Positions 1-43,804 of a stretch of DNA of 43,804 bases are shown here, piece by piece. How positions within the stretch are numbered: position 1 is the first letter of the stretch; each line of letters starts with the position of its first letter. The position numbers and the translations under genes are program-made. Source of the stretch: [Collinsella] massiliensis (GTDB taxonomy: Bacteria > Actinomycetota > Coriobacteriia > Coriobacteriales > Coriobacteriaceae); the NCBI GenBank assembly GCA_000333815.1, contig CAPI01000052.1, forward strand, positions 1-43,804, written 5' to 3'. Under the pieces are notes generated by a model, which saw nothing but the letters and a program-made list of their open reading frames with translations, did no database searches and had not been told where the DNA came from.

Positions 1-1
1 C

Positions 2-568
2 AAGGCGGCGCCCGCCGAGGGCTCGGATGGTGGCTCTTCCTCTTCGCGCCGTCGGCGCAAGCGCTCGAACGGCTCGGATGAGGCGCGCCGCGATGGCGCG
101 GCGTCCGCGCAGGCACGCGGCCGCGAGCAGGCCGCCGAGGCGACCCCGACCCGTCGCCGTCGCCGGCACCTCTCGAGCGAGGAGCGCGACCGCGCCTTCC
201 TGGACGCGGCTGCCCGCGACGAGGCGAGCCGCAAGGCGGGGGATGCCGGGACCGGCTCCGGGAAATCCGCGTCGAAGCCCGCGGGGCGCGCGCATCGGCG
301 CCATTCCGCCCAGCCCGCAGCCCAGAAGCCCGAGACGCCGTCGGTCGCGAGCCAGGTGGCCGAGGGCGACGTGAAGGTGGTGCGTCGTCGTCCCGGCGAC
401 GGGGGCGGTGCGCGCGCGGCCTCGGCCGGCAACGGCGCGGGCAATACGGGCGCTGCCGGGGGCGAGGAGGCTCCCGCGAAGAAGCGCCGCCGCCGTTCCC
501 GCCGGCGCAAGCCGGGTGATGGCGGCGCCTCCGGTCCCGCAGGCGATGCTCAGGCATCTGCCGAGTAG
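2..568 (+). CDS. C-terminal part of an Arg/Ala/Gly-rich protein, perhaps a DEAD-box RNA helicase tail (5' truncated)
   Basis: The reading frame is open from base 2 to a TAG at 566–568, so about 188 C-terminal residues are present and the start lies outside the window. The segment is low complexity. It has clusters of four to five arginines near its start, middle and end (for example KKRRRRSRRR close to the C-terminus), separated by Gly, Ala, Ser and Pro linkers. A short charged helical stretch (SSEERDRAFLDAAARDEA) is the only part that looks folded. Such basic tails bind RNA and are typical extensions of bacterial DEAD-box helicases and RNase E-like proteins. No helicase motif is visible here, so the helicase idea rests on the tail type alone. 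The next gene, comF, starts 32 bp downstream on the same strand. Confidence 0.55.
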   Translation, partial: KAAPAEGSDGGSSSSRRRRKRSNGSDEARRDGAASAQARGREQAAEATPTRRRRRHLSSEERDRAFLDAAARDEASRKAGDAGTGSGKSASKPAGRAHRRHSAQPAAQKPETPSVASQVAEGDVKVVRRRPGDGGGARAASAGNGAGNTGAAGGEEAPAKKRRRRSRRRKPGDGGASGPAGDAQASAE

Positions 569-600
569 AACGCTCGTCAGGTTCAGGCGAAAAGACGCAC

Positions 601-1440
601 ATGAAGCGTGAACGCAGCATCCCCATCGCATCTGAGGGGGATGCTGCGGCGGTTTTCGGCGGCGATTCGCTTATGGGCAGGTTGCGCGATGCCGCCCTTG
701 AGGTGCTCTCGCCCACGCGCTGCGCGGGCTGCGAGCGCCCGGGCGCGCTCATCTGCGAAGCATGCCTTTCCCGTATCGAGGTCATCGATCCGGCGCACGC
801 TTGCACGCGCTGCGGTGCGCCGTTCGGCGACATGCTCTGCACGGAGTGCGGGGTGGCGAGCGAGGAGGCGAGTGAGGGTGAGAGCGCGGCCGCGGCCGCT
901 CCCGAGGCACCGGAGGCGCGCGCCGTCGACCGGTGCCTGGCCGCGACGGTGTTCGCCGATCCCGTCCCGCGCATCATCCGTACGTACAAGGACGCGGGGG
1001 AGCGGCGCCTGGGCGCGCTCATCGCCGAGCTCATGTTCGACGCCGCGGAGCATGCGGAGCAGGTGGTGCCCGAGCGCTACGGCGGGCTGCTGAGAGATGC
1101 CGACGCGGTCGCATTCGTCCCGGTGACGGCAGCCGCCTTCGCGCGCCGCGGATTCGACCACATGGAGCTCATCGCGCGGAGCTTCAGCGGGCTCTCCGGG
1201 CTGCCGCTCGTCGACGCGCTCGCCAAGCACGGATCGGCCGACCAGCGCGCGCTCGGCCGGGCGGGGCGCATGGAGCGCTCGCGCGATGCATACGAGGTGG
1301 TCGCGCCGGTGGGCGGTCTGCGCCTGCTGCTGCTCGACGACGTGATCACGACGGGCGCCACCATGCGCGCTGCCGCCACCGCCCTGCGCGCCGCCGGTGC
1401 CGCGCACGTCGACGCCCTCGCCTTCGCCCGTGTGTGGTAG
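601..1440 (+). CDS. comF: ComF family protein (double zinc finger plus phosphoribosyltransferase-like domain)
   Basis: The protein has 279 residues. The N-terminal part carries four CxxC-type pairs (CAGC and CEAC at about 41–56, CTRC and CTEC at about 69–85), as in the ComFC zinc fingers. The C-terminal half is a type I phosphoribosyltransferase fold with the PRPP-loop motif LLLLDDVITTGAT at about 242–254. ComFC proteins help bring single-stranded DNA into the cytoplasm during natural transformation, but the family is also widespread in bacteria not known to be competent. An Ala/Glu-rich linker (about residues 85–108) between the two halves is longer than usual. The ATG at 601 has a weak ribosome site. 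An in-frame ATG at 673, just before the first zinc finger, is a possible alternative. Its place upstream of a structured RNA and hpf is a recurring bacterial arrangement. Confidence 0.9.
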   Translation: MKRERSIPIASEGDAAAVFGGDSLMGRLRDAALEVLSPTRCAGCERPGALICEACLSRIEVIDPAHACTRCGAPFGDMLCTECGVASEEASEGESAAAAAPEAPEARAVDRCLAATVFADPVPRIIRTYKDAGERRLGALIAELMFDAAEHAEQVVPERYGGLLRDADAVAFVPVTAAAFARRGFDHMELIARSFSGLSGLPLVDALAKHGSADQRALGRAGRMERSRDAYEVVAPVGGLRLLLLDDVITTGATMRAAATALRAAGAAHVDALAFARVW

Positions 1441-1447
1441 TCAAAAA

Positions 1448-1493
1448 GGGACGGGTTCAAAACGTTACTTTTCTCACGTTTTGGGACAGGCTC
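1448..1493 (+). repeat. Family B dispersed repeat, copy 1 (46 bp)
   Basis: This element begins GGGACGGGTTCAAAACGTTA and ends TTGGGACAGGCT. It matches 22779–22824 over its full 46 bp, with the differences confined to the middle. It begins 7 bp after the comF stop codon. Further GGGACGGGTTC units follow in inverted orientation at 1512–1575. Confidence 0.75.
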
Positions 1494-1511
1494 TGGCTTT
1501 GCGCGTACGGC

Positions 1512-1584
1512 GTGAGTCAATCGAACCCGTCCCCAATGACTCAGTGAGTCAATTGAACCCGTCCCCAATGACTCCCCAATGACT
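1512..1584. repeat. Tandem 32-bp direct repeats carrying inverted family B sequence
   Basis: Two units of exactly 32 bp (1512–1543 and 1544–1575) differ at two positions. A fragment of a third (CCAATGACTC) ends at 1584. Each unit contains GAACCCGTCCCC, the reverse complement of the start of the family B element at 1448, so the block as a whole is an inverted-repeat cluster. Confidence 0.8.
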
Positions 1585-1621
1585 CGCGAAAGGGCAGCGC
1601 CCGCGCAGCTCATGCGTGTTG

Positions 1622-1627
1622 TATACT
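1622..1627 (+). promoter_or_regulatory. Candidate -10 box (TATACT) for the structured RNA
   Basis: TATACT lies seven bases upstream of the predicted first base of the RNA closing stem (1634). No convincing -35 hexamer is present at 16–18 bp spacing, so the promoter call rests on the -10 box and its placement. Confidence 0.45.
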
Positions 1628-1633
1628 AGTCGC

Positions 1634-1884
1634 GTCCCCTCAGGCTGTGGTTGCCGATGCGCTCGCGCATCCTAGTCCAAGACAGACGCGGTCGAAAGGA
1701 CCCACGTAAGTGCATGCGTGCGCGCATGCGCGATCATGGCGCGTCCTAGAGGTAAGACGCACCGTCCGTTGCCAGGGGTAATTCCGCCCCGCGGGCGAGC
1801 GGGCAAGTCGTGACGCCGCCGCGGCGGCCGAGCAAACGCCCCAGTGCGCAGGTGTGGGGGAAAAGACCAGGTCAGCTGGGGGAC
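1634..1884 (+). ncRNA. raiA: Structured RNA, probable raiA-motif RNA
   Basis: No gene fits here, but the stretch folds strongly. GUCCCC at 1634–1639 pairs with GGGGAC at 1879–1884 and closes the whole segment, with CUG 1645–1647 facing CAG 1873–1875 just inside. Perfect local hairpins follow: GATGCG/CGCATC (1656–1671, CUCG tetraloop), GGTC/GACC around a GAAAG loop near 1690–1702, and GCATGCG/CGCATGC near 1713–1730. GC-rich helices lie at about 1785–1830. The raiA-motif RNA, known from Bacillota and Actinomycetota, typically lies between comFC and raiA (hpf). Here comF is directly upstream and hpf downstream, with one extra gene between. A -10 box sits seven bases before the 5' end. I cannot run a covariance model, so identity rests on synteny and visible helices. 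The 3' end could extend to about 1917, where another CCGCCC/GGGCGG hairpin lies. Confidence 0.6.
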
Positions 1885-1967
1885 ATCGACAATTTACCGC
1901 CCACGCACGGTGGGGCGGAGCAGGGAAGGCGCCCGCGCGGCGCCGTGGAGCGAGGTAGGGTCTGTCC

Positions 1968-2906
1968 ATGTCGCACGGGTTGAGAAGTTGGTTGCAGCGG
2001 GGGGCGCTCGTCGCCGCGGTCGTGGCGCTCGCATGGGCGCTCAGCGGATGCTCGTTCACCACGCCGCCCCTTTCCGAGGCCGAGGACGAGCCCGTCGACC
2101 AGGTCGTGGACGACTCCCAGCTCGTACAGGCCGGCACCCTCACCGTCGCCCTCGACACCACCGACGCCCCGCAGGTGATGATCACCTCCGACGGCACGTA
2201 CGAGGGCTATGCGGTCGACGTCGCGCTCGCGCTCGCCGATTCGATGGGCCTCAAGGTGGCCTTCGTGAGCTCCGTGTCGCCCCAGGATGCCATCGAAGCG
2301 GGCGAGGCGGACATCTATCTGGGAGCGACGACGCGCAACCAGTCCGATGACATCAGGGTTCAGGGCGAGTACCTGCAGAACGCGACGGCAGTCTTCGGGG
2401 CCTCGGATTCCGCGCCGGCCACCGTCACCGCCGAGGACCTCTCGCGGGCGGCCGTGGGCGTGCAGGACGGCTCCGCGTCCCAGGAGGCGCTCACCCGCAT
2501 GGGCATTACTACCGAGAACGTCTACGACAACGTGAACGAGTGCTTCGACGCGCTCGCGGCCGGCGAGGTCGACTACGTGGCGTGCGACGCGACCGCTGGG
2601 GCCTACCTGGCGCGTACCTATGAGGGCGTGTTCTTCGCCGGCACGATCGGCCCGTCGACCTCCTACGGGATCGCGTACGCGTCGTCCGCGACCGACCTCG
2701 CCGACGCCGTGGGCGCGGCGCTCGACGAGATCTCAGCCGACGGCACCCTCGATGCGATCCACGTGCTGTGGTACGGGTCGCTGCCGCTCAACCTCTCGAG
2801 CGCGGTGCTCTCCGGCGTCACGATCACCGAGGAGCCGGAGGCCGCAGACGATGACGCGTCGGCCGCCGAGGATTCCGACGACCACAGCGACATCAACGAC
2901 TTCTAG
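1968..2906 (+). CDS. Solute-binding lipoprotein of an amino-acid type ABC transporter (SBP_bac_3-like), orphan
   Basis: The 312-residue protein begins with a lipoprotein signal: basic start, hydrophobic run, and lipobox LSGC with the lipidated cysteine at about residue 28. An acidic linker follows. The mature part has the family 3 solute-binding pattern: GTLTVALDTTDAPQV at the first strand, then a stretch ending in YEGYAVDVALALADSMGL, DIYLGATTRN in the hinge region and GVQDGSASQEAL in lobe 2. It would sit on the outer face of the membrane and capture amino acids or a similar small molecule. No permease or ATPase gene lies nearby. The last 25 or so residues are a strongly acidic Asp/Ser/Glu tail. 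The ATG at 1968 follows a GAGGTAGGG ribosome site. It separates the structured RNA from hpf. Confidence 0.85.
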   Translation: MSHGLRSWLQRGALVAAVVALAWALSGCSFTTPPLSEAEDEPVDQVVDDSQLVQAGTLTVALDTTDAPQVMITSDGTYEGYAVDVALALADSMGLKVAFVSSVSPQDAIEAGEADIYLGATTRNQSDDIRVQGEYLQNATAVFGASDSAPATVTAEDLSRAAVGVQDGSASQEALTRMGITTENVYDNVNECFDALAAGEVDYVACDATAGAYLARTYEGVFFAGTIGPSTSYGIAYASSATDLADAVGAALDEISADGTLDAIHVLWYGSLPLNLSSAVLSGVTITEEPEAADDDASAAEDSDDHSDINDF

Positions 2907-2960
2907 GAGCCAGCGCGACAGGCGCCGGCAAGTGCCCCGCAACAGCGAAAAACACGCAAG

Positions 2961-2994
2961 ACAAGGCCATCTACCTGCGAAATGATGGTCTTGT
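2961..2994 (+). terminator. Hairpin after the solute-binding protein gene
   Basis: CAAGGCCATC (2962–2971) pairs with GATGGTCTTG (2984–2993) through ten pairs including one G·U, plus an outer A–T pair. No U-run follows, so it may be an RNA-stabilising or weak terminator hairpin. The rest of 2907–3157 holds nothing else I can identify, apart from the hpf upstream region. Confidence 0.4.
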
Positions 2995-3157
2995 ACCCCC
3001 TTGCTCGGATTGGCGTTCAGAATCGGTGGAATTCGGTCGGCGGCGCGCATCGTCCGACGAGCGGCGCATCGCGGCCCGACCGTCGCCCCGCGTCATGCGC
3101 CTCCGCTGTTTGGGTACAAAAACGGTACGTACTGTCCCCGGATAGATAGGAGTGCTC

Positions 3158-3742
3158 ATGGATATCAAGGTTTCCGGACGTAAGACCACGGTAACCGATG
3201 CCCTGCGCTCGCATGTTGAAGAGAAGGTCGGAGAGGCGCTCAAGGTATTCGATATCGAGCCCATGACCTGCGATGTCGTGCTCCGCTACGAGAAGAACCC
3301 CTCCATCGCCGAACCGGCGATCGTGGAGGTCACCGTCCGTGCCCGCGGCTCGGTGATCCGCGTGGCCGAGCACGGCGCCGATATGTACGCCGCCATCGAT
3401 ACCGCCGCCGACAAGGTCACCCGCCAGCTCCGCAAGTTCAAGACGAAGGTCGTCGACAATCGCCAGCAGGGGCCGTCGGCAGCCGAGGTCGCGCCCGTCG
3501 AGCGCGTCGAGGACCTGGCCGACCTCCTGCTCCCGGAGGAAGAGGACAACCTGCTCGTGCGCGAGAAGGTCATCGACATCACCCCGATGACCGAGGAGCA
3601 GGCGCTCGTGCAGACCGATCTGCTCGGCCACGACTTTTACGTGTTCGAGAACGCCACGACCGGCCTCATCAATGTGGTGTATCACCGTAAGAATGGTGGA
3701 TATGGCATCATCAAGCCCAAAATCGAGGTTCCCGGCGAGTAA
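3158..3742 (+). CDS. hpf: Long-form ribosome hibernation promoting factor (HPF/RaiA family)
   Basis: The 194-residue product matches the long HPF form. The N-terminal S30AE/RaiA domain (about 1–100: MDIKVSGRKTTVTDALRSHV, with DVVLRYEKNP in the central strand) binds the small ribosomal subunit in the mRNA/tRNA channel. A linker follows (about 105–130). The C-terminal dimerisation domain (about 135–190, LGHDFYVFENATTGLINVVY and GGYGIIKPK) joins two 70S ribosomes into inactive 100S particles in stationary phase. I chose the ATG at 3158 because AGGAG ends five bases upstream. A GTG at 3152 is also in frame but overlaps that ribosome site. A strong terminator follows 28 bp after the stop, so the gene probably ends its own transcript. 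Confidence 0.93.
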   Translation: MDIKVSGRKTTVTDALRSHVEEKVGEALKVFDIEPMTCDVVLRYEKNPSIAEPAIVEVTVRARGSVIRVAEHGADMYAAIDTAADKVTRQLRKFKTKVVDNRQQGPSAAEVAPVERVEDLADLLLPEEEDNLLVREKVIDITPMTEEQALVQTDLLGHDFYVFENATTGLINVVYHRKNGGYGIIKPKIEVPGE

Positions 3743-3770
3743 AATACGTCTACTGCGTGCATGTAGGCGA

Positions 3771-3800
3771 GCGGCCATCCATGCGGATGGCCGCTTTTTT
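3771..3800 (+). terminator. Rho-independent terminator of hpf
   Basis: A perfect 10-bp stem GCGGCCATCC/GGATGGCCGC with an ATGC loop is followed directly by six T residues (3795–3800). It lies just upstream of the degV ribosome site. Confidence 0.92.
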
Positions 3801-3816
3801 GAGAAAGGCTGAGCAG

Positions 3817-4767
3817 ATGACCATCGCTCAATCCGAAGGGTACGCGCACCGCTGCCGCATCGCGGTCGATACCTGTTGCGATTTCACCCCCGAGATCGCC
3901 GCGACGCTCGATGTCGACATCCTTGGCTTCCCCTATATCCTCGACGGCGAGGAGCGGGCGGATGACATCTGGGCGTCTATGACGCCGAAGTGGTTCTACG
4001 ACCAGATCCGCTCGGGTGTGAAGGCCTCGACGGCGGCCATCTCCGTCGGGCGCTACCTCGAGTACTTCACCGAGTGCGCCGAGGAGGGCACGCCCACGGT
4101 GTACCTCGCGTTCACCTCGGCGCTTTCCTCGAGCTACGAGCACGCGTGCATTGCGGCGGACGAGATCCGCGCGAAGTACCCGGATTTCGAGCTGTACGTG
4201 GTCGACAACGCCCTGCCGTGCTCGTGCGGCGAGCTCCTGGCGCTCGAGGCCGTGCGCCAGCGCGCGGCGGGCCTCACCGCCCAGCAGCTCGCGCAGTGGG
4301 CGGACGAGGCGAAGACCTGCGTGCACGGCTACTTCACCCTCGACAGCCTCGATTCCCTCGCGGCGGGCGGGCGCATCCCGCCGGCGGCCGCGCAGCTCTC
4401 GAGCAAGCTCGACATCAAGGCGAGCCTCTCGTTCGACCTCGCGGGCTCGCTCACGCTCACGGGCGTGAGCCGCGGGCGCAAGAAGGCGCTCAAGGGCCTC
4501 GTGAAGGCGTTCAAGGAGAACTACATCGTCGACCCGAGCATGCCGCTCACCATCGTGACCGCGGATGCCGAGAAGGACGGCGATTGGCTCGAGGCCGCCA
4601 TCCGCAAGGAGGACGGCTGCTCCGACCTCACGATCATCCGCGGCTCCGTGGGCCCGACCATCGGCGCGCACGTGGGGCCGGGCATGGTCGCCGTCATCTT
4701 CTGGGGCAAGAACCGCGCCGACAAGCTGTCGCTCTCCGACCGCATCGCGCGCAAGGTCCGCGGCTGA
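3817..4767 (+). CDS. DegV family protein (fatty-acid binding)
   Basis: The 316-residue protein starts with the DegV pattern: IAVDTCCDFTPEIAATLDVD, then FPYILDGEE and FYDQIRSGVKASTAAISVG. The TSALSSSYEHA stretch matches the region around the lipid-head-group site, and GRIPPAAA and GRKKALKGL follow in order. DegV/FakB proteins bind a fatty acid and, in Gram-positives with FakA, present it for phosphorylation and phospholipid synthesis. No fakA is seen nearby, so the partner is unknown. Several DegV paralogues per genome are usual. The open frame extends upstream through the hpf terminator, so I placed the start at ATG 3817, which follows GAAAGG at 3803–3808. Confidence 0.88.
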   Translation: MTIAQSEGYAHRCRIAVDTCCDFTPEIAATLDVDILGFPYILDGEERADDIWASMTPKWFYDQIRSGVKASTAAISVGRYLEYFTECAEEGTPTVYLAFTSALSSSYEHACIAADEIRAKYPDFELYVVDNALPCSCGELLALEAVRQRAAGLTAQQLAQWADEAKTCVHGYFTLDSLDSLAAGGRIPPAAAQLSSKLDIKASLSFDLAGSLTLTGVSRGRKKALKGLVKAFKENYIVDPSMPLTIVTADAEKDGDWLEAAIRKEDGCSDLTIIRGSVGPTIGAHVGPGMVAVIFWGKNRADKLSLSDRIARKVRG

Positions 4768-4785
4768 TCCAGCCCGAACACGCGG

Positions 4786-4861
4786 GTGATAATTTGGTGT
4801 CAGTCACCTTTTTATCACCGCGGAGCACGTGATAAAAAGGTGACTGACACCAAATTATCAC
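4786..4861. repeat. Family A palindromic element, copy 1 (perfect 33-bp inverted repeat)
   Basis: The left arm (4786–4818) and the right arm (4829–4861) are perfect reverse complements of 33 bp, separated by 10 bp. The arm contains GGTGTCAGTCACC flanked by AT-rich ends (GTGATAATTT and TTTTTATCAC). The layout resembles REP/BIME-type palindromes of the kind mobilised by RAYT (REP-associated tyrosine) transposases. It fills most of the degV–dehydrogenase gap and would also fold in RNA, so it may end or protect transcripts. Confidence 0.93.
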
Positions 4862-4907
4862 CCCCAACGCATCGACAACGTGGCAAGCAAACAAGGGAGA
4901 TACCACA

Positions 4908-6005
4908 ATGGCAGATAAGAAGCTGAAGGTCGCGTTCATCGGAACGGGCATCATGGGCGCGCCCATCGCCGGGCACATCCTCGACGCGGGCTACCCGCTC
5001 ACGGTCTACAACCGCACCCAGGCGAAGGCGCAGCCGCTCGTCGACCGCGGCGCTGAGCTCGCCGCCACGCCCGCCGAGGCTGCTGCCGGCGCGGACGTGG
5101 TGTTCACGATGGTGGGCTACCCCGAGGACGTCGAGGAGCTCTACCTGGCGAGCGACGGCCTGCTCACGGCCTCGAAGCCGGGCGCGATCCTCATCGACCT
5201 CACCACGAGCAGCCCCTCGCTCGCGCGCGACATCGCCGGCGCGGCTGCCGTGAGCGAGCGCACCGCCTTCGACTGCCCCGTGACGGGCGGCCAGGCGGGC
5301 GCCATCGCCGGCACGCTCACCGCGATCATCGGCGCGACCGAGCACGACATCGAGCCCGTCCGCGAGCTGCTCGCCACCTTCACCTCGCGCATCTTCTGCT
5401 TCGGCGGCGCGGGCAAGGGCCAGGCCGCGAAGCTCGCCAACCAGGTATCGCTTGCCGCGTCCATGGTGGGCATGGCCGACGCGCTCTCCTACGCGCAGCA
5501 GGCCGGCCTCGACCTCGAGCTCACGCGCGACATGATCCTCACCGGCACGGGCAAGTCCGGCGCGATGGAGCAGCTGGCGCCCAAGGCGCTCGAGGGCGAC
5601 TGGAAGCCGGGCTTCATGGTGAAGCACTTCATCAAGGACATTGGCCTGGCGCTCCAGGAGGCGGAGGAGTACGAGATCGCCCTGCCCGGCGCGGACACCG
5701 CCTACGCCCTGTACGACATGCTCGACGCCATCGGCGGCGCGGAGCTCGGCACGCAGGCCATCACCCTGCTCTACGCGGAGGAAGCGGACGCTGCGGCGGC
5801 CGGCCTCGACTGGTCGCGCTACACCCAGGATGAGGACGCATGCGGCTGCGGCCACGACCATGAGCACGGCCACGGCGACGACCACGAGTGCTGCCACGGC
5901 CACGGCCACGAGCACGGCGAGGGCCACGAGTGCTGCCATGGCGAGGGACGCCATCACGGACACGGCGACGGCCATGAGTGCGGCTGCCGCCATCACGGGG
6001 AGTAA
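4908..6005 (+). CDS. NAD(P)-dependent beta-hydroxyacid dehydrogenase with a C-terminal His/Cys-rich metal-binding-like tail
   Basis: Residues 1–300 form a 3-hydroxyisobutyrate/tartronate-semialdehyde reductase type enzyme. They show a Rossmann motif GTGIMG at 12–17, the substrate motif DCPVTGGQAGA at about 122–132, GGAGKGQAAKLANQ with the catalytic lysine near 175, and FMVKHFIKDIGLAL near 230. The family reversibly oxidises beta-hydroxyacids with NAD(P). The exact substrate cannot be read from sequence. From about residue 309 to the end the protein changes to a tail of about 55 residues with 17 His and 8 Cys plus many Asp/Glu/Gly, built from HGHG, HECCHG and HECGC repeats. Such tails bind nickel, zinc or copper in other proteins (HypB, SlyD, chaperones), but none is a usual part of this enzyme family. 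The ATG follows AAGGGAG. The next gene is 61 bp downstream. Confidence 0.9.
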   Translation: MADKKLKVAFIGTGIMGAPIAGHILDAGYPLTVYNRTQAKAQPLVDRGAELAATPAEAAAGADVVFTMVGYPEDVEELYLASDGLLTASKPGAILIDLTTSSPSLARDIAGAAAVSERTAFDCPVTGGQAGAIAGTLTAIIGATEHDIEPVRELLATFTSRIFCFGGAGKGQAAKLANQVSLAASMVGMADALSYAQQAGLDLELTRDMILTGTGKSGAMEQLAPKALEGDWKPGFMVKHFIKDIGLALQEAEEYEIALPGADTAYALYDMLDAIGGAELGTQAITLLYAEEADAAAAGLDWSRYTQDEDACGCGHDHEHGHGDDHECCHGHGHEHGEGHECCHGEGRHHGHGDGHECGCRHHGE

Positions 6006-6066
6006 GCGCCCGGTGCGCCCGCGTCCCGTGCAGTCGTATACGAATCGCAAGAAGAGGTAGGCATCA

Positions 6067-6765
6067 ATGGCAGATACCAAGGAACGCGAGCTCGATACCC
6101 AGGAGGTCGAGGCGCTCGCGCAGATCGAGCGCGACGGTGCGGCGCTCGCCGCGCTCATCGAGGACCTGAGCAGCTCGAGCAGGCGCACGCGGCAGTTCTC
6201 CGCGCGCGTGGTGGCGATCCTCGCCCAGCGCGAGCCGAAGCTCCTCGACCCGTACGTCTCCGACCTCATCGACGCCCTGTACCGCCCCGAGGCGCAGACC
6301 CGCTGGGAGGTGCTCGACGCCCTGAGCGAGCTCGTCCCCGACCACGCGAAGGAGATCGGCGCCGCCTTCGAGGGCGCCGAGACGGCGCTCTTCGACGAGC
6401 TCTCCGCGACGCTGCGCCTCTCCGCCTTCCACCTGCTGTGCGTCTGGGGTGCCACGGAGCGCGGCCGCTCCAAGAAGGTGTGGCCCATCATCGACGAGGC
6501 CATCCAGTGCTATCACGGCGACCTCGAGTACCGCGACATGCTCGGCTACCTCCATGAGTTCGCGCAGGGCAAGATCGCGGGCGACGTGGCCGAGGAGCTC
6601 GCCGGCCGCCTCTCGTTCGACGCGGAGAACGGCAAGGGCAGCTATCTCAAGGCGCGCTCGCGCGAGATCTACGACATGCTCGTCAAGCGCTTCAAGCTCG
6701 ATGCGCCCAAGAAGCGCGTCCGCGCCCAGGCGAAGGACGACGACGTCGAAGAGGACGAGGAGTAG
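6067..6765 (+). CDS. Helical-repeat (HEAT/ARM-like) protein of unknown function
   Basis: The 232-residue product is almost all amphipathic helices. Stretches such as RRTRQFSARVVAILAQREPKLL..., ALYRPEAQTRWEVLDALSEL and DELSATLRLSAFHLLCVWGA have the length and spacing of HEAT/ARM repeats (about residues 35–190). A charged C-terminal tail ends in DDDVEEDEE. Proteins of this kind act as scaffolds or bind protein or RNA partners, and I can assign no specific role. A GAGGTAGG ribosome site precedes the ATG. The stop is 3 bp before the isocitrate dehydrogenase start, so the two are probably co-translated. Confidence 0.8.
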   Translation: MADTKERELDTQEVEALAQIERDGAALAALIEDLSSSSRRTRQFSARVVAILAQREPKLLDPYVSDLIDALYRPEAQTRWEVLDALSELVPDHAKEIGAAFEGAETALFDELSATLRLSAFHLLCVWGATERGRSKKVWPIIDEAIQCYHGDLEYRDMLGYLHEFAQGKIAGDVAEELAGRLSFDAENGKGSYLKARSREIYDMLVKRFKLDAPKKRVRAQAKDDDVEEDEE

Positions 6766-6768
6766 CGC

Positions 6769-7851
6769 ATGGAGCATCGCGTCGCCCTCATCCCCGGTGA
6801 CGGGATCGGCCCGGAGATCACGCGTGCCATGCGCGCGGTCGTCGATGCCACGGGCGTCGGCATCTCCTGGCAGGAGGTCCACGTCGGCGCCGCCGTCATG
6901 GAGCGCGAGGGGACGCCGCTGCCCGAGCGCGCCCTCGAGGCCATCCGCGCGGTGGGCGTGGCGATCAAGGGTCCGGTGACCACACCGGTGGGCACGGGCT
7001 TCAGGAGCGTGAACGTGGCGCTCCGGCACGCGTTCGACCTGTACGCCTGCGTGCGCCCGTGCCGGTCGCTGCCCGGCGACGGCTCGCGCTACACGGACGT
7101 CGACCTCGTGATCTTCCGCGAGAACACCGAGGACCTCTATGCGGGCATCGAGTTCGCGCCCGGCTCGCCCGAGGTTGCCGCGATCGACGAGCTCGTGCGC
7201 GCGGCGGGCATGCGCGGGATCCGCCCGGGATCGGCGCTCTCGCTCAAGCCCATCTCCGAGCCCGCGTCGCGCGCCATCGTGACCGCGGCGTTCGACTACG
7301 CGCGGGCGAACGGCCGCCGCAAGGTCACGGCGGTGCACAAGGCGAACATCATGAAGGAGACGGACGGCCTCTTTCTGCGCATGGCGCGGGAGGTGGCCTC
7401 CGCGTACCCGGACATCGCCTTCGAGGATAAGATCGTGGACGCGGCGTGCATGGGGCTCGTCCAGAACCCGGCGGATTTCGACGTGCTCGTGCTGCCGAAC
7501 CTCTACGGCGACATCGTGTCTGACCTGTGCGCGGGGCTCGTGGGCGGCCTGGGGCTCGCCCCGGGCGCCAACATCGGCCGCGATTGCGCCATCTTCGAGG
7601 CGACGCACGGCTCCGCCCCCGACATCGCGGGGCGCGACATCGCGAACCCGACGGCCGAGTTCCTATCCGCCGCGATGATGCTCGATTATCTGGATGAACA
7701 TGCGGCCGCCGAGCGCATGCGCCGTGCCGTGAGCGCGACGCTCGCCGAAGGCACCGCGGTGACGGCGGACATCCGCCGCGCGCTCACGGGCAGCACCGAG
7801 GGTGCCGTGGGCACGCGTGCCTACACGGAAGCGGTCATCGCGCACCTGTGA
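6769..7851 (+). CDS. Isocitrate/isopropylmalate dehydrogenase family, probably NAD-dependent isocitrate dehydrogenase
   Basis: The 360-residue protein has the full beta-decarboxylating dehydrogenase pattern: ALIPGDGIGPEIT at the N-terminus, TTPVGTGFRSVNVALR in the substrate loop, VIFRENTEDLYAGIE at about 114–128, catalytic KANIMKETDG around Lys191, LPNLYGDIVSDL and EATHGSAPDIAG. The Ser and Asn in FRSVN are those of isocitrate enzymes that contact the substrate gamma-carboxylate. Isopropylmalate dehydrogenases differ there, and no leucine genes are nearby. The length fits the short NAD-type enzymes. It would make 2-oxoglutarate for glutamate synthesis. The ATG lies 3 bp after the upstream stop. 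Confidence is high for the family and moderate for substrate and cofactor. Confidence 0.88.
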   Translation: MEHRVALIPGDGIGPEITRAMRAVVDATGVGISWQEVHVGAAVMEREGTPLPERALEAIRAVGVAIKGPVTTPVGTGFRSVNVALRHAFDLYACVRPCRSLPGDGSRYTDVDLVIFRENTEDLYAGIEFAPGSPEVAAIDELVRAAGMRGIRPGSALSLKPISEPASRAIVTAAFDYARANGRRKVTAVHKANIMKETDGLFLRMAREVASAYPDIAFEDKIVDAACMGLVQNPADFDVLVLPNLYGDIVSDLCAGLVGGLGLAPGANIGRDCAIFEATHGSAPDIAGRDIANPTAEFLSAAMMLDYLDEHAAAERMRRAVSATLAEGTAVTADIRRALTGSTEGAVGTRAYTEAVIAHL

Positions 7852-7880
7852 TGCGCGGGACGAGACGAAGGGATAGGGCT

Positions 7881-9071
7881 ATGGGGCTCTTGGTGAAGCG
7901 GGACGAGCTCGAGGGCGAGCACGACTACATCGACGGCATCGAGGTGATCGAGCGCTCCGACGTCCCCGATGACCTGCCGGAATCCGAGGTCGAGGTCATC
8001 GAGCGGGAGGATGCGGACGCCGATCCGGACGACGGCGAGACGGACGCGGACGCCGCGGGTGCCGACGAGACGGGCGCGGATGCCGCGAGCTCCGATGGGG
8101 CGGATGCGGATGATGATGTCGCCGCTGACGATGAGGCCGCCGAGGACGACGATCCCGAGGACGCGGACGAGGACACCGACGAGGACGCCGCTCCCGCTGC
8201 GGCGCTCGGCCCCACCTCCTCCGACCACGGCTCCACCCAGCAGCCCAACCGCGCGATCCTCATCGCGGTGCTCGTCATCGCCATCATCGTCGCCGGCGTC
8301 GGCGGCTATTTCATCGGCCGCGGCGGCTTCGGCGGCGCATCGTCCGCCCCGGGCTCGGCACTGCTCACTGAAGGCCAGCTCGACGCCACCGTCGCCTCGT
8401 ACACGTACAAGGGCGCGCGGCACGACATCACCGCGCGCGAAGCGATCGAGAGCCAGTACAGCCTCGACTCCATGAAGACCGATGACGGCATGTACCGCGC
8501 ACCCTCGGCCGAGACGCTCGTCGCCTACGTGCGCACGCAGATCCTTCTCAACGAGGCGGAGGCGCGCGGCATCGAGGTCACGGACGACGAGGTGACGGCC
8601 TATGCCGAGCAGACCTACGGCACGTCCGACTTCGCGACGCTCGCGACCCAGTACGGCCTGAGCGAGGACCAGGCGCGCGAGATCGTGCGGAACAGCACGA
8701 TGATCGAGAAGCTCTACAACCAGATTGCCCCCGCGTCGACGGTCGCCCTCCCCGAGGAGCCCGAGCAGCCGGCGGATGGCGACACGAGCACGCGCTCGAA
8801 GGCGTACGCGGACTACATCATCAACCTCGCCGGCGATGAGTGGGATGCCGAGACGGGCACGTGGGCCTCGACTGACGGCCCGTACGCGACCGCGCTCCAG
8901 GGCATGGACGTCACGGCGGACTCCGCGTCCTACGAGGAGGCCATCATCGCCTACTACGTGGCCTACCAGGAGTACGCGACCCAGGCCTCGCAGTCGAGCC
9001 AGGCGTGGACGGACTTCGCGAACACGCTCTTCGCCGATGCCGACATGGACATCTACGGGCTCTACGCGTAA
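7881..9071 (+). CDS. Membrane-anchored protein with acidic cytoplasmic N-terminus and SurA-N-like outer domain
   Basis: The protein has 396 residues. Residues 1–120 are extremely acidic (long runs of Asp, Glu and Ala). One membrane helix (ILIAVLVIAIIVAGVGGYF, about 125–145) is followed by a Gly/Ser linker. The outer part of about 230 residues contains LVAYVRTQILLNEAEARGIE, VTDDEVTAYAEQTYG and FATLATQYGLSEDQAREIV. This is the pattern of the SurA/trigger-factor-like N-terminal chaperone helices. No parvulin isomerase domain is evident, so this may be a chaperone-type or signalling membrane protein. I chose ATG 7881, which follows AAGGGATAGGG. Starts at 7848/7851 overlap the upstream stop and lack a ribosome site. 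A terminator follows. Confidence 0.78.
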   Translation: MGLLVKRDELEGEHDYIDGIEVIERSDVPDDLPESEVEVIEREDADADPDDGETDADAAGADETGADAASSDGADADDDVAADDEAAEDDDPEDADEDTDEDAAPAAALGPTSSDHGSTQQPNRAILIAVLVIAIIVAGVGGYFIGRGGFGGASSAPGSALLTEGQLDATVASYTYKGARHDITAREAIESQYSLDSMKTDDGMYRAPSAETLVAYVRTQILLNEAEARGIEVTDDEVTAYAEQTYGTSDFATLATQYGLSEDQAREIVRNSTMIEKLYNQIAPASTVALPEEPEQPADGDTSTRSKAYADYIINLAGDEWDAETGTWASTDGPYATALQGMDVTADSASYEEAIIAYYVAYQEYATQASQSSQAWTDFANTLFADADMDIYGLYA

Positions 9072-9100
9072 ATCCCGCGCGTAGCTCCCCGCAAGCTCAA

Positions 9101-9143
9101 AACCGCCCCCGCATGCGGCATCTGCCTGCGTGCGGGGGCGGTT
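9101..9143 (+). terminator. Terminator hairpin after the SurA-like gene
   Basis: A perfect 13-bp stem, AACCGCCCCCGCA (9101–9113) with TGCGGGGGCGGTT (9131–9143), is followed by a short T-rich tract (TTCCGTTTGGTT). The T-run is imperfect but the stem is very stable. Confidence 0.7.
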
Positions 9144-9177
9144 CCGTTTGGTTCCCTCCATAGGGGAGGCATACGAA

Positions 9178-9210
9178 AACAGCCCAGGCGCGCGCGGCGT
9201 CTGGGCTGTT
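9178..9210 (-). terminator. Terminator of the tRNA-Thr transcript
   Basis: AACAGCCCAG (9178–9187) pairs with CTGGGCTGTT (9201–9210). Read on the minus strand the stem runs into TTTT (complement of 9176–9179). It lies 9 bp past the tRNA 3' end. Confidence 0.7.
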
Positions 9211-9219
9211 GCGTGTGAC

Positions 9220-9295
9220 TGGAGCCAGCAATGAGACTCGAACTCATGACCCCCGCTTTACGAGAGCGGTGCTCTACCAACTGAGCTATGCTGGC
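9220..9295 (-). tRNA. tRNA-Thr (anticodon CGU)
   Basis: The minus strand gives a complete 76-base cloverleaf. The acceptor GCCAGCA pairs with TGCTGGC. The D-loop reads AGCTCAGTTGGTAGAGC. The anticodon stem CCGCT/AGCGG holds loop CTCGTAA, so the anticodon is CGT (threonine, ACG codons). The T-arm has GAGTTCGAGTCTC, and discriminator T plus encoded CCA end the gene. All expected invariant bases (T8, GG in the D-loop, TTCGA) are present. Confidence 0.97.
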
Positions 9296-9334
9296 ATGCA
9301 GCGGCAGGCGCTATGTCCTGCGACCGTTAATATT

Positions 9335-9391
9335 ACGTGGAAACGCCCTGTAGCGCAAGACCGCACATGAAAAAGTTGGGCGTTTCCACGT
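9335..9391. repeat. 14-bp perfect inverted repeat between tRNA-Thr and galT
   Basis: ACGTGGAAACGCCC (9335–9348) and GGGCGTTTCCACGT (9378–9391) are exact reverse complements around 29 bp. An alternative pairing, CCGCAC (9361–9366) with GTGCGG (9390–9395), competes with it. It is just downstream of galT on the minus strand and may end that operon, although no clear U-run follows. Confidence 0.7.
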
Positions 9392-9406
9392 GCGGCCTCA
9401 CGGTTC

Positions 9407-11080
9407 CTACAGCGCGGCGAGGAAGCGGTGCAGCCCGGCGCGGCCGGCGAGATCCCATTTGTAGACGCCGGCGTCCTCGAGCACGTGCCCGAAGACCTCG
9501 CCCACGCCCGCGCGGATGATCTCCTCGGCGTTCTCGGGCGTCAGCTCGGGATGCGCCTCGGCCAGCTCGAGCGCCCACGCGGCGTGCGAGGTGGACAGCG
9601 GGTCGCCCTCGAGCGCTTCGGCGAGCGCCGCGCCCTCGGCTCCCGACAGCAGGTGCCCCCGCACCGCGGCGAGCTCCTCCACGAGGCGCGGCGGCAGGAT
9701 CGCCAGGCCCATGACCTCGATGAGGCCGATGTTCTCCTTCTTGATGTGGTGCCACTCGGCATGCGGGTGGAACACGCCCAAGGGGTGCTCATCGGTGGCG
9801 ATGTTGCAGCGAAGTGCCAGGTAGAGCACGTAGTCGTCGCCCTCGCGGCAGGCGACCGGCGTGATGGTGTTGTGCCGCTCGCCGTCCGATTCCGCCACGA
9901 TCCCGAGCTCCTCGTCGCTCCAGCCGCGCCACACGTCGAGCACGTGCGCCGCGGCGTCGAGCAGCGCCTCGCGGTCGCGTGCGCTGAGCTTGAGCACGGA
10001 GAGCGGCCAGCGCAGCACCTCGCCGAGCACCTCGGGCGCGCCGGGGATCTCGAACGTCTCCTCCACGGCCGCCTTCATCATGGGGAACGTGTGGCGCCCG
10101 CCCTGGAAGTGGTCGTGCGAGAGGATCGAGCCGCCCACGATGGGCAGGTCGGCGTTGGAGCCCACGAAGTAGTGGGGGAAGAGGTCGATAAAGTCGACGA
10201 GCCGCGCCATGTTCTCGCGGTCGACGTGCATGAGGCGGTGCTCGGCGCTCATGGCGATGCAGTGCTCGGAGAAGTACGCGTAGGGGCTGTACTGCAGGCC
10301 CCAGTGCTCGTCGCCGAGCGTGATGGGGACGATGCGCAGGTTCTGGCGGGCGGGATGCGCGCCGTGGGCGGCACCCGCGCCGCGGCCGCTGTAGCCCTCG
10401 TTCTCCATGCAGAGCTGGCATGCCGGGTACGCCTCGCCCGCGGGCGCGGCGCCGGCGGCGGCGATGGCCTTCGGGTCCTTTTCCGGCTTGGAGAGGTTGA
10501 TGGTGATCTCGAGGTCGCCCCAGCGCGTGGGCGTGGTCCAGCCGATGTTCCGCGCGATGGCGGCGGTGCGCACGTAGCGCGCGTCGCAGCACAGGCGGTA
10601 GAACCAATCGGTTGCGGCCTCGGCGCCGTCCTCGTCATAGAGCTCGGCGAACATCGCGTCCACCTCGGAGGGGCGCGGCATGAGGATGTCCATCACGCGC
10701 GTGGCGATGCGGTCACGGCCGGACGGGGTGTCCTCCTCGCGGCCGTTCGCGACGCCCACGGCCGCGATGCGCTCGATGCAGTCCTCGAGGTCGAAGCCGG
10801 CGGCCTCGTCGTCGGTGAACGCGATCTCGATGGAGGGCTCGTCCTCCGCGAGGTCGCGCGTGGGGGAGAGCTGGTAGCCGTTCTCGAGGAACACGGCCGA
10901 GCTCGGCGCCGCGGGGCCGTCCTCGCCGATGCGCTCGAGGATGGCGTTATATGCCCAGATGGCGTCCTCCGGGGCGAGCATGCCGCGCACGATGGCGTAG
11001 GAGACGAGCTCGTTGACGTCGTCGGCGACGCGCGGCGCGCCGGCCGGGGTGTCCATAGTTGCGGTGTTCTCTACAGCCAT
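9407..11080 (-). CDS. galT: Galactose-1-phosphate uridylyltransferase, class II (Gram-positive type)
   Basis: The 557-residue protein is the larger class II GalT, which lacks the short HPH pattern of the Escherichia coli enzyme. Instead it shows GGSILSHDHFQGGRHTFPM (about residues 317–335), the HDHFQGG motif diagnostic of this class. Supporting stretches are ITINLSKPEKDP, CQLCMENEGY and LGDEHWGLQYSPYAYFSEH. It exchanges UMP between UDP-glucose and galactose-1-phosphate, giving UDP-galactose and glucose-1-phosphate in the cytoplasm. Its start overlaps the end of galK by 10 bp, which implies translational coupling, and it is the last gene of the galM–galK–galT operon. No galE is in the window, so the epimerase must lie elsewhere. 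Confidence 0.93.
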   Translation of the reverse strand: MAVENTATMDTPAGAPRVADDVNELVSYAIVRGMLAPEDAIWAYNAILERIGEDGPAAPSSAVFLENGYQLSPTRDLAEDEPSIEIAFTDDEAAGFDLEDCIERIAAVGVANGREEDTPSGRDRIATRVMDILMPRPSEVDAMFAELYDEDGAEAATDWFYRLCCDARYVRTAAIARNIGWTTPTRWGDLEITINLSKPEKDPKAIAAAGAAPAGEAYPACQLCMENEGYSGRGAGAAHGAHPARQNLRIVPITLGDEHWGLQYSPYAYFSEHCIAMSAEHRLMHVDRENMARLVDFIDLFPHYFVGSNADLPIVGGSILSHDHFQGGRHTFPMMKAAVEETFEIPGAPEVLGEVLRWPLSVLKLSARDREALLDAAAHVLDVWRGWSDEELGIVAESDGERHNTITPVACREGDDYVLYLALRCNIATDEHPLGVFHPHAEWHHIKKENIGLIEVMGLAILPPRLVEELAAVRGHLLSGAEGAALAEALEGDPLSTSHAAWALELAEAHPELTPENAEEIIRAGVGEVFGHVLEDAGVYKWDLAGRAGLHRFLAAL

Positions 11081-12258
11081 GCGTACTCAGCTCCCTCGCT
11101 CACGATGCGGTAATGGCGGGACGCGCCCGCGCCGAACCACTCGTCCATGCCGGCAATGAAGGCGTCCACGCGATCCACCGGCACGAAGGCCTGGATGGAG
11201 CCGCCGAAGCCGCCGCCGTGGATGCGGCAGGCGCCCTCGCCCTCGAGCAGGCGCTGCGCCAGGCCGAGGGCCACCATCGCGGACTGCTCGCTCGCGCCGC
11301 CCACCGAGACGTTCTGCAGGAACATGGCCGAGCTCGCGCCCGAGGCGCGGGTGAGGGCGAGGAACGCGTCGATGTCGCCGGCCTTGAGCGCATCCCAGCG
11401 CTTGAGGACGAGGTCCTGCTCGTTCCAGTAGTGCAGGGCGCGGAGCACCGGGCGGTCGCCGAGCTCGTGGCGCAGGCGCACGACCTCGCTATCGAAGGCG
11501 GCCGGGTCGACCTCGCACAGGCGCTCCTTGCCGAGGGCGGCGGCGACGGCCTTCATCTCGCCCGGCACGGCGGCGTACTCGCCGGTGAGGGCGCTGTGGT
11601 CGCTGCCCACGTTCACGAGGACGAGCGCGTAGCCCTTGTCCTCGAAGTCGAAGGCGAGCTTCTCGGACGCCGGCTCGGCGGGGTCGGCGAAGCTCATGTG
11701 GGCGAGGCCGCCGAGCGCCTCGGCGAGCTGGTCGAGCAGGCCGCAGGGCTTGCCGAAGTGGACGTTCTCCGTGCGCTGCGCCATCTTGGCGAGCGCGGTG
11801 GCGTCGATGGGCTCGCCCTCCCAGAGCGCCTCCATGGCGCGGCCGAAGGCGAGCTCGACCGCTGCGGAGGACGACAGCCCGCTGCCCGCGGGGATGGAGC
11901 TCCGCATGATGAGGTCGAAGCCCTGGGGCGCGCGGCCGGTCGCGGCGAGCTCGGAGGCCATGCCGCGCGCGAGCGACGCGGTGGTCTCGCGCTCGTCCTC
12001 GCGGGCGGCGAGGTCGGCGAGGTCGATCTCGAAGCCGCCGTAGCCCACGCTCTCCACGCGCACGGTATCCGTGCCGTTCAGGGCGCACACGGCCTGGACG
12101 TTCGCGTCGAGCGCGCCGCCGATGACGTCACCGCCCTCGTGGTCCGTGTGGTTGCCGGCGATCTCCGACCGTGCCGGGACGGTCACGGAGAGCAGAGGGC
12201 TCTTCGCCGTGCCGAACCGTTCGGCGAAGAGGTCGACGAGGGGCGTTGCTGTTGTCAT
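11071..12258 (-). CDS. galK: Galactokinase
   Basis: This 395-residue GHMP kinase has the galactose-binding signature near its start in a variant form (PARSEIAGNHTDHEGG, against the usual GRVNLIGEHTDYNGG). The ATP loop SSIPAGSGLSSSAAVELAFG is at about residue 125–145, and the third GHMP motif is GACRIHGGGFGGSIQAFVP. It phosphorylates alpha-D-galactose at C1 with ATP. The N-terminal changes (Arg to Glu region and Glu-His to Asn-His) may shift specificity but leave the core intact. I chose the ATG at 12258 because GGAAAGGA on the minus strand sits six to seven bases before it. The in-frame ATG at 12264 is too close to that site. It lies 78 bp after galM and overlaps galT. Confidence 0.92.
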   Translation of the reverse strand: MTTATPLVDLFAERFGTAKSPLLSVTVPARSEIAGNHTDHEGGDVIGGALDANVQAVCALNGTDTVRVESVGYGGFEIDLADLAAREDERETTASLARGMASELAATGRAPQGFDLIMRSSIPAGSGLSSSAAVELAFGRAMEALWEGEPIDATALAKMAQRTENVHFGKPCGLLDQLAEALGGLAHMSFADPAEPASEKLAFDFEDKGYALVLVNVGSDHSALTGEYAAVPGEMKAVAAALGKERLCEVDPAAFDSEVVRLRHELGDRPVLRALHYWNEQDLVLKRWDALKAGDIDAFLALTRASGASSAMFLQNVSVGGASEQSAMVALGLAQRLLEGEGACRIHGGGFGGSIQAFVPVDRVDAFIAGMDEWFGAGASRHYRIVSEGAEYAWL

Positions 12259-12336
12259 GCGCATTCCTTTCCTGACGCATTCGGGACGGGTTTCAGTGAG
12301 CCATCCGGCTCAACGGTGACGGGGGTCAGCGCGCCA

Positions 12337-13467
12337 TCACGCGCCCGGGACGGGCTCGGTCGTGAAGAAGCGGTACTCGGTGACGGCGCGGTAGGGGTGA
12401 CCCGGCCGGAAGATCGCGGACGGGAAGGCCGGGTGCGAGGGGCCGGCGGGGTAGAACTCGGGCTCGAGCGCGAAGCCGCCGCGGTCCTCGTACACATGGC
12501 CGGCCTTGCCCGCCACGCCGCCGATGAAGTTCCCGGTATAGAGCTGGAGGCCTGGCAGCGTCGTCCAGAGCTCCATGCCGCGCCCGCTCGCAGGGTCGAG
12601 GGCGCGCGCAGCCCGGCGCGGTTTGGGCAGATCGCCCGTGCCGTCGTCCGGCTCGTAGCCGTCGATGCAGAAGCAGTGGTCGTAGCCGTGACCCCGCTCG
12701 AGCTGCTCGTCGGCCGTCTCGATGTCGCGGCCGATGGCCTTCGGCGCGCGGAAATCGAACGGCGTGCCCGCGACGGGGCGCAGCTCGCCCGTGGGGATGG
12801 AGGCGCCGTCGATGGGCAGGAAGCGCTCGGCGAAGACCGTGAGCTCCTGTGCCGCCACCGAGCCGGACGCCTGCCCGGCGAGGTTGACGTAGCTATGGTT
12901 CGTGAGGTTGATGAAGGTGGGGGCGTCGGTCGCGGCCTCGTACGTCATGCGCAGGCAGCTACCGAGAAGCTCATAGGTGACGCGGAACGCGCGCCGCCCC
13001 GGGAGCTCGAGGTCGCTTCCCGGCTCGCCGGGCGCAAGCTCGAGGGTGAAGGTGACGCGGTCGCGCGCCTCGTCCGCCTCCGCGTGCCAGAGCTGCGCGT
13101 GCAGGCCGCGCACGGCGTCCGTGTGCAGGTTGTTCGCGCCCTCGTTCGCGGGCAGGCGGTAGGTCGCGCCCTCGATGGCCACCGCCGCGCCCTCGACGCG
13201 GTTCGCGCTCGGGCCCACGGTCGCCCCGAAGTAGGTTCCCTGGCTGTCGGGATAGTACGCGGCGGCCTCGTCGAAGCCGAGCACCACGTCTGCGACCGCA
13301 CCCGCGCCGTCCGGGGCATCGATGCCCACGATTGCGGCGCCCAGGTCGCTCAGGCGCACGGTGAGCGCGTCGTTGCTCAAGATATAAAGATGCGCGGCGA
13401 GCTGCCCCCGGCCGGTACCGAGCGGTATCTCGGGGCCGAATGACCCGAACGACCTCTTCTCGACCAT
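12337..13467 (-). CDS. galM: Aldose 1-epimerase (galactose mutarotase)
   Basis: The 376-residue product has the GalM pattern. ATVGPSANRVEGA and NNLHTDAVRGLHAQLW contain the first active-site histidine region. FINLTNHSYVNLAG has the proton-donor histidine. GYDHCFCIDGY, LYTGNFIGG and ALEPEFYPAGPSHPAFPSAI have the catalytic base glutamate. It interconverts alpha and beta galactose, preparing the beta-galactose released by a beta-galactosidase for GalK. I chose ATG 13467 because GGGAGG lies eight bases upstream on the minus strand. The longer frame to 13599 would run through the leader hairpins. It is the first gene of the galMKT operon, transcribed away from the GH35–PTS operon. Confidence 0.92.
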   Translation of the reverse strand: MVEKRSFGSFGPEIPLGTGRGQLAAHLYILSNDALTVRLSDLGAAIVGIDAPDGAGAVADVVLGFDEAAAYYPDSQGTYFGATVGPSANRVEGAAVAIEGATYRLPANEGANNLHTDAVRGLHAQLWHAEADEARDRVTFTLELAPGEPGSDLELPGRRAFRVTYELLGSCLRMTYEAATDAPTFINLTNHSYVNLAGQASGSVAAQELTVFAERFLPIDGASIPTGELRPVAGTPFDFRAPKAIGRDIETADEQLERGHGYDHCFCIDGYEPDDGTGDLPKPRRAARALDPASGRGMELWTTLPGLQLYTGNFIGGVAGKAGHVYEDRGGFALEPEFYPAGPSHPAFPSAIFRPGHPYRAVTEYRFFTTEPVPGA

Positions 13468-13552
13468 GGCTGGGCCTCCCGTCGCTATCCATGAGCCTCC
13501 CTGTAGGATAGCGCACATCGGGGCCGCGCTTGATGCGGCTGAACGCATGGCT

Positions 13553-13600
13553 CGCAAACGGGTATGTTTGCGCGCGAACGGATGCGCCGTGGGGCGCATC
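13553..13600 (-). other. Two hairpins in the gal operon leader
   Basis: CGCAAAC/GTTTGCG (13553–13559 with 13566–13572) and GATGCGCC/GGCGCATC (13581–13588 with 13593–13600) are perfect stems. They fall in the predicted 5' leader of galMKT, within about 20–65 bases of the inferred start site. They could pause polymerase or stabilise the mRNA. I see no ligand-binding core that would make this a known riboswitch. Confidence 0.5.
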
Positions 13601-13604
13601 GAAC

Positions 13605-13620
13605 ACTGGTACGTACCAGT
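13605..13620. promoter_or_regulatory. GntR-type operator 1 (perfect 16-bp palindrome)
   Basis: ACTGGTACGTACCAGT is a perfect palindrome with a TGGT-N4-ACCA core, the pattern of NagR/DasR-type GntR/UTRA regulators. It overlaps the inferred gal start site. The matching regulator gene is at 19545. Confidence 0.7.
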
Positions 13621-13625
13621 GAGCT

Positions 13626-13653
13626 GGTATAGGTACTGGTTAAGTGGTTACAA
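13626..13653 (-). promoter_or_regulatory. Candidate promoter of galMKT
   Basis: On the minus strand TTGTAA (13653–13648) and TATACC (13631–13626) are separated by 16 bp. The -35 box lies inside operator 2. The predicted start site (about 13618) lies in operator 1, as expected for a repressed promoter. Confidence 0.55.
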
Positions 13654-13659
13654 CCACTT
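13642..13659. promoter_or_regulatory. GntR-type operator 2 (perfect 18-bp palindrome)
   Basis: AAGTGGTTACAACCACTT is palindromic over seven bases on each side of a four-base centre and again has the TGGT-N4-ACCA core. A degenerate third site (TGGTATAGGTACTGGT) lies between the two operators. Confidence 0.7.
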
Positions 13660-13729
13660 AGACGGCCAGCTCAAAACGCAAGTTGTCCTATATCATCTCA
13701 TCACGCTGAATCAACAACCGATTTACCAG

Positions 13730-13743
13730 TGAAAACGTTTACA
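13730..13743. promoter_or_regulatory. cre-like site upstream of the GH35–PTS operon
   Basis: TGAAAACGTTTACA fits the catabolite-responsive element consensus TGNAARCGNWWWCA at every position. It is also the general shape bound by LacI/GalR regulators. It lies 51 bp upstream of the predicted -35 box. Whether a CcpA-type regulator works in this organism is not shown here. Confidence 0.5.
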
Positions 13744-13745
13744 AA

Positions 13746-13774
13746 ACCGTTCATGGCTCGAAACATACCGTTCA
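13746..13774 (+). promoter_or_regulatory. Pair of ACCGTTCA direct repeats, 21 bp apart
   Basis: ACCGTTCA occurs at 13746–13753 and 13767–13774, exactly two helical turns apart. The pair ends 19 bp before the -35 box. The placement suits an activator bound as tandem monomers. The regulator is unknown. Confidence 0.45.
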
Positions 13775-13793
13775 CAGACGACTTCATATTATT

Positions 13794-13822
13794 TTGAGAA
13801 ATGTGGTGAGGATGTGTATACT
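13794..13822 (+). promoter_or_regulatory. Promoter of the GH35–PTS operon
   Basis: TTGAGA (13794–13799) and TATACT (13817–13822) have the ideal 17-bp spacing. The predicted start near 13829 leaves a leader of about 50 bases. Confidence 0.75.
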
Positions 13823-13880
13823 GATACCGACGAAGGCACGATGCTGCCCTCGATGCCGATAGGACGAGAGAGGGGTTCGA

Positions 13881-15713
13881 GTGCCGAACATGCCAAATGC
13901 TAGGGGGAACATGCATACCTTTGAGATACGTGACAAGTTCTACCTCGACGGTGAGCCGTTCACGATTCTCTCGGGTGCCATCCACCCCGTGCGCGTGCAC
14001 CCCTCCGATTGGCGCCATTCCCTCTACAACCTGAAGGCCATGGGCTTCAACACGGTCGAGGCGTATTTTACGTGGAACACGATCGAGCCCGAGCCCGGTG
14101 TCTTCGATTTTACCGGTTTTAACGATATCGCCGCCTTCATCGACGAGGCCGCCGAGCTCGGCCTCTGGTTCATCGCGCGCCCCTCGCCCTACATCTGCGG
14201 CGAGTGGGAGTGGGGCGGCCTGCCCGCGTGGCTCATGCGCGACCGCACCATGCGCCCGCGCTCGCGCGACCCCAAGTTCCTCGAGCACGTCGCCCGCTAC
14301 TACGACCAGCTCATGCCCATCCTCGTCGAGCGCCAGATCACGCACGGTGGCAACATCATCATGATGCAGATCGAGAACGAGTACGGCTCGTACTGCGAGG
14401 ACAAGGACTACCTCCGCGCCATCCGCGACCTCATGGTCGAGCGCGGCGTCGACGTGCCGCTGTGCACCTCGGACGGCCCGTGGCGCGGCTGCCTGCGCGC
14501 CGGCACGCTCATCGACGACGACATCCTCGCCACCGGCAACTTCGGGAGCCGCTCGGCCGAGAACCTCGCCGCCCTCAAGGCCTTCCACGAGGAGCACGGC
14601 AAGAACTGGCCGCTCATGTGCATGGAGTTCTGGGACGGCTGGTTCAACCGCTGGGGCGAGAACGTCATCCGCCGCGACGCGGACGACCTCGTGGCCTGCG
14701 TGCGCGAGTGCCTGGAGATCGGCGACGGCCTGAACCTCTACATGTTCCACGGCGGCACGAACTTCGGCTTCATGAACGCGTGCTCCGCGCGGCACACCCA
14801 CGACATCCACCAGGTCACGAGCTACGACTACGACGCCCCGCTCAACGAGGAGGGCAACCCCACCGAGAAGTGGTACAAGCTGCGCGACATGGTGCGCGAG
14901 CTCTACCCGGACGCTTGGACGGCCGAGCCGCTCGTGAAGCAGGCCGTCGCCGTGGGGGAGATCCCCGCGACCGGCCGCGTGAGCCTCTTCAACGTGCTCG
15001 ACGCGCTGTCCGAGCCCGTGCGCTCCCAGTACCCCCAGACCATGGAGGACCTGGGCCAGAGCTACGGCTACACGCTCTACACCACGACGATCGAGCGCGA
15101 CGTCGCCGAGGACGCCGAGGAGCGCATCCGCGTCATCGACGGCCGCGACCGCGCGAAGGTCTACGTGGAGGGCACCTGCGTGGCCACGCAGTACCAGGAG
15201 CACATCGGCGAGGACATCAAGTGCGTCCTGCCCGCCGAGCGCAACCGCCTGGACATCCTCATGGAGAACATGGGGCGCGTGGGCTACGGCCACAAGCTCC
15301 TGGCCGACACGCAGCACAAGGGCATCCGCACGGGCGTGTGCGCGGACCTGCACTTCATCACCGGGTGGGAGCAGCGCTGCCTGCCGCTCACCGACATCTC
15401 CGGCATCGATTTCACCGCCGGGTTCGAGGAGGGCCAGCCCGCCTTCCACCGCTTCGAGTTCACGCTCGACGAACCCGCTGACACCTTTATCGACACGACG
15501 GGCTTCGGCAAGGGCTGCGCGTTCGTGAACGGGGTGAACGTCGGGCGCTTCTGGGAGGTTGGTCCCATCATGACGCTCTTCGTCCCGCACGGTTTCACGC
15601 ACGCCGGCGTGAACGAGCTCGTTTTGTTCGAAACCGAGGGCGTGTACGAGAGCACGATCTCCCTGCGCTCCGAGCCCCTCATCAACCTGCTCGACAAAGA
15701 AGGAGTTGAGTAA
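13881..15713 (+). CDS. bgaC: GH35 beta-galactosidase, BgaC-like (beta-1,3-galactosyl-HexNAc specific type)
   Basis: The 610-residue glycosidase closely follows Streptococcus pneumoniae BgaC in motif order. GFNTVEAYFTWN is followed by YICGEWEWGGLPAWLM, then IIMMQIENEYGSY with the acid/base Glu and PLMCMEFWDGWFNRWGE with the nucleophile Glu. LNLYMFHGGTNFGFMN and the C-terminal beta domains (ENMGRVGYGHKLLADTQ, FVNGVNVGRFW) complete the match. BgaC-type enzymes remove terminal beta-1,3-galactose from HexNAc. There is no signal peptide, so it should act inside the cell on PTS-imported disaccharide. One oddity: SGAIHPVRV replaces the usual SGxIHYxR, so a sugar-contacting tyrosine is missing. The GTG at 13881 has AGGGG at five bases. 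The ATG at 13911 (after AGGGGG, three bases) matches the family start (MHTFEIRD) and is equally possible. It is the first gene of the operon with the PTS genes. Confidence 0.93.
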   Translation: MPNMPNARGNMHTFEIRDKFYLDGEPFTILSGAIHPVRVHPSDWRHSLYNLKAMGFNTVEAYFTWNTIEPEPGVFDFTGFNDIAAFIDEAAELGLWFIARPSPYICGEWEWGGLPAWLMRDRTMRPRSRDPKFLEHVARYYDQLMPILVERQITHGGNIIMMQIENEYGSYCEDKDYLRAIRDLMVERGVDVPLCTSDGPWRGCLRAGTLIDDDILATGNFGSRSAENLAALKAFHEEHGKNWPLMCMEFWDGWFNRWGENVIRRDADDLVACVRECLEIGDGLNLYMFHGGTNFGFMNACSARHTHDIHQVTSYDYDAPLNEEGNPTEKWYKLRDMVRELYPDAWTAEPLVKQAVAVGEIPATGRVSLFNVLDALSEPVRSQYPQTMEDLGQSYGYTLYTTTIERDVAEDAEERIRVIDGRDRAKVYVEGTCVATQYQEHIGEDIKCVLPAERNRLDILMENMGRVGYGHKLLADTQHKGIRTGVCADLHFITGWEQRCLPLTDISGIDFTAGFEEGQPAFHRFEFTLDEPADTFIDTTGFGKGCAFVNGVNVGRFWEVGPIMTLFVPHGFTHAGVNELVLFETEGVYESTISLRSEPLINLLDKEGVE

Positions 15714-15714
15714 C

Positions 15715-16179
15715 ATGATTGTTGGCGCACGTGTTGATTTCCGTCTCATCCACGGCCAGGTCGGCAACCTCTGGAGCAACGCTCGTCAGGTGAGCCGCTT
15801 CATGGTCGTCGACGACCAGATCTGCGAGGACGCCGTGCAGAAGCAGGTGCTCCGCATGGCTACCCCGGCGACCTGCAAGCTCTCGGTGCTCTCCACCGAG
15901 AAGGCCTGCGCGAACATCCTCGCGGGCAAGTACGACGCCCAGCGCCTGTTCATCGTCGTCAAGAAGCCCGAGACCTACGTCAAGATGGTCAAGGCGGGCG
16001 TGAAGTTCGACGAGATCATCCTCGGCAACATCACCTCCATGGACATCGTCAAGTCCTACAACCGCAACATCAACTGCGGCCAGGACGACGTCGATGCCCT
16101 CAAGGAGCTCGAGGCCCTGGGCGTGCCCATGGTCATCCAGCTCACGCCGCAGAACAACCCCGAGAAGTTCACGGCCTAA
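15715..16179 (+). CDS. PTS system mannose/fructose/N-acetylgalactosamine family, IIB component
   Basis: The 154-residue cytoplasmic protein begins MIVGARVDFRLIHGQVG. The histidine of RLIHGQV (residue 13) is the phosphorylation site of mannose-family IIB proteins. Later stretches AGVKFDEIILGNI and MVIQLTPQN fit the family. It takes phosphate from IIA and passes it to sugar moving through IIC/IID. I chose ATG 15715, which follows AAGGAG and lies 1 bp after the GH35 stop, so the two genes are tightly coupled. The gene order GH35–IIB–IIC–IID is that of the pneumococcal bgaC operon. Confidence 0.94.
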   Translation: MIVGARVDFRLIHGQVGNLWSNARQVSRFMVVDDQICEDAVQKQVLRMATPATCKLSVLSTEKACANILAGKYDAQRLFIVVKKPETYVKMVKAGVKFDEIILGNITSMDIVKSYNRNINCGQDDVDALKELEALGVPMVIQLTPQNNPEKFTA

Positions 16180-16269
16180 TTTCTTTTGGCGCTACTGCCG
16201 CGAGGGGAGATGCGCGGCCGTATATAGCGTGGGAACGTATCGTTTCGTATCTGTAGAAGGAGGAAAACC

Positions 16270-17160
16270 ATGATTCAGTGGTGGCAAATCATTTTGCTCA
16301 CGGCGTACGCCGGATTCCAGATCATGGACGAGCTGCACTGGTACTCCAGCGCCGGCTCCGCCGTGTTCTCCGGCTTCATCACCGGCCTCATCATGGGCGA
16401 CATGACCACCGGTCTTCTGATCGGCGGCCAGATGCAGCTGACGATCCTGGGCGTCGGCACCTTCGGTGGCGCGTCCCGTATCGACGCCAACTCCGGCACC
16501 CTCATCGCGACCGCGTTCGCGGTGAGCGCTCACATGGATCCCGAGCTCGCGCTCGCGACCCTGGGCGTGCCCGTGGCTGCCATCCTGGTGTACACCGACA
16601 TCGCCGGCCGTTTCGCCAACACGTTCTTCGGCCACATGTGCGATGCCGACGTCGAGAACATGAACTGGAACTCGTACAACTTCCACTACTGGCTCGGTGC
16701 CGTCTCTTGGTGCCTCAGCCGCATGATCCCGGTGTTCCTGGCCCTCGCCTTCGGCCAGCCGGTCGTTGAGGCCATCACCACCGCGCTCAACGGCGACTTC
16801 GCCTGGCTCGGCGCTGGCCTGACCGTCGCGGGCGCCGCGCTGCCCGCCGTGGGCTTCGCCATCCTGCTCCGTTACCTGCCCGTCAAGAAGCACATCGCCT
16901 ACCTGATCCTCGGCTTCGTGATCGCCGCCCTCCTGGGCACCCTGTTCACGAGCGTCATGGGCATCAGCGGCGACCTCTCGACCGTGGCTACCATCACGGA
17001 CGCGGAGATCACCGGCGGCGACTACAACTCGCTGTCCATGCTGACGATCGCCCTCATCGGCTTCGCGCTTGCCTACATCTACTACACGCAGAATAAGGCG
17101 GCCGCCTCTGCGCCCGCCGCTGCTGCCGCCGTGGAGGGAGATGACGACGATGAGCTCTAA
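16270..17160 (+). CDS. PTS mannose family, IIC component (membrane channel)
   Basis: The 296-residue protein is highly hydrophobic, with about seven to eight membrane segments. The family signature GFITGLIMGDMTTGLLIGGQ is near residues 36–55, followed by LGVGTFGGASRIDANSGT. IIC forms the sugar-binding transport domain together with IID. The ATG follows GAAGGAGG. The C-terminus ends in an Ala-rich and acidic tail (EGDDDDEL) that overlaps the start of the IID gene by 11 bp, which couples their translation. Confidence 0.93.
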   Translation: MIQWWQIILLTAYAGFQIMDELHWYSSAGSAVFSGFITGLIMGDMTTGLLIGGQMQLTILGVGTFGGASRIDANSGTLIATAFAVSAHMDPELALATLGVPVAAILVYTDIAGRFANTFFGHMCDADVENMNWNSYNFHYWLGAVSWCLSRMIPVFLALAFGQPVVEAITTALNGDFAWLGAGLTVAGAALPAVGFAILLRYLPVKKHIAYLILGFVIAALLGTLFTSVMGISGDLSTVATITDAEITGGDYNSLSMLTIALIGFALAYIYYTQNKAAASAPAAAAAVEGDDDDEL

Positions 17161-17983
17161 GCTTCCGAACGGCACCACGGGCTACAAGCTCACTAAGGCC
17201 GACTTCCAGCAGATCAACCGTCGCAACCTCGTCGGCTTCCAGGCTGGCTGGAACTACGAGCGTATGCAGCACACCGGTTACCTGTGGATCATCCTTCCGC
17301 AGCTCCGTAAGATCTACGGGGACAACACCGAAGAGCTGAAGATCGCCGCGCGCACCCACTGCGCCCCGTTCTTCAACACCTCCAACTTCCTCAACACGAT
17401 CATCACCGGTATCGACCTGGCGATCGAGGAAGAGGAGGGCATGGAGAGCCTCGAGACCGTCGCTTCCCTGAAGACCGGCCTCATGGGCCCGCTCGCCTCC
17501 ATCGGCGACTCGATCTTCGGCTCGCTGCTGCCGACGATCTTCGGCGCGCTCGCCGCTAACATGGCGTCCGCCGGCAACCCGCTCGGCATCTTCATCTGGA
17601 TCGCCGTGAACATCGTGGTCGACTGGTTCCGCTGCAAGCAGACCTACGTCGCCTACGACCAGGGCATGAAGCTCGTCTCCACGATGAGCGACCAGCTCAA
17701 CGCCATCACCGACGCCGCTACCGTCATGGGCGTGTTCATGGTGGGCGCCCTCGTGTCCACCAACGTCGGCATCGTGATCTCCGCCCCGATCGATCTGGGT
17801 GGCGTCACCGTCGACCTCCAGCACATCGCCAACATGATCTGCCCGAAGCTCGTGCCCGCCGCCCTCGTCGGCTTCGTGTACTGGCTCCTCGGCAAGAAGG
17901 GCATGACCTCGACCAAGGCGATCTTCATCGTCCTCATCGTGGCCATCGTCCTCGGCGGCCTCGGCTGGATCGCCAAGGGCTAA
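17150..17983 (+). CDS. PTS mannose family, IID component
   Basis: The 277-residue product shows the IID pattern: NRRNLVGFQAGWNYERMQHT, GYLWIILPQLRKIYG, TGLMGPLASIGDSIFGSLLP, and C-terminal membrane segments after about residue 200. It pairs with IIC in the membrane to form the mannose-type translocator. I chose ATG 17150 because GGAGGGAG is about ten bases upstream. ATG 17141 is almost on top of that ribosome site. The IIA protein is not next in line as in many operons but comes after two hairpins and an unrelated gene. Confidence 0.93.
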   Translation: MSSKLPNGTTGYKLTKADFQQINRRNLVGFQAGWNYERMQHTGYLWIILPQLRKIYGDNTEELKIAARTHCAPFFNTSNFLNTIITGIDLAIEEEEGMESLETVASLKTGLMGPLASIGDSIFGSLLPTIFGALAANMASAGNPLGIFIWIAVNIVVDWFRCKQTYVAYDQGMKLVSTMSDQLNAITDAATVMGVFMVGALVSTNVGIVISAPIDLGGVTVDLQHIANMICPKLVPAALVGFVYWLLGKKGMTSTKAIFIVLIVAIVLGGLGWIAKG

Positions 17984-18000
17984 GGAGTCTAGGTTCTCGT

Positions 18001-18028
18001 CCCGGCACCCGGGCAACCGGGCGCCGGG
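18001..18028 (+). terminator. GC-rich hairpin after the IID gene
   Basis: CCCGGC-A-CCCGG pairs with CCGGG-C-GCCGGG around a GCAA loop. No T-run follows, so it probably blocks exonucleases or weakly attenuates. Confidence 0.5.
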
Positions 18029-18053
18029 CGGGGTCTTGCTCTGCGTGAGTCGC

Positions 18054-18121
18054 AAACGGGCGCGCTCCTCAAGGCGGGCATATGCTCCGTCGCGTTCTCC
18101 CAGAGGTGCGCGCCCGTTTTT
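18054..18121 (+). terminator. Long-loop terminator ending the GH35–PTS operon
   Basis: AAACGGGCGCGC (18054–18065) pairs with GCGCGCCCGTTT (18108–18119), and the downstream arm runs into TTTTT. The 42-base loop is long, but the 12-bp stem is perfect. Confidence 0.6.
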
Positions 18122-18186
18122 CGCTATCATGGCACTGCGCCGGCAGGCGTCTTTGAGCGCCGAGAAGCAAGGGAAGGTATTCCATC

Positions 18187-18852
18187 GTGAGACCAGAAGT
18201 CATCGTCTTTCTCATCTTTCTCCTCGTCTACTTCGTGGCGACGACGCTTCTGCGCCGCTACTACGAGGTGAAGGTCGAGATGCTCTATGCGACCGGTCTC
18301 TTCGACGATTGCTTCGACACGCTCAACAAGCTGCTGCCGCGCATCCTGTTCCCCACGTACAGGCAGTACCAGTGGCGGTTCATGGTGCATGACGCGCGCG
18401 GCGAGCGCGAGCTGGCGACCCGCATGATCGAGCTCATGCTGCGCATGCGGTCCTCGAAGAAGCGCCTCGCGCAGACGGTGGCGCTCGCGTTCAACTACTA
18501 CGTGTCCATCGAGGACAAGAAGCGCGCGAAGGAGCTGCTCCAGCAAGCAAAGGGCCTCTGCGACGAGTCCGTCGTCAAGGATATGCAGCTCACGTACGAC
18601 ATCATGCTCGGCAATCGGCACGATTGCATCGAGCGCATGGAGGAGCTCGTGGATACCGCCGCTCCGGAAGCGCGGGCGAAGCTGTACATGCTCATCGCGA
18701 AGCAGTACCGCAATGCCGGCAACCGCGAGAAGGCGCGCTACTACGAGGGGCTCCTCAAGCAGTTCATCGCCGAGAACTCCATGCCGCGCCCGAAGGATGC
18801 GCAGGCGGAGGGGGAGCCCGGCGAGCCGTCCGAGACCGCGGACGGCAAGTAG
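18187..18852 (+). CDS. Membrane-anchored helical (TPR-like) protein of unknown function
   Basis: The 221-residue protein starts with one membrane helix (VIVFLIFLLVYFVATTLL, residues 5–22). About 170 residues of amphipathic helices follow, with TPR-like spacing (ALAFNYYVSIEDKKRAKELLQQA, KLYMLIAKQYRNAGNREKARYYEGLL). The tail is Pro/Glu-rich. The N-in single-pass layout puts the repeats in the cytoplasm or outside depending on topology, which I cannot settle. The GTG start follows AAGGGAAGG. It sits between the IID and IIA genes, but terminators before it and an operator after it suggest its own transcript, so a link to sugar uptake is not established. Confidence 0.75.
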   Translation: MRPEVIVFLIFLLVYFVATTLLRRYYEVKVEMLYATGLFDDCFDTLNKLLPRILFPTYRQYQWRFMVHDARGERELATRMIELMLRMRSSKKRLAQTVALAFNYYVSIEDKKRAKELLQQAKGLCDESVVKDMQLTYDIMLGNRHDCIERMEELVDTAAPEARAKLYMLIAKQYRNAGNREKARYYEGLLKQFIAENSMPRPKDAQAEGEPGEPSETADGK

Positions 18853-18976
18853 GTTCGCGGCGCGTTCCGCGCGGGCGCGATGCCCGGGTGGGTGCGCGGC
18901 GAACGGAGTTCGGTAAGGAGGGCGCATGCGTCTTAGGTCTGCTTGCGGGACCATTCGCCTTCACCATTTAGCATAG

Positions 18977-18998
18977 CTGGTAGTAACCAGTTACCACT
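18977..18998. promoter_or_regulatory. GntR-type operator 3, upstream of IIA–gntR–agaS
   Basis: CTGGTAGTAACCAG (18977–18990) has the TGGT-N4-ACCA core of operators 1 and 2. An overlapping half site (CCAGTTACCACT) extends to 18998. It lies 63 bp before the IIA start codon and would let the regulator control its own operon. Confidence 0.65.
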
Positions 18999-19061
18999 CG
19001 CGCCCTATGCAAGCAGATGGGGTCGCCGCGGGGAATCGTGTGTGTAGGAAAGGACACGAAC

Positions 19062-19487
19062 ATGATCGGTTTCATTCTCACTGGCCATGGCAACTTCTCG
19101 CTGGGCGTGAAGAGCGCCGTCGATATGGTCGCGGGTGACACGCCCGCGTTCAAGGCCGTTCCCTTCGACGGCACGAGCACCGATACCTATGCGGCCGACC
19201 TGCGCGCCGCCATCTCCGAGCTGCGCGAGGAGTGCGACGGCGTCGTGGTCTTCTGCGACCTGCTCGGCGGCACCCCGTTCAACCAGTCCATGCTCGCGTC
19301 CCAGGTCATCGACAACGTCGAGGTCGTCGCCGGCGTGAACCTGCCCATGCTCATCGAGCTCATCGTCATGCGCGGCGCCTACGCCACCGCCGAGGAGACT
19401 GCCGAGGCCGCCGTCACGGTGGGCACCGCGGGCGTGTGCCACAAGAAGCTCGAGCCCATGGGCGACGACGAGGACGATGAGATGTAA
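19062..19487 (+). CDS. PTS mannose family, IIA component
   Basis: The 141-residue cytoplasmic protein begins MIGFILTGHGNFSLGVKSAV. His9 in TGHGNF is the residue phosphorylated by HPr. VVFCDLLGGTPFNQS near residue 65 and the acidic end complete the EIIA-Man fold. It feeds the IIB protein encoded 3 kb upstream. I chose ATG 19062, which follows GGAAAGGA. The frame extends to 19017 without a ribosome site. It is the first gene after operator 3 and is followed by a perfect hairpin and the GntR gene. Confidence 0.93.
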   Translation: MIGFILTGHGNFSLGVKSAVDMVAGDTPAFKAVPFDGTSTDTYAADLRAAISELREECDGVVVFCDLLGGTPFNQSMLASQVIDNVEVVAGVNLPMLIELIVMRGAYATAEETAEAAVTVGTAGVCHKKLEPMGDDEDDEM

Positions 19488-19490
19488 GAC

Positions 19491-19508
19491 CGCTCCGCGA
19501 TCGGAGCG
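19491..19508 (+). terminator. Hairpin between the IIA and gntR genes
   Basis: CGCTCCG/CGGAGCG forms a perfect 7-bp stem with a CGAT loop. With no T-run it is more likely an mRNA-stabilising hairpin that raises IIA over regulator expression than a full stop. Confidence 0.45.
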
Positions 19509-19544
19509 ATGTGTGTTCGGAACACGCGTGAGGGAGGCGAATCT

Positions 19545-20276
19545 ATGGCGGTAACGATGCGGCGCCAGCCGCTCTACGACCAGCTGGTCGACATCTTGTC
19601 CGAGAAGATCGAGTACGAGTACCGCCCGGGCGACCTCATGCCCTCCGAGCGCGAGCTCTCGGAACGCTATGGCCTTTCGCGCACGACGGTTCGGCTCGCC
19701 CTGCAGGAGCTCGAGCAGCTCGGGCTCGTCGTCCGCCAGCACGGCCGCGGCACCTTCGTCGCGGATCGCTCGGCGCAGACGACGAACCTTATGCAGTCGT
19801 ACAGCTTCACCGAGCAGATGCGCGAGATGGGGCGCGTCCCGCATACCACGATCCTGGAGTTCAGCGAGATCCTCGCCGACGCGAACCTCGCCGACCACCT
19901 GGGCGTGCGCGAGAACGACAAGCTCTTCAAGCTCAAGCGCCTGCGTTCCGCAGACGACATCCCCATGATGGTCGAGCGCACGTACTTGCCCATGCGCAAG
20001 TTCCTCACGCTCAAGCGGCCGCTTCTGGAGAGCATGCCGCTCTACGAGATCATCGAGGGCGTCTACCACGAGAAGATCAAGGTGGCGGAGGAGGAGTTCT
20101 TCGCGAGCATCGCGCGTTCCGCGGACGCGCACCTGCTCGGGATCAACGAGGGCGCGCCCGTGCTCGACCTCGTCCGCACCACGTATAACGCGAGCAACGA
20201 GATCGTGGAGTACACGCTCTCGGTGGCCCGCGCAGACCAGTTCAAATACAAGGTCTACCACCATCGCGGTGAGTAG
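19545..20276 (+). CDS. GntR family transcriptional regulator with UTRA domain
   Basis: The 243-residue protein has a winged helix at about 5–75 (PLYDQLVDILSEKIE, LMPSERELSERYGLSRTTVR, LVVRQHGRGTFVA). A UTRA ligand domain follows (about 95–240, with GVRENDKLFKLKRLRSADD and PMMVERTYLP). This is the HutC/NagR/DasR branch, whose members release DNA on binding phosphorylated amino sugars or related sugars. The branch binds TGGT-N4-ACCA type palindromes, three of which occur at 13605, 13642 and 18977, so it very likely controls the whole island. ATG 19545 follows GGGAGG. It sits between IIA and agaS, as expected for an in-operon repressor. Confidence 0.93.
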   Translation: MAVTMRRQPLYDQLVDILSEKIEYEYRPGDLMPSERELSERYGLSRTTVRLALQELEQLGLVVRQHGRGTFVADRSAQTTNLMQSYSFTEQMREMGRVPHTTILEFSEILADANLADHLGVRENDKLFKLKRLRSADDIPMMVERTYLPMRKFLTLKRPLLESMPLYEIIEGVYHEKIKVAEEEFFASIARSADAHLLGINEGAPVLDLVRTTYNASNEIVEYTLSVARADQFKYKVYHHRGE

Positions 20277-20323
20277 GCGGCGCGCTCGCTGCCGGGCGCG
20301 CGCACGATAGAAGGGTACCAACC

Positions 20324-21490
20324 ATGTTCGAGAAAGGCCTGGAGGAGCTGAAGGCGCTCGGGGCGGACATCACCACCGCCGAGATCAAGCAGCAGCCCGA
20401 GCTCTGGGAGGACACGTTCCAGATCTACGCGGATAACAAGGAGGCCATCGAGGCGTTCCTCGCCGAGGCGAACGCCATGGCCGAGGGCCGCACGTCGGTG
20501 ATCTTCACCGGCGCGGGCACGTCGGATTACGTGGGCGACACCGTGGCGCCCTACCTCCGCCATGCCGGCGACGTCGCGACGTACGACTTCAAGCCCATCG
20601 CTACGACCGACATCGTCTCCGCCCCGCGCGACTTCCTGAACCCCGACGAGCCCACCGTGCTCGTGTCCTTCGCCCGCTCCGGCAACAGCCCCGAGAGCCT
20701 TGCCGCCGTGGACGTGGCGCGCAAGTACGTCAAGAACATCAAGTTCCTGAACATCACCTGCGCCCCCGAGGGCAAGCTCGCCGTCGAGAGCGCCGGCGAC
20801 CCGGACGCCCTCACGCTGCTCATCCCGCGCGCGAACGACAAGGGCTTCGCCATGACCGGCAGCTACAGCTGCATGGCGCTGCTCACGACCCTCATCTTCG
20901 ACGCCGCCTCCGACGAGCAGAAGCTCGCGTGGGTGCGCGAGGCCGCGCGCCTGGGCCGCACGGTCGTGGAGCGCGAGGACGAGGTCGCGGCCTTCCTGGC
21001 GGGCGACTTCAACCGCGTGACGTACCTGGGCTCCGGCTCCTACGTGGGCCTCGCCCAGGAGGCGCAGCTCAAGATCCTCGAGCTCGCGCACGGCCTCGTG
21101 GCCACCTCGTGGGACAGCTGCATGGGCTACCGCCACGGGCCGAAGAGCTTCGTGGACGAGAAGACCCTCGTGTTCGTGTTCGTGTCGAACGACCCCTACA
21201 CGCGCAAGTACGACCTCGACATCCTGAACGAGATCGCGGGCGACGAGATCGCGCAGAAGACCATCGCCATCCAGCAGGACGCCGGCGAGCTCTTTGCGGG
21301 CGAGTCCTTCACCTTCTCCGGCGAGGAGGCGCTGCCCGAGGCCTACCTCGCGCTGCCGTTCGTGATGGTGGCCCAGGCCGTCTCGCTCCTCAACTCCGTG
21401 CGCGTGGGCAACACCCCCGACACGCCGAGCCCCACCGGCACCGTGAACCGCGTGGTGAAGGGCGTCATCATCCACGAGTTCGAGGCGTAA
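20324..21490 (+). CDS. agaS: AgaS-type SIS-domain protein (galactosamine-6-phosphate deaminase/isomerase)
   Basis: The 388-residue product has two SIS domains. The first has VIFTGAGTSDYVGDTV (about 59–74) and VLVSFARSGNSPESLAA. The second has VTYLGSGSYVGLAQEAQLKI (about 233–252) and SWDSCMGYRHGPKSFVDE. Length and motifs match AgaS, which turns D-galactosamine-6-phosphate into tagatose-6-phosphate and ammonia in GalNAc and galactosamine pathways. The next genes encode the deacetylase that would make its substrate and the kinase that would use its product, which supports the call. GAAGGGT precedes the ATG. A decayed family A repeat follows the stop. Confidence 0.92.
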   Translation: MFEKGLEELKALGADITTAEIKQQPELWEDTFQIYADNKEAIEAFLAEANAMAEGRTSVIFTGAGTSDYVGDTVAPYLRHAGDVATYDFKPIATTDIVSAPRDFLNPDEPTVLVSFARSGNSPESLAAVDVARKYVKNIKFLNITCAPEGKLAVESAGDPDALTLLIPRANDKGFAMTGSYSCMALLTTLIFDAASDEQKLAWVREAARLGRTVVEREDEVAAFLAGDFNRVTYLGSGSYVGLAQEAQLKILELAHGLVATSWDSCMGYRHGPKSFVDEKTLVFVFVSNDPYTRKYDLDILNEIAGDEIAQKTIAIQQDAGELFAGESFTFSGEEALPEAYLALPFVMVAQAVSLLNSVRVGNTPDTPSPTGTVNRVVKGVIIHEFEA

Positions 21491-21508
21491 CGCATCATAG
21501 TTGCCGCG

Positions 21509-21584
21509 GTGATAATTTGGTGTCAGACACCTTTTTATCACCGCGCATCGGGCGATGCCGAGGTGCCGGGCACCAAGGTATCAC
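21509..21584. repeat. Family A palindromic element, copy 2 (one arm decayed)
   Basis: The left arm (21509–21541) differs from copy 1 by one base. After the same 10-bp spacer the right arm (21552–21584) matches the expected complement at 23 of 33 positions. The 33–10–33 geometry is kept exactly, so this is an older copy whose right half has drifted. Confidence 0.85.
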
Positions 21585-21614
21585 CGGAGTTTCACCTTCC
21601 GAGAGGAGTTCGCT

Positions 21615-22778
21615 ATGAAGTTCGCCATCTCCGCCGATAGGTTCGTGCTTCCGGGCGCGACCATGCAGGGCGGGTACCTCACCATCGAGGACGGCGTGTT
21701 CGGCTCGTGGTCGGCCGAGGCCCCCGCATGCGACATCGTCGAGTACCCGGGCGCGACGGTTGCCCCCGGCCTCGTGGACACGCACATCCACGGCTTCCAT
21801 AACCATGCCACCACGGACTGCGACCCCGCGAGCATCGACGATTCGAGCATCGCGCTCGCTCAGGCCGGCACCACCACGTGGCTGCCCACGACTTTCACCG
21901 AGTCGCCCGAGGACATCGAGCGCGCCTGCGCCGCCATCGCCGCGGCCGACGAGGCGCGCGCGGACGACTTCCCGGGTGCCCGCATCGGCGGCATCTTCCT
22001 CGAGGGGCCGTTCTTCACCGAGGCGCACGTGGGCGCGCAGAACCCTGCCTTCCTCATCGCGCCGGACGTCGAGGTGTTCGACCGTTGGCAGGAGGCCGCC
22101 GGCGGGCGCATCAAGAAGAGCGCGCTCGCGGCCGAGAAGGAGGGCGCGGCCGACTACATCGCCGCCCTCGACGCGAAGGGCGTCGTGACCGCGATCGGGC
22201 ACTCCGACGCGACCTACGACGAGTCGCTCGCCGCGGTGAACGCCGGCGCCACGTGCTTCGTCCACACCTACAACGGCCAGCGCGGCCTGCACCACCGCGA
22301 CCCGGGCGTGACGGGCTGCGCCATGACCACGCCCGAGACGTACGCCGAGATCATCGTCGACGGCAAGCATGTGGTGCCCGCCGCCGTGAAGGCGCTCGTG
22401 GACGCCAAGGGCTGGCAGCACTGCGTGCCCATCACGGACTGCCTCATCTGCGGCGGCATGCCGGAGGGCGAGTACGTGTCGGGCGGCCTGCCCGTGGTCA
22501 TGAAGGGGGGCCTCTGCTACCTGCTCAACGAGGACGGCACCACGGGCTCCATCGCGGGCTCGGTGCTCACGCTCGCCAAGGGTGTGAAGAACATGGTGGA
22601 CTGGCAGATCGTGACCGCCGACCAGGCCATCCGCATGGCCACCGAGGTCGCCGCGCGCTCGGCGCGCATCGACGACGTGTGCGGCTCCATCAAGCCCGGC
22701 CGCGTCGCCGACCTCACGGTCTTCAACGCCGACATGACGCTCGCCGCGACCTACGTCGGCGGCACCCTGGTTCATTAA
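21615..22778 (+). CDS. nagA: N-acetylhexosamine-6-phosphate deacetylase (NagA/AgaA family)
   Basis: The 387-residue amidohydrolase has PGLVDTHIHGFHNHATTD, IFLEGPFFTEAHVGAQNP with the metal-binding Glu, and AIGHSDATYDESLAAVNAGA. FVHTYNGQRGLHHRDPGVTG and ITDCLICGG with the catalytic Asp follow, then EDGTTGSIAGSVLTL. The family removes acetate from GlcNAc-6-P or GalNAc-6-P. Compared with standard NagA, the HLFNAM loop reads HTYNGQ and the TDA motif reads TDCLICGG. Together with agaS next door this favours GalNAc-6-phosphate (AgaA role), although GlcNAc-6-phosphate cannot be excluded. ATG 21615 follows GAGAGGAG. Confidence 0.9.
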   Translation: MKFAISADRFVLPGATMQGGYLTIEDGVFGSWSAEAPACDIVEYPGATVAPGLVDTHIHGFHNHATTDCDPASIDDSSIALAQAGTTTWLPTTFTESPEDIERACAAIAAADEARADDFPGARIGGIFLEGPFFTEAHVGAQNPAFLIAPDVEVFDRWQEAAGGRIKKSALAAEKEGAADYIAALDAKGVVTAIGHSDATYDESLAAVNAGATCFVHTYNGQRGLHHRDPGVTGCAMTTPETYAEIIVDGKHVVPAAVKALVDAKGWQHCVPITDCLICGGMPEGEYVSGGLPVVMKGGLCYLLNEDGTTGSIAGSVLTLAKGVKNMVDWQIVTADQAIRMATEVAARSARIDDVCGSIKPGRVADLTVFNADMTLAATYVGGTLVH

Positions 22779-22824
22779 GGGACGGGTTCAAAACGTTACC
22801 TTTTGCCATATTTGGGGACAGGCT
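22779..22824 (+). repeat. Family B dispersed repeat, copy 2 (46 bp)
   Basis: The sequence starts GGGACGGGTTCAAAACGTTA and ends TTGGGGACAGGCT, collinear with 1448–1493. It begins directly after the deacetylase stop codon. Confidence 0.75.
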
Positions 22825-22881
22825 TAGCGGCGGCGCGACAAGGAGCGCTTCTCGTGCCGCCGCCCTATGAAGGAGGAAACC

Positions 22882-23595
22882 GTGCTCAAGACCGCTGAGC
22901 GCTTCAAGGCCGAGATCATCCGCCGCCTCGACGAGGTGACGGACGGCCAGGACGAGGCCATCCACCAGGCCGCCGTGATCTTCGCCGATGTCATCGAGCG
23001 CGGGGGCATCATCCGCGCGTTCGGCTCGGGCCACAGCCATGCCAACGCGCTCGAGATCTGCGGCCGCGCGGGCGGCTACATCCAGACGAAGATCGTGCGC
23101 GAGCCGGCGCTCGGCATCTACGAGATGCTCGACGGCGTGGGCGACCAGTTCTGGCTCAAGCTCGACGTGCGCCCGGAGGACTGCCTCGTGCTCATCTCGA
23201 ACTCCGGGCGCAACCCCCTGCCCGTGGAGCTCGCGATGCACGCGCAGGAGGCGGGTATCCCCGTCATCGCCGTGACGGCGCGCGAGGTCTCCGCCGCGGG
23301 CACGTCGCGCAGCAAGAGCGGCAAGCGCCTCTTCGAGTGCGCCGACGTGGTGCTCGACAACAAGAGCTCCTTCGGCGACGCGGCGCTCGAGGTCGAGGGC
23401 ATCCCCACGAAGGTGGGCGGCACGTCACTCTACACCGGCTGTTTGCTGCTCGACTGCGTGGTGATGGAGTCGCTCGACATCCTGCTCGAGCGCGGCGTGG
23501 TGCCGCCGCTCTACATGAGCGCGAACGTGGACGGCGGCCCGGAGTTCAACCAGCGCCTGCTCGATCAGTTCAAGGACAGGCTCGCGGAGTACTAG
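22882..23595 (+). CDS. SIS-domain sugar isomerase-like protein (UPF0309 type)
   Basis: The 237-residue protein holds a single SIS domain. GGIIRAFGSGHSHANALEIC (about 39–58) is the phosphosugar-binding start, LVLISNSGRNPLPVELAM (about 102–119) is the second SIS signature, and NKSSFGDAALEVEG follows. Proteins of this group bind phosphosugars, but their reaction is not well defined. In this setting it could be a second aminosugar or ketose phosphate isomerase, or a helper for the GlcNAc branch. The GTG at 22882 follows AGGAGG at an ideal distance. The ATG at 22867 has no ribosome site. It lies between the deacetylase and the kinase on the same strand. Confidence 0.85.
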   Translation: MLKTAERFKAEIIRRLDEVTDGQDEAIHQAAVIFADVIERGGIIRAFGSGHSHANALEICGRAGGYIQTKIVREPALGIYEMLDGVGDQFWLKLDVRPEDCLVLISNSGRNPLPVELAMHAQEAGIPVIAVTAREVSAAGTSRSKSGKRLFECADVVLDNKSSFGDAALEVEGIPTKVGGTSLYTGCLLLDCVVMESLDILLERGVVPPLYMSANVDGGPEFNQRLLDQFKDRLAEY

Positions 23596-23670
23596 CGGGG
23601 TTTGAGGCGGGGGCGCGGCGGGCGCGAGCGCATCGCCGGGCGCCCCGCGCGCTTGGAAAGGAAGGGTACC

Positions 23671-24606
23671 GTGATTCTCACCGTGACCATGAACCCGTCG
23701 ATCGACACGCGCTACGAGGTCGAGCACCTGGTGATCGACGACGTGAACCGCGTGACGCCGCAGAAGACGGCGGGCGGCAAGGGGCTCAACGTGAGCCGTG
23801 TGCTCGTGCAGCTGGGCGACGACGTGCTGGCGACGGGGCTTTTGGGCGGGCACGCGGGCGCGTACCTGGGCGAGCTCATGGACGCCGACGGCATCCCGCA
23901 CCGCTTCACGCCCATCGCGGGCGAGAGCCGCACGTGCATCGCGCTGCTGCACGACGGCAACCAGACGGAGCTTCTGGAGAGCGGCCCTACCGTGAGCACT
24001 GAGGAGCTCGAGGCGTTCCTCGCGAACTATGCCGAGCTCGTGCAGCAGGCCGACTGCGTGACCATCTCGGGCAGCCTGCCCAAGGGCGTGCCGGCCGAGT
24101 GCTATGCGGGCATGGTGGAAACGGCCGTGCGCGCCGGCAAGCCCGTGCTGCTCGACACCTCGGGCGCTGCGCTCGACGCCGCGCTCGCCGCGGAGGTGAA
24201 GCCCACGCTCGTGAAGCCGAACCTCACCGAGATCAACGCGCTCCTGGGCACCGTCTTCACCACGGACGAGGCCGCCGCGCTCGGCGATGCCGTGGCGGCC
24301 GACCCGCGCTTCCAGGGCGTGGCGTGGGTCGTCGTGACCATGGGCGCCGCCGGCTCCGTGGCCTTCCACGACGGGCACCGCTACCGCGTCACCACGCCGC
24401 CCATCCAAGCGGTGAACGCCACCGGTTCCGGCGACTCGACGGTCGCGGGCTTCGCGCACGCCATCGCCGCCGGCATGGACGACGTCGCGGTGCTCGCCTG
24501 CGGCAACACCTGCGGCAAGCTCAACGCCATGGACTCGCAGACCGGCCACCTCGTCATGGACAAGTGGGACGAGGTCTACGCCTCGGTCGAGGTCGCCGAG
24601 GTCTAA
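23671..24606 (+). CDS. lacC: PfkB-family sugar-phosphate kinase, probable tagatose-6-phosphate kinase (LacC-like)
   Basis: The 311-residue product begins VILTVTMNPSIDTRYEVEHL and then shows KTAGGKGLNVSRVLVQLGDD, the LacC/FruK-type PfkB N-terminal motif. ISGSLPKGVP and LVKPNLTEINALLG follow, and the anion-hole motif is NATGSGDSTVAGF with catalytic Asp near residue 255. The family phosphorylates C1 of tagatose-6-phosphate or fructose-1-phosphate type substrates. Here the product of AgaS is tagatose-6-phosphate and an aldolase gene lies 1.3 kb away, which favours the tagatose role over FruK. The GTG start at 23671 follows GGAAAGGAAGG. It ends the forward run of genes, and the DeoR gene is convergent. 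Confidence 0.88.
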   Translation: MILTVTMNPSIDTRYEVEHLVIDDVNRVTPQKTAGGKGLNVSRVLVQLGDDVLATGLLGGHAGAYLGELMDADGIPHRFTPIAGESRTCIALLHDGNQTELLESGPTVSTEELEAFLANYAELVQQADCVTISGSLPKGVPAECYAGMVETAVRAGKPVLLDTSGAALDAALAAEVKPTLVKPNLTEINALLGTVFTTDEAAALGDAVAADPRFQGVAWVVVTMGAAGSVAFHDGHRYRVTTPPIQAVNATGSGDSTVAGFAHAIAAGMDDVAVLACGNTCGKLNAMDSQTGHLVMDKWDEVYASVEVAEV

Positions 24607-24618
24607 CGGTTGTGCTGG

Positions 24619-24661
24619 GCGGTAGCCCGATGCCAGGTTTCGCCGGGCTTCGGGTTACCGC
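24619..24661. terminator. Shared hairpin between the convergent kinase and deoR genes
   Basis: GCGGTAGCCCGATGCC (24619–24634) pairs with GGCTTCGGGTTACCGC (24646–24661), with one G·U and one mismatch. It ends at the deoR stop codon and could serve both strands, although neither side has a T-run. Confidence 0.5.
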
Positions 24662-25447
24662 TCATGCGATAAGGAGCCGGCTGCCCGCCTCCTCGGCCTC
24701 AGCGGCGACGATGCCGTTCGGGTCGGCGTCCATGATGATCGTATCCACCTGCTCGAGCGTGCCGAACCACAGAAGCCCCGGCGCGTCGATCTTCGAGGCG
24801 TCCATGAGCACATAGGTTTCCTTGGCGCAGGTGAGAAACGAGCGCTTGAGCTCGGCCATCTCCTGGTTGTTCGTCATGAGGCCGCGGCCGGGCACGTACG
24901 AGGTGGGCGTGATGAACGCTTTGTCCGGGTGGAGCATCTCGAGCATGCGCAGGGTAAGCGGCCCCGTGATGTAGCGGTGCCCTTTGCGCAGGCTACCGCC
25001 CAGGATGATCACCTCGAGCGACGGCGCGGAGCGGTCGATGTAATCCGCGATGCTGAAATCGTCGGTCACGACGGTGACGCCGGTATGCTGTGCGGCGAGC
25101 GCGCGGACGAACTCGAGCGCGGTGGTGCCCGAATCGACGAGCACCGACTCGCCGTCGCTTACGAAGCCGATGGCCGCCCGTGCGATGGCCTGCTTCGCCT
25201 CGGCGTTCACGTTCACGCGCTTGTCCTGGATTGAGACGGTAAGCGTCTTGGAAAGCGAGATGGCACCGCCGTGCGTGCGGCGGAGCTTACCGGCGCGGGC
25301 GAGGGCGTCAAGGTCGGCGCGGGCGGTGACGCGGGACACGCCGAAGGCCTCCGAGATCTGCGCGACCTGCACCGACGCCGACTCCGCGAGCATGGAGAGG
25401 ATGGCGGCCTGGCGCTCCTCGGGCGTTGCGTGGGGGATGGTGGGCAT
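24662..25447 (-). CDS. DeoR/GlpR family transcriptional regulator
   Basis: The 261-residue protein has the DeoR winged helix at about 12–65 (ERQAAILSMLAESASVQVAQ, ISEAFGVSRVTARADLDAL, LRRTHGGA). The effector domain includes VLVDSGTTALEFVRAL and VVTDDFSIADYI and binds a phosphosugar. DeoR regulators in sugar loci usually respond to pathway intermediates such as tagatose-6-P or tagatose-1,6-bisphosphate (LacR, AgaR, GatR). It is divergent from the aldolase gene and convergent with the kinase, so the aldolase gene and itself are the likely targets. The minus-strand ATG follows GGAGA. Confidence 0.92.
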   Translation of the reverse strand: MPTIPHATPEERQAAILSMLAESASVQVAQISEAFGVSRVTARADLDALARAGKLRRTHGGAISLSKTLTVSIQDKRVNVNAEAKQAIARAAIGFVSDGESVLVDSGTTALEFVRALAAQHTGVTVVTDDFSIADYIDRSAPSLEVIILGGSLRKGHRYITGPLTLRMLEMLHPDKAFITPTSYVPGRGLMTNNQEMAELKRSFLTCAKETYVLMDASKIDAPGLLWFGTLEQVDTIIMDADPNGIVAAEAEEAGSRLLIA

Positions 25448-25606
25448 GCATTCTCCTCTGCGTTCGGCGGGCGCGGTACGGGGGCGGCTTCGGTGGGTGC
25501 CGGGCGCGCGCCGCGCTCAGCTCCTTTTCGACGCGTGCCGCAGCGAGCGGCGCCGTCCCGACAAGTCGCCTCGACCACTAATGTGAAGAAACGATGTTGT
25601 CTTTTC

Positions 25607-25620
25607 TATCGTTAAAGATA
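25607..25620. promoter_or_regulatory. Candidate DeoR operator in the deoR–aldolase intergenic region
   Basis: TATCGTTAAAGATA is a near-perfect palindrome (TATC..TTAA..GATA) in an AT-rich island of an otherwise GC-rich 417-bp gap (25448–25864). TTGTCTTT occurs on both sides of it (25598–25605 and 25633–25640). For the aldolase, TAAAAT at 25803–25808 is a possible -10 box without a clear -35. The rest of the gap shows nothing recognisable. Confidence 0.45.
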
Positions 25621-25864
25621 AGGTAGCACATTGTCTTTGCTTTCCTTTGGAAAGTTTCGAGCGATCGGCCGACGTCCGCGCTGCAAAGCGGAAGCACCCG
25701 GGCGCGCCGCGTCCCATCCGGCCGTGCGCATCGTCTGCGTTTGCTTGCCATTTTCGCCCGCACGCCGATAACTCGGCTCTGGATTCATGCAGGTAACCCC
25801 CTAAAATAGAGCCATCGGTCAGCCCGGGGTGCAGGCGTACCGCGGGCAGAGGAGAGGAGACACC

Positions 25865-26716
25865 ATGCTCGTTACGACTAAGGATATGCTGCTCGACGCG
25901 CAGAAGAACCACTACGCCGTCGGTGCCTTCAACGTCGAGAACCTCGAGTTCGTCATGGCGGTGCTCGCTGCCGCCGAGGAGACGAAGTCGCCCGTGATCA
26001 TGCAGACGACGCCCGGCACCATCAAGACCGCCGGCCTCGATTACTTCTACGGCATGGTGAGCGCCGCGGCCGCGCGCGCGAGCGTGCCGGTGGCCCTCCA
26101 CCTCGACCACGGCGACGGCTTCGACCGCTGCATGCAGGCGCTGCGCGTGGGCTACACCTCCGTCATGATCGACGGCAGCCACGAGTCCTTCGAGGACAAC
26201 ATCGCCCTCACCAAGTCCGTCGCCGCGGTGGGCGCCGCCATGGGCGTGCCCGTGGAGGCCGAGCTCGGCAAGGTCGGCGGCAAGGAGGACGACGGCCCGG
26301 CGGTCGAGGGCGAGAACCCCTACACCGACCCGGACGAGGCGCGCGAGTTCGTCGAGCGCACCGGCTGCACCTCGCTCGCCATCGGCGTGGGCACCGCGCA
26401 CGGCGTCTACACCGAGACCCCGCACATCGAGCAGGACGTGGTGAAGGCCATCCGCGCCGCCGTGGACGTGCCGCTCGTGCTGCACGGCACCTCCGGCGTG
26501 CCGGACGAGCAGGTGGCCGAGGCCGTGAAGAACGGCATCTGCAAGGTGAACTACGCCACCGAGCTGCGCCAGGCCTACACTAAGGGCTACATGGCGTTCA
26601 TGGCCGAGAACCCGGGCGTGTTCGACCCGAAGAAGCCCGCCAAGCAGGGTATGGCCGAGATCACGAACATCGTGAAGGTCCGCATGGAGAACCTCGGTTC
26701 CGTGGGTCGCGCGTAA
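25865..26716 (+). CDS. kbaY: Class II ketose-bisphosphate aldolase, probable tagatose-1,6-bisphosphate aldolase (KbaY/GatY)
   Basis: The 283-residue protein shows the zinc class II aldolase pattern: AVGAFNVENLEFVMAVLAAA, VALHLDHGDGFDRCMQAL with the zinc histidine and catalytic Asp, and VMIDGSHESFEDNIALTK. VEAELGKVGGKEDD, GTAHGVY and VLHGTSGVPDEQV with the other zinc histidines follow. It splits tagatose-1,6-bisphosphate into dihydroxyacetone phosphate and glyceraldehyde-3-phosphate. Sequence alone does not exclude fructose-bisphosphate, but the adjacent aminogalactose pathway favours tagatose. ATG 25865 follows GAGGAGA. It is transcribed divergently from the DeoR gene and ends the island. Confidence 0.88.
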   Translation: MLVTTKDMLLDAQKNHYAVGAFNVENLEFVMAVLAAAEETKSPVIMQTTPGTIKTAGLDYFYGMVSAAAARASVPVALHLDHGDGFDRCMQALRVGYTSVMIDGSHESFEDNIALTKSVAAVGAAMGVPVEAELGKVGGKEDDGPAVEGENPYTDPDEAREFVERTGCTSLAIGVGTAHGVYTETPHIEQDVVKAIRAAVDVPLVLHGTSGVPDEQVAEAVKNGICKVNYATELRQAYTKGYMAFMAENPGVFDPKKPAKQGMAEITNIVKVRMENLGSVGRA

Positions 26717-26804
26717 GCAGGGCACGGGAACGGGAGGCCGAAACCCTGTGCCGGGCGTCCTAAGGGTCGCGTCAGGCAGCCGAAACGCCGCACCAGGCAC
26801 CTTA

Positions 26805-26854
26805 GGAGCCAAAAGCGAGCACATTTCAGGCTGAAAACTGCTCAGTTTTGGCCC
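26805..26854. repeat. Family C hairpin repeat, copy 1
   Basis: GGAGCCAAAAGCGAGC (26805–26820) faces GCTCAGTTTTGGCCC (26840–26854). The arms are largely complementary around a loop containing CATTTCAGGCTGAAAA. It is related to the copies at 35071 and 36554. Confidence 0.65.
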
Positions 26855-26877
26855 ACAAGCACCAAGAGCCAACGCAA

Positions 26878-26920
26878 AGCAGCCGGGTGGATGCCGATCG
26901 CGCGCATCCACCCGGCTGCT
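26878..26920. terminator. Bidirectional terminator-like hairpin between kbaY and cutC
   Basis: A perfect 17-bp stem joins AGCAGCCGGGTGGATGC (26878–26894) and its complement (26904–26920) around nine bases. It lies between convergent genes. The minus-strand side runs into CTTTG, a weak tract. Confidence 0.7.
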
Positions 26921-26969
26921 GCTGTATGCCGCGGTTGTTCGCCGCCGCAGTATGAGGGGCGCGCCGCCG

Positions 26970-27674
26970 CTACCCGATGCGCACGATCTTCGTGCCGTGG
27001 CACTCCGTCACGCCGAGCTCGCGCGCCACCTCGTCCACGTTCTCGAAGGTGATGCCCGCGCCGGGCAGGATGGTGATGCGCCCGTCCGCGTACGCGATGA
27101 GCTCGCGCAGGCGCGCATAGTTCGCGCTGATGGGCGTGCCCGCGCGTCCGCCGTGGGTGAGGATGCGCTCCACCCCCAGGCCCGCCAGGACGTCGATCGC
27201 GCGCAGCTGCTCGGCGGTGTCGAGCTCGTCGAAGGCCATGTGGAAGGTGACCGCGACGGGCTCGGTCGCTGCTCCCGGGAAGAGCGCGTCCGCCTGCGCG
27301 AGCGGCGCCTTGGCGAGCGCCACGAGCTCGGCGCAGAAGGCGTCGTCGAGCCGGTAGCCCGTCTCCGCGTCGCCCGTGAGACAGCCGAACACCACACCCG
27401 TCACGCCGAGCGCCCGTGCCACGCGCGCATCGAGGCGCATCATGTCGCGCTCGGCACCCGTGTAGACGAAATCCCCGCCGCGCGGCCGTACCATCGCCAT
27501 GACGGCGACGTTCCGCGGCCGGCACCACGCCACGGCGCCCGCGATGACGCCCGCGCTCGGCGAGGTCCCGCCCACCGCCAGGTTGTCGCAGAGCTCGATG
27601 CGCCGCGCCCCCGCCTCGATCGCGGCGGGCACGCGCGCCATGTTCTCGGCGCAGAATTCCTTGAGCAGCTCCAT
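26970..27674 (-). CDS. cutC: CutC family protein
   Basis: The 234-residue TIM-barrel protein has the CutC pattern: AAIEAGARRIELCDNLAVGG, SAGVIAGAV, VMAMVRPRGGDFVYTGAE, VTFHMAFDELDT, ERILTHGGRAGT, ITILPGAGITFENV and ECHGT. CutC was linked to copper homeostasis in E. coli, but its biochemical role is uncertain and may concern sugar or deoxyribose metabolism. I placed the start at 27674 (MELLKEFCAENM), which matches the family start. The frame extends upstream without a ribosome site. It stands alone on the minus strand between the sugar island and pyk. Confidence 0.9.
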   Translation of the reverse strand: MELLKEFCAENMARVPAAIEAGARRIELCDNLAVGGTSPSAGVIAGAVAWCRPRNVAVMAMVRPRGGDFVYTGAERDMMRLDARVARALGVTGVVFGCLTGDAETGYRLDDAFCAELVALAKAPLAQADALFPGAATEPVAVTFHMAFDELDTAEQLRAIDVLAGLGVERILTHGGRAGTPISANYARLRELIAYADGRITILPGAGITFENVDEVARELGVTECHGTKIVRIG

Positions 27675-27910
27675 TGGATACCCCCGTCTATCAACCCGAT
27701 ACCGGGTGCTAGGGTACCACGCATCACGCGGCACCACGCTCCGCATGGCCGCCCTCCATGCCCGCATCAGGGCAATATTGTTTCCCTCATGCTGCATTTT
27801 GTTAGGCAATCGTCAGGGGTTGCCGCGATTCGCCGACACCTTTGCTAGACTGGAGTGCGATGTGTCGTATAGGAGCGCGATTTCGAAGGTGGACCGAGAT
27901 GGAGGCATGC

Positions 27911-29371
27911 ATGAACAAACGCACCAAGATCGTGTGCACGATGGGACCGGCGTGCGATGACGAGAACATCCTGCGCGAGATGATCCTCGCGGGTATGAAC
28001 GTCGCCCGCTTCAACTTCAGCCACGGGAGCCACGAGGAGCACCACGAGCGCATGGAGCGCGTGAAGCGCATCTCGCACGAGCTCGGCATCCCCGTCGGCA
28101 TCCTCCTCGACACGAAGGGCCCCGAGATCCGCACGGGCTTCCTGGAGGGCCACGGCAAGGTGCAGCTCGAGACCGGCTCCAAGGTCGTGGTGACCGCCGC
28201 CGAGACGAGCGAGGAGCTCCTGGGCACCTCCGAGCACTTCTACCTCGACCACCTCGAGCTCCCGCGCGAGGTGCACGTGGGCGGCACGATCCTCATCGAT
28301 GACGGCCTCATCGGCCTCACGGTCGACAAGATCGAGGGCCAGGACATCTACTGCACGGTCGAGAACGGCGGCAGCCTGGGCGAGAAGAAGGGTGTGAACG
28401 TCCCGAACGCGCACCTGTCGCTGCCAAGCATCACCGAGCAGGACCGCGCCGACATCCTCTTCGGCCTCGAGGAGGGCATCGACTTCATCGCCGCGTCGTT
28501 CATCCGCGACGCCGAGGGCGTGCGCGAGATCCGCAAGCTCTGCCGCGAGAACGGCGGAAAGCACGTCGACATCTTCCCGAAGATCGAGTGCGCGCTCGCG
28601 GTCTACCACTTCGATGAGATCCTGAAGGAGTCCGACGGCATCATGGTGGCCCGCGGCGACCTGGGCGTCGAGGTCGCGCCCGAGGTGTGCCCCACCATCC
28701 AGAAGGAGATCATCCGCAAGTGCAACGCCGCCTGCAAGCCGGTCATCACGGCCACGCAGATGCTCGATTCCATGATCCGCAACCCGCGCCCGACGCGCGC
28801 CGAGGTCACGGACGTGGCGAACGCGATCGACGACGGCACCGACGCCACCATGCTCTCCGGTGAGTCCGCGGCCGGCAAGTACCCGCTCGAGGCCGTGAAG
28901 ATGATGGCGCAGATCGCGCTCACCACCGAGGCCACAATGCCCGAGCACAAGCCGTTCGACTTCGAGGCGATCGTCCCCGGCCGCAACCTCGTGAACGCCG
29001 CCGTGGGTCTCTCCGCGGTGACCACGGCCTTCAACGTGGGCGCCAAGGCGATCCTCACGCCCACGAACTCCGGCCGCTCCGCGCGCCTCGTCTCGAACTT
29101 CCGCCCCGTCCTGCCCATCCAGGCCGTGACGCCGAATGAGTGGGCCGTGACGAAGATGACCGTGTACTGGGGCGTCGAGCCCATGCTCTCCGGCCGCTCG
29201 GTGGGCAGCCTCGCCTACGTGGTGGACAACGCCATGGTCGAGGCCAAGATGACGGGCATCGCCAAGCAGGGCGACCTCGTGGTCGTGACGGCCGGCGACC
29301 CGGCGGTGAAGGTCGAGTACAACGGCAAGGAAGTCTCGACGAACGTCGTGTACGTCGCCCAGGTGCCCTAA
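27911..29371 (+). CDS. pyk: Pyruvate kinase
   Basis: The 486-residue enzyme carries the standard set: TKIVCTMGPACDDENILREM, GMNVARFNFSHGSHEEH and DTKGPEIRTG. These are followed by IFPKIECALAV with the catalytic Lys, the metal site GIMVARGDLGVEV, and ITATQMLDSMIRNPRPTRAE. The C-terminal allosteric domain (about 360–480) includes LTPTNSGRSARLVSNFRP. It converts PEP and ADP to pyruvate and ATP, and would take carbon from the aldolase products encoded upstream. The ATG at 27911 follows GGAGG by five bases. A -10-like TAGACT lies at 27846–27851 with no clear -35. A strong terminator follows. Confidence 0.96.
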   Translation: MNKRTKIVCTMGPACDDENILREMILAGMNVARFNFSHGSHEEHHERMERVKRISHELGIPVGILLDTKGPEIRTGFLEGHGKVQLETGSKVVVTAAETSEELLGTSEHFYLDHLELPREVHVGGTILIDDGLIGLTVDKIEGQDIYCTVENGGSLGEKKGVNVPNAHLSLPSITEQDRADILFGLEEGIDFIAASFIRDAEGVREIRKLCRENGGKHVDIFPKIECALAVYHFDEILKESDGIMVARGDLGVEVAPEVCPTIQKEIIRKCNAACKPVITATQMLDSMIRNPRPTRAEVTDVANAIDDGTDATMLSGESAAGKYPLEAVKMMAQIALTTEATMPEHKPFDFEAIVPGRNLVNAAVGLSAVTTAFNVGAKAILTPTNSGRSARLVSNFRPVLPIQAVTPNEWAVTKMTVYWGVEPMLSGRSVGSLAYVVDNAMVEAKMTGIAKQGDLVVVTAGDPAVKVEYNGKEVSTNVVYVAQVP

Positions 29372-29424
29372 GGCGCGCGGCGCCGGGCGTGCCCGCGGGC
29401 TGCACAGAGGGTTTGCAACGCAGA

Positions 29425-29463
29425 CGAGGCGGAAGCTCCAGGTGGGCTTCCGCCTCGTTTTTT
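29425..29463 (+). terminator. Rho-independent terminator of pyk
   Basis: CGAGGCGGAAGC (29425–29436) pairs perfectly with GCTTCCGCCTCG (29446–29457), followed by six T residues. Confidence 0.93.
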
Positions 29464-29558
29464 GCGGCGTGAGGGCGTGCGCGGGACGAGGTGCGCGCTG
29501 GCGCGGCGGCTGCGGGGCGTGCTTCCCGGCTGCTCATCCGCCTGCCGCGCCCCGCCTC

Positions 29559-30635
29559 CTAGAGCCCCTGCGCGAACGCGATGGCCTCGTCGATGCCCGC
29601 CTCGGGCGTGGCCCAGCTCGTCACGAAGCGCACGATGACGCGCCCGCGTCCGGCAGGGTCGTCGCCCGCCATGAGCTCGCAGCCCAGGGTGGCAGAGAGC
29701 TGCTCGGCCACCTCGGGCTCGACCCAGAAGAACTGCTGGTTGCCCGTGGTCTCGATGACGGGCTCGAGCCCCGCGGCCGTAAGCCCGGCGGCCAGCCGGC
29801 AGGCCATGGCGTTCGCGTGCCGCGCCATCTGCCAGTAGAGCGCCGCGCCCGTCTCGTCGCGCGTCGCGGGGTCGAAGGCCGCCTCGAACATCACGCCCAT
29901 GACGCGGCCCTTGGCGCTGAGCTGCCCGGCGCGCTTCGTGAGGTAGGGGATGCGCTCGATGGCGCGCCGACCGCGCGCGGTGCGGGGGTTCAGCACGAGC
30001 GCCTCGCCGAAGAGCATGCCGTTCTTCGTGCCGCCCAGGGTGAAGGCGTCGGCGCGCGCGGCGATGTGCTGGATGGTGAGGTCGCCGCCCTGCGCGGTGC
30101 AGCCGCTCGCCATGCGCGCACCGTCCACGTAGACCGCGAGCCCGCGCGCCTCCGCCCAGTCGCAGAGGGCGTCGAACTCCGCGCGCGTGTACACGTAGCC
30201 GAGCTCGCTCGTGTGCGAGAAGTAGAGCATGCCGGGGCGCGTGGTGGCCGCGCCCATCGCGCAGGCCGCCTGCCACAGGGGCTCCATGCCGGCGCACGTG
30301 AGCCGACCCAAGGGGTCGCGCGTGGCGAGCAGGCGCCGCCCGTGCGCCTCGATGGCGCCCGTCTCGTGCGCGGTGGGGTGGGCGTCCGCCGCGCAGAGCG
30401 GCCCTTCGAACTCCTCGGTGAGCGCCGTGATGGCGAGGATGTTCGCGGGCGTGCCGCCGGGGACGAAGCTCACGTGCGCATCCGGCTGGCCGATCTCGGC
30501 CCGGATGAGCTCCGCCGCCCGCGCGCAGTGCTCGTCCGCGCCGTAGCCCACGGTCTGCTCGAGGTTCGTGCGCACGAGCGCGTCCAGGATGCGCGGATGC
30601 GCGCCCTCGCTGTAATCATTGCGTAACTGATGCAT
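29559..30635 (-). CDS. ltaE: Low-specificity L-threonine aldolase-type PLP enzyme
   Basis: The 358-residue protein is a fold-type I PLP enzyme of the beta-eliminating lyase/threonine aldolase family. It shows MHQLRNDYSEGAHPRILDAL, TVGYGADEHCARAAELI, HVSFVPGGTPANILAI, VYVDGARMASG with the PLP-binding Asp, and FTLGGTKNGMLFGEAL with the Schiff-base Lys near residue 202. It splits threonine or allo-threonine into glycine and acetaldehyde. The ATG follows GAGGAAG. It is divergent from hisS across a 123-bp gap with a large palindrome and convergent with pyk. Confidence 0.9.
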   Translation of the reverse strand: MHQLRNDYSEGAHPRILDALVRTNLEQTVGYGADEHCARAAELIRAEIGQPDAHVSFVPGGTPANILAITALTEEFEGPLCAADAHPTAHETGAIEAHGRRLLATRDPLGRLTCAGMEPLWQAACAMGAATTRPGMLYFSHTSELGYVYTRAEFDALCDWAEARGLAVYVDGARMASGCTAQGGDLTIQHIAARADAFTLGGTKNGMLFGEALVLNPRTARGRRAIERIPYLTKRAGQLSAKGRVMGVMFEAAFDPATRDETGAALYWQMARHANAMACRLAAGLTAAGLEPVIETTGNQQFFWVEPEVAEQLSATLGCELMAGDDPAGRGRVIVRFVTSWATPEAGIDEAIAFAQGL

Positions 30636-30659
30636 GGGGCTTCCTCTGCTCGTGGTATG

Positions 30660-30719
30660 TTTACACCTGGCATAACGGTACCACGCTCGGTGTAAAATTA
30701 CCCCAGGGGTTATTTTACA
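30660..30719. promoter_or_regulatory. Nested palindromes in the ltaE–hisS divergent promoter region
   Basis: TGTAAAATTACCCC (30691–30704) and GGGGTTATTTTACA (30706–30719) form a 14-bp inverted repeat around one base, with one mismatch. A second repeat, TTTACACC (30660–30667) with GGTGTAAA (30689–30696), shares its right arm. The AT-rich arms supply -10-like TATTTT/TAATTT boxes on both strands, so a bound regulator could control both genes. I do not recognise the factor. Confidence 0.6.
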
Positions 30720-30758
30720 TTGTATTCGGGTGGATCAGAGAAGGTGAAAGGGCGCACT

Positions 30759-32081
30759 ATGCAGGCACAGAAGGCAGAGGGTACGCGCGACCTCATGGGG
30801 CGCGAGATGCGCGCCTGGCAGCGCATGCAGCGCATCGCGGCGGAGGTGTTCGAGCCGTACGGCTTCGAGCCCATCGAGACGCCGGCCATCGAGCAGCTCG
30901 ACGTGTTCGTGCACGGCATCGGCCAGTCGACGGACGTCGTGCGCAAGGAGATGTTCCGCGTCTTCTCCGGCGCGAACCTCGAGCGCGCGCTCGCCGAGGG
31001 GACGGATGCGGGGCTCAAGCCCAAGCAGCGCCTGGCGCTCCGCCCCGAGGGAACGGCGGGCGTCGTGCGCTCCGTGGTGGAGAACAACCTCGTGCCGCAG
31101 GGTGGCTCGCCCGTGAAGCTCTACTACGCCGAGGCGATGTTCCGCGGCGAGCGCCCGCAGAAGGGGCGCCTGCGCCAGTTCCACCAGGTGGGCATCGAGT
31201 GGCTCGGCGCGCCCGACCCGGCGGCCGACGCCGAGTGCATCATCATGCTCATGGAGCTCTACCGGCGCATGGGCTTCGACCTCTCGAAGCTCCGCCTGCT
31301 CATCAACTCCATGGGCGACCCGGCGTGCCGCCCGGCCTACCGCGACCGCGTGCGCTCGTTCATCCTCGACCACGCGGACGAGATGTGCGACGAGTGCCGC
31401 GAGCGCGCCGAGCTCAACCCGCTGCGCGCGTTCGACTGCAAGAACGAGCACTGCCGCGAGGTCATGCAGGGCGCGCCGCTCATGCGCGACGAGCTGTGCG
31501 ACGCGTGCCGCGACCACTACGAGCAGGTCAAGCGCTACCTGGACGCCGCCGGCATCGCCTATGTGGAGGACCCGACGCTCGTGCGCGGCCTCGACTACTA
31601 CACGCGCACGGTCTTCGAGGTCGAGGCGCCGGGCGCCGGCGTGGGCTCCATCGGCGGCGGCGGGCGCTATGACGGCCTCGTCGAGCTCGAGGGCGGCAAG
31701 CCGACCCCCGGCGTGGGCTTCGCCGTGGGCTTCGAGCGCGCCCTGCTCGCCCTCGAGGCGTTCGGCGTCTCTATGGCCGACGAGGTCGCGCCGAGTATCT
31801 ACGTGGCGAACGCGGGCGATGAGACGCGCGACGCGGTGTTCTCGATCGCCCACGAGCTGCGCGCCGAAGGCATCCGCTGCGAGGCGAACTATCAGGGACG
31901 ATCGCTCAAGAGCCAGTTCAAGCAGGCCGACAAGCTCGGCTGCGCGCTCATCGCCGTCGTGGGCGGCGACGAGCTCGCCCAGGGCGCCGTGCGCCTGCGC
32001 GACATGACGACGCACGACGAGGCGCTCGTGCCGCGCGACGAGGTCGCCGCCGCGGTGCGCTCCCGCCTGCAGACCGCGTGA
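30759..32081 (+). CDS. hisS: Histidine–tRNA ligase
   Basis: The 440-residue class II synthetase begins MQAQKAEGTRDLMGREMRAW. It has motif 2 in YYAEAMFRGERPQKGRLRQF followed by HQVGIEWLG, histidine A motif LVRGLDYYTRTVFE near residue 285, histidine B SIGGGGRYDGL, and motif 3 GVGFAVGFERALLAL. The C-terminal anticodon domain (about 345–440) contains YQGRSLKSQFKQADKLG. It charges tRNA-His. A Cys-rich patch (CDECRERAE, CKNEHCRE, CDACRDHY) at about 210–252 is typical of some bacterial HisRS and could bind zinc. ATG 30759 follows AGAAGGTGAAAGGG. Its stop codon lies inside a family A repeat fragment. Confidence 0.96.
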   Translation: MQAQKAEGTRDLMGREMRAWQRMQRIAAEVFEPYGFEPIETPAIEQLDVFVHGIGQSTDVVRKEMFRVFSGANLERALAEGTDAGLKPKQRLALRPEGTAGVVRSVVENNLVPQGGSPVKLYYAEAMFRGERPQKGRLRQFHQVGIEWLGAPDPAADAECIIMLMELYRRMGFDLSKLRLLINSMGDPACRPAYRDRVRSFILDHADEMCDECRERAELNPLRAFDCKNEHCREVMQGAPLMRDELCDACRDHYEQVKRYLDAAGIAYVEDPTLVRGLDYYTRTVFEVEAPGAGVGSIGGGGRYDGLVELEGGKPTPGVGFAVGFERALLALEAFGVSMADEVAPSIYVANAGDETRDAVFSIAHELRAEGIRCEANYQGRSLKSQFKQADKLGCALIAVVGGDELAQGAVRLRDMTTHDEALVPRDEVAAAVRSRLQTA

Positions 32082-32101
32082 CAGATAGGTGACTGACACC
32101 A
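32078..32101 (+). repeat. Family A half-element, copy 3, overlapping the hisS stop
   Basis: This copy matches the family A right arm at 21 of 24 positions, with a 15-base identical core AGGTGACTGACACCA. The GTGA at its start supplies the TGA stop of hisS. The opposite arm is absent. Confidence 0.7.
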
Positions 32102-32121
32102 TTTCCCATGGAGGAGGTACC

Positions 32122-34896
32122 ATGACCGAAAGAGAGGCAAGCCATCAGGGGCACAAGCTCGGCGCGATGGATACCGACGCGGTATTCCAGAGCTACGCCG
32201 AGATCGAGCTGCCCGAGCGCTTGCGCGACAGCCTGGCGCTGTTCTTGCGCCTGGAGCGCTCGGTGCTGCGCGATTACGACCCGCATATCTGCGACCTGTT
32301 CGACCGCCTGCTCAACAGCGTGATCCATGCCAACGAGGGCGATCCCGGCGGCATGGCGGCGGGCGAGGAGACCGACGCCCAGGGCATCCCGACCGGCCCG
32401 GGGCCGAGCGCCGCCGCGTTCCGCGACGCCGTCGCCCTCATCGACGGGCTCTCGCTCGACGATGCGCAGGTCGTGGTGCGCGCGTTCACGTCGTTCTTCC
32501 ACCTCGCGAACCTCTCGGAGGAGCACTACCGCGTGGAGACGCTCCTCGAGCGCGAGCGCGCCGTGTCGATCGACGCCGCCGTCGATCCCACCAACGAGCT
32601 CACCGTGGCCTACGACCAGCTCGTGCGCGAGCTCGGCGGCGGCCCCGCCACGCAGCTGCTCTCCACGCTCGAGTTCCACCCCGTGTTCACGGCGCATCCC
32701 ACCGAGGCGCGCCGCCGCGCGGTCGAGGGCAAGATCCGCCGCATCTCGCGGCTGCTCGCCGATCACGCGAACCTGGGCGGCTCGGCGCTCGTGGAGAACG
32801 AGCGGCACCTCTTGCAGGAGATCGACGCCCTCGTGCGCACGAGCCCGACGGCGCCCAAGAAGCCGACGCCCATCGAGGAAGCCGACACGATCATCGACAT
32901 CTTCGACAATACGCTCTTCGACACCGTGCCCGAGGTGTACCGCCGCTTCGACGACTGGGTGCTCGGCGAGTACGCCGGCTCGGTGCCGCCCGTGTGCCCG
33001 GCGTTCTTCCACCCCGGCAGCTGGATCGGCTCGGACCGCGACGGCAACCCCAACGTCACGGCGAAGGTCTCGCGCGAGGTCGCCGCGAAGTTCGCCACGC
33101 ACATGGTGCAGGCGCTCGAGCGGAAGTGCCGCCGCGTGGGCCGCAACCTCACGCTCGAGGCGGAGCACACCAAGCCCTCGGATGAGCTGCTCAACCTGTG
33201 GAACCACCAGGTCGAGATGAGCGAGGTGCTCACATCACGCGCGAGCGCCATCTCCGCGCTCGAGCCGCACCGCGCCGTGATGCTCGTCATGGCCGACCGC
33301 CTGGCCGCCACCGTGCGCCGCAACGCCGACACCATGTACCGCAGCGCCGACGAGTTCCTGGCCGACCTGCGCGTCGTGCAGCGCTCGCTCGCGCAGGCGG
33401 GCGCGCCCCGTGCCGCGTACGGCCCCGTGCAGACGCTCATCTGGCAGGTGGAGACCTTCGGCTTCCACATGGTGGAGATGGAGTTCCGCCAGCACTCGCT
33501 CGTGCACGAGCGCGCCCTGGCAGACATCCGCGAGCACGGCATCCACGGCGAGCTCGCGCCCATGACGCGCGAGGTGCTCGACACGTTCCGCGCCATCGGC
33601 TCCATCCAGAAGCGCTACGGCGAGAAGATGGCGCACCGCTACATCATCTCGTTCACCAAGAGCGCCCAGCACGTGGCCGATGTCTACGAGCTCGCGAACC
33701 TGGCCTTCGCGCATGCGGAGGACGTGCCCGCGCTCGACGTGATCCCGCTCTTCGAGCAGCTCGAGGACCTCGAGGGCTGCGTGGACGTGCTCGACGAGAT
33801 GCTCGAGCTGCCCGCCGTGCAGGCGCGGCTCGCGCAGACGAACCGCCGCATGGAGGTCATGCTCGGCTACTCCGACTCCTCGAAGGACGCCGGCCCCACC
33901 ACGGCCACGCTCGCGCTGCACTCCGCGCAGGCGCGCATCGCCGCGTGGGCGGAGGCGCACGACATCGACCTCGTGCTCATGCACGGTCGTGGCGGCGCGG
34001 TCGGCCGCGGCGGCGGCCCCGCGAACCGCGCGGTGCTCGCGCAGCCCAAGGGTTCGGTGAACTGCTTCTTCAAGGTCACGGAGCAGGGCGAGGTCATCTT
34101 CGCGCGCTACGGCAACCCGCTGCTGGCGCGCCGGCACATCGAGAGCGTCGCGGCGGCGACCCTGCTCAACTCCGCGCCCTCCGTGGAGCGCCTGAACACC
34201 GAGACCACGGAGCGCTACGCGGACATGGCCTCCACACTCAACCGCGCCTCGCACGAGCGCTACCTCGACCTGCTGAACACCAAGGGCTTTGCGCCCTGGT
34301 TCTCGACCGTGACGCCGCTCACCGAGGTGGGCCTGCTGCCCATCGGCTCGCGTCCCGCCAAGCGCGGCCTGGGCGCGCAGTCGCTCGACGACCTGCGCAC
34401 GATCCCCTGGGTGTTCTCGTGGTCGCAGGCGCGCATCAACCTCGCCGCGTGGTACGGCCTGGGCACGGCCTGCGAGACCCTGGGCGACCTGGAGCTCCTG
34501 CAGCGGGCGTACCGCGAGTGGCCGCTCTTCACGACGTTCATCGACAACATCGAGATGTCCATCGCCAAGACGGACGGGCGCATCGCCAAGATGTACCTGG
34601 CGCTCGGTGACCGCGAGGACCTCGCGCGCAAGGTCTACGACGAGATGCAGCTCACGCGCCGCTGGACGCTCGCCATCGTGGGCGACGCCTGGCCGCTCGA
34701 GCACCGGCACGTGCTCGGCCGCGCGGTGCGCGTGCGCAACCCCTACGTGGACGCGCTGTCGCTCGCGCAGGTGCGTGCGCTGCGCGTGGTGCGCGCGCAG
34801 CAGGAGGAGCTCGCCGAGGAGCAGAAGGCCGAGCTGCTCGCGCTCATCCTCTCGACCGTGACCGGCGTCTCCGCCGGCCTCCAGAACACGGGGTGA
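32122..34896 (+). CDS. ppc: Phosphoenolpyruvate carboxylase
   Basis: The 924-residue protein is full length for bacterial PEPC. It has the catalytic histidine motif VFTAHPTEARRRAVEGK (His near 191), SWIGSDRDGNPNVTAKV, QVETFGFHMVEMEFRQHS, and MLGYSDSSKDAGPTTATLAL with the metal and bicarbonate residues. The Gly-rich loop MHGRGGAVGRGGGPANRAV is at about 620–638, SQARINLAAWYGLG follows, and the conserved C-terminus ends in QNTG. It carboxylates PEP to oxaloacetate, replenishing the acids that feed isocitrate dehydrogenase and the aspartate family. ATG 32122 follows GGAGGAGG. It is 40 bp after hisS, so the two may be co-transcribed through the repeat fragment. Confidence 0.96.
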   Translation: MTEREASHQGHKLGAMDTDAVFQSYAEIELPERLRDSLALFLRLERSVLRDYDPHICDLFDRLLNSVIHANEGDPGGMAAGEETDAQGIPTGPGPSAAAFRDAVALIDGLSLDDAQVVVRAFTSFFHLANLSEEHYRVETLLERERAVSIDAAVDPTNELTVAYDQLVRELGGGPATQLLSTLEFHPVFTAHPTEARRRAVEGKIRRISRLLADHANLGGSALVENERHLLQEIDALVRTSPTAPKKPTPIEEADTIIDIFDNTLFDTVPEVYRRFDDWVLGEYAGSVPPVCPAFFHPGSWIGSDRDGNPNVTAKVSREVAAKFATHMVQALERKCRRVGRNLTLEAEHTKPSDELLNLWNHQVEMSEVLTSRASAISALEPHRAVMLVMADRLAATVRRNADTMYRSADEFLADLRVVQRSLAQAGAPRAAYGPVQTLIWQVETFGFHMVEMEFRQHSLVHERALADIREHGIHGELAPMTREVLDTFRAIGSIQKRYGEKMAHRYIISFTKSAQHVADVYELANLAFAHAEDVPALDVIPLFEQLEDLEGCVDVLDEMLELPAVQARLAQTNRRMEVMLGYSDSSKDAGPTTATLALHSAQARIAAWAEAHDIDLVLMHGRGGAVGRGGGPANRAVLAQPKGSVNCFFKVTEQGEVIFARYGNPLLARRHIESVAAATLLNSAPSVERLNTETTERYADMASTLNRASHERYLDLLNTKGFAPWFSTVTPLTEVGLLPIGSRPAKRGLGAQSLDDLRTIPWVFSWSQARINLAAWYGLGTACETLGDLELLQRAYREWPLFTTFIDNIEMSIAKTDGRIAKMYLALGDREDLARKVYDEMQLTRRWTLAIVGDAWPLEHRHVLGRAVRVRNPYVDALSLAQVRALRVVRAQQEELAEEQKAELLALILSTVTGVSAGLQNTG

Positions 34897-34966
34897 TGCC
34901 CGCCGTCGTGCTGTGGGACGAGCCCGGCTGCGCTTATGGTCGCGGGCGGGGCGCCGCGGCCTCGCA

Positions 34967-35062
34967 CATGCATGGTGCGGGGCGGGTCGCGCCTGTTCGC
35001 ATGCATGGCGGGCCGCCGCGCCCGTTCCCATCCATGGCGAGCTGCATCGCCCGCTCGCATGC
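34967..35062. repeat. Degenerate tandem repeats of about 30 bp around CATGCATGG
   Basis: CATGCATGG (34967–34975), GCATGCATGG (34999–35008), CATCCATGG (35029–35037) and a shorter GCATGC near 35057–35062 recur at about 29–33 bp. GCGCC-GTTC-like segments lie between them. The block fills the ppc 3' flank ahead of a family C hairpin. Confidence 0.55.
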
Positions 35063-35070
35063 TTCAGCTT

Positions 35071-35122
35071 GGGAGCCAAAAAGAGGACGTTTTCGCTTGG
35101 AAACATGCCTCTTTTTGGCTCC
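35071..35122. repeat. Family C hairpin repeat, copy 2 (52 bp, perfect 15-bp stem)
   Basis: GGAGCCAAAAAGAGG (35072–35086) and CCTCTTTTTGGCTCC (35108–35122) are exact complements. The full 52-bp unit is about three-quarters identical to 36554–36605 and in the same orientation. It ends 7 bp before the 3' end of the minus-strand gene. Confidence 0.85.
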
Positions 35123-35129
35123 TTTCGCG

Positions 35130-36287
35130 TCAGTGGCGCGTATCTTTGAGCTCGTCCGCGGGGGAATCGCCGCGCGGCGCCCGCGCATCCCGCTGGGCGA
35201 GCTGCCGGGCGATCACATCGTCCGAGATGTGGACGAGGCAGAAGCCGAGGGCCGTGCCAGGCGCGGAGCGCCCGAGCGCACTGACGGCCTGGGCCGCGGC
35301 GTCGCTTCGGGGCACGCCGTACGCCTCGAGCTTTCGGATGAAGCGGGCACTGTCCATGAGGTCGGGGTAGGAGAGCCGGACGATGGGCATGCGGAACAGC
35401 GTGAGCGCCGCCTCGCGGTGCTGCTCCCGCGCGAGCACGCGCGCCGAGGTCTCGCCCTGGAGCAGGCGCTTGTCCTCGTATTTCAGCATGCCGTCGACCT
35501 CGATGATGACGTTCGTGCCATCCGCGCGGTCGACAAGCATGTCGACGCGGAACGTCTTGCCCGACTCGAGGGGGTTGTCGAACGGGACCTGCAGCCGGGG
35601 AGACGCGAAGCCGTGGATGATCATGAGGGCGCGCGCGACCGATTCCGCCCAGCTCTCGCTGCGCGGGCTCGCATATCCCATGACGCCCGCGACGCGCCGC
35701 GCGTTTCGATGGCGCGTCCCCAGCTCGCGCAAGCCTGCCTTGAGTTGCCGCGCCGTCGTGGACGCGTTCGTGGCGGTGGGCGCGCAGAGGCGCAGGGCGC
35801 GGTCGGCGACGGCGAGGCCCACCGGGAAGATCGAGCGGGCGAGCACGTCATAGACCGTCTCGATGAACGGTGTCACGCGGATGCCGTTCGCCGTGGCCAC
35901 GGGGATGCCGTCAGCGAACTTGTGATATACGAGCGTCTTCGGGGTGTTGCCCCGGGCATGCGTGGTCGAGGCGACGTGGACGGCGCGCGTCCGCTCCGCC
36001 GGCAGGGGGAGCCCCCAGGCAATGGCGGCGGAATCGTGGCAAAAGACCCAATCGGGATGGAGCGCCTGCAGGCCGCGGAGAACGTGGAGGGCGCGCTCGT
36101 CGAGTGAGAGCTGCTTCCAGGTGCCCGCGCGCATGTAGAGCGAGCGAAACGGGCGGATAAGCGCGCGCTGCCTGACGCGCTTCATGAGGTGCCGGCGCAG
36201 GGAGGGGTCGGTGCTCGCGAGGCATGCGCCGCGTTGCTCGGCCTCATCGAGAAGCTGCGAGATATGGTGCTCGATTCGCTTGCTCAT
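35130..36287 (-). CDS. AbiEi-like winged-helix protein with a C-terminal PD-(D/E)XK nuclease-like domain
   Basis: The protein has 385 residues. The N-terminal part (SLRRHLMKRVRQRALIRPFR, SLYMRAGTWKQLSLDERALH, VFCHDSAAIAWGLPLP) resembles the AbiEi antitoxin-type winged helix seen in many actinobacterial orphan proteins. The C-terminal part (about 225–320) has GKTFRVDMLVDRADGTNVII followed by EVDG, and REAALTLFRMPIVRLSYPDL. This is the D...E-x-D pattern of DUF559/Vsr-type PD-(D/E)XK nuclease folds. Such proteins are often annotated as type IV toxin–antitoxin or defence-related, but no AbiEii-like partner is adjacent. It is an isolated minus-strand gene between ppc and rplM, bracketed by family C hairpins and tandem repeats. 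Function remains unassigned. Confidence 0.7.
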   Translation of the reverse strand: MSKRIEHHISQLLDEAEQRGACLASTDPSLRRHLMKRVRQRALIRPFRSLYMRAGTWKQLSLDERALHVLRGLQALHPDWVFCHDSAAIAWGLPLPAERTRAVHVASTTHARGNTPKTLVYHKFADGIPVATANGIRVTPFIETVYDVLARSIFPVGLAVADRALRLCAPTATNASTTARQLKAGLRELGTRHRNARRVAGVMGYASPRSESWAESVARALMIIHGFASPRLQVPFDNPLESGKTFRVDMLVDRADGTNVIIEVDGMLKYEDKRLLQGETSARVLAREQHREAALTLFRMPIVRLSYPDLMDSARFIRKLEAYGVPRSDAAAQAVSALGRSAPGTALGFCLVHISDDVIARQLAQRDARAPRGDSPADELKDTRH

Positions 36288-36514
36288 GGTGCCCCCGATC
36301 GCTCAGAGGGTGTTCGCGTGCATCCATGATACGCGCCCGAGGGGACATGCGCGCCCGCGCGGGCGAGGGAAGGGCTCCGGCGAGGGCGCCACGGCATCGC
36401 GTTGCGATTGAGCCGGCAGGGATGAGGGAGGCGCGCGAACGAGGGACCGTGGCATCGACCCGCGCCTGACTACATGCGGCCGCGGGAAGGGTCTGGAGCA
36501 AAAATGAAGGAGCT

Positions 36515-36605
36515 AGAAGGGTTAGGGGCCAAAAAGAAGCAAAAAGAAGGGTTGGGAGCCAAAAAGAAGCAAGTTTTGCGGAGAAACATGCTCGGTTTTG
36601 GCTCC
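36515..36605. repeat. Family C hairpin repeat, copy 3, with a tandem half-copy
   Basis: A 30-bp tandem pair (AGAAGGGTT…CCAAAAAGAAGC at 36515–36540 and 36545–36570) leads into the full 52-bp family C unit at 36554–36605. Its outer 10 bp (GGAGCCAAAA/TTTTGGCTCC) pair perfectly. Confidence 0.75.
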
Positions 36606-36650
36606 TAAGGGAGAGAACGCTCCGGAAGGGATTACTGGAAGGGGCGGCGA

Positions 36651-36830
36651 GCGCCTGCTGCAAGTGCTTGCAAGCGGCCACGAGCCGCCGCGCGTGCGCG
36701 CGAGTGCCCGCGGGAGATCGCGAGCCGCCGTGAGTGCCTTCAAGCGGCCACGACCTGCCGCGAGTGCACGCAAGCAGCCACGACCTGCCACGACCTGCTG
36801 CGAGTGCACGCGACCTGCCGCGAGCGCCGG
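36651..36830. repeat. Array of about 18 degenerate 10-bp repeats
   Basis: From 36651 to 36830 the sequence reads in exact ten-base register. Units begin CGAG, CGAC or CAAG and resemble CGAGTGCACG, CGACCTGCCG or CAAGCGGCCA. GAGTGC-like hexamers recur at 36662, 36702, 36732, 36762 and 36802, all multiples of ten apart. The period is not a multiple of three and no gene is credible here. The rest of 36288–37011 holds the family C copy, the rplM promoter and leader, and nothing else I can name. Confidence 0.75.
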
Positions 36831-36919
36831 CGCGTCGCCCTCGTGCGGCCTGCCACCCCGCGCATTCGCTCGCCCCGAACGCCCCGTCCCACCTGATGCG
36901 GAGAGTCTGAGAAATCCGG

Positions 36920-36947
36920 TTGACCCCGCAGCTCAACGCGGTATACT
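36920..36947 (+). promoter_or_regulatory. Promoter of rplM–rpsI
   Basis: TTGACC (36920–36925) and TATACT (36942–36947) are spaced by 16 bp. The leader of about 57 bases contains a small CAGAG/CTCTG hairpin (36962–36981), which may take part in autoregulation. Confidence 0.78.
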
Positions 36948-37011
36948 TCTACAGTCATTTGCAGAGCCCCGTGAATCTCTGTAAGACACGTACGGTACAT
37001 GGAGGAGTCAA

Positions 37012-37455
37012 GTGATTCAGAAGTCGACTCACTACGCCAAGCAGGGTGAGGTTGCCCGCAACTGGGTCCTCATCGATGCCGAGGGCAAGGTGCTGGGCCG
37101 CTTGGCCACGCAGATCGCCATGATCCTGCGCGGCAAGAACAAGCCCCAGTTCACGCCGAATTCCGACTGCGGCGATTTCGTGGTGGTCATCAACGCCGAT
37201 AAGGTCCAGCTTACCGGCAACAAGGCCGACCACAAGACCTACTATCGCCACAGCGGGTACAACGGTGGCCTCAAGGCCGAGAGCTTCCGCACTGCTATGG
37301 AGCGTCATCCCGAGGAGGTCGTCCGGCGCGCCGTCCGCGGCATGCTGCCGAAGACCACGCTCGGCCGCCAGCAGCTCGGCAAGCTGAAGATCTACGCCGG
37401 TCCCGAGCATCCGCATGCTGCGCAGAACCCCACGAAGATCGAGCTGGAGGCATAA
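37012..37455 (+). CDS. rplM: 50S ribosomal protein L13
   Basis: The 147-residue protein shows the L13 pattern: [60 protein letters not shown], and [20 protein letters not shown] followed by IYAGPEHPH. It is an early-assembly protein of the large ribosomal subunit. The GTG start at 37012 follows GGAGGAG. rpsI starts 3 bp after its stop, the usual bacterial L13–S9 pair. Confidence 0.97.
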
Positions 37456-37458
37456 GCT

Positions 37459-37854
<396 letters not shown>

Positions 37855-37880
37855 TCGCTGCTGCACGAGTTGCATCTTTG

Positions 37881-37908
37881 GAGCCCGCCTTCGTGGCGGG
37901 CTCTTTTT
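37881..37908 (+). terminator. Rho-independent terminator of rplM–rpsI
   Basis: GAGCCCGCC (37881–37889) pairs with GGCGGGCTC (37895–37903) across a TTCGT loop, followed by five T residues. Confidence 0.94.
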
Positions 37909-38034
37909 GTACCGGCCTCGCATCGGCGCACCCGCGCGCCCCGTTCGTTCCGGGCGCATTTGGGTGTACGATATACCACATGGCATGTCCCGTCGTGCAT
38001 CGTCTGGTCGAGCACGTTGGCTTGTAAGGAAGAC

Positions 38035-38529
38035 ATGATCAAGTCGCTTCTCAACTCATTGGGCATCCACGGGCGCAGCAGCGTGCTGCTCTCGCCCCTC
38101 GCCGGAAAGGTCATCCCGCTCTCCGACGTCCGCGACCCGGTCTTCTCGTCCGGTTCGCTGGGCGAGGGCGTCGCCATCGAGCCGACGGGCTGCAAGGTGG
38201 TCGCCCCGTCCGATTCGAAGGTGAAGGCGATCTTCCCGAGCGGCTATGCCGTCGCGCTCCACACGAACGAGGGGCTCGACGTCCTCGTGCATATCGGGCT
38301 CGATACGGAGAAGCTCGAGGGGCGGTACTTCACCGTGCACGCCTCCGTGGGCGATACCGTGCGGAAGGGCGACGTGCTCATCGAGTTCGACCGCGACGCC
38401 ATCACGCGCGAGGGTTACGACCTCACCGCGCCGATCCTCGTGTGCAACGCCGCGGAGTTCTCGAGCATCAAGGGCAAGGTGGGGAACACGGTCGGCGAGC
38501 TGGAGAAGCTCATCACCGCTCGCATGTAG
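38035..38529 (+). CDS. crr: PTS glucose-family IIA protein (IIA-Glc)
   Basis: The 164-residue soluble protein has VLLSPLAGKVIPLSDVRDPV, GEGVAIEPTGCKVVAPSDSK, AVALHTNEGLDVLVHIGLDT, VHASVGDTVRKGD and LIEFDRDAI. His86 in LVHIGLDT is the residue phosphorylated by HPr, and His76 in ALHTNEG is the second active-site histidine. It delivers phosphate to a glucose or GlcNAc IIBC protein encoded elsewhere. ATG 38035 follows AAGGA by five bases. The next gene, nagB, is 57 bp downstream, which suggests service to a GlcNAc transporter. Confidence 0.94.
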   Translation: MIKSLLNSLGIHGRSSVLLSPLAGKVIPLSDVRDPVFSSGSLGEGVAIEPTGCKVVAPSDSKVKAIFPSGYAVALHTNEGLDVLVHIGLDTEKLEGRYFTVHASVGDTVRKGDVLIEFDRDAITREGYDLTAPILVCNAAEFSSIKGKVGNTVGELEKLITARM

Positions 38530-38586
38530 CGGATCTTGGTAGCAAGGCGGGCGCCGCCCGCTCGGACAGTTGTTGGAAGGGGTCCT

Positions 38587-39318
38587 ATGTTCAAGATCGT
38601 CAAGGCGCGCGACTACGCAGATATGAGTCGCAAGGCGGCGAACATCATCTCCGCGCAGGTCATCCTCAAGCCCGATTGCGTGCTGGGCTTGGCGACGGGC
38701 AGCACGCCTATTGGCGCCTATCACCAGCTCATCGACTGGTACAACAAGGGCGATGTGGACTTCTCGCAGGTCAGCACCTATAACCTCGATGAGTATCGCG
38801 GCCTCACGCACGATGACCCGCAGAGCTACCACTACTTCATGCGCGACAACTTCTTCGACCATATCAACATTGACCTGGCGAACACGCATGTGCCGGACGG
38901 TTCGAACCCCGATGCCGAGGCGGCGTGCAGCGCCTACGACAAGATGGTCGAGGAGGCCGGCTACCCCGACCTGCAGCTGCTGGGCATCGGCAACAACGGC
39001 CACATCGGCTTCAACGAGCCCGATGACCATTTCTCGAAGGGCACGCACTGCGTCGACCTCACCGAGTCCACGATCAAGGCGAACAGCCGCCTGTTCGAGC
39101 GCGAGGAGGACGTCCCGCGCCAGGCGTACACCATGGGCGTGCAGACCATCATGTACGCGCGCATGATCCTCGTGGTGGCGAACGGCGCGGCGAAGGCGCA
39201 GGCCGTGCACGACATGTGCTTCGGCCCGGTGACGCCGCAGTGCCCGGCGTCGATCCTGCAGCTGCACCCGAACGTCGTCGTGGTGGCGGATGCGGAGGCG
39301 CTCTCGCTCTGCGAGTAG
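38587..39318 (+). CDS. nagB: Glucosamine-6-phosphate deaminase
   Basis: The 243-residue enzyme has VLGLATGSTPIGAYHQLIDW, the catalytic Asp in TYNLDEYRGL (about residue 67), HYFMRDNFFDHI and LGIGNNGHIGFNEPDDHF with the ring-opening His near 140. VPRQAYTMGVQTIMYARMIL follows. It converts glucosamine-6-phosphate to fructose-6-phosphate and ammonia. It would complete the GlcNAc branch if the island deacetylase also acts on GlcNAc-6-phosphate. ATG 38587 follows GGAAGGGG. A hairpin terminator lies 62 bp after the stop. Confidence 0.95.
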   Translation: MFKIVKARDYADMSRKAANIISAQVILKPDCVLGLATGSTPIGAYHQLIDWYNKGDVDFSQVSTYNLDEYRGLTHDDPQSYHYFMRDNFFDHINIDLANTHVPDGSNPDAEAACSAYDKMVEEAGYPDLQLLGIGNNGHIGFNEPDDHFSKGTHCVDLTESTIKANSRLFEREEDVPRQAYTMGVQTIMYARMILVVANGAAKAQAVHDMCFGPVTPQCPASILQLHPNVVVVADAEALSLCE

Positions 39319-39379
39319 GGTTTCGCACACGGCATGACGGGCTGCGCGTCGGTTTTTCAACTGCATAGATGTGCGCTTG

Positions 39380-39410
39380 CGGGCGGGTTCCGGATGGAGT
39401 CCGCCCGTTT
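39380..39410 (+). terminator. Terminator-like hairpin after nagB
   Basis: CGGGCGG (39380–39386) pairs with CCGCCCG (39401–39407), with an inner TCC/GGA helix, followed by TTTGCGTTT. The stem is good and the T-run is interrupted. Confidence 0.65.
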
Positions 39411-39597
39411 GCGTTTGGCGGCTCGGCACGGGGTGTGCCCGCGGTGAGCGGTGTGGATGCGCGCGGAGGGGCACGGCGTCGCTGCCGGGCGCGTTGAAAC
39501 TTTCCACGTACCACCCGGCAATCTTGCATAAATCTGACCGATTTCTGCCATAAGGCGATACAAAAGAAATAATGTGTCCCCTATCCTAGTTTTTAGC

Positions 39598-39830
39598 GGG
39601 GAGCGCCATCGTATCCGTAGGCGGTGGGATCGCGTTCGCGGACGGTATCGCGCGCGACGCCTACGAAGGTGGGGCTGATACGTCCCCGTGCAAGCCCAGC
39701 ATGCCGGTATCGGGCGCATCCTGCGGGGATGCGCAGGCGCATGCGCGGACAGAAGTTGGTTTTTCACATGGTCACAAACCTTGCCCTAAACCTTGCAGGG
39801 CACTGGCACCGTCTGGGTAATATCGGTGCC
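39598..39830 (+). other. Structured region upstream of the STAND–SARP regulator (candidate leader RNA)
   Basis: Between nagB and the regulator (39319–39892) no gene is credible, but nested helices appear. GGGGA (39598–39602) pairs with TCCCC (39683–39687), GTATC (39611–39615) with GATAC (39677–39681), and CGTAGGCG (39616–39623) with CGCCTACG (39658–39665), all collinear and enclosed. Downstream hairpins are GCGCATCC/GGATGCGC (39714–39734) and GGCACCG/CGGTGCC (39805–39830). AAACCTTGC is repeated at 39776 and 39788. A second GTCCCC just upstream (near 39576) could compete for the first stem. I do not recognise a known riboswitch. Confidence 0.45.
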
Positions 39831-39892
39831 CGTAACGGCATACCTGCAGATCCCCTCGTATCGTTTGGCATGAGATGATTGCGAGGGACGAG

Positions 39893-42800
39893 ATGATCAC
39901 GATTTCAGCGCATGCATCGACATGGGTGGGAACGCGGCCGGGCGGCGGGAGGCGCGCGCCCGGTGGCGACGGTGCCGCATCGCGCAGCGGCCATCAGCTG
40001 CCCACGGGGCCGAGCTTCATGGTGAGGCGCACGCGGCTCATCCAGGAGCTGGCCCAGCAGGCATCGTCAGCAGGGATCGCCGTGCTGTGCGCGCCACCGG
40101 GGTTCGGCAAGACCGCCCTGCTCATCCAATACGTGGACGAGGTCGTAAACGATCCGCAGCGCGGTGTGGCCCGGCTCGTCGATGCGGACCACGCCGTGCT
40201 CTCCGAGCTCTCCATCCAGCTCGAGGGCATCGCCGGGGAGCTCGCGCATGCCGTCCGTCCGGCGCTCGCGATCGACAACGTCCCCGCCTTCCCGGATGCC
40301 GACGCGGAGGCCTTCGCAGAGCTGCTCAGGGGGCTGCGGGCATCCGGCGTGGAAATCGTGATCGCCTGCACGCCGGCGGCGGAGGGTCTGGTGCGCAAGC
40401 TGGGCGACGCGGCGAAGTTCGGGGCTGGCCAGCTCATCGTGCGACCGCGGGAATATGCGGAGTGGTCGCGCGTCCTCTCCATCTCGGGCGCGCTCGACGT
40501 CTATGCCCTGACGCAGGGCATACCGGTGCTCGTCGCCGCACTCCAGGGCATGACGGAGCAGACGGTGCCCTTGCCCCAGCCCATCGAGGGATATGCGGTC
40601 GACCTCTACCACGCCATCCTCGCGGAGCTGCGGGAGACGGATGAGGAGCGCTATACGCTCGCGGTCGCCCTGCTCCTGGCGGGCAGCGGGAGGTTCCGCG
40701 ACCTTGCGCGCGCGGGCGTCGACGTCACCGCGCCCGCCCTGCGCGGGCTGCTGCGCGCCTACCCGGTGTTCGGCGAGGACCGCACGGCGGGGACGTTCGC
40801 CTGCCTGGGGACGGAGGGCGGGGCGCGCCGCAAGATGCGCGAGTCCCTGGCGCAGGAGGATCCCGCGACCGCACGCCGCGTGGCACGCGCCCTGCTCAGG
40901 GCGGGGCGCAGCGACCAGGCGGTGACGCTCGTGGACGAGTGCCTCGCGCCCAAGGATGCCGCCGCGAGCGTCGATGCCGCCCCGCTGCTGCTCGCGGTGC
41001 GCGGGCATGCGTCGTTCGTGAGCGGGGTCGTCGCGCGCCGCAAGGAGGCGAGGGCGAGCGGCCGGGCATCGCTTCCCCTCGAGCTCGCCGTCTACGCGTC
41101 CGCCCTCACGGTGGGCGACTACCGCCTGGCACGGGCGGTCTGCGGCGAGCTCAGGAGCCGTACCGGCGAGGTGTCCTCGGCCGCGGAGCGCCGTGCCTGG
41201 AAGGGCGCGCGGGTGCTCGCGCATGCGATGGGGCACGCGCGCGGGCTCGACCTGCCCGAGCTCCCCGACAAGAAGGGCCGTGGGGGCACGAGCCTCGGCG
41301 TGGACTTCGAGGCGTTCGAGCTCCATGCGCGCTGTCGTGCCGCGCTCATCGAGCAGGGCACCTGGACGGGCGAGGCGGAGCGCTTGCTGGAGCACGTGCG
41401 GGACGCAGGCGGCGTGGACGACGCCGTCGATATCCCCTTGGTGCTCCTTCGCTGCGACGTGCTGCTCGCCGAGGCGCTCATGGGGTCGCTCGGGCATATC
41501 GGGAAGGATGACGCCGAGCTCGCGCTGGCCGACCGCGACCTGCGCGAGCGCAAGCTGGCGCCCGTGGTGAGCTATGCGCGCCTCGTGCGCTCCGCCCGGA
41601 GGCTGTTCGCGGGCGCCCCGCTCATCGACGAGCGCGCCTTCACCGACGCGGGCACGGCGGCGCTTCGGGCATCCGACCTATCGCTCCAGCTGCTCGCCAC
41701 GGTCTTCGCGGGCTGGCAGGAACTCGTCCAGGGGCAGGCGGTCAACGCCCGCTTCCGCGCGCAGCAGGTGCTGAAGCTCGTCGACGACGACCAGCCCTAC
41801 CTGCAGCAGCTCGCGTTCTTCCTCGAGCGCGTCTCGCATCTCCACGGCATGTCGCGGGGAGCCGTGCGGGAGGAGGCGGGCATGCTCGACCTCGCGCGCA
41901 CGGACTTGACGCCCGCCGAGGCATGGGTGAGCGCGTGCTTCCTCGCCGCCGCGCGCGACGACGCGGAGCTCTCGGCCTGGTACTCCCTGCATAAGGAGAC
42001 GCTGCTCGAGCCCTCGTTCAGGCTGTTCGCGCGCCTCGCTCTCTCGGTGCTCGGCCCGCGCGCCGATGCCCTGCGCCGCCTGCTGCCCGCCACCCTCGCG
42101 CCGTACTACATCATGGAGGGCGAGCCGAAAGACGAGGAGCAGCCGCTCTTCACGCTCATCCCGCCGGAGTACCCCGAGGAGGTGGGGAAGGTGTCCATCC
42201 GCTTGCTGGGCGGCTTCTCCGTCACGAAGAACGGGCACGTGCTCGCCGACACGATTTGGCGCCGGCGCAAGATCGGCGTGCTCGCGGCACGGCTTGCCGT
42301 CGAGCGCGGGTCGTTCGTCACGCGCCGCACCATCACCGAGGAACTCTGGCCGGGCTTGGATTACACGCGGGCGCGCGAGAACCTGTACTCGACGCTCTCG
42401 ACGCTGCGGCACGCCCTCGGGCAGCGCCGCGACGGCCCGCAATACCTTATGACGCAGGGCGACGGCCTCTGCCTCAATAGCGAGTACGTCGATTCGGATG
42501 TCGTGAGGTTCAACGAGCTCGCGCGCGAGATCCTGCTCGGGCACCTCAAGATGAGCGCCTCGCAGCTCATCGCCCTCTGCCTGAAGGTCGAGGGGCTCTA
42601 TGTGGGCCCGCTCGTGGTCCCGGACCGCTGCAACATCCCCTATTTCAAGCATATGCGCCACACGCTGCAGGCGAAGTTCATCGATTGCATGCTGCGCGGG
42701 ATCGACGTGGCGATCGAGGAGGAGGACGTGAACTCGGCGCTCTGGATGGTGGAGGCGGCGTTCCGCAGCGAGACGGGTCGCGAGGACGTCGTGCGCCGCG

Positions 42801-42961
42801 CCCTCCAGGTGTACGAGATGGCGGGCAGGTACGGCGACGTGGAGGACGTGTACCGCATGCACCGGGACTACCTGTTCAAGCACGCGGACCGGGGGCCCGA
42901 GCTCGAGACGGAGCGGGTGTACCGGGAGATCGAGAACAGGAGGCTGCGCTTCGGGGCGTGA
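39893..42961 (+). CDS. Large STAND–SARP transcriptional regulator (AAA-like ATPase, helical repeats, OmpR-type wHTH and BTAD)
   Basis: The product has 1022 residues. Walker A is CAPPGFGKTALL at about 66–77, and a Walker B-like ALAIDNVP lies near residue 130. This gives a MalT/STAND-type NTPase at about 40–300. A long helical middle (about 330–740) looks like degenerate TPR/ARM repeats. At about 767–860 comes an OmpR-type winged helix (VSIRLLGGFSVTKNGHVLA, ITEELWPGLDYTRARENLYS). A bacterial transcriptional activation domain follows to the end (MLRGIDVAIEEEDVNSALWM, RALQVYEMAGRYGDVEDVYR). SARP regulators activate nearby genes, often surface or secondary-metabolite genes, after ligand-gated ATP binding. 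In this order the DNA-binding domain is near the C-terminus, unlike classic SARPs where it is first. I chose ATG 39893 after GAGGGAC. ATG 39875 lacks a ribosome site. Confidence 0.88.
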   Translation: MITISAHASTWVGTRPGGGRRAPGGDGAASRSGHQLPTGPSFMVRRTRLIQELAQQASSAGIAVLCAPPGFGKTALLIQYVDEVVNDPQRGVARLVDADHAVLSELSIQLEGIAGELAHAVRPALAIDNVPAFPDADAEAFAELLRGLRASGVEIVIACTPAAEGLVRKLGDAAKFGAGQLIVRPREYAEWSRVLSISGALDVYALTQGIPVLVAALQGMTEQTVPLPQPIEGYAVDLYHAILAELRETDEERYTLAVALLLAGSGRFRDLARAGVDVTAPALRGLLRAYPVFGEDRTAGTFACLGTEGGARRKMRESLAQEDPATARRVARALLRAGRSDQAVTLVDECLAPKDAAASVDAAPLLLAVRGHASFVSGVVARRKEARASGRASLPLELAVYASALTVGDYRLARAVCGELRSRTGEVSSAAERRAWKGARVLAHAMGHARGLDLPELPDKKGRGGTSLGVDFEAFELHARCRAALIEQGTWTGEAERLLEHVRDAGGVDDAVDIPLVLLRCDVLLAEALMGSLGHIGKDDAELALADRDLRERKLAPVVSYARLVRSARRLFAGAPLIDERAFTDAGTAALRASDLSLQLLATVFAGWQELVQGQAVNARFRAQQVLKLVDDDQPYLQQLAFFLERVSHLHGMSRGAVREEAGMLDLARTDLTPAEAWVSACFLAAARDDAELSAWYSLHKETLLEPSFRLFARLALSVLGPRADALRRLLPATLAPYYIMEGEPKDEEQPLFTLIPPEYPEEVGKVSIRLLGGFSVTKNGHVLADTIWRRRKIGVLAARLAVERGSFVTRRTITEELWPGLDYTRARENLYSTLSTLRHALGQRRDGPQYLMTQGDGLCLNSEYVDSDVVRFNELAREILLGHLKMSASQLIALCLKVEGLYVGPLVVPDRCNIPYFKHMRHTLQAKFIDCMLRGIDVAIEEEDVNSALWMVEAAFRSETGREDVVRRALQVYEMAGRYGDVEDVYRMHRDYLFKHADRGPELETERVYREIENRRLRFGA

Positions 42962-43007
42962 TGGCCGCAGGTGCGCGGGATGCGCGTGGCCGCGCGGGGC
43001 GGGTGGG

Positions 43008-43307
43008 CTAGGGGAGTTTGATGTGCTCGATGTCGTCGCGCTTGCTCTCCCGGTACAGGGAGAACTTGCGGCCGATTACCTGGACGACCTCGGCGTGGCA
43101 GCGCTCGGCGAGCTCCTCGGCGGCCTCGCGCACGTCGAGGGCGGAGGTGTCGAGCACCGAGCACTTGATGAGCTCGTGGGCCTCGAGCGCCGCGTTGGCC
43201 TGCTCCACCACGCCGTCGTTCACATCGGCCTTGCCGATGATGATGCTGGGATTGAGGTGGTGCGCGAGGCTGCGCAGGTGACGGACGTGCTTACCGGTCA
43301 GTGCCAT
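43008..43307 (-). CDS. yhbY: YhbY family RNA-binding protein (CRM domain)
   Basis: The 99-residue protein is a single CRS1-YhbY (CRM) domain: MALTGKHVRHLRSLAHHLNP, SIIIGKADVNDGVVEQANAA, LEAHELIKCSVLD and VQVIGRKFSLYRESKR. These small proteins bind pre-50S ribosomal particles and help assembly of the large subunit. I placed the start at 43307 (AAAGG ribosome site, canonical family start). The longer frame to 43457 adds an Arg/Pro-rich stretch with no family support. It is convergent with the STAND–SARP regulator (46 bp between stops) and divergent from the next gene. Confidence 0.92.
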   Translation of the reverse strand: MALTGKHVRHLRSLAHHLNPSIIIGKADVNDGVVEQANAALEAHELIKCSVLDTSALDVREAAEELAERCHAEVVQVIGRKFSLYRESKRDDIEHIKLP

Positions 43308-43508
43308 GGCGATCGCTTGCCTTTCTCGACGTGGGTTCCGGGCATCGGAAACGTGACCACGATACCGTATTCGAGCGCGGGTTCGCAAGGGAAGGGTGCC
43401 GGGCGGCGCGACGCGAACGGAAGGAGGTGCGATGGATGGGCGGGCTGCGTGAAACAAGATGGAAACAGCGCGGCGGCTGATGGCGGGATAACGTACCCGC
43501 CCCTCCTA

Positions 43509-43514
43509 TATAAT
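43509..43514 (+). promoter_or_regulatory. Consensus -10 box (TATAAT) for the Pro-rich protein gene
   Basis: TATAAT is a perfect -10 hexamer 46 bp before the start codon. No good -35 is visible at the usual spacing. Nothing else stands out in the 253-bp divergent gap 43308–43560. Confidence 0.6.
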
Positions 43515-43560
43515 GGGCGCAACGTGTCTTTGCGCCTTGGCGCGGAGGGGAGGAACCATC

Positions 43561-43804
43561 ATGAGCGAACAGGAACAGCAGGGCGTGCCCCCTGCGGCGC
43601 AGCCACAGGCCGATGCGCCCGCCGCCGGCGCGGTCGATGAGGTGCAGGGAGCGCCGGCCGCACCCGAGCCGCTGCCGATGCCGCCGGTGTCCGAGCAGCC
43701 GGTGCCTGCGCCGGAGCCGGTACCGGAGGCGCCCGCGCCGGAGCAGCCGCTGCCGATGCCGCCTGTGCCGGATGCGGCCGAGGCGCCCGCACCGGATGCG
43801 CCCG
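43561..43804 (+). CDS. N-terminus of a Pro/Ala/Glu-rich protein (3' truncated by the window)
   Basis: An ATG at 43561 follows GGGGAGGAA and opens a frame that runs to the window end (81 full codons). The sequence is MSEQEQQGVPPAAQPQADAP and then imperfect Pro-rich repeats; EPLPMPPVSEQPVP and EQPLPMPPVPDAA carry the same PLPMPPV unit. Such acidic, proline-rich N-termini often precede a membrane helix or a folded domain (for example DUF4190- or DUF4870-type membrane proteins), but the informative part is outside the window, so no function is assigned. Confidence 0.7.
   Translation, partial: MSEQEQQGVPPAAQPQADAPAAGAVDEVQGAPAAPEPLPMPPVSEQPVPAPEPVPEAPAPEQPLPMPPVPDAAEAPAPDAP

Follow-up and report, generated by a model that had tools for sequence, protein, structure and literature searches.

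A His/Cys-rich, putatively metal-binding tail on a beta-hydroxyacid dehydrogenase of Coriobacteriaceae and Atopobiaceae

Why does a beta-hydroxyacid dehydrogenase end in a tail of the kind carried by metal-handling chaperones? The question is raised by a gene of [Collinsella] massiliensis on a contig of 43,804 bases (hereafter the window), which belongs to a 2.33 Mb genome. Residues 310-365 of the encoded protein (nt 5835-6002) are DACGCGHDHEHGHGDDHECCHGHGHEHGEGHECCHGEGRHHGHGDGHECGCRHHGE. These 56 residues include 17 His, 8 Cys, 13 Asp/Glu and 15 Gly, while the remaining 309 residues contain just 3 His and 2 Cys. At a His+Cys rate of 5%, at least 25 such residues among 56 would occur with P about 4e-18, and a chance origin of the enrichment was therefore excluded. 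The coordinates, the His and Cys counts and the HECCHG, HECGC and HGHG repeats given in the original prediction were correct on recount. The features of the locus are listed in Table 1.

Table 1. Features of the tailed dehydrogenase gene and of its conserved neighbours in the window.
Feature	Position	Strand	Basis or remark
Ribosome hibernation factor (S30AE/HPF), first gene of the conserved neighbourhood	3152..3742	+	PF02482, PF16321; synteny
DegV-family protein	3757..4767	+	PF02645; synteny
ORF, complete beta-hydroxyacid dehydrogenase, 365 aa	4908-6005	+	
Beta-hydroxyacid dehydrogenase core, residues 1-309	4908..5834	+	NAD_binding_2 and NAD_binding_11, catalytic motifs intact
GLDW hinge, residues 299-302	5802..5813	+	Beginning of the C-terminal extension usual in Coriobacteriales
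His/Cys-rich tail, residues 310-365 and stop	5835..6005	+	Composition, low pLDDT, selection test
HEAT-repeat-like protein, downstream neighbour	6067..6765	+	PF13513 weak, below cut-off; synteny

The Pfam domains and the intact motifs confirmed that the tail is fused to a complete dehydrogenase, as had been predicted. Both core domains, PF03446 (E 2e-45) and PF14833 (E 5e-28), were over the cut-offs in a Pfam profile search, and profiles and fold matches gave the N-terminal NAD(P)-binding Rossmann domain and the C-terminal all-helical domain of the family. The protein has a GxGxMG cofactor motif, a DxPVSGG-type substrate motif and the catalytic Lys followed by Asn. In alignment A1 of 92 homologues GTGIMG, DCPVTGG, K175, N178 and K243-D244 are nearly invariant, and so are G299 and W302 of the hinge. 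The closest solved relatives of the core are Pyrobaculum L-serine 3-dehydrogenase (3w6u/3w6z; sequence E 1e-62, fold match of 40% identity over 283 columns) and tartronate semialdehyde reductase. None of the NCBIfam equivalogs reached its cut-off (TIGR01505, 199 vs 341 bits; TIGR01692, 179 vs 292 bits), so the dehydrogenase is a family member without assigned substrate. It is probably an NADP-linked enzyme of the L-serine 3-dehydrogenase / tartronate-semialdehyde reductase (TSR) / HIBADH kind. The P. calidifontis enzyme (3w6u, 3w6z, 5xvh) and its relatives TSR and HIBADH resemble it in core sequence and fold but, unlike the window enzyme, have no His/Cys extension.

A structure was predicted by AlphaFold2 using 92 sequences. 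pLDDT was about 98 for residues up to 300 but fell to 46-56 over the tail; the core is thus predicted to be confidently folded and the tail disordered. In this model the protein ends, as SlyD does, in a disordered stretch rich in His, Cys, Asp and Glu. Comparison of the tail with solved structures returned no matching chain.

The same fusion was found in other genomes, where it is the normal state of the Coriobacteriaceae orthologue. When a Coriobacteriaceae sequence with at least 5 His and at least 4 Cys beyond the core was counted as tailed, 49 of 51 sequences were tailed, with a median length of 55 residues, 16 His and 9 Cys. The exceptions were G007, with a reduced tail, and G027, apparently Collinsella sp. 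AK_207A, with none. The 47 Atopobiaceae sequences were more variable: 27 combined His with Cys, 6 had His alone, 2 had Cys alone and 12 had neither. The tailed gene of both families is the syntenic orthologue of the window gene, and the tail is not a peculiarity of the window genome. The original prediction had allowed for a frameshift artefact, with the tail absent in near relatives. This was excluded by the sister genomes, which are tailed; a frameshift or assembly artefact was also ruled out by the presence of the tail in isolates, e.g. Enorma massiliensis and Collinsella species.

Outside the order, none of 24 homologues (8 from Bacillota, planctomycetes and others, 16 from other Actinomycetota) had such an extension, and these proteins terminate before or near the GLDW hinge. 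The earlier statement that family members end near residue 300 without a tail therefore stood for the family elsewhere (residue 290-300) but failed within Coriobacteriales, whose orthologues are as a rule extended at the C terminus. In more distant families of the order the extensions at the corresponding position are acidic or contain His, and some are rich in Asp, Glu, Tyr and His. In the loci L053 and L055-L060 of these families, an acidic low-complexity stretch is followed by a shared GSFFSxN / GFFSKN C-terminal motif.

Module length and order change rapidly, and several Atopobiaceae lineages have poly-His only, Cys only or no tail, so that the role of the tail is dispensable in some lineages. 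On a quick core tree, in which many branches were weakly supported, the minimum number of changes was 19 for the four tail states and 13 for presence against absence of a tail, counts that give no direction (gain vs loss). The natural extremes of the tail (L223, L229, L233, L234) include CCG-HHHE repeats, a Cys-rich form that has 2 His, repeats made up of His and Asp/Glu alone and a His run resembling an affinity tag.

To assess selection, 14 closely related Collinsella alleles that do not differ in length were compared; pair comparisons of alleles are non-independent, and the figures are descriptive. pN/pS was 0.052 in the tail and 0.042 in the core, while pS was higher in the tail (0.290) than in the core (0.182). 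Cys was changed in 0/819 and His in 10/1271 pair comparisons of the tails, against 63/787 for Glu, 57/1230 for Gly and 38/526 for Asp. Ten of the 22 invariant His/Cys columns vary synonymously. The low pN/pS, the unchanged Cys and almost unchanged His and the synonymous variation together indicate that His and Cys are preserved as amino acids. In these alleles purifying selection constrains the tail about as strongly as the enzyme core.

His/Cys tails of the SlyD and HspA type bind metal. The tail of mycobacterial GroEL1 has His without Cys modules. The tail type of the dehydrogenase, with HECC, CGCG and HDHEHGHG, matches the tails of SlyD and HspA. SlyD, an FKBP-type PPIase, is likewise a complete folded enzyme that ends in a disordered tail of some 50 residues, and the HECCGG, HGH and CxC modules and acidic residues of that tail have counterparts here. 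The HECCGG-type module is also found on SlyD of Tolumonas, Vibrio and a Prevotellaceae. The carrier differs, being a PPIase in SlyD and in the window a beta-hydroxyacid dehydrogenase without a NiFe hydrogenase link; PF00254, the FKBP-type PPIase domain, was not found in the dehydrogenase protein by Pfam search, and the protein is not a SlyD. The E. coli SlyD tail holds up to 7 Ni and that of H. pylori SlyD binds Ni or Zn, with micromolar Kd (PMC7055735). HspA, the GroES of H. pylori, is also a housekeeping protein to which a His/Cys tail has been added in one lineage; that tail acts as a nickel store and in detoxification and protects against nickel (PMC3856676). However, HspA is a nickel-regulated co-chaperonin, whereas the window protein is an oxidoreductase and its tail is spread over two families. 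The third comparison, mycobacterial GroEL1, is an actinobacterial housekeeping-type protein whose His-rich C-terminal tail has been investigated as a Cu(II) ligand (PMC10170517), but it is a chaperonin paralogue and not a dehydrogenase.

We examined 20 FKBP/SlyD-like regions of Coriobacteriales genomes, 13 of which have a tailed dehydrogenase while several do not. In the final 60 residues of these SlyD-like proteins there were 0-2 His and 0-1 Cys. A tail common to the genome's own SlyD was ruled out at present, the SlyD-like proteins here being tail-less. The pattern would be compatible with the metal module having moved from the chaperone to the dehydrogenase. Another non-chaperone carrier of the module was seen in Akkermansia/Akkermansiaceae MAGs (L164-L166, L168-L170), where a YlbF/YmcA-family protein (for example L164:5536-6114, PF06133 E 9e-12) ends in a CSCGGGC...HECCGGHGDGHECCGG tail. 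The His/Cys tail type is known, but its presence on the beta-hydroxyacid dehydrogenase family was not found reported in the open-access literature, a search of which returned no report of a His-rich dehydrogenase of such kind or of such proteins in Collinsella.

We propose, with a probability of roughly 0.6, that the disordered tail binds several metal ions and serves as a cytosolic metal buffer or sequestration module on a normal dehydrogenase. Its His, Cys and acidic side chains would coordinate several soft or borderline ions (Zn, Ni, Cu or Co), and the carrier of the module would be a soluble housekeeping enzyme. The dehydrogenase tail of Coriobacteriaceae and Atopobiaceae would thus play the part that the His/Cys tail of SlyD has in other bacteria. 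We infer metal binding by analogy with the known tails, and likewise that the tail serves buffering and not control of the enzyme. Zinc, copper or nickel remain the candidate metals for buffering or sequestration. An abundant enzyme is assumed.

Control of the enzyme by metal was weighed against buffering. Metal bound to the tail would alter the oligomer or block the active site, and activity would follow free metal. The tail is covalently joined to an intact enzyme in which all catalytic motifs are present, and the PPIase activity of E. coli SlyD is reversibly inhibited when the protein binds Ni (PMC7055735). However, tail-less orthologues retain the same core and motifs, and the number and length of the modules vary widely, which is more like capacity than a fixed switch. 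We regard metal-responsive control as unlikely.

Storage or delivery of nickel for NiFe hydrogenase, urease or LarA with its nickel-pincer cofactor, as by SlyD and HspA, would agree with the resemblance of the tail module to nickel-chaperone tails, and the window genome has a LarC with 38 His and, by eye, LarB. The expected co-occurrence with a served nickel enzyme was not found. With one mis-assigned outgroup row removed, LarC (PF01969) accompanied 32/46 tailed and 21/27 untailed orthologues. The corresponding figures were 6/32 and 11/12 for near full-length NiFe hydrogenase and 3/32 and 2/12 for urease. Only near full-length matches to PF00374 were counted as NiFe hydrogenase because most matches in Coriobacteriaceae are confined to profile positions 1-70 and probably represent NuoD-like subunits of complex I. 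The counts follow lineages, with few phylogenetically independent pairs, so the apparent opposite trend, markers being commoner in the untailed, is no evidence by itself. Six tailed genomes lack LarC, NiFe hydrogenase and urease alike, and G027, the Coriobacteriaceae member that has lost the tail, has all three. Coupling to LarA, LarC, NiFe hydrogenase or urease was rejected for want of any positive association. Supplying known nickel enzymes is not the common purpose of the tail, and we consider the nickel-delivery reading improbable. The nickel-chaperone analogy of the original prediction is borne out by the SlyD/HspA-type tail sequence but not by the distribution, since the tail does not track nickel enzymes.

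The LarC gene of the window genome (G000:C122:29870-31261, L176) encodes most of its His in one loop and lies directly downstream of the LarB-like gene; a search of this genome gave no LarA above the Pfam cut-off. LarC was also the sole other strong cluster in a DNA-pattern scan of the genome for His-rich runs, a noisy scan that His-rich proteins with other spacing may escape.

That the tail is a disordered acidic or polar extension for solubility or partner docking, with its His and Cys incidental, would suit the other extensions at this position in distant Coriobacteriales families, some ending in a GSFFSxN-like motif, but it is hardly probable given that the Collinsella tails preserve His and Cys most strictly and let Asp, Glu and Gly vary more.

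The gene order around the dehydrogenase is HPF (S30AE), DegV, dehydrogenase, often a small gene resembling a two-helix membrane protein, and the HEAT-like protein, followed often by an isocitrate/isopropylmalate-type dehydrogenase and then a conserved acidic protein. This order was kept in 45 Coriobacteriales loci checked, bar a few missing genes (contig ends, the optional dehydrogenase). In several Atopobiaceae the next gene after the dehydrogenase is instead an NYN-like protein (by eye). No metal-linked genes were found among the conserved neighbours of the tailed dehydrogenase; the neighbourhood is one of housekeeping genes, and the tail is thus carried by a housekeeping gene. A far-reaching extension of the buffer reading would make the dehydrogenase the main cytosolic store of metal, probably zinc, in Coriobacteriaceae and Atopobiaceae, and the conserved locus with the hibernation factor would then link redox metabolism, metal supply and ribosome dormancy physically or transcriptionally; this we hold to be very unlikely.

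Two further observations concern the spacers of the locus. In most Enorma and Collinsella relatives the dehydrogenase and the HEAT-like gene are separated by a gene of about 140-165 codons that resembles one for a small membrane protein. In the window, positions 6006-6066 hold a remnant of ~60 nt ending in RKKR-stop that matches the end of the relatives' small gene, which seems to have been deleted in the window genome; the corresponding gap in Enorma burkinafasonensis is likewise short. The spacer that separates degV from the dehydrogenase contains a near-perfect palindrome of about 80 nt (4784-4863), with a folding energy of -61.8 kcal/mol as RNA (z -15). Its arm, GATAATTTGGTGTCAGTCACC, had 32 matches in the genome at <=2 mismatches, against 0 for a control pattern. 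The palindrome is a dispersed palindromic repeat and may be a small mobile element or a terminator.

Coriobacteriaceae and Atopobiaceae are common gut and mouth bacteria, and no description of how they hold spare metal was found in the open-access literature. The finding singles out one candidate metal-holding gene, present in nearly every sampled Coriobacteriaceae genome, and its tailed, poly-His-only, Cys-only and tail-less versions allow direct testing. It suggests that the metal tail of SlyD, HspA and GroEL1 is a portable module able to settle on a metabolic enzyme, and a housekeeping dehydrogenase may double as the cell's metal buffer.
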